Below, in pieces: positions 1 to 33,035 of a stretch of 33,035 nt of DNA. Position 1 is the stretch's first letter. Each line of letters opens with the position of its first letter. Source of the stretch: Solirubrobacterales bacterium (lineage in GTDB: Bacteria > Actinomycetota > Thermoleophilia > Solirubrobacterales > Solirubrobacteraceae); contig PLES01000146.1 of NCBI GenBank assembly GCA_003137075.1, positions 204 to 33,238 of the forward strand. Reading direction: 5' to 3'. A program made the position numbers and the translations under genes. The notes beneath the pieces are model-generated. The model searched no databases. It saw only the letters and a list, made by a program, of their open reading frames with translations, and was not told the origin of the DNA.

Positions 1-577
1 TTGTGTTGCCGCCGACGTCGGCGAACGCATGTCGCATCAGATCGCGCGCCTGCGGATTCCCCTGAGCGCTCAGCTTCTCTCCCAGCGCCGGGCGGAAGAC
101 CAGCCGCGCGCCATGCGACAGCAACAGGTCGAGGCCGGGGACGGTCGCGAAGCCGGTGACCAGCCGCCACGCCGAGCGTTGCACCGAATGCTGCGTGGCC
201 CGGTGAAGGCGATTGGGCAACAGCACGAGTCGTGCCGGCCGCAGCGATCCGTCGAGGATCGCGCGCAGCGCCAGCTCCGCCCCGAAGTCGTGCCCGACGA
301 TCGACGCCCGCGGGCCACCGACCTCTGCGCAGAAGCCCGATACGACCTCGGTCAGCCACTCGGGGGTGTACGAGTGGCGTGGCCGCTCCTCCGAGTCGCC
401 ATGCAGCGGCAGATCCGGCAGCACTACCCGGAAGCGCTCCGAGAGCGCGGCGACGATCGGCTCGAACTCGCGGTGCGAGAGCCCCAGCGAGTGCAGCAAC
501 ACAATCGCCGGCCCGGTGCCCGTCTCCCGGTAAGCCACACGCGCCCCGTCGTTGTGGTGGTAGAGGCGCAAGCGCAT
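1..577 (-). CDS. Alpha/beta-fold hydrolase, 3' end cut by window edge
   Basis: The minus frame is open from an ATG at 577-575 down to the window edge without a stop, so about 192 N-terminal residues are visible. The translation has the alpha/beta-hydrolase layout: an early strand with an oxyanion-type turn (VLLHSLG, about residues 26-32), the DLPLHGDS loop near 55-62, and the nucleophile elbow VGHDFGAE near 94-101. The elbow carries Asp (D97) where lipases and esterases have Ser. In known families GHDxG elbows belong to epoxide hydrolases and haloalkane dehalogenases, so an ester-type or halide hydrolysis by an Asp nucleophile is possible, but the substrate is not shown. The catalytic His region lies outside the window. 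Its start is 38 bases from the likely start of the divergent MmcQ-like gene. The family is fairly certain; the reaction is not. Confidence 0.75.
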   Translation of the reverse strand, partial: MRLRLYHHNDGARVAYRETGTGPAIVLLHSLGLSHREFEPIVAALSERFRVVLPDLPLHGDSEERPRHSYTPEWLTEVVSGFCAEVGGPRASIVGHDFGAELALRAILDGSLRPARLVLLPNRLHRATQHSVQRSAWRLVTGFATVPGLDLLLSHGARLVFRPALGEKLSAQGNPQARDLMRHAFADVGGNT

Positions 578-615
578 CTCAACAAGGTAATCCCTTCGCG
601 GAGTATCTTCGCCCC

Positions 616-1029
616 ATCGCCACCTGGGACGACGTACGCCGCCTGGCCCTCTCGCTGCCTGCGACGAGCGAGACGCTGAGCCGCGGCAGCCCACAATGGA
701 AGCTCAAGGACAAGCTCTTCGTATGGGTGCGGCCGTTACGCAAGAGTGACCTCGAGGCACTGGGACCCGACGCGCCCACAGGCGAGATCCTCGGCGCGCG
801 TACCGAGCATGAGGGAGCGAAGTTCGCGCTGATCGAGGAGCAGCCCGAGATCTACTTCACGACGCCGCACTTCCAGGGCTACCCCGCGGTCCTGGTGCGA
901 CTCGATCTGATCGCCGTCGAGGACCTGGAAGAGCTGATCGTCGATGCCTGGCTGGCACGGGCGCCGAAGCGGATCGCCGACGCATATCTAGAATCGGCCA
1001 CCCGATGGCCTCCGGACACCGCCCAGTAG
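616..1029 (+). CDS. MmcQ/YjbR-family (DUF419-like) protein with a non-standard start
   Basis: About 137 residues, beginning with (I/M)ATWDDVRRLALSLP and containing the SRGSPQWKLKDKLFVW and EIYFTTPHFQGYPAVLVRL segments typical of the small MmcQ/YjbR/CyaY-like fold. Members are often annotated as DNA-binding, but their function is not established. The family normally starts Met-Ala-Thr-Trp; here that Met position is ATC at 616-618. There is no ATG, GTG or TTG in frame near it, and the open frame extends far upstream only because it is antisense to the hydrolase. A GGAG at 600-603 is the only ribosome-site-like sequence, 12 bases upstream. The gene ends at TAG 1027-1029 and overlaps the start of ileS by 25 bases, suggesting coupled translation. 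Family confidence is good; the exact start is uncertain, and a sequence error or lost start codon is possible. Confidence 0.65.
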   Translation: MATWDDVRRLALSLPATSETLSRGSPQWKLKDKLFVWVRPLRKSDLEALGPDAPTGEILGARTEHEGAKFALIEEQPEIYFTTPHFQGYPAVLVRLDLIAVEDLEELIVDAWLARAPKRIADAYLESATRWPPDTAQ

Positions 1030-4000
1030 ACCCACGCGCCTCTTTTCCGAGTCTTGAGGAAGGCGTGCTCGCGCGCTGGCGCGACCGCGATGTCTTCGAG
1101 CAGTCGATCGAGCGGCGACGCGGCGGACCGCGCTGGGGCTTCTTTGAGGGCCCGCCGACCGCAAACGGAGCGCCGGGCGTGCACCACGTGCTGGCGCGCG
1201 TGTTCAAGGACATCTTTCCCCGGTACCGCTCAATGTGCGGCTACCACGTGGACCGCAAGGGCGGCTGGGACTGCCACGGGCTGCCGGTCGAACTGGCGGT
1301 CGAAGCTGACCTCGGCCTGACCTCAAAGGTCCAGATCGAGGAGTACGGGATCGCTGAGTTCAACGCCCGCTGCCGTACCAAGGTGCTCAGCCACATCGAT
1401 GACTGGATCAAGCTGACCGAGCGGATCGGTTACTGGGTCGACACCGACAACGCCTACAAGACACTCGATCCGAGCTACATCGAGTCGGTCTGGTGGGCGC
1501 TCAAGACGATCTATGAGAAGGGGCTGCTGTTTGAGAAGTTGAAGGTTGTGCCGTACTGCCCGCGTTGCGGCACGGCGCTCTCTTCGCACGAACTCGGCCA
1601 GCCTGGGGCGTACCAGGACGTCGTTGACGAGTCCGCCTTCGTGATCCTGCCGAGTGCCAGAGGCAAGCTTGTGGTCTGGACGACAACGCCCTGGACGCTT
1701 GTCTCCAACGCGGCGGTCGCAGTTGATCCTGAGCTGAGCTACGTGCGTACCAGCGAGGACCTGATCGTCGCCGAGGCCCTGGCAGAGAAGCTCTTTGGCC
1801 CCGAGGTCGAGATCGTCGAGCGCTTCCCGGGCTCGTCACTGGTCGGGCTCGCCTACGAGCCGCCGTTCGACTTCATCCCGGCGAGCGCCTACGGCGACAA
1901 GGGCCACACGGTCCTCGCCGCTGACTTCGTAACCGCTGAGGATGGCACCGGGCTCGTACACACCGCGATCGCGTTCGGCGAGGATGACTTTCAGCTGGGC
2001 GAGAAGAACGGCTTGGCTGCGATCAACCCGGTGCGCGGCGACGGCACCTATGACGAGCGGATCGGGAGCTACGCCGGACGCAACGTCAAGGACGTCGACG
2101 CCGACCTGATCCAGGATCTGCGAATGCGTGGCCGGCTGTTGAAGTCCGAGCCATACGAGCACTCCTACCCGCACTGCTGGCGCTGCAACACGGCTCTGCT
2201 CTACTACGCCAAACCCTCCTGGTACATCGCCACCAGCCAGATCAAGGACCGGCTGCTGGCCGCTAACGAGTCGGTCAATTGGCAGCCGCCCGGGGTCAAG
2301 CACGGGCGCTTTGGAAAGTGGCTTGAGGGCAACGTCGACTGGGCGCTCTCCCGTGAGCGCTACTGGGGCACGCCGCTGCCGATCTGGCGCTGCTCGGCTG
2401 GGCATCTGCACGTGATCGGCTCGCTCGATGAACTGCGCTCGCTGGCCGGCGTTGAGCTCGACGACCCACACCGCCCGTTCGTTGACGACGTCACATTCGG
2501 TTGCACGCAGGAAGGCTGCGCGGCCGAGATGCAGCGCGTGCCGGAGGTGATCGACGTCTGGTTTGACTCCGGCTCGATGCCGTTCGCGCAATACGGGTCG
2601 CCGCACGCGGGAACCGAAGAGTTCGAGGCGCATTTTCCGGCCGACTACATATGCGAGGCCCTCGACCAGACACGCGGCTGGTTCTACTCGCTGCTCGCCG
2701 TGTCGACATTGCTGTTCGATCGGAGCGCGTATCGCAATGTCGTTTGCCTGGGCCTGATCAACGATGAGAACGGCCAGAAGATGAGCAAGTCCCGCGGCAA
2801 CATCGTCGAGCCCTGGGATGTGATCGACCAGTTCGGCGCAGATGCGCTGCGCTGGTACTTCTTCACTTCCAAGTACCCGTGGGACGGCTACCGCTTCTCG
2901 ATGGAGGCCCTCGGCGAGACCGTACGCCAGTTCATGCAGCTCTGGAACACCTACGGGTTCTACGTGCTCTACGCGAACGCCAACGGCATTGAGCGGCACT
3001 CTCCCTCGTTGGACGAAGTGCAGGCCCGGGACGACCTCACCGAGCTCGATCGTTGGGTGCTCTCGCGGCTACAGGCCACGGTCGCCGCCGTGCGAGAGTC
3101 ACTCGATGCCTTTGACGCGACGCTCGGCGGGCGCATGATCGCTGAGTTCGTCGATGAGCTCTCGAACTGGTATGTGCGCCGTTCGCGGCGGCGGTTCTGG
3201 GACGGTGACGCGGCCGCCTTCGCGACCTTGCATCACGTCTTGACCACCGTCGCGAAGCTGCAGGCGCCGTTCACCCCGTTCATCGCCGACGAGATCTACG
3301 ACAACCTCGATGGCTCCGAGCCGAGCGTGCACCTCTGCGACTTCCCGGTTGCCGGCGGACGCGACCGCGAACTTGAGGACGCGATGGCGGTGGCCCGCGA
3401 GACCGTGCGGCTTGGCTTGGCCGCACGCGGACAGGCCAAGCTCAAGGTTCGACAGCCACTGCACGCCGCGGTGATCGTCGCCACCGGCACTGAGCGCGAG
3501 GCGATAGAGCGGCTGGCGGAGATCGTGCGCGACGAACTCAACGTGCGCGAGCTGCGATTCGTGTCCGAGGCCGACGAGCTCGGGGAGGTCGAGGTCAAGG
3601 CCAACTACCGGACGCTCGGCCCGCGCTTCGGGAAGCAGATGCCGCTGGCAGCGGCCGCCACCGCGGGGCTCGACGGTCGTCACGTATCGGCGGCGATCCG
3701 TGACGGCGGCACGATCGGGATCAATGTCGGCGGCGTTGACCACACCCTCAGCGCCGAGGATCTGCTGATCTCAATGAAGCCTCTGGAGGGATATCAGGTT
3801 GAGCGTGAGGGCCAGCACGGTGTCGCGCTCGAGCTCGAGATCGACGAATCGCTGCGGGTCGAGGGCTGGGCCCGTGAGATCGTGCACGCCGTCCAAGCCG
3901 CCCGCCGTGGCGCCGATTTCGACATCTCAGACCGGATCGACCTCGGACTGCTCGGCGATGAGAAGCTGCTTGGCGCCGCCCGCACCCATGAGCAGTACAT

Positions 4001-4115
4001 CCGCGGCGAGACACTGGCTCGGACGATCAGCTTCGGCGTCTTGCCGGCCGAGGCCGTCGAGTCGGACGCTGCGATCGACGGCCTCGAGCTCCGAATCGCG
4101 GTCAGGCGAATCTAG
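1005..4115 (+). CDS. ileS: Isoleucyl-tRNA synthetase (IleS2-like)
   Basis: Cytoplasmic class I synthetase that charges tRNA-Ile with isoleucine. The 1036-residue length and the signature GPPTANGAPGVHHVLAR (HIGH-like HH at residues 60-61) fit the longer, eukaryote-like type 2 enzymes that occur in many actinobacteria and tend to be less sensitive to mupirocin (established for the type, inferred here). The second ATP motif KMSKS is at residues 592-596. WDCHGLPVE, the editing-domain region and Cys pairs (YCPRCG; HCWRC) are present, and the C-terminal anticodon-binding half is complete. ATG 1005 puts the protein start at MASGHRPVDPRASFPSLEE, matching the usual N terminus; it overlaps the upstream gene by 25 bases. 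The stop at 4113-4115 is 5 bases before pxpA, so ileS and pxpABC may share a transcript. Confidence 0.97.
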   Translation: MASGHRPVDPRASFPSLEEGVLARWRDRDVFEQSIERRRGGPRWGFFEGPPTANGAPGVHHVLARVFKDIFPRYRSMCGYHVDRKGGWDCHGLPVELAVEADLGLTSKVQIEEYGIAEFNARCRTKVLSHIDDWIKLTERIGYWVDTDNAYKTLDPSYIESVWWALKTIYEKGLLFEKLKVVPYCPRCGTALSSHELGQPGAYQDVVDESAFVILPSARGKLVVWTTTPWTLVSNAAVAVDPELSYVRTSEDLIVAEALAEKLFGPEVEIVERFPGSSLVGLAYEPPFDFIPASAYGDKGHTVLAADFVTAEDGTGLVHTAIAFGEDDFQLGEKNGLAAINPVRGDGTYDERIGSYAGRNVKDVDADLIQDLRMRGRLLKSEPYEHSYPHCWRCNTALLYYAKPSWYIATSQIKDRLLAANESVNWQPPGVKHGRFGKWLEGNVDWALSRERYWGTPLPIWRCSAGHLHVIGSLDELRSLAGVELDDPHRPFVDDVTFGCTQEGCAAEMQRVPEVIDVWFDSGSMPFAQYGSPHAGTEEFEAHFPADYICEALDQTRGWFYSLLAVSTLLFDRSAYRNVVCLGLINDENGQKMSKSRGNIVEPWDVIDQFGADALRWYFFTSKYPWDGYRFSMEALGETVRQFMQLWNTYGFYVLYANANGIERHSPSLDEVQARDDLTELDRWVLSRLQATVAAVRESLDAFDATLGGRMIAEFVDELSNWYVRRSRRRFWDGDAAAFATLHHVLTTVAKLQAPFTPFIADEIYDNLDGSEPSVHLCDFPVAGGRDRELEDAMAVARETVRLGLAARGQAKLKVRQPLHAAVIVATGTEREAIERLAEIVRDELNVRELRFVSEADELGEVEVKANYRTLGPRFGKQMPLAAAATAGLDGRHVSAAIRDGGTIGINVGGVDHTLSAEDLLISMKPLEGYQVEREGQHGVALELEIDESLRVEGWAREIVHAVQAARRGADFDISDRIDLGLLGDEKLLGAARTHEQYIRGETLARTISFGVLPAEAVESDAAIDGLELRIAVRRI

Positions 4116-4120
4116 GTCCG

Positions 4121-4849
4121 ATGCCACCGGCGCGCGTGATCGATCTGAACGCGGACGTCGGGGAGCGGCCTGGGAGTGCTGGTATCGCCCTGGACGCGGC
4201 GATCATTGCGGCGGTTTCGAGCGCGAACGTCGCCTGTGGTTTCCATGCCGGTGACGCAGCGACGATGCGCGCCGTCTGTGAGATCGCAGTCGCCAAGCGC
4301 AAGTGTCTCGGCGCGCATGTCTCCTACCTCGACCGTGAGGGCTTCGGACGCCGCGACCGGGAGCTTGACCCCGGGGTCCTGCGCGAGCACATAGCCCAGC
4401 AGATCCGCGCTCTGCAGATCACCGCCACAGCCGCCGCAGGCAGAGTTCTGTACGTGAAGCCACACGGGGCGCTCTACAACCGAGCGGCCCTCGACCGGTC
4501 GTGTGCGGAGACGATCGCTGAGGCGATCGTCTCCGTCGACAGTGAGCTCAAGCTGCTCGGGCCGCCCGACTCGCAGCTGCTCGCCGTAGCCGCGGCCCAC
4601 GGCCTCGAAGCCTTTGCCGAAGGCTTCCCGGACCGCGGCTACGAGGACGACGGCACGCTCGTGCCGCGCGGCGAACCTGGTGCGGTGCTCGAACAAGCGG
4701 CCGCCGTGGAGCAGGCGCTGCGGCTCGCTGATCAGGGACGCGTGCGCTCGCTCTGCATCCACAGCGACACGCCTGGTGCGCCCGAGCTCGCGGTCTCGGT
4801 ACGCAACAGATTGATCGGCGCCGGCTTTCAGATCCGCCCCTTCGCATGA
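4121..4849 (+). CDS. pxpA: 5-oxoprolinase subunit A (LamB/YcsF family)
   Basis: Subunit A of the ATP-dependent prokaryotic 5-oxoprolinase PxpABC, which opens 5-oxoproline (pyroglutamate) to glutamate. The 242-residue product begins MPPARVIDLNADVGE and carries the family hallmarks NVACGFHAGD (near residues 35-44), GAHVSYLDREGFGRR, VKPHGALYN and EGFPDRGYEDDGTLVPR, close to the usual 245-255 residue length. The ATG lies 5 bases after the ileS stop. The stop codon overlaps the pxpB start (ATGA, 4846-4849), a typical translationally coupled arrangement. No odd residues are seen. Confidence 0.95.
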   Translation: MPPARVIDLNADVGERPGSAGIALDAAIIAAVSSANVACGFHAGDAATMRAVCEIAVAKRKCLGAHVSYLDREGFGRRDRELDPGVLREHIAQQIRALQITATAAAGRVLYVKPHGALYNRAALDRSCAETIAEAIVSVDSELKLLGPPDSQLLAVAAAHGLEAFAEGFPDRGYEDDGTLVPRGEPGAVLEQAAAVEQALRLADQGRVRSLCIHSDTPGAPELAVSVRNRLIGAGFQIRPFA

Positions 4850-5484
4850 GCGAGACCTTCGAGATCCGCGCGATGGGAGACCAAGGCGTGCTGATCGAGC
4901 TGAAGGACAACGTCGCCGTGCACGCGGTAGCCGCGGCAGCACGCGAGCGGTTTGGCGACCGGTTGACCGAAATCGTGCCCGGGCACCGCACGCTCTTGCT
5001 GGTCACTCCTGTCGAGCGGGCGAGACCGGACTTTTCGCAACTCGCGAGCGTTGCCGCCGCTGCCTGCGGCGCCGTGAGAGACGACCCCGCCGGTCAGCCC
5101 AACGCCAGCGTGATCACGATCCCAGTCCGCTACGACGGTGAGGACCTGGCGGCGGTCGCGCAGGCACTCGAGGTCGACCGCGAGCGGGTCATCGAGCTTC
5201 ACTGCCAGGCCGTCTACACGGTCGCGTTCATGGGCTTCGCACCGGGCTTTCCTTATCTGGTCGGACTTGCGGCGGAGCTCGAACTGCCCAGACGCCACGT
5301 GCCGAGGCTGGAGGTCCCAGCCGGTTCGGTTGCGGTGGCCGCGGCGTATTGCGGCATCTATCCACGCGCGTCTCCCGGCGGATGGAACCTGTTCGGCCGG
5401 ACCGACGTGACGCTGTTTGACCCTGGGCGTGACAGGCCGGCTCTGTTGGCGCCGGGGGATCGCGTCCGCTTCGAACCGGCATGA
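4846..5484 (+). CDS. pxpB: 5-oxoprolinase subunit B (KipI-like)
   Basis: Subunit B of 5-oxoprolinase, from the KipI / allophanate hydrolase subunit 1 family; 212 residues, normal size. Visible hallmarks are RAMGDQGVLIEL at the N terminus, HRTLLLV, the ITIPVRYDGEDL segment before the cyclophilin-like domain, YTVAFMGFAPGFPYLVGL, and PRLEVPAGSVAVA followed by SPGGWNLFGRTD. The gene is coupled on both sides by ATGA overlaps (4846-4849 with pxpA, 5481-5484 with pxpC), so the three subunits are probably made in equal amounts. The linkage to pxpA makes 5-oxoprolinase more likely than the KipI kinase-inhibitor role described in Bacillus. Confidence 0.94.
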   Translation: MSETFEIRAMGDQGVLIELKDNVAVHAVAAAARERFGDRLTEIVPGHRTLLLVTPVERARPDFSQLASVAAAACGAVRDDPAGQPNASVITIPVRYDGEDLAAVAQALEVDRERVIELHCQAVYTVAFMGFAPGFPYLVGLAAELELPRRHVPRLEVPAGSVAVAAAYCGIYPRASPGGWNLFGRTDVTLFDPGRDRPALLAPGDRVRFEPA

Positions 5485-6329
5485 CGACGATTGACGTCAT
5501 CTCACCGGGTGCACTGACCACGATCCAGGACCTCGGGCGCCCGGGCTGGGCGTACGTCGGCGTGCCGCGCTCGGGCGCGGTCGATCGCAAGTCCTTCAAG
5601 GGCGCGAACCTGCTGGTTGGCAACGACCTGAGCGCGGCCGCGCTCGAGACCACGATGGCCGGGCCGCGACTGCGGTTCGGCGGTCCTGCGACGGTGGCGC
5701 TGACCTGTGCGGTCGTCGACGCCCGCGTCGACGACCGCCCCGTGTCGATGAACACCGCTTTCGAGGTGAGCGACGGCGAGACCTTGAAGGTCGGTAACGC
5801 CAAGTCCGGTTTGCGAACCTACATCGCCTTCGCGGGCGGGGTTGAGGTGCCGCTGGTACTCGGCAGCGCCGCCACCGACACGCTCACCGGCCTGGGGCCG
5901 GCGGCGCTCGCGCGCGGCGACCTGCTGAGGCTCGCGGTGGCACACGGCTCACCTCCCTCGGTGATCTCGCCGGCGCTCTCACTGCCCGCGGTACCAGAGC
6001 TGCATGTCGTGCTCGGCCCTCGCGAGGACTGGTTCACAGCCGCCGCCGTCAGCCGACTGACGAGCGAGCCCTTCACCGTGACCCCCGCTTCAAACCGCAT
6101 CGGCCTGCGTTTTGGGGGCCCGCCGTTGGATCGCGCACGCACCGACGAGCTGCTCTCCGAGGGCCTGGTGCCGGGCGCGATCCAGGTCCCGCCTGCCGGT
6201 CAGCCGATCCTGTTGCTGGCAGACCACCCAACCACCGGCGGCTACCCGGTCATCGCAGTGGTGGTTGAGGCCGACATGCTGATCGCCGCCCAGCTGCGCC
6301 CCGGGCAGCCGGTGCGCTTCGCGCTCTAG
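5481..6329 (+). CDS. pxpC: 5-oxoprolinase subunit C (biotin-dependent carboxylase-like)
   Basis: Subunit C of PxpABC, from the KipA / allophanate hydrolase subunit 2 family; 282 residues. Recognisable segments are IDVISPGALTTIQDLGRPG at the start, GVPRSGAVDRKSFKGANLLVGN, ALETTMAGPRLRF, RTYIAFAGGVEVP, GPREDWF, SNRIGLRFGG, LLSEGLVPGAIQVPP and ILLADHPTTGGYPVIAVV near the C terminus. Its ATG overlaps the pxpB stop. It is the last gene of the rightward run; a 17-bp inverted repeat begins 56 bases after its stop. Confidence 0.94.
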   Translation: MTTIDVISPGALTTIQDLGRPGWAYVGVPRSGAVDRKSFKGANLLVGNDLSAAALETTMAGPRLRFGGPATVALTCAVVDARVDDRPVSMNTAFEVSDGETLKVGNAKSGLRTYIAFAGGVEVPLVLGSAATDTLTGLGPAALARGDLLRLAVAHGSPPSVISPALSLPAVPELHVVLGPREDWFTAAAVSRLTSEPFTVTPASNRIGLRFGGPPLDRARTDELLSEGLVPGAIQVPPAGQPILLLADHPTTGGYPVIAVVVEADMLIAAQLRPGQPVRFAL

Positions 6330-6385
6330 AAGCGTCTACAGCCGGGTTAGGGGTTTGCATGAACCCGGAGCAGACCGGCGACGTC

Positions 6386-6434
6386 GACTCTGGGGGAGAA
6401 ACTCGCTCTGGGGGCGGGTTTCTCCCCCAGAGTC
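6386..6434 (+). repeat. 17-bp perfect inverted repeat, possible terminator of the pxp operon
   Basis: Arms at 6386-6402 (GACTCTGGGGGAGAAAC) and 6418-6434 are perfectly complementary with a 15-base spacer. The spacer itself contains another CTCTGGGGG (6406-6414), so the right arm can pair either with the outer arm (17 bp) or with the inner copy (9 bp). It lies between the pxpC stop (6329) and the VOC start (6453). No T-run follows, so it is not a textbook intrinsic terminator, although a terminator or attenuator role is plausible. Confidence 0.6.
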
Positions 6435-6452
6435 AGCGCTAGCGTCTAATCC

Positions 6453-6836
6453 ATGACGCTGCTCGGCCTTGATCACGTCCAACTCGCCGCGCCAGCCGGA
6501 TGCGAGGCCGAGGCGCGACGGTTTTTCGGAGAACTGCTGGGCCTGCCTGAGCTTCAGAAGCCGGAGCCGCTGCGCGCACGCGGTGGTGCTTGGTTCGCTG
6601 TCGGTGCACAACAGTTGCATGTCGGGATCGACAGCGAGTTCGCTCCTGCGGTGAAGGCCCACCCCGCATTTCGCGTCACGCTCGCACATCTGGACGAGCT
6701 GGCAGAGCGGTTGGGGGAAGCGGGCGCGACGGTGATCTGGGACGAGGAGCTTCTTGGCTCGCGGCGGTTCTACACCACCGACCCGTGGGGTAACCGCATC
6801 GAGATCCTGGCGGCGACGGAGACGGTCACCGTCTAG
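6453..6836 (+). CDS. VOC (glyoxalase/bleomycin resistance) superfamily protein
   Basis: A 127-residue single-module VOC protein: LLGLDHVQLAAPAG opens the first beta-alpha-beta-beta-beta unit (His 8 at the usual metal position), followed by the ARRFFGELLGLPE helix. The second unit ends with FYTTDPWGNRIEILA, where the Glu near the end is the usual second metal ligand. Members include lyases, dioxygenases and resistance proteins, so the substrate cannot be assigned. There is no convincing ribosome site; a TAGCGT (6440-6445) 7 bases before the ATG could be a -10 for a leaderless mRNA. The stop TAG (6834-6836) shares the CTAG palindrome with the stop of the convergent acetyltransferase. Confidence 0.85.
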   Translation: MTLLGLDHVQLAAPAGCEAEARRFFGELLGLPELQKPEPLRARGGAWFAVGAQQLHVGIDSEFAPAVKAHPAFRVTLAHLDELAERLGEAGATVIWDEELLGSRRFYTTDPWGNRIEILAATETVTV

Positions 6837-7369
6837 CGGGCGGTCGGGGCGCTGGCCCGCAGCGCGTGCCACTGCTCGGCACGGATCGCCCAACGCTCGT
6901 GGTCACGCCATTCACCGTCGAGCTTGAGGTAGTTCTCCGAGAAGCCTTCGCGCACGAACCCTGAGCGTCTCGCCAGGGCGATCGAGCGCTCGTTGGCCGG
7001 CTGGATGTTGGCCTCGATGCGATGGAGATCGAGCTTTGTGAAGGCACGCGCCAGCAGCAGCTGCATGCCCTCGGTCATGTAGCCCTGCCCGGCGTAGGCG
7101 GCGACTGCGCCGTATCCGAGGTAGGCGCTCTGAAAGAACCCGCGCACGATCTCACCGAGGTTGAGGAAGCCGACGATCGCGCCGTCCTCCAGACGGCAGA
7201 CGAAGCTCGGGTCGAAACGCTCGTCCTGTGTGCGCTCGATCAAGCGGGCGAACTCGACCGGCGTTCTGACTCCGGTCATCCACGGGTAGTGGAGTTGCTC
7301 GCTGGCGCGCATCGCGGCAATGAACTCATCGCGGTCGCCCTCATGCGGCGTTCTCAATAGGACTCTCAA
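6833..7369 (-). CDS. GNAT N-acetyltransferase (RimJ/RimL-like)
   Basis: About 178 residues in the RimJ/RimL-type GNAT layout: LLRTPHEGDRDEF at the N terminus, ERFDPSFVCRLEDGAIVGFLNLGEIVRG, the acetyl-CoA loop region YLGYGAVAAYAGQGYMTEGMQLLLARAF, then HRIEANIQPANERSIALARRSGFVREG, the classic motif B. It probably acetylates an N-terminal or small-molecule amine; the substrate is unknown. Start choice: GTG 7375-7373 is the first possible start, but the AGGAG (minus strand, 7379-7375) overlaps it. TTG 7369-7367 sits 5 bases after AGGAG, so I prefer the TTG; GTG gives two more residues. The stop shares CTAG with the convergent VOC gene. Confidence 0.88.
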   Translation of the reverse strand: MRVLLRTPHEGDRDEFIAAMRASEQLHYPWMTGVRTPVEFARLIERTQDERFDPSFVCRLEDGAIVGFLNLGEIVRGFFQSAYLGYGAVAAYAGQGYMTEGMQLLLARAFTKLDLHRIEANIQPANERSIALARRSGFVREGFSENYLKLDGEWRDHERWAIRAEQWHALRASAPTAR

Positions 7370-7374
7370 GGCCA

Positions 7375-7379
7375 CTCCT
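7375..7379 (-). promoter_or_regulatory. Ribosome binding site AGGAG deciding the GNAT start
   Basis: AGGAG on the minus strand, 5 bases before TTG 7369 and overlapping the alternative GTG 7375, which argues for the TTG as start. Confidence 0.5.
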
Positions 7380-7514
7380 GCAGAAATCTCGCATTTTTCT
7401 CACACCATTTTCAACTCAGTGCTGGATCGTTGCGCGCGAGGGTAAGCGTGGCTGACGGCTACCCGCGCTCCAGATCATCCCCGTTGTCCAACCCAACCGA
7501 AGGAAAGGATGTAG

Positions 7515-8324
7515 ATGACGATTGACGCGATCAGCACGGCCAGTATTTGGCCGGCCTCGGCGCAGACCGGAGCGACCGGTCAGAGCGCTCAGGGGCCGCC
7601 GGAACCGCCCGCGATGACCAGCACCGCGTCGCTCTTGGGCATCTCCACGAGCGAACTGAGCAGCGACATGCAGTCCGGCACGACGCTCTCCAGCCTGGCG
7701 TCAGAGAAAGGCATCTCGAGTAGTGATCTGCTAAGCGCGGTTGAGCAGGACATGCAGGCGAACGCTCCCTCAGGGGCGTCAAGCCTGTCGTCAACCCAGC
7801 TGCAGCAGATGGCCACGAGCCTGATCAATGGCACGCGGCCAAGTCCCCCGTCGGGCGGTGGCGATTCCTCGCGGGGCGCGAGCCCTGCGGGTCCTTCGCT
7901 GACGAACACCGCCCAACTGCTCGGCGTCTCGCAGAGCCAGCTGAGCAGTGATCTTCAGTCAGGGACCACCCTGTCGGAACTGGCTGAGGAGAACGGGGTT
8001 TCGAGCAGCGACCTGCTGAGTTCGGTCGAGTCGGATCTGACGGCCGATGCTCCGCAAGGCGCCCCGAGTCTGTCCTCCGACCAGCTTCAACAGCTGGCAA
8101 CCAACATCATCAACGGCACCGGCCCGTCAAGCTCAAGCTCGACGGCCAGCAGCAACCTCAGTGCGCTCTCGGACGCCACCGGGGTCAACTCAAGCGTGCT
8201 GCTGACCCAACTCTCGTCGGGCACTGACCTCAGCAATCTGCTCGAGGCGCCGGGCCAGACCGGCTACGGGAGCACCGTGGCCGACACGCTGGACGGCGGC
8301 GTCGCCGTCGACGAATACGCGTAA
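7515..8324 (+). CDS. Serine-rich protein with two tandem ~73-residue repeats, function unknown
   Basis: A 269-residue protein I do not recognise as a named family. It starts after a strong purine-rich ribosome site (AAGGAAAGGA) at ATG 7515. After a Gln/Gly/Pro-rich leader (1-34) there are two near-copies at residues 35-107 and 130-202. Each contains a pattern LLG(I/V)S-S-LSSD-QSGTTLS-LA-E-G(I/V)SSSDLLS-VE-D followed by LSS-QLQQ-AT-(L/I)INGT. A third, partial copy (about 210-255) keeps SALSDATGVNSSVLLTQLSSGTDLSNLL. Short LG-LQSG-TL-ELA-GVS-DLL motifs of this kind occur as small helical modules in many bacterial proteins. No signal peptide or TM segment and no cysteine are visible. The linkers are Ser/Pro/Gly-rich, and the Ser-rich composition differs from its neighbours. 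It stands alone between two inverted-repeat regions. Confidence 0.85.
   Translation: MTIDAISTASIWPASAQTGATGQSAQGPPEPPAMTSTASLLGISTSELSSDMQSGTTLSSLASEKGISSSDLLSAVEQDMQANAPSGASSLSSTQLQQMATSLINGTRPSPPSGGGDSSRGASPAGPSLTNTAQLLGVSQSQLSSDLQSGTTLSELAEENGVSSSDLLSSVESDLTADAPQGAPSLSSDQLQQLATNIINGTGPSSSSSTASSNLSALSDATGVNSSVLLTQLSSGTDLSNLLEAPGQTGYGSTVADTLDGGVAVDEYA
7617..7835 (+). repeat. Internal protein repeat, copy 1
   Basis: Encodes residues 35-107 of the Ser-rich protein. It aligns with residues 130-202 at a constant offset of 95 residues, without gaps. Confidence 0.75.
7902..8120 (+). repeat. Internal protein repeat, copy 2
   Basis: Encodes residues 130-202, the second copy of the module. It is clearly diverged at the DNA level but colinear with copy 1, pointing to an old intragenic duplication. 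Confidence 0.75.
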
Positions 8325-8387
8325 CCCCAACCCCTAGCCAACGCACAACCACCGCTACCGGACAACCACCAGCTACCGAAAAGGCCC

Positions 8388-8409
8388 TCGATCCAGCAAT
8401 CGGATCGAG
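8388..8409 (+). terminator. Hairpin after the Ser-rich gene
   Basis: CTCGATCC (8388-8395) pairs with GGATCGAG (8402-8409) around a 6-base loop. Flanking AAGG/CCTT can extend the stem past a 2-base bulge. It lies 63 bases after the stop codon at 8324. There is no real T-run, so the terminator call is tentative. Confidence 0.4.
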
Positions 8410-8421
8410 CCTTAAACGCAA

Positions 8422-8480
8422 CTGGGGGGATCCCCTAAGCCCAATCGCGGCAGCGCCTTGGGCTTAGGGGATCCCCCCAG
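8422..8480 (+). repeat. 22-bp perfect inverted repeat between convergent genes
   Basis: Arms 8422-8443 and 8459-8480 are perfectly complementary with a 15-base spacer. Each arm contains GGGGATCCCC, itself a palindrome, so nested structures are possible. It sits between the Ser-rich gene (rightward) and trxA (leftward). An A8 tract (8487-8494) lies on the trxA side: read in the trxA direction, T8 comes before the stem, not after it, so it does not fit the intrinsic-terminator pattern for either gene. A bidirectional terminator or a REP-like element are the options. Confidence 0.65.
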
Positions 8481-8497
8481 AATGCGAAAAAAAAGGA

Positions 8498-8827
8498 CTA
8501 GGCGAGCGCCGGAGCGATCTCAGCCTCGAGGCGCTTCTTGGGGTATGCGCCCGTGACGCGCTTGACCTCCTGGCCATTCTTGAAGACGATCAGAGTCGGG
8601 ATCGACAGCACGTTGTACTGGATCGCCGTCTGCTGATTCTCGTCGGTGTTCATCTTCGACACCTTGAGCTGACCGGCCTTCTCCTCAGCGATCTCCTGGA
8701 CAACCGGGGCGACCTGACGGCACGGCCCGCACCAGGGGGCCCAGAAGTCGACGAGCACAGGTACGTCTGACTCAAGAACTTCAGCTTGGAAGTTGTTGTC
8801 GGTGACTTCAGAAACGCTGCCAGCCAT
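8498..8827 (-). CDS. trxA: Thioredoxin
   Basis: A 109-residue cytoplasmic thioredoxin, the general protein-disulfide reductant supplied by thioredoxin reductase. The active site WCGPC is at residues 32-36 within [17 protein letters not shown], the buried Asp 27 is present, and the cis-Pro loop [11 protein letters not shown] follows. Length and order of elements are standard. ATG 8827 is preceded by GAGGAG (minus strand, 8838-8833) at good spacing, and a TACACT -10 lies about 37 bases upstream. It is divergent from the flavoprotein gene. Confidence 0.97.
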
Positions 8828-8832
8828 GGGGG

Positions 8833-8869
8833 CTCCTCGGAAAGCTTTTGTTGTACTTCAAAAAGTGTA
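8833..8869 (-). promoter_or_regulatory. trxA promoter -10 (TACACT) and ribosome site
   Basis: On the minus strand TACACT (8869-8864) fits the TAnnnT -10 pattern and would start the mRNA near 8857; GAGGAG (8838-8833) is the ribosome site for ATG 8827. No clear -35 is seen. Confidence 0.45.
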
Positions 8870-8926
8870 GCGGGGGTGTTACAGACCTCGACATCGAACC
8901 CCGGCAAGCGTCATGCTGTTGCGGCA

Positions 8927-10366
8927 ATGGCACCTGCCGCCGGCGTATCCACCGGAATCATCCGCTTCCGCAAGCGTCCTGTCCGAACTACCGGGACGCG
9001 CTCGCTCTGGTTGCGCGAGGAGCTCGGCAACTCCCAGCCTTACGAGTACAAGCACTTCGAAGGCCATGAGACGACCGACGTATGCATCGTCGGTGGCGGC
9101 TTTACGGGACTGTGGACCGCACTGGAGATCAAGCGGATCGCGCCGGGCACCGACGTCACGCTCGTTGAGGCCGACATCTGCGGCAGTGGCGCCAGCGGTC
9201 GCAACGGCGGCTTTGCACTTACCTGGTGGGCGCACTTCTCACACCTGCTGCGCCTCTGTGGCCCCGACGATGCCCTGAAGCTCTGCCAGCGAGCCGAACG
9301 CGCCGTTCAGCAAATCGGCGAGTTCGCGGATGCCAACGGCATCCCGGAGGCGGTGCAGATGAGCGGCTGGGTCTGGGCCGCGACCAACGCCAAGCAGGTC
9401 GGCGACTGGGAGCAGACGCTTGAACTGCTCGAACAGTTCGGCCAGACGCCGTACCAGCGGCTCAGGCGTGAGGAGGTTGCCAAGCTCGCCGGGTCGCAGC
9501 AGCACCTCGACGGAGTGTTCGAGCCGATCTCCGCGTCAATTCAGCCGGCCAAGCTCGCACGCGCGTTGGCGCGCGCGGCGCGCGACGCCGGCGTCCACAT
9601 CTACGAGCACTCGCAGGTTGCGGCGATCGAGTACGGACCGCACACAAGCGTTGTGCTTGAACGCGGCTCGATCACCACCGACCAGGTGGTGCTGGCGGTC
9701 AACGCCTGGGCCGCGCAGATACCCCAGATCGGTGCCGGCTTGATGGTGGTCGCCAGCGATGTGATCGCGACCGAGCCGATCCCTGATCGACTGGCAGCGA
9801 TCGGCATGGATCGTGGCGTCTGCGTCTCCGACAGCCGGCGGCTGGTCCACTACTACCGCCCGACCCTGGACGGACGGATGGTCTTTGGCAAGGGCGGAGG
9901 CGCGCTCGCCTACAACAACCTGATCACCGCGAAGTTCGACCATCCCGGACGTCGCACGGCGATGCTCCGCAGCCAGATGATCCGGACCTATCCGACGCTC
10001 TGGGACGTGCCGGTTGCGGATGCCTGGAGCGGACCGATCGACTACTCGCTGAGCGGCCTGCCGTTCTTCGTGCGGCTCCGCGACGCGCCGAGCGTGGTTG
10101 TCTGCGCCGGCTTCTCCGGAGATGGCGTCGGCCCCTCGCGACTGGCGGGAGAGGTGCTGGCCGAGATGGCCACCGGCATCGGTGATGGCGGCATGCCGAA
10201 GGCACTGCGCACAGTGCCGAGCGCGCAACTGCCGCCCGAACCGCTGCGTTACATCGGCGGGCACCTGGTCTATGGCGCGATAGTGCGCAAGGAGCGCGCC
10301 GAGGATCTCAACCTTAAGCCGAGGCGGCTCGACACGCTGCTGGCGTCACTCGACCCCACTGGCTAG
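8927..10366 (+). CDS. FAD-dependent oxidoreductase (DAO family, amine/amino-acid oxidase-like)
   Basis: About 480 residues from ATG 8927. An N-terminal Rossmann FAD motif, CIVGGGFTGLWTALEI with an acidic strand end VTLVEAD, is followed by GSGASGRNGGF, which is characteristic of the DAO (D-amino-acid-oxidase-like) family. The C-terminal AWSGPIDYSLSGLPF and VVVCAGFSGDGVGPSRLAGEVLAEM complete the FAD fold. The TRSLWLRE start and overall plan resemble gamma-glutamylputrescine oxidase-like enzymes, so oxidation of an amine or secondary amino acid is likely; the substrate is not shown. The frame is open upstream to 8786 only because it crosses the trxA start region. GTG 8876 is an alternative start. 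The ribosome site at 8927 is weak. Confidence 0.87.
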   Translation: MAPAAGVSTGIIRFRKRPVRTTGTRSLWLREELGNSQPYEYKHFEGHETTDVCIVGGGFTGLWTALEIKRIAPGTDVTLVEADICGSGASGRNGGFALTWWAHFSHLLRLCGPDDALKLCQRAERAVQQIGEFADANGIPEAVQMSGWVWAATNAKQVGDWEQTLELLEQFGQTPYQRLRREEVAKLAGSQQHLDGVFEPISASIQPAKLARALARAARDAGVHIYEHSQVAAIEYGPHTSVVLERGSITTDQVVLAVNAWAAQIPQIGAGLMVVASDVIATEPIPDRLAAIGMDRGVCVSDSRRLVHYYRPTLDGRMVFGKGGGALAYNNLITAKFDHPGRRTAMLRSQMIRTYPTLWDVPVADAWSGPIDYSLSGLPFFVRLRDAPSVVVCAGFSGDGVGPSRLAGEVLAEMATGIGDGGMPKALRTVPSAQLPPEPLRYIGGHLVYGAIVRKERAEDLNLKPRRLDTLLASLDPTG

Positions 10367-10387
10367 GACAATCCCGCAGGACCGACG

Positions 10388-12139
10388 TTGACTGATCCGA
10401 CCAACACCGAGATAGCCGCCGCGCTCGATCAGCTCGGCGATCTTTACGAGCTTGACGGCGCCGTGATCCACCGCATCGTCGCCTACCGCAACGGGGCCAA
10501 GGCAGCGCGTGAGGCATCCACCTCCGTCAGTCAGCTCGCGCGCGAGGGTCGGGCCACCGAGCTGCCCGGGATCGGCTCGACGCTGCAGGAGAAGATCCTC
10601 GCGCTGGCGGAGACCGGCGAGATCCCGGCGCTCGAGAAACTGCGCGCGAAGTTCCCACCCGGGCTGGTGGAGATGACCAAGCTGCCCGGGCTTGGTCCCA
10701 AGCGAGCCCGACGCCTGTACGAGGAGCTCCAGATCGACTCGCTCGCCAGCCTGCGCGCGGCCGCCCAGGAGGAGCGCATCCGGGCACTCAGCGGCTTTGG
10801 CGCGAAGGCCGAGGAGCAGCTGCTCGCAGCGCTCGATGCCTATGAAGCGAGCGGACCTCAGACCCGCACGGTCCTGAACAAGGCGCTGGCCGTCGGCGAA
10901 GAACTGCTGCAGGCGATCAGAGAGCACCCGGCAACGGTCCGCGCTGAGTTCGCGGGGTCAGCCCGGCGCATGGCGGAAAGCGTCAAGGACTTGGACATCG
11001 TCGCCACGGCGTCCGATCCGGCGGCGCTGGCGCGCGCCGCCGTCGAGCTGGCGCAGGTCGAAGCGGCCTCGAATCCCGGTGAGAACGCCGTGCGTCTACG
11101 CACGCACGCGGGCCTCAACGTGGACCTGCGCATCGTTGAACCAGACCAGTTCGGCAACGTGCTTCAGCATCTGACCGGCTCGAAGGAGCACAACGTCGCG
11201 CTGCGCGATTTTGCCGTGCGACGCGGCCTGCACATCTCCGAATACGGCGTGCTCGACGACGCCACCGGGATCACGCACCGCTGCCCAACCGAGCAGGAGG
11301 TCTACGCACTGCTGGGCATGGCCTACATCGAGCCGGAACTGCGCGAGAACCGCGGCGAACTGGAGGCAGCGCTGGAGGGCAAGCTGCCTGAGCTGATTAC
11401 GCTGGCCGATCTCAAGGGTGATCTGCACGCACACACAACGGCATCCGACGGCACCGCGTCGATCGAAGAGATGGCTCTGGCCGCGAAGGGCTTCGGCTAC
11501 GAGTACCTCGCGATCACCGACCACTCCGCGTCGATGGGCTTTGGCGCCGACGTCTCCGACGATCAGCTCCGGCGTCAAATTGAACTCGTCCGCAGGGCGG
11601 ACGTAGAGATCGACGGGATCAAGCTGTTGGCCGGCTCCGAGGTCAACATCTTCCCGGACGGTTTGCTCGACTACCCGGACGAGCTGCTGGCGGAGCTCGA
11701 TTGGGTCGTCGCCAGCGTTCACACATCGTTCCGGATGAACGCGAAGGAGATGACCGAGCGGGTCATCGCCGCGATAGAGCATCCGTATGTCGACTGCATC
11801 GGGCACCTCACCGGCCGCAAGATCGAGCAGCGGCGGGCGTATGAACTCGACTTCGAGGCGGTGGCCGCGGCCGCGGCCCGCACCGGAACGATGCTCGAGA
11901 TCAACGCCAACCCCGATCGCCGGGACCTGAACGAGCTACACGCTCGGGCAGCGTCGGCGGCCGGGGTGCAGATCGTCATCAACACCGACGCTCACCGAGT
12001 GGGTGGCTTTGCGGTCGCGCGCTACGGGGTCGCCACCGCGCGCCGCGCCTGGCTCACTCCGGGCCAGATTGCGAATACGCGGCCGTGGGCGGAGTTTGCA
12101 CCGCTGCGGTGCCGCGTGCGCCACGAATCTGGATCCTGA
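10388..12139 (+). CDS. polX: Family X DNA polymerase with PHP domain (PolX)
   Basis: A 583-residue bacterial PolX, a gap-filling polymerase and exonuclease used in base-excision-type repair. Helix-hairpin-helix segments are ELPGIGSTLQEKI and KLPGLGPKRARRLYEEL. The polymerase palm has GSARRMAESVKDLDIV with catalytic Asp 201 and 203, and the third Asp 246 in NVDLRIV. The C-terminal PHP domain begins DLHAHTTASDG (D345, H347, H349) and includes AITDHS, GSEVNIFPDG, ASVHTSF, DCIGHLTGR, EINANPDR and INTDAHRVG, the metal-binding set for 3'-5' exonuclease activity. The start is TTG 10388 with AGGA 6 bases upstream. The end (stop 12137-12139) overlaps the 3' end of convergent lgt by 86 bases; length agrees with the family's usual 570-580. 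Confidence 0.95.
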   Translation: MTDPTNTEIAAALDQLGDLYELDGAVIHRIVAYRNGAKAAREASTSVSQLAREGRATELPGIGSTLQEKILALAETGEIPALEKLRAKFPPGLVEMTKLPGLGPKRARRLYEELQIDSLASLRAAAQEERIRALSGFGAKAEEQLLAALDAYEASGPQTRTVLNKALAVGEELLQAIREHPATVRAEFAGSARRMAESVKDLDIVATASDPAALARAAVELAQVEAASNPGENAVRLRTHAGLNVDLRIVEPDQFGNVLQHLTGSKEHNVALRDFAVRRGLHISEYGVLDDATGITHRCPTEQEVYALLGMAYIEPELRENRGELEAALEGKLPELITLADLKGDLHAHTTASDGTASIEEMALAAKGFGYEYLAITDHSASMGFGADVSDDQLRRQIELVRRADVEIDGIKLLAGSEVNIFPDGLLDYPDELLAELDWVVASVHTSFRMNAKEMTERVIAAIEHPYVDCIGHLTGRKIEQRRAYELDFEAVAAAAARTGTMLEINANPDRRDLNELHARAASAAGVQIVINTDAHRVGGFAVARYGVATARRAWLTPGQIANTRPWAEFAPLRCRVRHESGS

Positions 12140-12911
12140 AGAACCAGGCAAGACCCCCCAGCGTGCCGATCAGCGCGATCCAGAAGTTCAGGCGCATGCC
12201 GAGGATATGAACCGAATAGTCGATCCTCAGCGTCTCCTCGAAGATCCGGAAGGCAGAGTACCCGGCGACATAGAGCGGGAACAGCGCCGGTGGCCGAATC
12301 TTGCCGCGGTTGTCGAGCCAGATCAGCACCGCCGCCAGCGAGAGATTCCAGATGATCTCGTAGAGGAAGGTCGGCTGGAAGGTGGCGTACTGGGCATAGC
12401 CGGGCGGGCGATGGGCATAGGAGATCCGCAGCGCCCAGGGCAAGCTGGAAGGTTTGCCGAACAACTCCTGATTGAAGTAGTTCCCGATCCGCCCGATTGA
12501 CTGCGCCACGAGCAGCGCCGGCGTGCAGGCGTTCATGAAGCGGTAGACGTCCTCCCACGGGAGCTGTTTGCGCAGGTACCAGACCCCGACCGCGGCGCCG
12601 CCGGCGATCCCGCCCCAGATGCCCAGGCCCCCGTCCCAGATCGCGAACGGGCCCCACCAGTGATCGGGCATCTGGCTCGGCGTGGTGATCAGAAAGTAAA
12701 TCCGTGCGCCGATCAGCCCCGCTGGGAAACCCCACTTGGCCACCTCGTAGACGATGTCCGGGTTGCCACCGGCCTTCGCCCATCGTCGCCGGGTGATCAG
12801 GATCGCCGCGGCGACCGCGAAGACGTAACAGATCCCGTAGGCATGGAAGAACAGCGGCCCGATGTAAAAGCCGTTGTCAGCCGGGCTGGGGATCGATGCG
12901 AGCGGCGTCAT
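12054..12911 (-). CDS. lgt: Prolipoprotein diacylglyceryl transferase
   Basis: An integral membrane enzyme that transfers diacylglycerol from phosphatidylglycerol to the lipobox Cys of prelipoproteins, the first step of lipoprotein maturation. The 285-residue product has about seven hydrophobic segments and the diagnostic SIGRIGNYFNQELFGKP signature. The N-terminal FFHAYGICYV, GARIYFLI, IWDGGLGIWGGIAGG, PTFLYEIIWNL and the C-terminal FRIFEETLRID are present. The start ATG 12911 lies 14 bases downstream of the preceding membrane-protein gene, so it is probably the last gene of the otsB-membrane protein-lgt operon. Its last 86 bases overlap the end of polX; the overlapped tail is a polar, non-conserved extension. 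Confidence 0.96.
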   Translation of the reverse strand: MTPLASIPSPADNGFYIGPLFFHAYGICYVFAVAAAILITRRRWAKAGGNPDIVYEVAKWGFPAGLIGARIYFLITTPSQMPDHWWGPFAIWDGGLGIWGGIAGGAAVGVWYLRKQLPWEDVYRFMNACTPALLVAQSIGRIGNYFNQELFGKPSSLPWALRISYAHRPPGYAQYATFQPTFLYEIIWNLSLAAVLIWLDNRGKIRPPALFPLYVAGYSAFRIFEETLRIDYSVHILGMRLNFWIALIGTLGGLAWFFRIQIRGARGTAAVQTPPTAAYSQSGPE

Positions 12912-12925
12912 TCAGACCGATGCTG

Positions 12926-13483
12926 TCACGCATGCCGCCCAGCGACACCGCTCGGTCGCTGGACCCCACTGAACTCGGTCAGGTTGTTGGACCTGAAGCC
13001 GGGGGTGCGAACGAGCTTGATCGGCCGCAGCGGTGAGGTGTGGACGATGTAGAAGCGGGCACCATCACGCTCCTCAATTGCCGTTACCGCAGCCGACTGG
13101 CGGCGCCAGGCGAGCGCCGGAATGATCGCGAAGCCGGCGGCGATCGCAGGTACCTGCGGATAGGCAAACGCGATCACGCCGGGTCCGACGGTGACGATCA
13201 GGAGTGGCCAAAGACGGTTGAGCATTGTCCGCCCCGGGTTGACCTCCGGCAGGCTCGCCTGCGTGCGGGCGCTGGCGAGCAGGGTCGCGATCTCGCGCGT
13301 GGTCGAATGTCCGCGCCCGAACCAGACACCGAGCACGATCGCGGCGAGCCACCAGATCGCCGCAATCGGTACGAGCAGGGAGTCGCTGTTGTTGTTGGCC
13401 CCAATCAGTGTCAGGACGGCGAGCAGACTGGCTGACGCTCCGCTGAGCAGGATCGTGCTACGCAGGAACTCAGGGAACCGCAT
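12926..13483 (-). CDS. Membrane protein of unknown function
   Basis: A 185-residue protein not recognised. Four hydrophobic stretches are visible: about residues 9-28 (STILLSGASASLLAVLTLIG), 37-55 (VPIAAIWWLAAIVLGVWFG), 91-107 and 109-126 (LLIVTVGPGVIAFAYP, then VPAIAAGFAIIPALAW). A basic cytoplasmic loop lies between pairs and a soluble C-terminal tail begins near RRQSAAVTAIEERDGARFYIVHTSP. The tail may be a small domain. The gene starts 3 bases after the otsB stop and ends 14 bases before lgt, so it is cotranscribed with both; that context gives no firm role. Confidence 0.8.
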   Translation of the reverse strand: MRFPEFLRSTILLSGASASLLAVLTLIGANNNSDSLLVPIAAIWWLAAIVLGVWFGRGHSTTREIATLLASARTQASLPEVNPGRTMLNRLWPLLIVTVGPGVIAFAYPQVPAIAAGFAIIPALAWRRQSAAVTAIEERDGARFYIVHTSPLRPIKLVRTPGFRSNNLTEFSGVQRPSGVAGRHA

Positions 13484-13486
13484 CTC

Positions 13487-14296
13487 CTAGGCGCCATCAC
13501 CGACGAGCGCGGCCAACAGATCCTGCATCCCCCCAGGGCCGTCGACGACGATGTCAGCCTGCTGTTCGATCTCCGGCGGGCCATCTGCGGAGCGCACGCC
13601 GACGCAGATCGCTCGGCCGATCTGCCCCCGTTCCTGGAGGGAACGAAGTACCCGGAAGGCGTCGAGGTCGGTGGTGTCATCACCGGCGTACAGGGCGGCG
13701 CCGATTGTCCGCCCCTCCAGCAGCGAGGCGATGCCCTGGCCCTTGTCGATCCGCACCGGAGGGCGTACCTCCATCACCTTGCGGCCCCAATGGACCTCAA
13801 GGCCATGATCTGAAGCATGAGCGGCGATCGCGTCTACCGCCTCGCGAGCAGCTTGCTCGTCCGGCGCACCGCGCCAGTGAAAGGCGATGATCGCGCGCTT
13901 GTCCTCTATGCGAACCCGGCGACGTTGCAGTTCCATCGTGTCGGCCTCGCGACGAAACGCGTCGATCTTGGGGCACCAGCTTTCCAGTGCGGGATCGAGC
14001 ACCGCCTCCGTCCAACCGGCACCGAGCATCTCCGCGCCGTGCGAGCCGATGTAGGTGATAGCTCCGATCGCAACCATCGCACGGGCATCCGAGGCGCGGC
14101 GGCCGCTCACGCAGGCCAGTAGCCCGTAGCGCCGTGAGATCGAAATCATCAACTTCCGAGTCGCTTCCGGCACGCCGGCTTCAGCGGCGTTGTCGACGAT
14201 CGGCGCGAGCGTCCCGTCGATGTCCAGAAGTACTGCCGACCCGGTGGGGTCTGATCTAAGCGGCGCTAGCGCCTCATGGAAGAGCGCTGACGTCAC
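13487..14296 (-). CDS. otsB: Trehalose-6-phosphate phosphatase
   Basis: A 269-residue HAD-superfamily phosphatase that removes phosphate from trehalose 6-phosphate, the last step of OtsAB trehalose synthesis. Motif I is LLDIDGTLAP (nucleophile D25, acid D27), motif II CVSGRR, the cap region contains IGSHGAE and VHWGRKVMEVRPP, and motif IV is YAGDDTTDLDAFR (D206, D207). Length is normal. No otsA is in the window, so the partner synthase must be elsewhere. The start is GTG 14296, only 19 bases from the divergent hydrolase start, with overlapping -10-like sequences. The next gene starts 3 bases after its stop. Confidence 0.93.
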   Translation of the reverse strand: MTSALFHEALAPLRSDPTGSAVLLDIDGTLAPIVDNAAEAGVPEATRKLMISISRRYGLLACVSGRRASDARAMVAIGAITYIGSHGAEMLGAGWTEAVLDPALESWCPKIDAFRREADTMELQRRRVRIEDKRAIIAFHWRGAPDEQAAREAVDAIAAHASDHGLEVHWGRKVMEVRPPVRIDKGQGIASLLEGRTIGAALYAGDDTTDLDAFRVLRSLQERGQIGRAICVGVRSADGPPEIEQQADIVVDGPGGMQDLLAALVGDGA

Positions 14297-14300
14297 AGTA

Positions 14301-14307
14301 ATAGTAT
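14301..14307. promoter_or_regulatory. Overlapping divergent -10 elements between otsB and the hydrolase
   Basis: Rightward TAGTAT (14302-14307) is 8 bases before GTG 14316. Leftward, TACTAT (14306-14301) or CATACT (14308-14303) is 4-6 bases before GTG 14296. Both fit TAnnnT-like -10 boxes for leaderless mRNAs, and they occupy the same few bases, so the two promoters should compete. No -35 elements are clear. Confidence 0.35.
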
Positions 14308-14315
14308 GCCCGCTC

Positions 14316-15089
14316 GTGAGCTATCCAGATCCGGTCGTGCTGCTGCATGGACAGCCTGGTAGCGCCCGGGACTGGGATCTTGTGCTTCCTCACCTGATCA
14401 ACCAGGCCCCGGTTCTGGCGTTCGACCGTCCCGGTTATGACGGCATCAGCGAGCCCGGTGGAATCGAACACAGCGCTCGCGCCACCGTGACGCGCATGGA
14501 TGCCGAGGGCATCGAACGCGCCACGATCGTCGGCTTGAGCTTCGGCGGCGGGGTCGCCGCCTGGCTCGCCGCACACGATCCTGAGCGAGTGCAGGCACTG
14601 GTACTGATCTCGGCCGCAGCCAATCGCGCAGCACTGCTTCCCGTCGACCGCGTCCTCGCAGCACCGCTCGCCGGCCGCATCGCCAGCGGCGCGCTGGTAT
14701 CAGGGCTCGGCCTCGCACTCAGCTCGAGACGGTTTCGCGAGCGCTTCTCAAAGCGACATGCCATACCCGCTGACTTCCTGCAGATAACCGGCCAGCGCAT
14801 GCGGACCGACGCAGCGAGGCGTGCGTTCCTGGTAGAACAGCGCGCAATGCTGAAGGAACTCCCCATCCTGGAGGAGTTACTGCCGACGATCACCGCGCCG
14901 ACGACAGTGATCGTCGGGACCGCGGACTCGGTGGTCGGCGCCGAATCGGGACGCCTGCTCGCGACCCAGATCCCGGATGCGACGCTGGTCGAGATCCGGG
15001 GCGGGAGCCACGCGCTGAGCGCCACACATGGACCGCGCGTCGCCGAGCTGATTCTTGACGCGATGGCAGCCGCGACGCAGACGTTATGA
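14316..15089 (+). CDS. Alpha/beta hydrolase (serine type)
   Basis: About 257 residues from GTG 14316. The oxyanion motif is [11 protein letters not shown] (H11-G12), the loop is [10 protein letters not shown], and the nucleophile elbow [12 protein letters not shown] has Ser 75. The late [11 protein letters not shown] probably supplies the acid Asp and [11 protein letters not shown] the catalytic His, completing a Ser-His-Asp triad. Substrate unknown; esterase, lactonase or lipase-like activities are possible. The stop overlaps the MFS start (ATGA, 15086-15089), so the two are translationally coupled, suggesting the hydrolase acts on a compound handled by the transporter. The open frame upstream to 14190 is antisense to otsB and is not used. 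Confidence 0.88.
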
Positions 15090-17137
15090 ACGCTGTGACC
15101 GAAGACCCTGCCGCTGCCACCGCCCACAAGAGCGTGGCGGTGGTCTTCACGGGCTTGATGCTCGTGATGCTGATGGCGGCGCTGGACCAGACGATCGTCT
15201 CAACCGCGCTCCCGACAATCGTCGGCGACCTCGGCGGCCTCAGTCACATCTCATGGGTGGTAACCGCCTACCTGCTGGCGCAGACCGCGGTCACGCCGGT
15301 CTACGGCAAGCTTGGCGATCAGTACGGACGCAAGGTGGTGCTGCAGTTCGCGCTGGTGCTGTTCCTGATCGGTTCGGCGCTCTGCGGATTGGCGACGAGC
15401 CTGACCGAGCTGATCGCCTTTCGCGCCCTGCAGGGGTTGGGTGGCGGCGGCCTCATGGTCGGAGCGATGGCCGCTGTCGGTGACGTCGTCTCGCCGCGCG
15501 ACCGTGGCAAATACCAGGGCGTGTTTGGCGCGGTCTTCGGGCTCGCCAGCGTGATCGGCCCGCTGCTCGGCGGTTTCTTCACGAGCAGCCTCAGCTGGCG
15601 CTGGATCTTCTACGTGAACGTGCCTGTCGGAATCGCCGCCTTTGTGGTTCTGGCCGCGACGCTGCCGTCAAAGCGCGGCGACGTCCACCACCGGATCGAC
15701 TACGTTGGCGCGTCACTGCTGGCGGCGGCACTGATCGGAATCGTCCTGCTCTGCACGCTCGGCGGCGTCGACTACAAGTGGCTCTCACCCACGATCATCG
15801 CCTTGGCGGTCGCCTCGGTCGTGCTCGTGATCCTGTTTGTGATCGCGGAGAACCGAGCCGCCGAGCCCGTGCTGCCACCACGGCTGTTCGGCAACCGCGT
15901 CTTCAGCGTCACGAGCGCAGTCGGCCTCGTGGTCGGTTTCGCGCTGTTTGGATCGGTGACCTACCTGCCGCTGTTTCTACAGGTCGTAGGCGGCGCCACA
16001 CCGACCGGCTCCGGCTTGCAGATCCTGCCGCTGATGGGCGGCCTGCTGATCACCTCGATCAGTTCCGGCCAGATCATCAGCCGTACCGGCAAGTACCGGC
16101 CATTCCCGATCTGCGGAACCTTCGTGATGATCATCGGTCTCTTCCTGCTCTCGCGGATGGATGCAAGCACGACCCGCCTGGTCTCCTCGGCGTACATGTT
16201 TGTGCTCGGTCTGGGACTCGGCATGGTCATGCAGGTACTGGTGCTCGCTGTCCAGAACGCCGTCGACTACAAGGACCTCGGTGTCGCCACCTCGGGCGCA
16301 ACGCTGTTCCGCTCGGTTGGTGGTTCGGTCGGCGTGGCGATCCTCGGCTCGATCTTTTCAACCCGCCTGAAGCACAACCTCGCGGTCGGTTTGGCACACA
16401 GTGCCGCCGCCGCCAAGTTGCCGCACAGCGAGCTGGCCAAGCTTGGCGACGCGGCCGGCAATCCGGCGTCGCTCAAGGCGCTGCCGAAACCAATCCACGA
16501 CATTTACATCGGCTCGTTCACCAACGCCCTGGACCGCGTGTTCGTGGTCGCCGCGATTGTCGCGGCGGTCGCGTTTCTGTTGAGTTGGCTGCTCGAGCAG
16601 CGTGACCTGCGTGAAAGCGTGTCGGCGGGCGCAGGCGTCGGCGAGCGGATCGGCGAGAGCTTCGCCGTGCCCAAGCCATCTGACTCGCTGGCGGAGATCG
16701 CGCGCGCCTTGAGCGTGCTGATCGGGCGTGACGGCCGCAGGCATCTGGTGGAGCAGATCGCAGCCCGAGCTGGTGTCGACCTCTCGGCCGCGGCCAGCTG
16801 GCTGCTGGCGCGGACCTACCGCGAGCCCGAAACGAGCGTCGTGGATCTCTGCCGTAGGTGGGACGTGCCGCTCGAGCGTGGTCATCAAGGGCTCAAGGAG
16901 CTGGTCGACCGAGGCATGGTGATGCCGGTCGCCAAGGACGATGAGGGCCTCGGTCCATATGAGCTGACCGAGCGCGGCCGCGAGGCCGCGCAGAAGCTGG
17001 TGGCGGAACGTCAGGCGACGCTCGAGCGTCTGCTCAGCGGCTGGGAGCCAGAGCAGCATCCGGACCTGGTGGCGCTGATGTCACGCCTCGCTGATGAGGT
17101 CGGGCACGAGCCCGACGAAGAACTCGTCGCTCGCTGA
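15086..17137 (+). CDS. 14-TM MFS drug efflux transporter (DHA2/EmrB type) with C-terminal winged-helix domain
   Basis: A 683-residue inner-membrane proton antiporter-type protein. The first 500 or so residues carry the DHA2 family marks: [17 protein letters not shown] (motif D1-like) near residue 30, [14 protein letters not shown] (loop 2-3 motif), [20 protein letters not shown] motif C and [13 protein letters not shown], with about 14 hydrophobic segments. After [11 protein letters not shown] an extra soluble tail of about 150 residues follows. Its part from about residue 581 to 658 ([31 protein letters not shown] ... [15 protein letters not shown]) reads as a MarR-like winged helix with a helix and beta-wing. 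Typical members of the family end near 480-530. Coupled to the upstream hydrolase; ends 8 bases before the convergent MocR gene. Confidence 0.92.
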
Positions 17138-17145
17138 CGGACTCC

Positions 17146-18588
17146 CTACGCGACGACCAACTGCGTCAGGTGGCGGTCGGCGCGGTCAAGCCCCTGCCAA
17201 ACGCGCTTGAGCCGGAGCACGGCGTCGGTCAGAGCCTCAGGTGAGTGCGTGTAGGGAAGCCGTAGGAACCGCTCAAGGGTTCCGTCGACGCCAAAGCGTG
17301 AACCGGGCACGATGCCGACCCCGACCGAGCGCGCCAGCAGCGTCAGCGCAGTGGACACGGGAGCGCCAAGGTCGAGCCAAAGCGACAGCCCGCCCTGGGG
17401 ATGCGCCGCGGTCCACTCCGGCAGAGCGCGCGCCAGAGCCTCAGTGAGCACGTCACGCTTGCGTTCGAGTTCGTCGACGCGTGCCGAAAGAATCCCATCG
17501 AGCTTGGCGATCAGCTCCACGGCAATCAGCTGTTCGAGCACGGGGCTGCCGAGGTCGATCGCAGTGCGCAGGCCGGCCAGCCGCTGAACGATCTCAGCGG
17601 ATGCGCGAATCCAGCCGATCCGGAGCCCTCCCCACACCGATTTGGAGAGCGAGCCAACCGAGATCACCGCCGGATCGATCGCTGCGGACGCGGTGGCGTC
17701 GGGTACGAACCCAAGGCCAAGGAAGGTCTCGTCGACCACCACCGTAGTCGACGTCTGGCGCGCTACGGCGAATACGACCTCGCGGGCCTCGTCCGCGATC
17801 AGCACACCCGTCGGGTTGTGGAAGTCCGGGATCAGATACGCGAGTTTCGGCGAGCTCTGGCGAAGCACGGCCTCCAGCTGCGACACGTCCCAGCCGCCCT
17901 GCGGAGCGAGCGGCACAGGCAGCAGTCTGCCCGCGCTCGCGCGGATCGCATCGAGCGCGCCAGGATAGGAGGGCAGCTCAGTGAGCACCCGGTCGCCTGG
18001 GCCGATCATCAGCCGCAGCAACAGGTCGAGGCCATGCAGCGCGCCGCCCGTGATGATGATCTGAGCAGGATCAGTTGGAACACCGCGCGCCTCGAACCTG
18101 GCGGCCACCGCAGACCGTAGGGGCACGAGCCCAAAGGCGTCATAGCCGCCGCTGCGGTAGGCGTAGGCCGGCAGCTCCGCTGCGGCTGTAGCCAGGGCCT
18201 CGACAACGCTTCCCGGTGGTGCCGTCAGCGCGGCGAGTGTCAGGTCAATCGTCTCGCGGTCCCTACCTCCCTGCGGCCAATCTCGAACCACCGTGCGTTT
18301 TACCTCACCGGCGGGCAGCACCACAAAACTTCCCGACCCGCTGCGGCTCTCGAGGTACCCCCGGCTTCGAAGCGCGTCGTACGCGACCGTCACCGTGGCA
18401 CGACTGAGGCCGACCGCTCCGGCGAGCTCACGCTCCGACGGCAGCCGGCTGCCAAGCGCGACCCGTCCGTCGAGGATCAGCGACGTGATCGCGGCGGTGA
18501 GCACGCCGTACTTGATTCCCGCGACGGTCTGCATATCGGGCAGGAGACGGGCCAGCGCATAGCCCGAAATTCGTGGTTCGCCAGACAT
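17146..18588 (-). CDS. MocR-type regulator: GntR winged helix plus PLP aminotransferase domain
   Basis: A 480-residue transcription factor with an N-terminal GntR winged helix (about residues 20-85: LTAAITSLILDGRVALGSRLPSERELAGAVGLSRATVTVAYDALRSRGYLESRSGSGSFV) and a fold-type I aminotransferase domain. The PLP-binding Lys is K316 in SVGSLSKSVWGGLRIGW; YLIPDFHNPTGV and VVVDETFLGL hold the usual cofactor contacts. The family senses PLP or an amino-linked ligand and controls a neighbouring gene. ATG 18588 gives the normal N terminus (MSGEPRISGYALARLL); a longer frame to 18687 crosses the divergent promoter. The neighbour is a YczE-type membrane protein, a recurrent MocR partner, and ATTGG direct repeats lie between them. 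Confidence 0.93.
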   Translation of the reverse strand: MSGEPRISGYALARLLPDMQTVAGIKYGVLTAAITSLILDGRVALGSRLPSERELAGAVGLSRATVTVAYDALRSRGYLESRSGSGSFVVLPAGEVKRTVVRDWPQGGRDRETIDLTLAALTAPPGSVVEALATAAAELPAYAYRSGGYDAFGLVPLRSAVAARFEARGVPTDPAQIIITGGALHGLDLLLRLMIGPGDRVLTELPSYPGALDAIRASAGRLLPVPLAPQGGWDVSQLEAVLRQSSPKLAYLIPDFHNPTGVLIADEAREVVFAVARQTSTTVVVDETFLGLGFVPDATASAAIDPAVISVGSLSKSVWGGLRIGWIRASAEIVQRLAGLRTAIDLGSPVLEQLIAVELIAKLDGILSARVDELERKRDVLTEALARALPEWTAAHPQGGLSLWLDLGAPVSTALTLLARSVGVGIVPGSRFGVDGTLERFLRLPYTHSPEALTDAVLRLKRVWQGLDRADRHLTQLVVA

Positions 18589-18630
18589 GGCCGAAGGATG
18601 ACACCTACCAGGCCGTGAAGCAAGCCACTT

Positions 18631-18654
18631 ATTGCAAATTGGCATGGCTATTGG
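18631..18654. promoter_or_regulatory. Putative MocR operator: ATTG-type direct repeats
   Basis: Between the divergent genes, ATTGG occurs at 18638-18642 and 18650-18654, 12 bases apart, and a related ATTGC at 18631-18635. MocR factors are known to bind short direct repeats. TTGGAC (18651-18656) could be the -35 of yczE with TAGCCT (18675-18680) as -10, so binding here could control that promoter. Confidence 0.4.
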
Positions 18655-18685
18655 ACCGTTAGAAGCTGCTGAAATAGCCTGCACC

Positions 18686-19555
18686 ATGACTTCTGGACTG
18701 CTCAGGCGCCTGGCCCAGCTCTACATTGGCCTGCCGCTCTATGGGCTCTCCGCAGGACTGCTCGTGCGGTCGCGTTTAGGTCTCGATCCGTGGGATGTGC
18801 TGCACCAGGGCATCGCCAGGCATACCGGCATCAAGATCGGCACCGTCCTGATCATCGTCGGCGGGTTGGTGCTGCTCGCCTGGATCCCGCTGCGCCAGCG
18901 CCCTGGGCTTGGAACGCTGAGCAACCTGGTACTCATCGGCGTCGCCCTGAACATCTCACTCACCTACATCCCGAGCGGGGGATCGTTGGCGGTCCGGGTG
19001 GCTGAGATGCTCGGCGGCATCGGCCTCTGCGGCGTCGCCACCGGCATGTACATCGGGGCCAACTTCGGCCCTGGGCCGCGCGACGGACTGATGACCGGGC
19101 TCGCACGACGGAGCGGACGCTCGATCCGCTTCACACGTACGACGATTGAGCTGACGGTGCTGACGAGCGGCTGGCTGCTGGGCGGAAACGTCGGCATCGG
19201 CACGATCCTCTTCGCGCTGCTGATCGGGCCACTCGCCCAACGCCTGCTGCCGCTCTTTGATACTTCAGCGCGGCCGACCCTCGGCGTAACGCTCGAGGCC
19301 GTCGTCGGGGATCGGCTCCCAGGGGGCGGCGTAGACAACGAACTGGCGGTAACTCGGGCGAGCGCCGGGATCGACGTCAAAGGCACCCATCCTCACGCTC
19401 ATCTGCGACCCGTCCTCGTTCCTGGAGAAGAGATGCGCCCCGCACTCGCCGCAGAAGCATTTCTCAAAGCCGCCGTCCGGAGAACGCCAGCCACGGACGT
19501 GCTCATCCCCGGCGAGCACTTTGAGGATGGTTCCGTCGATCCTTGCCTGGACTGA
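18686..19555 (+). CDS. YczE-family membrane protein with a long C-terminal read-through tail
   Basis: From ATG 18686 the first 193 residues match the YczE/YitT-like family of integral membrane proteins. The run LRRLAQLYIGLPLYGLSAGLLVRSRLGLDPWDVLHQGIARHTGIKIGTVLIIVGGLVLLAWIPLR is characteristic, as are NFGPGPRDGLMTGLARR and GNVGIGTILFALLIGPLAQRLLPLF, with about five to six TM segments. The family usually ends about there, near 200-215 residues. Here the frame stays open for a further 97 codons, to 19555, all antisense to the GFA-family gene, and the tail has no recognisable domain. Either the original stop was lost or the tail is a translation artefact of high GC. The function of YczE proteins is not established; transport is suspected. 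Divergent from mocR. Confidence 0.85.
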   Translation: MTSGLLRRLAQLYIGLPLYGLSAGLLVRSRLGLDPWDVLHQGIARHTGIKIGTVLIIVGGLVLLAWIPLRQRPGLGTLSNLVLIGVALNISLTYIPSGGSLAVRVAEMLGGIGLCGVATGMYIGANFGPGPRDGLMTGLARRSGRSIRFTRTTIELTVLTSGWLLGGNVGIGTILFALLIGPLAQRLLPLFDTSARPTLGVTLEAVVGDRLPGGGVDNELAVTRASAGIDVKGTHPHAHLRPVLVPGEEMRPALAAEAFLKAAVRRTPATDVLIPGEHFEDGSVDPCLD

Positions 19556-19690
19556 TGCCGCCGTGCCCGTACGCCTCTGACAGCGCGTGCAGTGGCAATA
19601 ACCCACCAGCTGCGGCAACTCAGTCAGCGCAAACCTCACCTTGCCACAGAGGCAACCGCCGTGAATTGGATATCCGTCGGCTTCGCTCAT
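19265..19690 (-). CDS. GFA-family (glutathione-dependent formaldehyde-activating-like) zinc protein
   Basis: 141 residues from ATG 19690, full-length for the GFA/CENP-V-like family. Zinc-binding pairs are HGGCLCGKVRF, GYCHCTRCQRRTG and KCFCGECGAHLF, in the standard order; the C-terminal half RMGAFDVDPGARPSYRQFVVYAAPWEPIPDDGLERYAEG is typical. Members vary in function (glutathione-formaldehyde adduct chemistry in some, unknown in most). It follows the carbonic anhydrase gene by 52 bases on the same strand. Its final 291 bases are antisense to the tail of the yczE frame. Confidence 0.9.
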   Translation of the reverse strand: MSEADGYPIHGGCLCGKVRFALTELPQLVGYCHCTRCQRRTGTAASVQARIDGTILKVLAGDEHVRGWRSPDGGFEKCFCGECGAHLFSRNEDGSQMSVRMGAFDVDPGARPSYRQFVVYAAPWEPIPDDGLERYAEGRPR

Positions 19691-19742
19691 CGCTGATCTG
19701 GAGTATGTCGCGCCGCACTGCGGTCGGCGCCGGGTCTGACCA

Positions 19743-20246
19743 TCAATCGTCGTCGACCGGGATCTCTTTGAGGCGGTGAGTGTCGACGTCGTAGACGAAT
19801 CCGCGCACCACTTCTCGATGAAGGATGAAGTCCGAGCGCCGGACCCTGAGCACGGACTGGCGCACGTCAGCTTCGGCGTCGATGAAGGATTCGATCGCAA
19901 ACGCGGGCGAGACGCCAGTCGATGCCTGCAGTTCGGCACGGAACCCGTCGTCGGTCAGCTTCTGCATGCCGCAATCGGTGTGGTGAATCAGCATCACCTC
20001 GCGGGTTCCGAGCCTGCGCTGCGAGACCGCCAGCGAGCGGATCACGTCGTCGGTGATGACTCCGCCGGCGTTGCGCAGGATGTGAGCCTCGCCGTCACCC
20101 AGCCCCAGCGCCGCAAAGACGTCCAGGCGCGAGTCCATGCAGGTCACGATCGCAAGCCGCCTACTCGGGTGGACGTCGAGGTGGCGCGACTCGTAGCCGT
20201 CCGCGTAGGCGCTGTTGTTCCGTACCAGCTCGTCAATCGTGCTCAT
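19743..20246 (-). CDS. Beta-class carbonic anhydrase
   Basis: A 167-residue enzyme interconverting CO2 and bicarbonate. Zinc ligands and the Asp/Arg pair are visible: C36-M-D38-S-R40 and H89-T-D-C92-G, spaced exactly as in the small actinobacterial beta enzymes such as M. tuberculosis Rv1284. ILRNAGGVITDDVIRSLAVSQRRLG and FVYDVDTHRLKEI complete the fold. Its ATG directly abuts the TAG of the upstream HD/OB gene (TAG 20249-20247, ATG 20246), so the two are translated in tandem. Confidence 0.94.
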   Translation of the reverse strand: MSTIDELVRNNSAYADGYESRHLDVHPSRRLAIVTCMDSRLDVFAALGLGDGEAHILRNAGGVITDDVIRSLAVSQRRLGTREVMLIHHTDCGMQKLTDDGFRAELQASTGVSPAFAIESFIDAEADVRQSVLRVRRSDFILHREVVRGFVYDVDTHRLKEIPVDDD

Positions 20247-21188
20247 CTAGTTACGACCCTCCTCGCCAGTTCCGAACCCGTGCTCGAGAACGCCCTTGAC
20301 GCCGGCGTCCAATGCGTTCACACGGTAGAGGGCAAGCGCTTCCGGTGACGCGAAGCGGCCACCTGGGGCGCCGGAGGCGCCGTGGTGGCTGAGTACACAG
20401 TGCAGCAGTGCCAGTTGGCGGCCCTCGTCCAGGGCGGCGCCGGCGGCGCCGCCCTGGTGCACCAGCATTGCGAACCGCTCCGCCAGCATCTGCTGCCCGA
20501 GCGCGAGATGCCCCAGCATCCGTCCCTGCTCGGTAAGGCCGATCTCGGCGCCATAGGTGAACTCACGCATGCGACCGAGGTCGTGCACGATCGCCGCGGT
20601 CAGCAGCAGGTCGCTGTTGAGGCGGCGATGCAGATCACAGAGCTCGCGGGCGAGCGTCGCCACCGCGACTGTGTGCTCGAGCAAGCCACCGAGGTAGGCG
20701 TGGTGGCCGTTTCGCGTACACGGAGTTCGGCGGAACGCGTCACGCAGCTCCGCATCGGCGAGCAGCGAGTCGAGCAGCGCTTTGTAGCCGAGGTCGTAAA
20801 CCTCATGGGCGAGGTGCTCGAGGAAGCCGTCGAGTTCCTCCATGTCGCGATACGCGACAGGCAGGAACTCCTGCATGACGAGCGTCTGCGCCTGGTCGCT
20901 GCCCGCTTCGCCGGCGCGCCGGATGTCAGAGACCTCGACCGTCAACTCGTCGCGGAACCGCTCGACACGCCCGATCACCGAGACCAGATCCCCACGCTCG
21001 AACAGTCCGGCCAGCGCATCGGCGTCGCGGAACGCCCGCGCCTGGACGCTCCCGGTCTTGTCGCGTAGCTCCAGAGCGAGGTAGGCGCTGCCGGTTCGCG
21101 TCTTCAGCCGGTCCTTGCGTACGCAGGCAAATACGCCGCGGACCTCGTCACCGGCGCGTAGGGAAGAGATAGTTGCCACCAAGCGCAT
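20247..21188 (-). CDS. YhaM-like OB-fold plus HD-domain nuclease/phosphohydrolase
   Basis: 313 residues from ATG 21188. The N-terminal OB fold (about residues 1-105: GDEVRGVFACVRKDRLKTRTGSAYLALELRDKTGSVQARAFRDA) is followed by an HD domain with GGLLEHTVAVATLARELC, AAIVHDLGRMREF (HD), LGHLALG and VLSHHGASGAPGG. The YhaM/CBF1 family is known for 3'-5' exoribonuclease and ssDNA nuclease activity, so RNA turnover is the likely role (inference). A longer open frame to 21257 would cross the divergent PAC2 start. The stop directly abuts the carbonic anhydrase ATG. The start lies 8 bases from the divergent PAC2 gene. Confidence 0.88.
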   Translation of the reverse strand: MRLVATISSLRAGDEVRGVFACVRKDRLKTRTGSAYLALELRDKTGSVQARAFRDADALAGLFERGDLVSVIGRVERFRDELTVEVSDIRRAGEAGSDQAQTLVMQEFLPVAYRDMEELDGFLEHLAHEVYDLGYKALLDSLLADAELRDAFRRTPCTRNGHHAYLGGLLEHTVAVATLARELCDLHRRLNSDLLLTAAIVHDLGRMREFTYGAEIGLTEQGRMLGHLALGQQMLAERFAMLVHQGGAAGAALDEGRQLALLHCVLSHHGASGAPGGRFASPEALALYRVNALDAGVKGVLEHGFGTGEEGRN

Positions 21189-21196
21189 GATGTACG

Positions 21197-22081
21197 GTGA
21201 AGCGGATGCAGCCACTGCAGTGGAACTACCGTCCCGATGGCTTGCGTGCCCCTGCACTGGTCTGCGCGTTCAAAGGCTGGAATGACGCCGGCGACGCCGC
21301 CTCGGCGGCGGTCAGCTTCGTCGGCGAGTCACTCGGTGCTCGCCAGTTCGCGAGCATCGACCCTGAGGATTTCTACGACTTCCAGTCGGTCCGACCGCAG
21401 ATCAAGCTGGTCGAAGGTCAGGCACGCTCGATCGAGTGGCCCGAGGTCAAGCTCTACGAGGTTCGTGTCCCCCGCGCGCCGCGCGACCTGGTGCTACTGG
21501 CCGGCTTTGAGCCGTCGTATCGCTGGCGCACGTTCACCGGCCTCGTCGTCGAACTGGCCGAAGTGATCGGCGTGCAGTTGGTGGTGACGCTCGGGGCGCT
21601 GCTTGCCGACGTGCCCCACACCCGCCCGGTCTCTGTGACCGGCTTCGCCTCCGAGCCCTCGCTGGTGCAGCGTTTGGCACTCTCTCAATCCTCCTACGAG
21701 GGACCGACCGGGATCATCGGCGTCCTGCACGACGCCTGCACACGCGTGAGCATGCCGTCGGCAAGCCTGTGGGCAGCGGTCCCCCACTACATCTCCGCCG
21801 CACCAAACCCGAAGGCGGCGCTGGCGCTGATCCGCAAGCTCGAAGGCCTTGTAGGGGTAGCGGTCGACGCCGGCGATCTTGAGGGTGCCGCAGCCGACTA
21901 CGAGCGCCAGGTCAACGCCGCGATCCAGCACGACCCGGACATCCAGGCGTTTGTGGAGAAACTCGAGGCGGCGGCGGGCGACGAGGAGTCGGACGCGTTC
22001 GAGCTGCCCTCGGGTGATTCGATCGCCCGCGACCTGCAGCGCTTCCTGCGCCAGCGCGGCGAAGACGACCCCAAGACCTGA
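21197..22081 (+). CDS. PAC2-family protein
   Basis: 294 residues of the PAC2 (proteasome-assembly-chaperone-like, DUF75) family, common in actinobacteria. PALVCAFKGWNDAGDAASAA, DPEDFYDFQSVRP, WPEVKLYEVRVP, LLAGFEPSYRWRTF, VTLGALLADVPHTRP and ISAAPNPKAALALIRKLEG are the usual conserved blocks. The proteasome-chaperone function shown in eukaryotes is not established here and no proteasome genes are in the window. GTG 21197 or ATG 21206 could be the start; ATG is preceded 7 bases away by TACGGT, a possible -10 for a leaderless mRNA. The stop TGA (22079-22081) directly abuts the TAG of the convergent helicase gene. Confidence 0.9.
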   Translation: MKRMQPLQWNYRPDGLRAPALVCAFKGWNDAGDAASAAVSFVGESLGARQFASIDPEDFYDFQSVRPQIKLVEGQARSIEWPEVKLYEVRVPRAPRDLVLLAGFEPSYRWRTFTGLVVELAEVIGVQLVVTLGALLADVPHTRPVSVTGFASEPSLVQRLALSQSSYEGPTGIIGVLHDACTRVSMPSASLWAAVPHYISAAPNPKAALALIRKLEGLVGVAVDAGDLEGAAADYERQVNAAIQHDPDIQAFVEKLEAAAGDEESDAFELPSGDSIARDLQRFLRQRGEDDPKT

Positions 22082-25000
22082 CTACCGCTCGGCGGCCGGG
22101 CAGACGAGCCGGTAGTCACACCAGGAGCAGGCACGCTGTGACGGTGTCGGCTCAAACTCCTGCGCCTTGATGCCCTCGGCCACCTCGACGGCGACGTTCC
22201 GGATCCACTCGGCACGCGCAGGATCCCCGGAGATCGCGACCTTCTCATCATCGAGCAGGTAGTGGTATGCGCCGCGGGTTGACTCGAGGCCCCACGCTTC
22301 GCGGGCGGCGATCGCGTAGAGCGAAAGCTGGACGTCGTCCGCCAGTTGCTCAACCGGCTTCGGGCGGCCCGTCTTGTAGTCGATCAGCTCGTAATCGCCG
22401 GACGGCAGCCGATCGACGCGGTCAACACGACCGCGGACCAGGTGCGGACCAAGCTTGAAGCTGAACTGCCGCTCGAACCACACCGGCTGGCCCTCGTCCG
22501 ACTGAGCCCGCTCGTAGTAGCGGGTCAGCGCGGCGGTCGCCTTCTGGCGGAGCTGGCGCTCCTCCTCAGAGTCGCCGAAGCCCGAGCGCCGCCAGCCCTG
22601 GTCCAACAGCAGATGCAGGTCCGTCAGTGGGCCGAGCTCCTCGCCCGCGGCGTGGTAGCGCTCCAGCACCTGGTGAACCACGATCCCGAAGCGCTGATGG
22701 ATAGTAGGTTCCTGCGGGATCCGGAAGACGCGCGCGAACTTGTACTTGAGCGGGCACGAGCGGTAGGTGTCGATGTCCGTAGCCGAGAGCAGTACGCCGT
22801 CGCCGCGCATCGGCAGGAAGCGTTCAAGTGAGGGCTCGTCGCGCGCGGCGATCACCTTCTTGCGGCGACTGACGTCGCGCTCGACACCAAGCAGGTACTC
22901 GTCGAGCGGTGAGGTGGCGAAGATCTCGCGCTGTTCGGCCGTGACCGCCTGTTCGATCCGGACGTTGATGTCGCGCAGCGCGTCATGCACGCTCTGTTCA
23001 TCGGGACGTGCGATCAGGGCGGCGAGCTTCAGCAGTTCGACGTAACGGACAACCGCGTGGGCGACGTCAAGGTCGGTGTCGAGCCGCAGTTCGGCGAGGC
23101 GGCCGCCGGCTCGCATGGTGCCATCGAGCAGCTCGTCGCGGAGCAGCCGGTAGGTCGCCTGCAGCGCTTCGCCGGGACCGAAGAGTTCCTCCTCGAACGA
23201 CATCCACTCCTCGTCAAGCGCGGCGCGCGCCGCCTCAACGGGCTCAAGTGGAGCGTTGCCGGAGTAGGTCAGCACGGCACGCCGGCGCGCTCTCGAGACC
23301 GCGACATAAAGCCGCTGACGCAGACGCGAGCGGCGCGCCTGATCGTCATCGGCCGGCAGCGACTCGCGCAGCAACGCGTCCGGGATCGGCTCGGAATCGA
23401 AGGCCTTGGAGCTGGCAAACGAAGCCTGCAGGCCGAGTACGAAGACGTGATCAACCTCAAGCCCGCCGGCAACGTCGAAAGCGAGCACCTGAACGCCGTC
23501 AGAGTGCGTGAGCCGCGGCTCATCGCGCTCACTGAGGCCGTACTCGGCGATCGCCGCGATCGAACGGGCGAATTCGCGAGCGCTCGATTGCGGAGAGCGG
23601 GCAGCGTAGGCCGAGGCGAGTTCACCGAACCGAGCCAACGAGCGCAGGCGCTCAACCGCATCGGCCTGAGCGGCAAACAGCTGTTGCTGGCGCAGACCGA
23701 GGCGCTCGATCAGGCGGTGTACGTAGAGATCGGGTCGCATCGTGTCGATCTGCGCCATGCAGGCCCGGTAGAGCTTGAGGAAGGCGCGGATGCGCTCCCG
23801 TGCCTCCGGCGGCACCTGGGGCGATTCGGTTGCGGCGGCGAGCGCCGCGATCATGTCGAGCTTGCGACGGCGAGCGATCTGCGTGCAGCGAGCGATGTCA
23901 ACCGAGCGCAGCTCGATCGGCGGCCGCGCGAGCGCCCGGACCACAGCCGAGGCGTCGCTCGGATCGGCCAATAGGCGCATCCAGGCGAGCAGATCACGCA
24001 CCTCGACGCGCTGGAAGAGGGCCGACTCGCCGACCAGACTGTGCGGCACCGCGCGCTCCTCGAGCGCGTCCGCGACCGCGCGCCCCTCGCGCCCCGTCTC
24101 CGGGACGATCACCGCGATCTGACCGGGAGCGACGTCCTGGCGTGAGACCAGCCGTTCGATCTCCGCGGCCACGGCCTGAGCTTGGGCGCGCTCGCTGGCG
24201 CAGTGCCAGAACTCGACCTCGCCCAGCGGGGCGAGGTCACGAGGATCGGCTTGTGACGGCGCCCCGATCGCCACGGCCCACGCCGCCTCGCTGACGCGCG
24301 TAGGGCAGCGCAGGGAGTGCAGCAGCCTGACGCTGCGCGTGCCGTCGCTCGCGAACGCTTGCAGCCGTGCGGCACCGGCTCCGCGGAAACGGTTGACAGC
24401 GGCCAAGGGGTCGCCTGCGACCGTCAGCTCGCGACCCGCCACAGACCGCGCGAGCGTCGCCGGTCCCAGGTCGAGCTCCTGAGCGTCATCGATCAGCACG
24501 TGTTCAAAGGGTTGGCGACTGACCGGGTTGTCGGCGATCTGCCGCAAAGCCAGCCGCACCAGATCACCGTCGTCGCAGGTGCCCTGTTCGCGCAGCATGC
24601 GGTTGTGCGCTTGGAAGATCTCGGCGAACTCTCGCTCACGCAGGCTCTCCTGGGTCTGCGCCCACGCGGCGAACTGCTCGGCGCCGATCAACTCTGCCTT
24701 GAGCCGATCGATCCGGCGGATCACGCTGCCGAGCATCGCGCCGGCATTGCCGCCGAAGTCGTGGTGGCGCAGCGGCAGCTCATCGATGCGCTCGGCCAGC
24801 ATCGCCAGCCGGTCGCCGGCTCCAAGGACTGAATCGGCCAGGTCCGTGTGGCTAGCGGAGCGGCGCATGATCGTGGCGGCGAACTGCGATGGCGTCAGCA
24901 CCAGCAACTCGCTGTAACCGTCCTGGATCTCCTCTTCGAGTGTCACCCGCGCCGCGTCCGCGCGGCTCTGGGATGGCGTCAGCAGCACGAGGCGGTCGAG

Positions 25001-25162
25001 GATCGCCCCCTGCAGGGCCAACCAGCGAAAACGACTGGTGAGCAAGCGGGTCTTGCCACTGCCGGCGGAGCCCTGGACCAGCAGCGGTCCGCCCGTGTGG
25101 CTGATCAGCGAGGCCGGGTCAACACCGGCTGTCAGGGTCTCAGTCACGATCTCTGACAGCAT
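22082..25162 (-). CDS. UvrD-like helicase with C-terminal Fe-S PD-(D/E)XK nuclease
   Basis: 1026 residues from ATG 25162, AddB/AdnA-like in plan. Walker A is GSAGSGKT (31-38). Motif II reads VLIDDAQELD (D225-D226) where UvrD proteins usually have DEAQ or DEFQ, and motif III reads AGDPLAAVNRFRGA, lacking the usual Gln. Motif VI RLYVAVSRARRR is intact. The nuclease core is ELIDYKTGRP (D928, K930) with VQLSLYA (Gln). Four cysteines, C803 then C1012, C1015 and C1021 (CSWCDYRLVC), match the Fe-S cluster pattern of AddB-type nucleases. The likely role is double-strand-break end processing. No partner subunit gene is adjacent. The frame runs upstream to 25681 only over the divergent phosphatase gene. 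Stop abuts the PAC2 stop. Confidence 0.92.
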   Translation of the reverse strand: MLSEIVTETLTAGVDPASLISHTGGPLLVQGSAGSGKTRLLTSRFRWLALQGAILDRLVLLTPSQSRADAARVTLEEEIQDGYSELLVLTPSQFAATIMRRSASHTDLADSVLGAGDRLAMLAERIDELPLRHHDFGGNAGAMLGSVIRRIDRLKAELIGAEQFAAWAQTQESLREREFAEIFQAHNRMLREQGTCDDGDLVRLALRQIADNPVSRQPFEHVLIDDAQELDLGPATLARSVAGRELTVAGDPLAAVNRFRGAGAARLQAFASDGTRSVRLLHSLRCPTRVSEAAWAVAIGAPSQADPRDLAPLGEVEFWHCASERAQAQAVAAEIERLVSRQDVAPGQIAVIVPETGREGRAVADALEERAVPHSLVGESALFQRVEVRDLLAWMRLLADPSDASAVVRALARPPIELRSVDIARCTQIARRRKLDMIAALAAATESPQVPPEARERIRAFLKLYRACMAQIDTMRPDLYVHRLIERLGLRQQQLFAAQADAVERLRSLARFGELASAYAARSPQSSAREFARSIAAIAEYGLSERDEPRLTHSDGVQVLAFDVAGGLEVDHVFVLGLQASFASSKAFDSEPIPDALLRESLPADDDQARRSRLRQRLYVAVSRARRRAVLTYSGNAPLEPVEAARAALDEEWMSFEEELFGPGEALQATYRLLRDELLDGTMRAGGRLAELRLDTDLDVAHAVVRYVELLKLAALIARPDEQSVHDALRDINVRIEQAVTAEQREIFATSPLDEYLLGVERDVSRRKKVIAARDEPSLERFLPMRGDGVLLSATDIDTYRSCPLKYKFARVFRIPQEPTIHQRFGIVVHQVLERYHAAGEELGPLTDLHLLLDQGWRRSGFGDSEEERQLRQKATAALTRYYERAQSDEGQPVWFERQFSFKLGPHLVRGRVDRVDRLPSGDYELIDYKTGRPKPVEQLADDVQLSLYAIAAREAWGLESTRGAYHYLLDDEKVAISGDPARAEWIRNVAVEVAEGIKAQEFEPTPSQRACSWCDYRLVCPAAER

Positions 25163-25171
25163 AAGTCGCGA

Positions 25172-26035
25172 ATGGACCTCACCCCCTCGGCGACCGACGC
25201 AGACTGGCTCACCGTCTGTCGGCGTGCCGTTATCGGGTTGCGCGAGATATTTGTCGGGCGGGCAACGACCGAGCAGCGCGCGATCGAGACCGGGAGCCGG
25301 GGCGAGGGCGGTGACCGCACTCTGGAGATCGACGCCGAAGCGGAAGCGATCGTCTTCATCGAGCTGCAACGGCTCTACGACGAGGGATTTCGCTTTCACG
25401 CGCTCTCCGAAGAGCGCGGCGAGGTCGACTTCGGCGGCGGCACCGGCGACGGCGCCGTGCGGATCATCATCGACCCGCTCGACGGCTCGCTCAACGCCAA
25501 GCGCGGACTGACTCACTACGCGCTGGCGCTCGCGGTCGCGACCGGGACGACGATGGCGGACGTGGTGTTCGGGTACGTGTACGACTTCGGGCCCGACGAG
25601 GAGTGGCGCGCGACGCTCGGCGGTGGCGCCTACCTCAACGACGTAGAGCTCGATCGCACGGCCGGCGAACTGCGAGCGCACGACGGCCGGCTAGAGGTCG
25701 TCGGGATCGAGGCAGCCGATCCGCGCTGGGTGCGGAACTCAGTTGATGAATTGGTCGACCTCGCCTACCGGATGCGGGCGTTCGGCGCGATGGCGCCATC
25801 GCTCTGCCAGGTCGCCGCGGCGCGGTTCGACGGACTCGTATCGCTGCGCGGCTGCCGCGCAGTCGACGTGGCCGCGGCCCAGCTGATAGTTCGGGAGGCC
25901 GGCGGGTTGATCAGCTTTCCGCTTTACGAAGACCGGCTAGGGGCGCCGCTTGATCTTGCCCCCCACTCGCCGATTGTGGCCGCCCGCAGCGCCACCGGCC
26001 TCAAGGAACTGGAGTCCGTATGCCGGCCCCGATAA
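25172..26035 (+). CDS. Inositol-monophosphatase-family phosphatase
   Basis: 287 residues in the IMPase/FBPase superfamily, Mg-dependent sugar or inositol phosphate phosphatases. Metal-binding elements: GGDRTLEIDAEAE (D48), LSEERG (E80), IIIDPLDGSLN (D101, D104) and CRAVDVAAAQLIVREAGG (D232). The DPLDGS variant and the 3'-region resemble archaeal-type or FBPase/IMPase dual enzymes, so inositol, NADP or fructose 1,6-bisphosphate are all possible substrates. ATG 25172 is 9 bases from the divergent helicase start; CATAAG (25160-25165) 6 bases upstream could serve as -10 for a leaderless mRNA. Overlaps the next gene by 16 bases. Confidence 0.9.
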   Translation: MDLTPSATDADWLTVCRRAVIGLREIFVGRATTEQRAIETGSRGEGGDRTLEIDAEAEAIVFIELQRLYDEGFRFHALSEERGEVDFGGGTGDGAVRIIIDPLDGSLNAKRGLTHYALALAVATGTTMADVVFGYVYDFGPDEEWRATLGGGAYLNDVELDRTAGELRAHDGRLEVVGIEAADPRWVRNSVDELVDLAYRMRAFGAMAPSLCQVAAARFDGLVSLRGCRAVDVAAAQLIVREAGGLISFPLYEDRLGAPLDLAPHSPIVAARSATGLKELESVCRPR

Positions 26036-27081
26036 TCGACTGGGTGATAGCTGACTGGGTGGCCGACCGTATGGCCAGCCGCGGTGACGCGGCGAGCCCG
26101 CAGGTCGCGGGCATTGACCTGCGACCGCTTGCTGCCGACGCCGAAGCGCGAGTCGTGGCGTACACCGGGATGGTGCCGTCGGGGCCGCTACCGCCCCCCG
26201 AAGGGATCGACCGCGGCGAGTGGGCCAAGACCAACCTCGCCAGTACCCGCGCGATGATCGAGCCGCTGCTGGACGCCGCGGCCGGCAAGCTCGGCCCGGC
26301 GAAGGGCACCGCGCGGCTCTGGCTGGGCGCCGTATCGAGCGCTGAGATCGGGCTGCTGATCGGCTTCATGGCGCAGCGCGTGATGGGCCAGTACGAGCTG
26401 ATCCTGCTCGATGAACTCGCCGACGGGCAGGAGCCGCGATTGTTGTTTGTGCTGCCGAACCTAGCCGACGCGGTCGGCCGCTTCGAGGCTGACGAGCTTG
26501 AGTTCGTCACCTGGGTAACGCTGCATGAGGTAACGCACGCGGTTCAGTTCGGCAGCGTGCCGTGGCTGCGCGATTACGTGGCTGCACAGATCCGGGAGCT
26601 GATGGAGAGCGCGCAGCAGCGCATGGACTCGCAGCGGAAACCCGGCTTCCCGTCACGCAGTGATCTTGCACGGGTCGGGCGCGCTGTGCTGCGGCTCGAC
26701 CTCCTGGGAATTGTCGGCAACCAGCGCGAACGCGCTGTGATGGACCGCGCGCAGGCCGTTATGGCTGTGATCGAGGGGCATGCCGAGCACGTGATGGATG
26801 CGGTGGCACCGGAACTGCTGCCCTCGCTGCCAGAACTGCGAAGCTCGATGGACAAGCGTCGCAAGCAGCAGCGAGGTTTCGGCAAGTACCTCGGCAAGCT
26901 GCTCGGGATGGAGATGAAGATGCGCCAGTACACGCAGGGCAAGGCCTTCTGCGACCGGATCGTGGATGTGGCCGGAACCGGCGCGCTGAACCACCTTTTC
27001 TCCGGTCCGCAGGCGCTGCCGACGCTCGCAGAGATCGAGAATCCGGACGCCTGGCTGGAGCGCAACCGCGCCGATTTGTAA
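26020..27081 (+). CDS. Zinc metalloprotease-like protein (DUF2342 / F420-biosynthesis-associated type)
   Basis: 353 residues. A zinc-binding HEVTHAVQ motif is at residues 169-176 (H169, E170, H173), with the downstream E252-GHAEH that usually gives the third ligand. IIDWVIADWVADRM at the start, WLGAVSSAEIGLLIGFMAQRVMGQYEL, LLFVLPNLADAVGRFEAD, FGSVPWLRDYV, GKLLGMEMKMRQYTQGKAFCDRIVD and FSGPQALPTLAEIENPDAW are blocks of the actinobacterial DUF2342 family. Proteins of this type are annotated as zinc-dependent metalloproteases or F420-associated, but the substrate is unknown. It overlaps the phosphatase by 16 bases (coupled). Confidence 0.88.
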   Translation: MPAPIIDWVIADWVADRMASRGDAASPQVAGIDLRPLAADAEARVVAYTGMVPSGPLPPPEGIDRGEWAKTNLASTRAMIEPLLDAAAGKLGPAKGTARLWLGAVSSAEIGLLIGFMAQRVMGQYELILLDELADGQEPRLLFVLPNLADAVGRFEADELEFVTWVTLHEVTHAVQFGSVPWLRDYVAAQIRELMESAQQRMDSQRKPGFPSRSDLARVGRAVLRLDLLGIVGNQRERAVMDRAQAVMAVIEGHAEHVMDAVAPELLPSLPELRSSMDKRRKQQRGFGKYLGKLLGMEMKMRQYTQGKAFCDRIVDVAGTGALNHLFSGPQALPTLAEIENPDAWLERNRADL

Positions 27082-27131
27082 CGATTTTGGGCAGCCCCGG
27101 GGATTTGCGTGTAACCCCGAAGCCGGAACGG

Positions 27132-27161
27132 TTTACAAACATGTGTTCGGTGTTCTACTTT
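27132..27161 (+). promoter_or_regulatory. Candidate promoter of the coiled-coil gene
   Basis: TTTACA (27132-27137), 18 bases, TACTTT (27156-27161). It would start the mRNA near 27168 with a 58-base leader ending in GGGAG (27212-27216), 9 bases before ATG 27226. Good match to a housekeeping promoter, unverified. Confidence 0.4.
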
Positions 27162-27225
27162 GGTAGGAGCCGGGTATCTAGATCCAGATCCAAGCCCCAA
27201 GTCACCCGGATGGGAGTACAGGCAC

Positions 27226-27633
27226 ATGGCTACGAGCAAAAGCACCAAGACAACCGCTGAGCCGGAGACCGTTGAAGCGGTAAACGACGCAACCGAGACC
27301 GCCAAGACGATGGCGGAGCAGGTTTCCGTACTGGCCGAGAAGGCTGTCATCGTCCCGATCGGCGCCAGCCTGATCGTCCGCGACGACCTCACCAACGCAC
27401 TGCGCAAGCTGCAGAAGAAGTACACGACCAGCGCCGGCCTTGAGAAGGAACTGACCCGCTACGAGAAGCGCGGCGCGCGTGCTCGGAACCGCTTTGAGAA
27501 GCAGGTCCGCAGCCAGCGCACGAAGCTCGAGCGAGAGATCAAGGCGCGCCGCAAGGACCTTGAAAAGCAGTCCAGTGCGGTCACTTCGCGGGTCGAGGGA
27601 TTCGTCTCCGCCGCGCAGGGTTTGATCAGCTAA
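27226..27633 (+). CDS. Lysine/arginine-rich coiled-coil protein, function unknown
   Basis: 135 residues from ATG 27226. The N-terminal 30 residues are Thr/Glu/Lys-rich and probably disordered. A Val/Ile-rich segment follows (LAEKAVIVPIGASLIVRDDLTNALRKL, about 40-66), then a strongly charged helix (about 66-120) with heptad-like Lys/Arg/Glu spacing, ending VTSRVEGFVSAAQGLIS. I do not recognise the family; the shape loosely resembles surface or nucleoid coiled-coil proteins of actinobacteria, but that is only a resemblance of composition. Ribosome site GGGAG; separated from the upstream gene by 144 bases. The last four codons with the stop are duplicated in tandem. Confidence 0.8.
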   Translation: MATSKSTKTTAEPETVEAVNDATETAKTMAEQVSVLAEKAVIVPIGASLIVRDDLTNALRKLQKKYTTSAGLEKELTRYEKRGARARNRFEKQVRSQRTKLEREIKARRKDLEKQSSAVTSRVEGFVSAAQGLIS

Positions 27634-27646
27634 TTTGATCAGCTAT
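27621..27646 (+). repeat. 13-bp tandem duplication across a stop codon
   Basis: TTTGATCAGCTAA (27621-27633) is followed directly by TTTGATCAGCTAT (27634-27646), 12 of 13 bases identical. The first copy contains the last codons and the TAA of the coiled-coil gene. It looks like a recent slippage duplication. Confidence 0.75.
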
Positions 27647-27648
27647 TA

Positions 27649-27734
27649 TTGTTGACACAACAACTTCCCCAGTGTGACCCGATGGAGACCGGGACGCTCT
27701 GGAAGGGTTCGCCGACCTCATATCTTCGTCGGCG
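27649..27734. terminator. Hairpins between coiled-coil gene and tandem-GNAT gene
   Basis: TTGTTG (27649-27654) pairs with CAACAA (27658-27663), loop 3. A second stem CGCCGAC (27710-27716) with GTCGGCG (27728-27734), loop 11. They lie in the 181-base gap between convergent genes; no clear T-run. No gene is seen in the gap. Confidence 0.35.
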
Positions 27735-27814
27735 GATGTAGCACCCTCTCCTCCCTCAACCGCCGGGGCGCCATGAGAATGGTGTCCCGGAGGTCTTTAA
27801 GGCACAGGTTGTGG

Positions 27815-29011
27815 CTACTGCGAAACGGGCTTTGGTTTGTACCGCCGGACTGTCTCTGGCGGCGCCGAGGGCTCGGCGCCCTCTTCCAGCAGGCGCTCGT
27901 AGATCCGGCAGCGCTTGATGATGTGACCGCCCATCGCCTCGACCCCGCGATTCATGCTGGTGTTGGTCTCGAGGATCCAGCCGGGCTCGCCACCCTTGAC
28001 CGTGCTGACCTTGCACATGTCGTAGTTCTCGATGTACAGCGCCGCGGCGATGCCGGTGTGTTGATAGTCAGGCAGCACGCCAAGGAAGCCGACTCGGGCA
28101 CTGTCAATCGTGCTCTTGCGGCGCAGGTAGTGGTACCAGCCAAAGGGCAGCAGTTTGCCCTTCATCTTCTTGAGTACCTGGTTGATGTCAGGGATCGTCA
28201 GCGCCGCCGCGATCACCTCGCCTTCCTCATTCCTGGCGAGCATGAAGAACTTCTTGTCAAAGACCAAGCGGTAGGTGATGGCCAGATCGGCGATGTCGTG
28301 GTCGTCGTAGGGCTGAAAACCCCAGTTCTTTGACCAAGCCGCGTTGTAGACCTTCTTGAACTCCTTGAGATCGCGACCCAGGCGCCAGAACGACATCTTC
28401 TCGATTGTGATCCCGTGCTTCTCCTTGGAGCTGACGGCCAACTCCTCAAGGATCGGGAGCAGCTTGGTCTCGCGATCAGCCATGTTCAGGTGCCAGTGGA
28501 AGACATCCATCGCCTTGATGAAGCCGCCGGCCGCCTCCACGCGCTCCCGGTAGTACGGAGGGTGCCATGGCTGCTTGATCTGGGGGGCGTACTCATAACC
28601 CTCGATCAGGAGACCGCACTCCTCGTTGATCATGAAGTCGTAGGGACCCATCATGCGGTCGCGGTTCTGCTTGCGCAGCCACGCTTCCGCGGCAGCAAAG
28701 AGCGCATCGACGATCGCCTGGTCGTCCTCGAACTCGAGGAAGCCGAAGAAGCCCCAGCGGGTGCCGTGGAACTCGTCGAAGTTGCGGTCGTACTGAGCGG
28801 TGATGCGGCCGACGACCCTGCCATCCCGACGCGCCACGAAGTAAGCGGCGTCCCCGTGCTTGAAGAAGGGGTTGAGCGTGCGACTCATGAAGGCGTACCG
28901 CTCGAGCTTCAGCGGCGGGATCCACTGCGTACCGGCGTGCAGACGGTAGGGGAGCTCGATGAACTCTTTGAGGTCCGCGTGGCTGCGGACGGGAGTGACC
29001 TGAAGAGCCAT
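27815..29011 (-). CDS. Tandem-GNAT protein, substrate unknown
   Basis: 398 residues. The N-terminal half (about 50-190) reads as one GNAT unit: GDAAYFVARRDGRVVGRITAQYDRNF, FFGFLEFEDDQAIVDALFAAAEAWLRKQ, MMGPYDFMINEECGLLIEGYEY. The C-terminal half (about 260-380) has a more complete unit: EVIAAALTIPDINQVLKKMKGKLLPFG, GFLGVLPDYQHTGIAAALYIENYD as the acetyl-CoA loop, and WILETNTSMNRGVEAMGGHIIKRCRIYERL. Many actinobacterial and proteobacterial homologues of this size have no assigned substrate. The Pro/Arg/Lys C-terminal tail is probably disordered. The gene stands alone; its ATG is 82 bases from the divergent mrp start. Confidence 0.85.
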   Translation of the reverse strand: MALQVTPVRSHADLKEFIELPYRLHAGTQWIPPLKLERYAFMSRTLNPFFKHGDAAYFVARRDGRVVGRITAQYDRNFDEFHGTRWGFFGFLEFEDDQAIVDALFAAAEAWLRKQNRDRMMGPYDFMINEECGLLIEGYEYAPQIKQPWHPPYYRERVEAAGGFIKAMDVFHWHLNMADRETKLLPILEELAVSSKEKHGITIEKMSFWRLGRDLKEFKKVYNAAWSKNWGFQPYDDHDIADLAITYRLVFDKKFFMLARNEEGEVIAAALTIPDINQVLKKMKGKLLPFGWYHYLRRKSTIDSARVGFLGVLPDYQHTGIAAALYIENYDMCKVSTVKGGEPGWILETNTSMNRGVEAMGGHIIKRCRIYERLLEEGAEPSAPPETVRRYKPKPVSQ

Positions 29012-29093
29012 GACGCGTGAACGTATCAGGGCGCACGAAGTGCGGCGTTGACACCGCCGGAGCGGGATTCGGCGTCTGCCAGAATGAACCTAT

Positions 29094-30242
29094 ATGCCGA
29101 CAACAGATCAAGTAAACGAGGCGCTGCGCGCCGTCATCGACCCTGAGCTTCACAAGGACATCGTCACGCTCGGAATGGTCCGTTCGATCGATGTCCACGC
29201 CAACGGCGTGGTCGATGTCACGGTCTCACTGACAACACCAGGCTGCCCGATCCGCGATCACTTCCAGAACGGTGTCACCGACGCGATTCGCGCGCTCGAC
29301 GGCGTCACCGGCGTCAACATCAGCTTCGACGTGCTCTCCGATTCGGAGAAGCAGTCGCTGCGTGGCAAGCTCGGGCGCGGCTCGCTGCCCGAAGGGGCGC
29401 TCGCCCAGGTCAAGAACGTGATCTGCATCGGCTCTGGTAAGGGCGGTGTCGGCAAATCAAGCGTGACCGCGAACATGGCCGCGGCCCTGGCCGCCCTCGG
29501 CAAGAAGGTCGGTGTGATGGACGCCGACGTCTGGGGCTACTCACAGCCGCGCATGTTCGGTCTGAACGGTGAGCGCGCCAAGATCAACGGGCAGCACAAG
29601 ATCATCCCGCTCGACGGCGGTGACGGCATCAAGGTCGTCTCAATCGGCTTCTTCATCGAGCAGGACGCCGCCGTCGTGTGGCGCGGACCGATGCTTCACA
29701 AGGCGCTGCAACAGTTCCTTGAGGACGTGGACTGGGGCGAGCTCGACTATCTGCTGATCGACCTGCCCCCAGGCACCGGCGACGTCTCGATGACGCTCTC
29801 CCAGTTGCTGCCACAGGCCAAGTTCCTGATCGTCACGACGCCGCAGGCGGTTGCCCAGAAGGTCGCACGCCGCTCGGCCGACATGGCGACCAAGCTCAAG
29901 CTTGAGATCGCTGGCGTGATCGAGAACATGGCCGGCTTCACGACGCCGTCCGGTGAGCACTTTGAACTCTTCGGCGCCGGCGGCGGCCAGTCGCTCGCCG
30001 ACGAGCTCGAGGTACCGCTGCTGGGTCAGGTTCCGTTGACGATGTCACTGCGTGAGCAGGCCGACGGCGGTCTGCCCGTGGTCTTCGCGAACCCACAGGA
30101 CTCGGCTTCCCAGGCGATCACGCAGATCGCCAAGCGGCTGGTGGCGATGACGCCGGTCCAGTTGCCGGTGCTCGCGGCGATCGAGCCGGTCGCCGCTCCG
30201 CCGGCGCCCAAGCCGGTCGGTATGTCGCTGCCGATGGCCTGA
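29094..30242 (+). CDS. mrp: Mrp/NBP35-family ATPase, Fe-S cluster carrier
   Basis: 382 residues. The N-terminal MIP18/DUF59 domain (about 5-75: VNEALRAVIDPELHKDIVTLGMV, TPGCPIRDHF) precedes a P-loop with the deviant Walker A GSGKGGVGKS (113-122). MDADVWGYSQPRMFG, VVWRGPMLHKALQQFLEDVDWGELDYLLIDLPPGTGDV and VIENMAGF are family blocks. These ATPases load and transfer Fe-S clusters. The C-terminal CxxC of many homologues is absent, as in other actinobacterial members: FTTPSGEHFELFGAGGG is in its place. Cytoplasmic. A seven-iron ferredoxin gene faces it. Confidence 0.94.
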   Translation: MPTTDQVNEALRAVIDPELHKDIVTLGMVRSIDVHANGVVDVTVSLTTPGCPIRDHFQNGVTDAIRALDGVTGVNISFDVLSDSEKQSLRGKLGRGSLPEGALAQVKNVICIGSGKGGVGKSSVTANMAAALAALGKKVGVMDADVWGYSQPRMFGLNGERAKINGQHKIIPLDGGDGIKVVSIGFFIEQDAAVVWRGPMLHKALQQFLEDVDWGELDYLLIDLPPGTGDVSMTLSQLLPQAKFLIVTTPQAVAQKVARRSADMATKLKLEIAGVIENMAGFTTPSGEHFELFGAGGGQSLADELEVPLLGQVPLTMSLREQADGGLPVVFANPQDSASQAITQIAKRLVAMTPVQLPVLAAIEPVAAPPAPKPVGMSLPMA

Positions 30243-30295
30243 GGGCCCCGGCAAGTAGGTCATCTCGCGAGTGAGTGGGCGTCGGTCGCGAGGGC

Positions 30296-30334
30296 GGTCC
30301 GCGAGACAGGTACTGGTTGTACCTGTCGCGGGCC
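30296..30334. terminator. Strong hairpin between mrp and the ferredoxin gene
   Basis: Left arm 30296-30313 pairs with 30319-30334 around the loop TGGTT. The inner nine base pairs (GACAGGTAC, 30305-30313) are perfect; the stem continues past a two-base bulge and one G-U pair to about 16 bp. Being between convergent genes, it can serve both; there is no clear T-run. Confidence 0.6.
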
Positions 30335-30369
30335 GGCTGAAGTGAGCGGCGTCCAGGCGCCGCAAGGGA

Positions 30370-30630
30370 CTACTTGCGGAAGTATTCGGCGTTAATGACC
30401 GTGAACTTCTGCCACTCGTCGGGCAGCTGGTCCTCGGCGAAGCAGGCGTCTACGGGGCAGGCCTCAACGCAGGCATCGCAGTCAATGCACTCCTCAGCGT
30501 CGATGTAGAGCATCTCAACCGTGTCGTAATCGGGCTCGTCCGGCGTCGGATGGATGCAGTCAACCGGGCAAACCTCGACACACGAGTTGTCCTTGGTTCC
30601 GATGCACGGCTCGGCGATCACGTAGGCCAT
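30370..30630 (-). CDS. fdxA: Seven-iron ferredoxin (3Fe-4S / 4Fe-4S)
   Basis: 86 residues. The first cluster binding site has Cys-x7-Cys-x3-Cys-Pro (PCIGTKDNSCVEVCPVDC, residues 8-25), the 3Fe-4S pattern, and the second CIDCDACVEACPVDAC gives 4Fe-4S. YVIAEPC and the acidic region are typical of the actinobacterial FdxA electron carriers, which support P450s or other redox enzymes. AGGAAG lies 10 bases before ATG 30630. The partner reductase is not in the window. Confidence 0.95.
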   Translation of the reverse strand: MAYVIAEPCIGTKDNSCVEVCPVDCIHPTPDEPDYDTVEMLYIDAEECIDCDACVEACPVDACFAEDQLPDEWQKFTVINAEYFRK

Positions 30631-30778
30631 TTGTCTTGTTCTTCCTGTCTCTGATGCTTACTGGGAGATTGGCGCCGGATGTTAGCGTTGCGGCACTTCG
30701 CGCCCCATCAGGACTTCCTGGCGACGAATCCTCAGCGACCGGACAGCGCCGGCTGACGGATTGCCTACGACGCCAAGA

Positions 30779-30809
30779 GGCCCGTCCCGCCGGATCGGCG
30801 AAACGGGCC
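30779..30809 (-). terminator. Hairpin after the small secreted gene
   Basis: GGCCCGT (30779-30785) pairs with ACGGGCC (30803-30809); inner CGCCG/CGGCG pairs around GAT, leaving symmetric two-base internal loops. It is 24 bases after the leftward stop (30834) and is flanked by an 11-base direct repeat GCCTACGACGC at 30763-30773 and 30817-30827. Probable terminator. Confidence 0.5.
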
Positions 30810-30833
30810 ACGTTGGGCCTACGACGCAGCTGT

Positions 30834-31142
30834 CTAGTTGACCATGCGAGGGTCGAGATAGAGGTTGTAAACCTCAACGTCGCCGACGGTGACCTGGCTC
30901 GTGACGGTGAAGTCCAGAGCGCCCCAGACGAACTGCGGAACAACGGTGCTCTTGACCGGAACGGTCAAGGTCCAGCCCTGTGTGCCCAGGACCGGAACCG
31001 GGATGCCCAGCAGGGACGTCCCCTGGGCAGTGGCGAAGATGGATGTCGTCGCCGCCGAGGCGGCAGAAGCCGGAATCAAAGCAATAGCTCCAGCAAGGAC
31101 GAGCATCCGGGTCGCCTTGGAGCTGAAAAGGAACTTCTTCAT
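30834..31142 (-). CDS. Small secreted protein of unknown function
   Basis: 102 residues from ATG 31142. A clear Sec signal peptide (MKKFLFSSKATRMLVLAGAI, then ALIPASAASA) predicts cleavage after residue 30, leaving about 72 residues, ATTSIFATAQGTSLL then beta-prone Val/Thr/Leu-rich sequence ending YNLYLDPRMVN, without cysteine or lipobox. I do not recognise the family. AAGGTG lies 6 bases before the ATG, favouring this start over ATG 31157; longer frames upstream are not supported. A possible SigB-like promoter and a perfect palindrome lie upstream. The gene is followed by a hairpin. Confidence 0.8.
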   Translation of the reverse strand: MKKFLFSSKATRMLVLAGAIALIPASAASAATTSIFATAQGTSLLGIPVPVLGTQGWTLTVPVKSTVVPQFVWGALDFTVTSQVTVGDVEVYNLYLDPRMVN

Positions 31143-31180
31143 GTGACGCACCTTCATGGTGTGCACTGGTAACCGAGCTA

Positions 31181-31197
31181 TCTCACACCGTGTGAGA
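31181..31197. promoter_or_regulatory. 17-bp perfect palindrome upstream of the secreted gene
   Basis: TCTCACAC (31181-31188), centre C, GTGTGAGA (31190-31197). It is 38 bases before the ATG of the secreted protein, inside the predicted mRNA leader. It could be a protein operator or an RNA hairpin. Confidence 0.5.
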
Positions 31198-31230
31198 CCT
31201 CTAGCTTTGCGTCGCCGGCTCGCGCCGGGT

Positions 31231-31257
31231 ATGCCCTTTTCAGTTGGTTTCAAAACC
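31231..31257 (-). promoter_or_regulatory. Possible SigB/SigF-like promoter of the secreted gene
   Basis: On the minus strand GGTTTT (31257-31252), 15 bases, GGGCAT (31236-31231). This resembles the general-stress GTTT-N13-16-GGGTAT promoters of Gram-positives. The start would be near 31222, giving an 80-base leader. Confidence 0.35.
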
Positions 31258-31399
31258 TCATCGGTCAACGGCAGCCGCGGGCTTTAGCACGTACCGGGAA
31301 TTGGACGCATGTTCTATCCAAACTTGGACCTGTGTCACACGGTTTACTGGGCGATCCCGCGCCTAATGCGAAGCGATCACAGAGCCGATACCGAACCCG

Positions 31400-32830
31400 A
31401 TGTCTTTTAACCCGAGCTTTGAGCAGCAGGAACACCTTGCCGATGAGCTGCGCCGCCCACAGGAGTCGATGACCGCTGCCGAACGGATCGGCGAGACGGT
31501 TACCGCGGGCACCTTTCTGCTGGCCGCCGCGGCGATCTGGCTGCTCGATCCGCCTCAAAGCTTCCAGGTCTGGCCGGCGTTGCTCTGCATCGCGCTGCTG
31601 GCGATCGCCACACGAGTTCAGTTCGACACACCATTCGGCTTCACGGTCGCCACCCAGTTGGCGTTCATTCCGCTGGTCTTTGCGCTGCCCGTGGCGCTGG
31701 TTCCGTTTGCGGTTGTGGTCGCGCTGACGGTCGCCGCGCTCCCGGACGTCTATACCGGTCAGGTCCGGCCAAGTCGCCTTGTCAAGAAGATCGGCAACAG
31801 CTGGTTTGCGATCGGCCCAGTCGCGGTATTCGCGCTGGCCCATACGCAACCCGATCACGCAGGCGTCTGGCTGCTGCTGGCGGCACTCGTCGCACAGTTC
31901 GCCGGGGACTCCCTGACCTCGACCATCCGCCTGACGCTCACGCAAAACCTGACGATCCGCGAACAGCTTGAGGACTCGTGGGTCTATGTGATCGATGCCG
32001 CGCTCTCGGGCGTCGGGCTCGTGGTGGCTGAAGACATCCACAGACGTGGCTACGAGCCGCTGGCACTGCTGCCGCTGTTGGGCCTGCTCGCCGTCTTCGC
32101 GCGCGAGCGGCGTGGGCGCCTCGAGCAGCTGCTGGAACTCAACAGCGCCTACCGCGGTACTGCACTGGTCCTGGGAGACGTGGTGGAAGCCGACGACGGC
32201 TACACCGGGGCGCACAGTCGCAGCGTCGTGGCGCTCTGCCTGGACGTGGCTCAGCTGCTGCAGCTGAGCCCCGAACAGAAGCGCAACCTCGAGTTCGGAG
32301 CGCTGCTGCACGATGTCGGCAAGATCGCGATTCCCAAAGAGATCATCAATAAGCCCGGCAAGCTCGACGACGAAGAGTGGACGATCATCAAGACGCACAC
32401 GGTCGAGGGTCAAAAGCTGCTCGACACCGTCGGCGGCTTCATGCGAGACGTCGGCCTGATCGTGCGCTCGCACCACGAACGCTGGGACGGGGGCGGCTAC
32501 CCGGACAAGCTGACCGGCGAGCAGATCCCGCTGGAGTCCCGGATCATCGCCTGCTGCGACACCTGGAACGCGATGCGGACCGACCGCTCATACCGCAAGG
32601 CGCTGCCGTTCGATCTGGCCGCGACTGAGATGGAATCGGTGGCCGGCGACCAGCTCGATCCACGGATCGTGGCGGCGCTGCTGCAGGCGGTCCAGAAGGA
32701 ACGGCTTGCAGAGGTTATGCCGGCGCCCGCGGCCGGGCGGCCGCAAGCAGCGCCGGTGATCGAACCCGCAGAACTTGCCGACCAGGCGTTCTCCGTAACT
32801 GCCGTCGTTCAGCTCGACACCGCAAGCTGA
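31400..32830 (+). CDS. Membrane-anchored HD-GYP phosphodiesterase
   Basis: 476 residues. About 7 hydrophobic segments (residues 30-235) form a membrane sensor domain of the MASE kind, then a short helix, then an HD-GYP domain (about 250-420). Metal motifs: ALLHDVGKIAIP (H304, D305) and HHERWDGGGYPDKLTGEQIP (H358, H359, D363), with the GYP triplet intact, so cyclic-di-GMP hydrolysis is the likely activity (established for the family; here inferred). The C-terminal tail is Pro/Ala-rich. No ribosome site is evident before ATG 31400; a strong hairpin follows the stop (32828-32830). Confidence 0.92.
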   Translation: MSFNPSFEQQEHLADELRRPQESMTAAERIGETVTAGTFLLAAAAIWLLDPPQSFQVWPALLCIALLAIATRVQFDTPFGFTVATQLAFIPLVFALPVALVPFAVVVALTVAALPDVYTGQVRPSRLVKKIGNSWFAIGPVAVFALAHTQPDHAGVWLLLAALVAQFAGDSLTSTIRLTLTQNLTIREQLEDSWVYVIDAALSGVGLVVAEDIHRRGYEPLALLPLLGLLAVFARERRGRLEQLLELNSAYRGTALVLGDVVEADDGYTGAHSRSVVALCLDVAQLLQLSPEQKRNLEFGALLHDVGKIAIPKEIINKPGKLDDEEWTIIKTHTVEGQKLLDTVGGFMRDVGLIVRSHHERWDGGGYPDKLTGEQIPLESRIIACCDTWNAMRTDRSYRKALPFDLAATEMESVAGDQLDPRIVAALLQAVQKERLAEVMPAPAAGRPQAAPVIEPAELADQAFSVTAVVQLDTAS

Positions 32831-32834
32831 ACGA

Positions 32835-32865
32835 CGGAGGGCCGGCGCTTCGCGCCGGCCCTCCG
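32835..32865. terminator. Strong bidirectional hairpin between HD-GYP and groEL
   Basis: Arms 32835-32848 and 32852-32865 are perfectly complementary (14 bp, GC-rich) with a TTC loop, between two convergent genes. Confidence 0.7.
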
Positions 32866-32909
32866 GGAACTTCCAATTGGCCACTTACGCAGCCAAGCCA
32901 GGTGTGGGC

Positions 32910-33035
32910 TTACATCATTCCCGACATGTCGGGCATGCCACCGCCGCCACCGCCGCCATTGGAATCCTTGTCCGGAACCTCGGCGATGATCGCCTCGGTG
33001 GTCAGGATGTTCTTGGCGATCGACGCGGCGTTCTG
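32910..33035 (-). CDS. groEL: Chaperonin GroEL, 3' end only
   Basis: Reading leftward from the window edge to TAA (32912-32910): [20 protein letters not shown] then DKD, a Gly-rich stretch and GMPDMSGMM. This is the conserved end of the 60-kDa chaperonin, including the flexible GGM-type tail. The remaining ~500 residues lie beyond the window. Whether it is the main or a second GroEL copy cannot be seen. Confidence 0.95.

What the first reader, a model, noticed from the sequence alone, without database searches (positions are those of the whole stretch)
30834..31260. Small secreted orphan with a SigB-like promoter and a palindromic leader
A 72-residue mature protein of unknown family, with clear signal peptide, lies behind GGTTTT-N15-GGGCAT and a perfect 17-bp palindrome within the predicted leader. 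It may be a stress-induced extracellular factor with post-initiation control.
Basis: partly seen in the sequence, partly recalled or inferred. Interest (0 to 1): 0.5.

Follow-up and report, generated by a model that had tools for sequence, protein, structure and literature searches.

The report
c-di-GMP riboswitch before secreted protein
The leader of this small exported protein gene is a known kind of RNA sensor for the bacterial signal molecule cyclic di-GMP, and the protein is a shortened member of an unnamed secreted family that tends to sit beside an enzyme predicted to destroy that same signal.

Summary
The small exported protein is there as described, but the leader is something else. 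Window 31245-31165 (minus strand) is a complete c-di-GMP-I (GEMM) riboswitch aptamer: 59.8 bits against a gathering score of 35, E 1.8e-9. The proposed SigB "-10" GGGCAT belongs to the aptamer's conserved core, and the 17-bp palindrome is the tip of its P3 hairpin, whose pairing largely persists across 13 related leaders despite changed letters. The SigB motif is at chance level. The protein is a half-length member of a Solirubrobacterales family of secreted proteins of about 200 aa without Pfam match and with a predicted CBM/MAM-like jelly roll. HD-GYP phosphodiesterase genes lie beside 16 of 30 family loci, or 10 of 23 without the loci that seeded the search, against 2 of 29 control loci. 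At least 12 further family genes carry the riboswitch. Most likely c-di-GMP controls translation of a secreted matrix or glycan-binding protein, while the divergent HD-GYP enzyme lowers c-di-GMP; the sign of control is open. The riboswitch is a known kind; the exoprotein family appears undescribed in the libraries searched. "Post-initiation control" was right; SigB and stress were not supported.

The parts
31165..31245 (-). c-di-GMP-I (GEMM, RF01051) riboswitch aptamer; GCGA tetraloop on P2, no tetraloop receptor seen in P3
   Evidence: Rfam 59.8 bits (cut-off 35), E 1.8e-9, model 1-87 of 87; RF03168 58.0 bits, below its cut-off of 65.9; 72 of 81 aligned positions identical in G011 and 67 of 81 in G007, against 63 and 54 of 132 upstream
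31181..31197 (-).
   Evidence: changes on both sides at columns 53-62 (C-G, G-C, A-U, G-U; one non-pair) and 46-71 (A-U, G-C) in 13 aptamers
31235..31235 (-). Position matching Vc2 G20 (ligand contact); A47 = 31208 and C92 = 31169, all three kept here. My mapping
   Evidence: Sequence and invariant G11, A38, C77; roles of G20/A47/C92 from passages of PMC3764141 and PMC11218506
31231..31257 (-). GGTTTT-N15-GGGCAT, the proposed SigB promoter: rejected; its -10 is in the aptamer core
31149..31155 (-). Shine-Dalgarno GAAGGTG, 9 nt after the aptamer; can pair with ACACC at 31162-31158
   Evidence: Sequence; folding
31123..31131 (-). CCTTTTCAG in codons 4-7, perfectly complementary to CTGAAAAGG (31243-31235) of the aptamer's 5' strand: candidate anti-aptamer pairing
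   Evidence: p about 0.003 here and 0.007 in G011, 300 shuffles each; both strands identical in G011; not found in the other 11 leaders
30834..31142 (-). Gene of the exported protein, 102 aa: signal peptide 31142-31053, mature part 31052-30837; C-terminal half of a CBM/MAM-like secreted family
31400..32830 (+). Divergent gene: membrane HD-GYP protein (HDVGK ... HHERWDGGGYP), predicted c-di-GMP phosphodiesterase
   Evidence: Pfam HD_5 E 2.5e-36; motifs; homologues next to family genes in several genomes

Best explanation
The gene is controlled by a translational class-I c-di-GMP riboswitch. Shown by computation: the leader is a full-length aptamer of the sub-type with a GYRA tetraloop and no receptor, with the three ligand-contact positions kept, ending 9 nt before the Shine-Dalgarno and 23 nt before the start codon; the protein is a short member of a secreted jelly-roll family; family genes are linked to HD-GYP genes. 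Inferred: c-di-GMP binding; translational control, because there is no room for or sign of a terminator; probably, but not securely, an ON switch, because folding of the aptamer would break a 9-bp pairing of its 5' strand with codons 4-7 (in the three G087 relatives, an 11-bp pairing of P3 with the Shine-Dalgarno); and a role of the exported protein in the extracellular matrix or in glycan binding. The divergent HD-GYP enzyme would lower c-di-GMP, so the locus would hold a reader and an eraser of the same signal.
For: Rfam hit far over the cut-off; the one RF01051 match found in the 3.86-Mb genome (strict filters). Conservation starts at the aptamer. Pairing in 13 aptamers: 95.5% of cells paired, 19 cells changed on both sides, covariation score 0.262 against 0.168 in shuffles, 0 of 500 reaching it; slid versions pair in 33-46% of cells. 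Riboswitch directly upstream of family genes in G005, G007, G011, G019 (3), G087 (3), G121, G138 and G141. No terminator-like site. HD-GYP-like domain in 16 of 30 family loci against 2 of 29 ferredoxin loci (Fisher p 1e-4); without the 7 loci whose genes seeded the family profile, 10 of 23 (p 0.0024). Fold of a full-length relative: VIA Z 13.2, rmsd 3.0 over 129 residues, to porphyran-binding CBM 8xmz; CBM16 at Z 12.6.
Against: No binding or expression data. The window aptamer has two oddities among 13: GGGCAUACC, and a C-C mismatch at the base of P2; neither falls on the positions listed as highly conserved in the PMC3764141 passage, but weaker binding is possible. Only 6 of the 30 family loci scanned carry a riboswitch over the cut-off. 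Two of the covariation measures are within reach of shuffles (pairs with a change on both sides 31/500, further pair types 156/500), and these shuffles do not remove relatedness. The 9-bp pairing has two sequences behind it. Predicted Shine-Dalgarno accessibility does not speak for ON in the window (0.43 in both states) and speaks against it in G011 (0.35 to 0.04) and G019c430 (0.30 to 0.09). The protein lacks the N-terminal half of the jelly roll and its own model is poor (pLDDT 51.5).
Confidence: 0.85

Rival explanations
1. Decaying locus: the aptamer is recognisable but the gene is a truncated remnant, and the riboswitch is losing function.
For: The protein is the only complete half-length member among the 81 matches (the two other frames under 180 aa, G026 and G092, run into contig ends); the aptamer has one broken P2 pair and one unusual core letter.
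Against: Clean signal peptide and open frame, coding-like GC3, kept C-terminal strand (NLYLDPRM; DFYVDPRM in G011), aptamer 72 of 81 identical to G011, ligand contacts kept.
Confidence: 0.2
2. c-di-GMP turns the gene OFF: the folded aptamer, ending 9 nt before the Shine-Dalgarno, blocks the ribosome, or leaves ACACC free to pair with the Shine-Dalgarno. (Sign only; same riboswitch.)
For: Short spacing; the local ACACC-GGUG hairpin forms both in the full fold and with the downstream part alone; in G011 and G019c430 the Shine-Dalgarno is less accessible when the aptamer is kept apart.
Against: Window: no difference (0.43 in both); G087c30 and c68 go the other way (0.29 to 0.73, 0.28 to 0.51), c39 is flat (0.28 to 0.26); the 9-bp and 11-bp pairings.
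Confidence: 0.4
3. SigB-family promoter with a palindromic leader, stress-induced.
For: GGTTTT-N15-GGGCAT is present; G007 has GGTGTT at the -35 place.
Against: Chance-level motif; -10 inside the aptamer core; -35 place reads GAGCAC in the nearest orthologue G011.
Confidence: 0.03
4. The palindrome is a DNA operator for a repressor (perfect dyad), perhaps with the half-matching site at 31332-31343.
For: Perfect dyad; a second 12-nt match, 92% complementary.
Against: The letters change between genomes while pairing is largely kept, at the same place in the aptamer; the palindrome pattern searched occurs once in the whole genome.
Confidence: 0.03

Closest known systems
c-di-GMP-I (GEMM-I) riboswitch, RF01051, sub-type with GYRA tetraloop and no receptor (described in a passage of PMC11218506)
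   Same: All 87 model positions spanned, P2 and P3, G20/A47/C92 positions, GCGA loop, place in the leader on the coding strand
   Different: Continuous, palindromic P3 tip; U for A in the core (position 24 by my mapping); one P2 mismatch; binding not shown
Vc1 riboswitch of gbpA in Vibrio cholerae (PMC4744006, abstract and outline seen)
   Same: Class-I c-di-GMP riboswitch before a protein for attachment to GlcNAc-bearing surfaces; positive regulation there
   Different: GbpA was not compared with this family here; no HD-GYP gene paired with it that I know of (recalled); other phylum
Carbohydrate-binding modules of the jelly-roll type (porphyran CBM 8xmz, CBM16, CBM22) and MAM domains
   Same: Predicted fold of a full-length relative (Z 13.2 down to about 11 in the 50 rows shown); last strand W-x-IDD-VYVDP
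   Different: No Pfam match in the members scanned; ligand unknown; the window protein has only the C-terminal half
HD-GYP phosphodiesterases
   Same: Neighbour has the HD_5 domain and the HD and GYP motifs
   Different: Not part of the riboswitch transcript here (divergent); activity untested

Membership tests
c-di-GMP-I riboswitch (RF01051) | Score over the curated gathering cut-off | tested here: met
   59.8 bits, cut-off 35
c-di-GMP-I riboswitch (RF01051) | P2 and P3 helices kept across relatives with changes on both sides | tested here: met
   95.5% of cells paired, 19 cells changed on both sides, 0 of 500 shuffles reach; two weaker measures are within the shuffles; one P2 pair is broken in the window itself, P3 tip mismatched in G087 (3) and G019c430
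c-di-GMP-I riboswitch (RF01051) | Ligand contacts G20, A47, C92 | tested here: met
   Letters at 31235, 31208, 31169; numbering mapped by me from the passages
c-di-GMP-I riboswitch (RF01051) | Leader of a coding gene, same strand | tested here: met
   Ends 23 nt before the start codon
c-di-GMP-I riboswitch (RF01051) | Binds c-di-GMP and changes expression | not testable with these tools
   Needs probing and reporter assays
c-di-GMP-I-UAU sub-family (RF03168) | Score over its own gathering cut-off | tested here: not met
   58.0 bits, cut-off 65.9
SigB regulon promoter | -35/-10 pair above chance and conserved | tested here: not met
   1 match, 0.36 expected; -35 place GAGCAC in G011, GGTGTT in G007
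Secreted jelly-roll family defined here (A1, A4) | Profile match by a model built without the window protein | tested here: met
   21.5 bits, first of 505 window frames, 500 shuffles at most 7.3; hhalign E 7.9e-6, probability 83.8, over 31 columns; the full-length profile at E <= 1e-5 did not list it
Secreted jelly-roll family defined here (A1, A4) | Full-length mature domain with the N-terminal QPFxxWGD half | tested here: not met
   Mature part is about 72 residues; N-terminal half absent
Carbohydrate-binding module | Jelly-roll fold | tested here: inconclusive
   A full-length relative matches CBMs, Z up to 13.2; the window protein's own model is too poor
Carbohydrate-binding module | Glycan binding | not testable with these tools
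   Needs binding assay

The most novel reading that the evidence does not exclude
In Solirubrobacterales a recurrent module couples an exported jelly-roll protein to a membrane HD-GYP (or GGDEF-HD-GYP) protein, the exported protein acting as the outside partner or ligand of that sensor, with a c-di-GMP riboswitch closing the loop: the signal sets the dose of the protein that in turn tunes the enzyme destroying the signal. The window would be a minimal version with a half-domain.
Probability: 0.2. Interest if true: 0.7.

Novelty: new member of a known kind. Interest (0 to 1): 0.45.

Why it matters
It replaces a chance promoter match by a testable RNA sensor and gives an unnamed secreted family a likely signal (c-di-GMP, for the members that carry the switch) and a gene partner (HD-GYP). 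The open-library searches returned no paper joining riboswitch, Solirubrobacter and c-di-GMP, nor c-di-GMP riboswitch, HD-GYP and carbohydrate-binding; two broader searches were capped (20 of 852 and 8 of 483 papers listed) and settle nothing. In one search, 85 of 151 genomes (the window's own included) have this riboswitch class, so the group is a good place to learn what it controls.

Tried and rejected
SigB promoter: chance level and not conserved. Sigma-70-like promoter and intrinsic terminator in 31100-31420: none found, so the real promoter remains unknown. DNA operator: disfavoured by covariation.

Direct search for relatives of the protein gave five weak matches besides itself in 151 genomes (E 2.5e-4 to 0.009; the best has a stop inside). 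Two of them (G087:C30, G026:C426) later proved to be family genes; the other three are not in the list. Genome contigs gave none. The family was reached through the neighbourhood of HD-GYP homologues. This is an ascertainment bias for the HD-GYP link: the seeds of the profile were found beside HD-GYP genes, so I recounted without the seven seed loci (10 of 23, still against 2 of 29).

Ferredoxin side: my first scan was flawed, because loci of minus-strand matches are not turned and the printed list was cut; I draw nothing from it. Repeated with the family profiles on 29 ferredoxin loci (1.5-kb flanks): no family gene in any. For the same reason one search is used only for plus-strand matches.

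Papers: one search listed three papers that use the sub-family names; one was read in passages. PMC9049102, PMC4545359 and others were seen only in listings.

Structure of the window protein itself: too poor to search. No CBM family was singled out: CBM16, CBM22, MAM and others tie.

Long-range pairing, 13 leaders, 300 shuffles each: Watson-Crick only, the window (0.003) and G011 (0.007) stand out and the other 11 do not (0.08 or more); with G-U the figures are window 0.037, G011 0.127, G087c30 0.020, G087c68 0.017, G087c39 0.053, G141 0 of 300, others about 0.30 or more. No correction for the number of tests.

Limits: the RF01051 list is cut ("more matches are not listed"), so 12 is a lower bound; the 107 matches and 81 are my additions of their tables and count matches, not genes. 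All 13 aptamers were used in the pair counts.

Full report
What is there. The window lies in contig C62 of a 3.86-Mb, 181-contig genome. The gene runs from 31142 to 30834 on the minus strand: 102 residues, a plain signal peptide and about 72 mature residues. Downstream on the same strand is a ferredoxin (30630-30370), beyond it an Mrp-type ATPase, 29094-30242 (+). Upstream and divergent is a membrane HD-GYP protein, 31400-32830.

The leader is a riboswitch. It is the one such match found in this genome. The -10 GGGCAT covers the strand that holds the ligand-contact G (GGGCAA or AGGCAA in 11 of 12 other family leaders, AGGCUA in one); the palindrome is the apical part of P3. The loop of P2 is GCGA and P3 shows no receptor, which fits the second sub-type described in a passage of PMC11218506. 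The positions corresponding to G20, A47 and C92, named as ligand contacts in passages of PMC3764141 and PMC11218506, are kept. That A at position 20 would mean cyclic AMP-GMP is recalled, not looked up.

Chance and conservation. Alone, the palindrome and the promoter motif are weak: 7 perfect palindromes in the window against a mean of 3.1 (range 0-8) in 30 shuffles, and 1 promoter-like match against 0.36 expected. Against its nearest orthologue (G011) the aptamer is identical at 72 of 81 positions and the DNA upstream at 63 of 132; against G007 67 of 81 and 54 of 132. Over 13 family leaders, 95.5% of cells in the 21 named pairs form standard pairs, 19 cells are changed on both sides, and no shuffle of 500 reaches those values or the covariation score; the number of pairs with double changes (31/500) and of further pair types (156/500) are within reach of shuffles, and shuffles keep no relatedness. 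The palindrome's own pair 53-62 appears as C-G (5), G-C (4), A-U (2), G-U (1) and one non-pair, G019c430; the G087 copies have a mismatch at 52-63 and a shorter tip. The window is the odd one out at two places: GGGCAUACC, and C-C at the foot of P2.

The protein. No Pfam or PDB match. tblastn against loci around HD-GYP homologues showed weak similarity to the C-terminal ends of secreted proteins of about 200 aa. Nine of these, aligned, match the window protein by hhalign over 31 C-terminal columns, E 7.9e-6, probability 83.8. A model of 13 C-terminal halves built without it gives 21.5 bits, 500 shuffles at most 7.3, and it ranks first among 505 window frames. Its ending (VEVYNLYLDP) is of the type seen in G011 (FQLYDFYVDP) and G007 (AQVYDFYVDP), whose leaders are also the closest, where other members have IDDVYVDP-like endings. 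By the full-length profile the family is in 39 of 151 related genomes at E <= 1e-5, not counting the window's own, whose short protein was not listed. Pfam and NCBIfam gave nothing convincing for the members scanned (best E 0.12 and 0.022). A relative from Ca. Solirubrobacter pratensis is predicted as a beta sandwich (pLDDT 75, pTM 0.70) that matches CBMs and MAM domains, best Z 13.2. The window protein keeps only the last strands; of 81 matches it is the only half-length one not at a contig end.

The neighbourhood. HD-GYP-like domains lie within the 1.5-kb flanks of 16 of 30 family loci, 2 of 29 ferredoxin loci (window excluded) and 1 of 30 riboswitch loci at large, the last being the G011 orthologue (Fisher p 1e-4 for the first comparison). 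Seven of the 30 loci hold genes that seeded the profile because they lay beside HD-GYP genes; without them it is 10 of 23, p 0.0024. So the link is between the family and HD-GYP, not between the riboswitch and HD-GYP. At least 12 family genes in 8 genomes besides the window have the riboswitch directly upstream; among the 30 loci scanned with Rfam it is 6. Of these 13 riboswitch-bearing genes (the 12 and the window's), 9 have an HD-GYP gene next to them in the stretches looked at: divergent in G000, G011, G007 (cut by the contig end), G005 and G141, downstream in the same direction in G121, and downstream as GGDEF-HD-GYP in G087 (C30) and G019 (C430, C100). The first four are the window and seeds; of the other nine it is 5. 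None was seen in the ORFs scanned for G087 (C68, C39), G138 and G019 (C72).

How it may switch. The aptamer ends 9 nt before the Shine-Dalgarno, there is no terminator-like site, and a passage of PMC12452182 reports a tendency to translational platforms in Actinomycetota. In the window and in G011 the aptamer's 5' strand CUGAAAAGG is perfectly complementary to CCUUUUCAG in codons 4-7 (p about 0.003 and 0.007 in 300 shuffles), and the coding stretch is kept in both although it uses CTT, 18 of 191 leucine codons in six window genes. In the three G087 relatives the 5' strand of P3 pairs over 11 bp, with one G-U, with the Shine-Dalgarno. Both would be undone by the folded aptamer. But predicted Shine-Dalgarno accessibility, full fold against aptamer kept apart, is 0.43 and 0.43 in the window, 0.35 and 0.04 in G011, 0.29 and 0.73, 0.28 and 0.51, 0.28 and 0.26 in the G087 copies. 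ON is therefore only slightly favoured, at about 0.55, and OFF stands at 0.4.

What it is like. The nearest well-studied case I know is Vc1 before gbpA of Vibrio cholerae, a class-I switch that raises expression of a protein for attachment to GlcNAc-bearing surfaces (PMC4744006, abstract and outline seen). Searches for a described combination of this riboswitch with HD-GYP and carbohydrate binding, or with Solirubrobacter, returned nothing; this covers only the open library searched.

Verdict. A sound riboswitch of a known class before an unusual gene. The half-length exoprotein and the family's tie to HD-GYP genes are the parts worth following.

Noticed in passing
L069:136-660 and L086:1649-2083: In two related genomes (G020, G117) the same riboswitch class lies before a type IV pilin-like gene (GFTLxELLVVxLIxGILAAIAIP, by eye).
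   Followed up: no
L064:1778-3079, L067:1752-3080, L063:1594-3078, L073:1620-3074, L085:140-1630, L091:1593-3080: Other plus-strand RF01051 copies in the group precede membrane proteins that look like GGDEF proteins and large exported proteins that look like glycoside hydrolases (by eye, not scanned).
   Followed up: no
G078, G048, G090, G065, G057, G037 and G071: The jelly-roll family is expanded to 5-16 matches per genome in some genera (g22, g11), often inside much larger open frames; no riboswitch link was examined there.
   Followed up: no
window 31332-31343: GTGTCACACGGT between the two divergent genes, 92% complementary over 12 nt to one palindrome arm; probably chance.
   Followed up: partly
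L020:2979-3503 (G035): A family member (175 aa) lacking a stretch in the middle of the domain, beside an HD-GYP gene; another length variant of the family.
   Followed up: no
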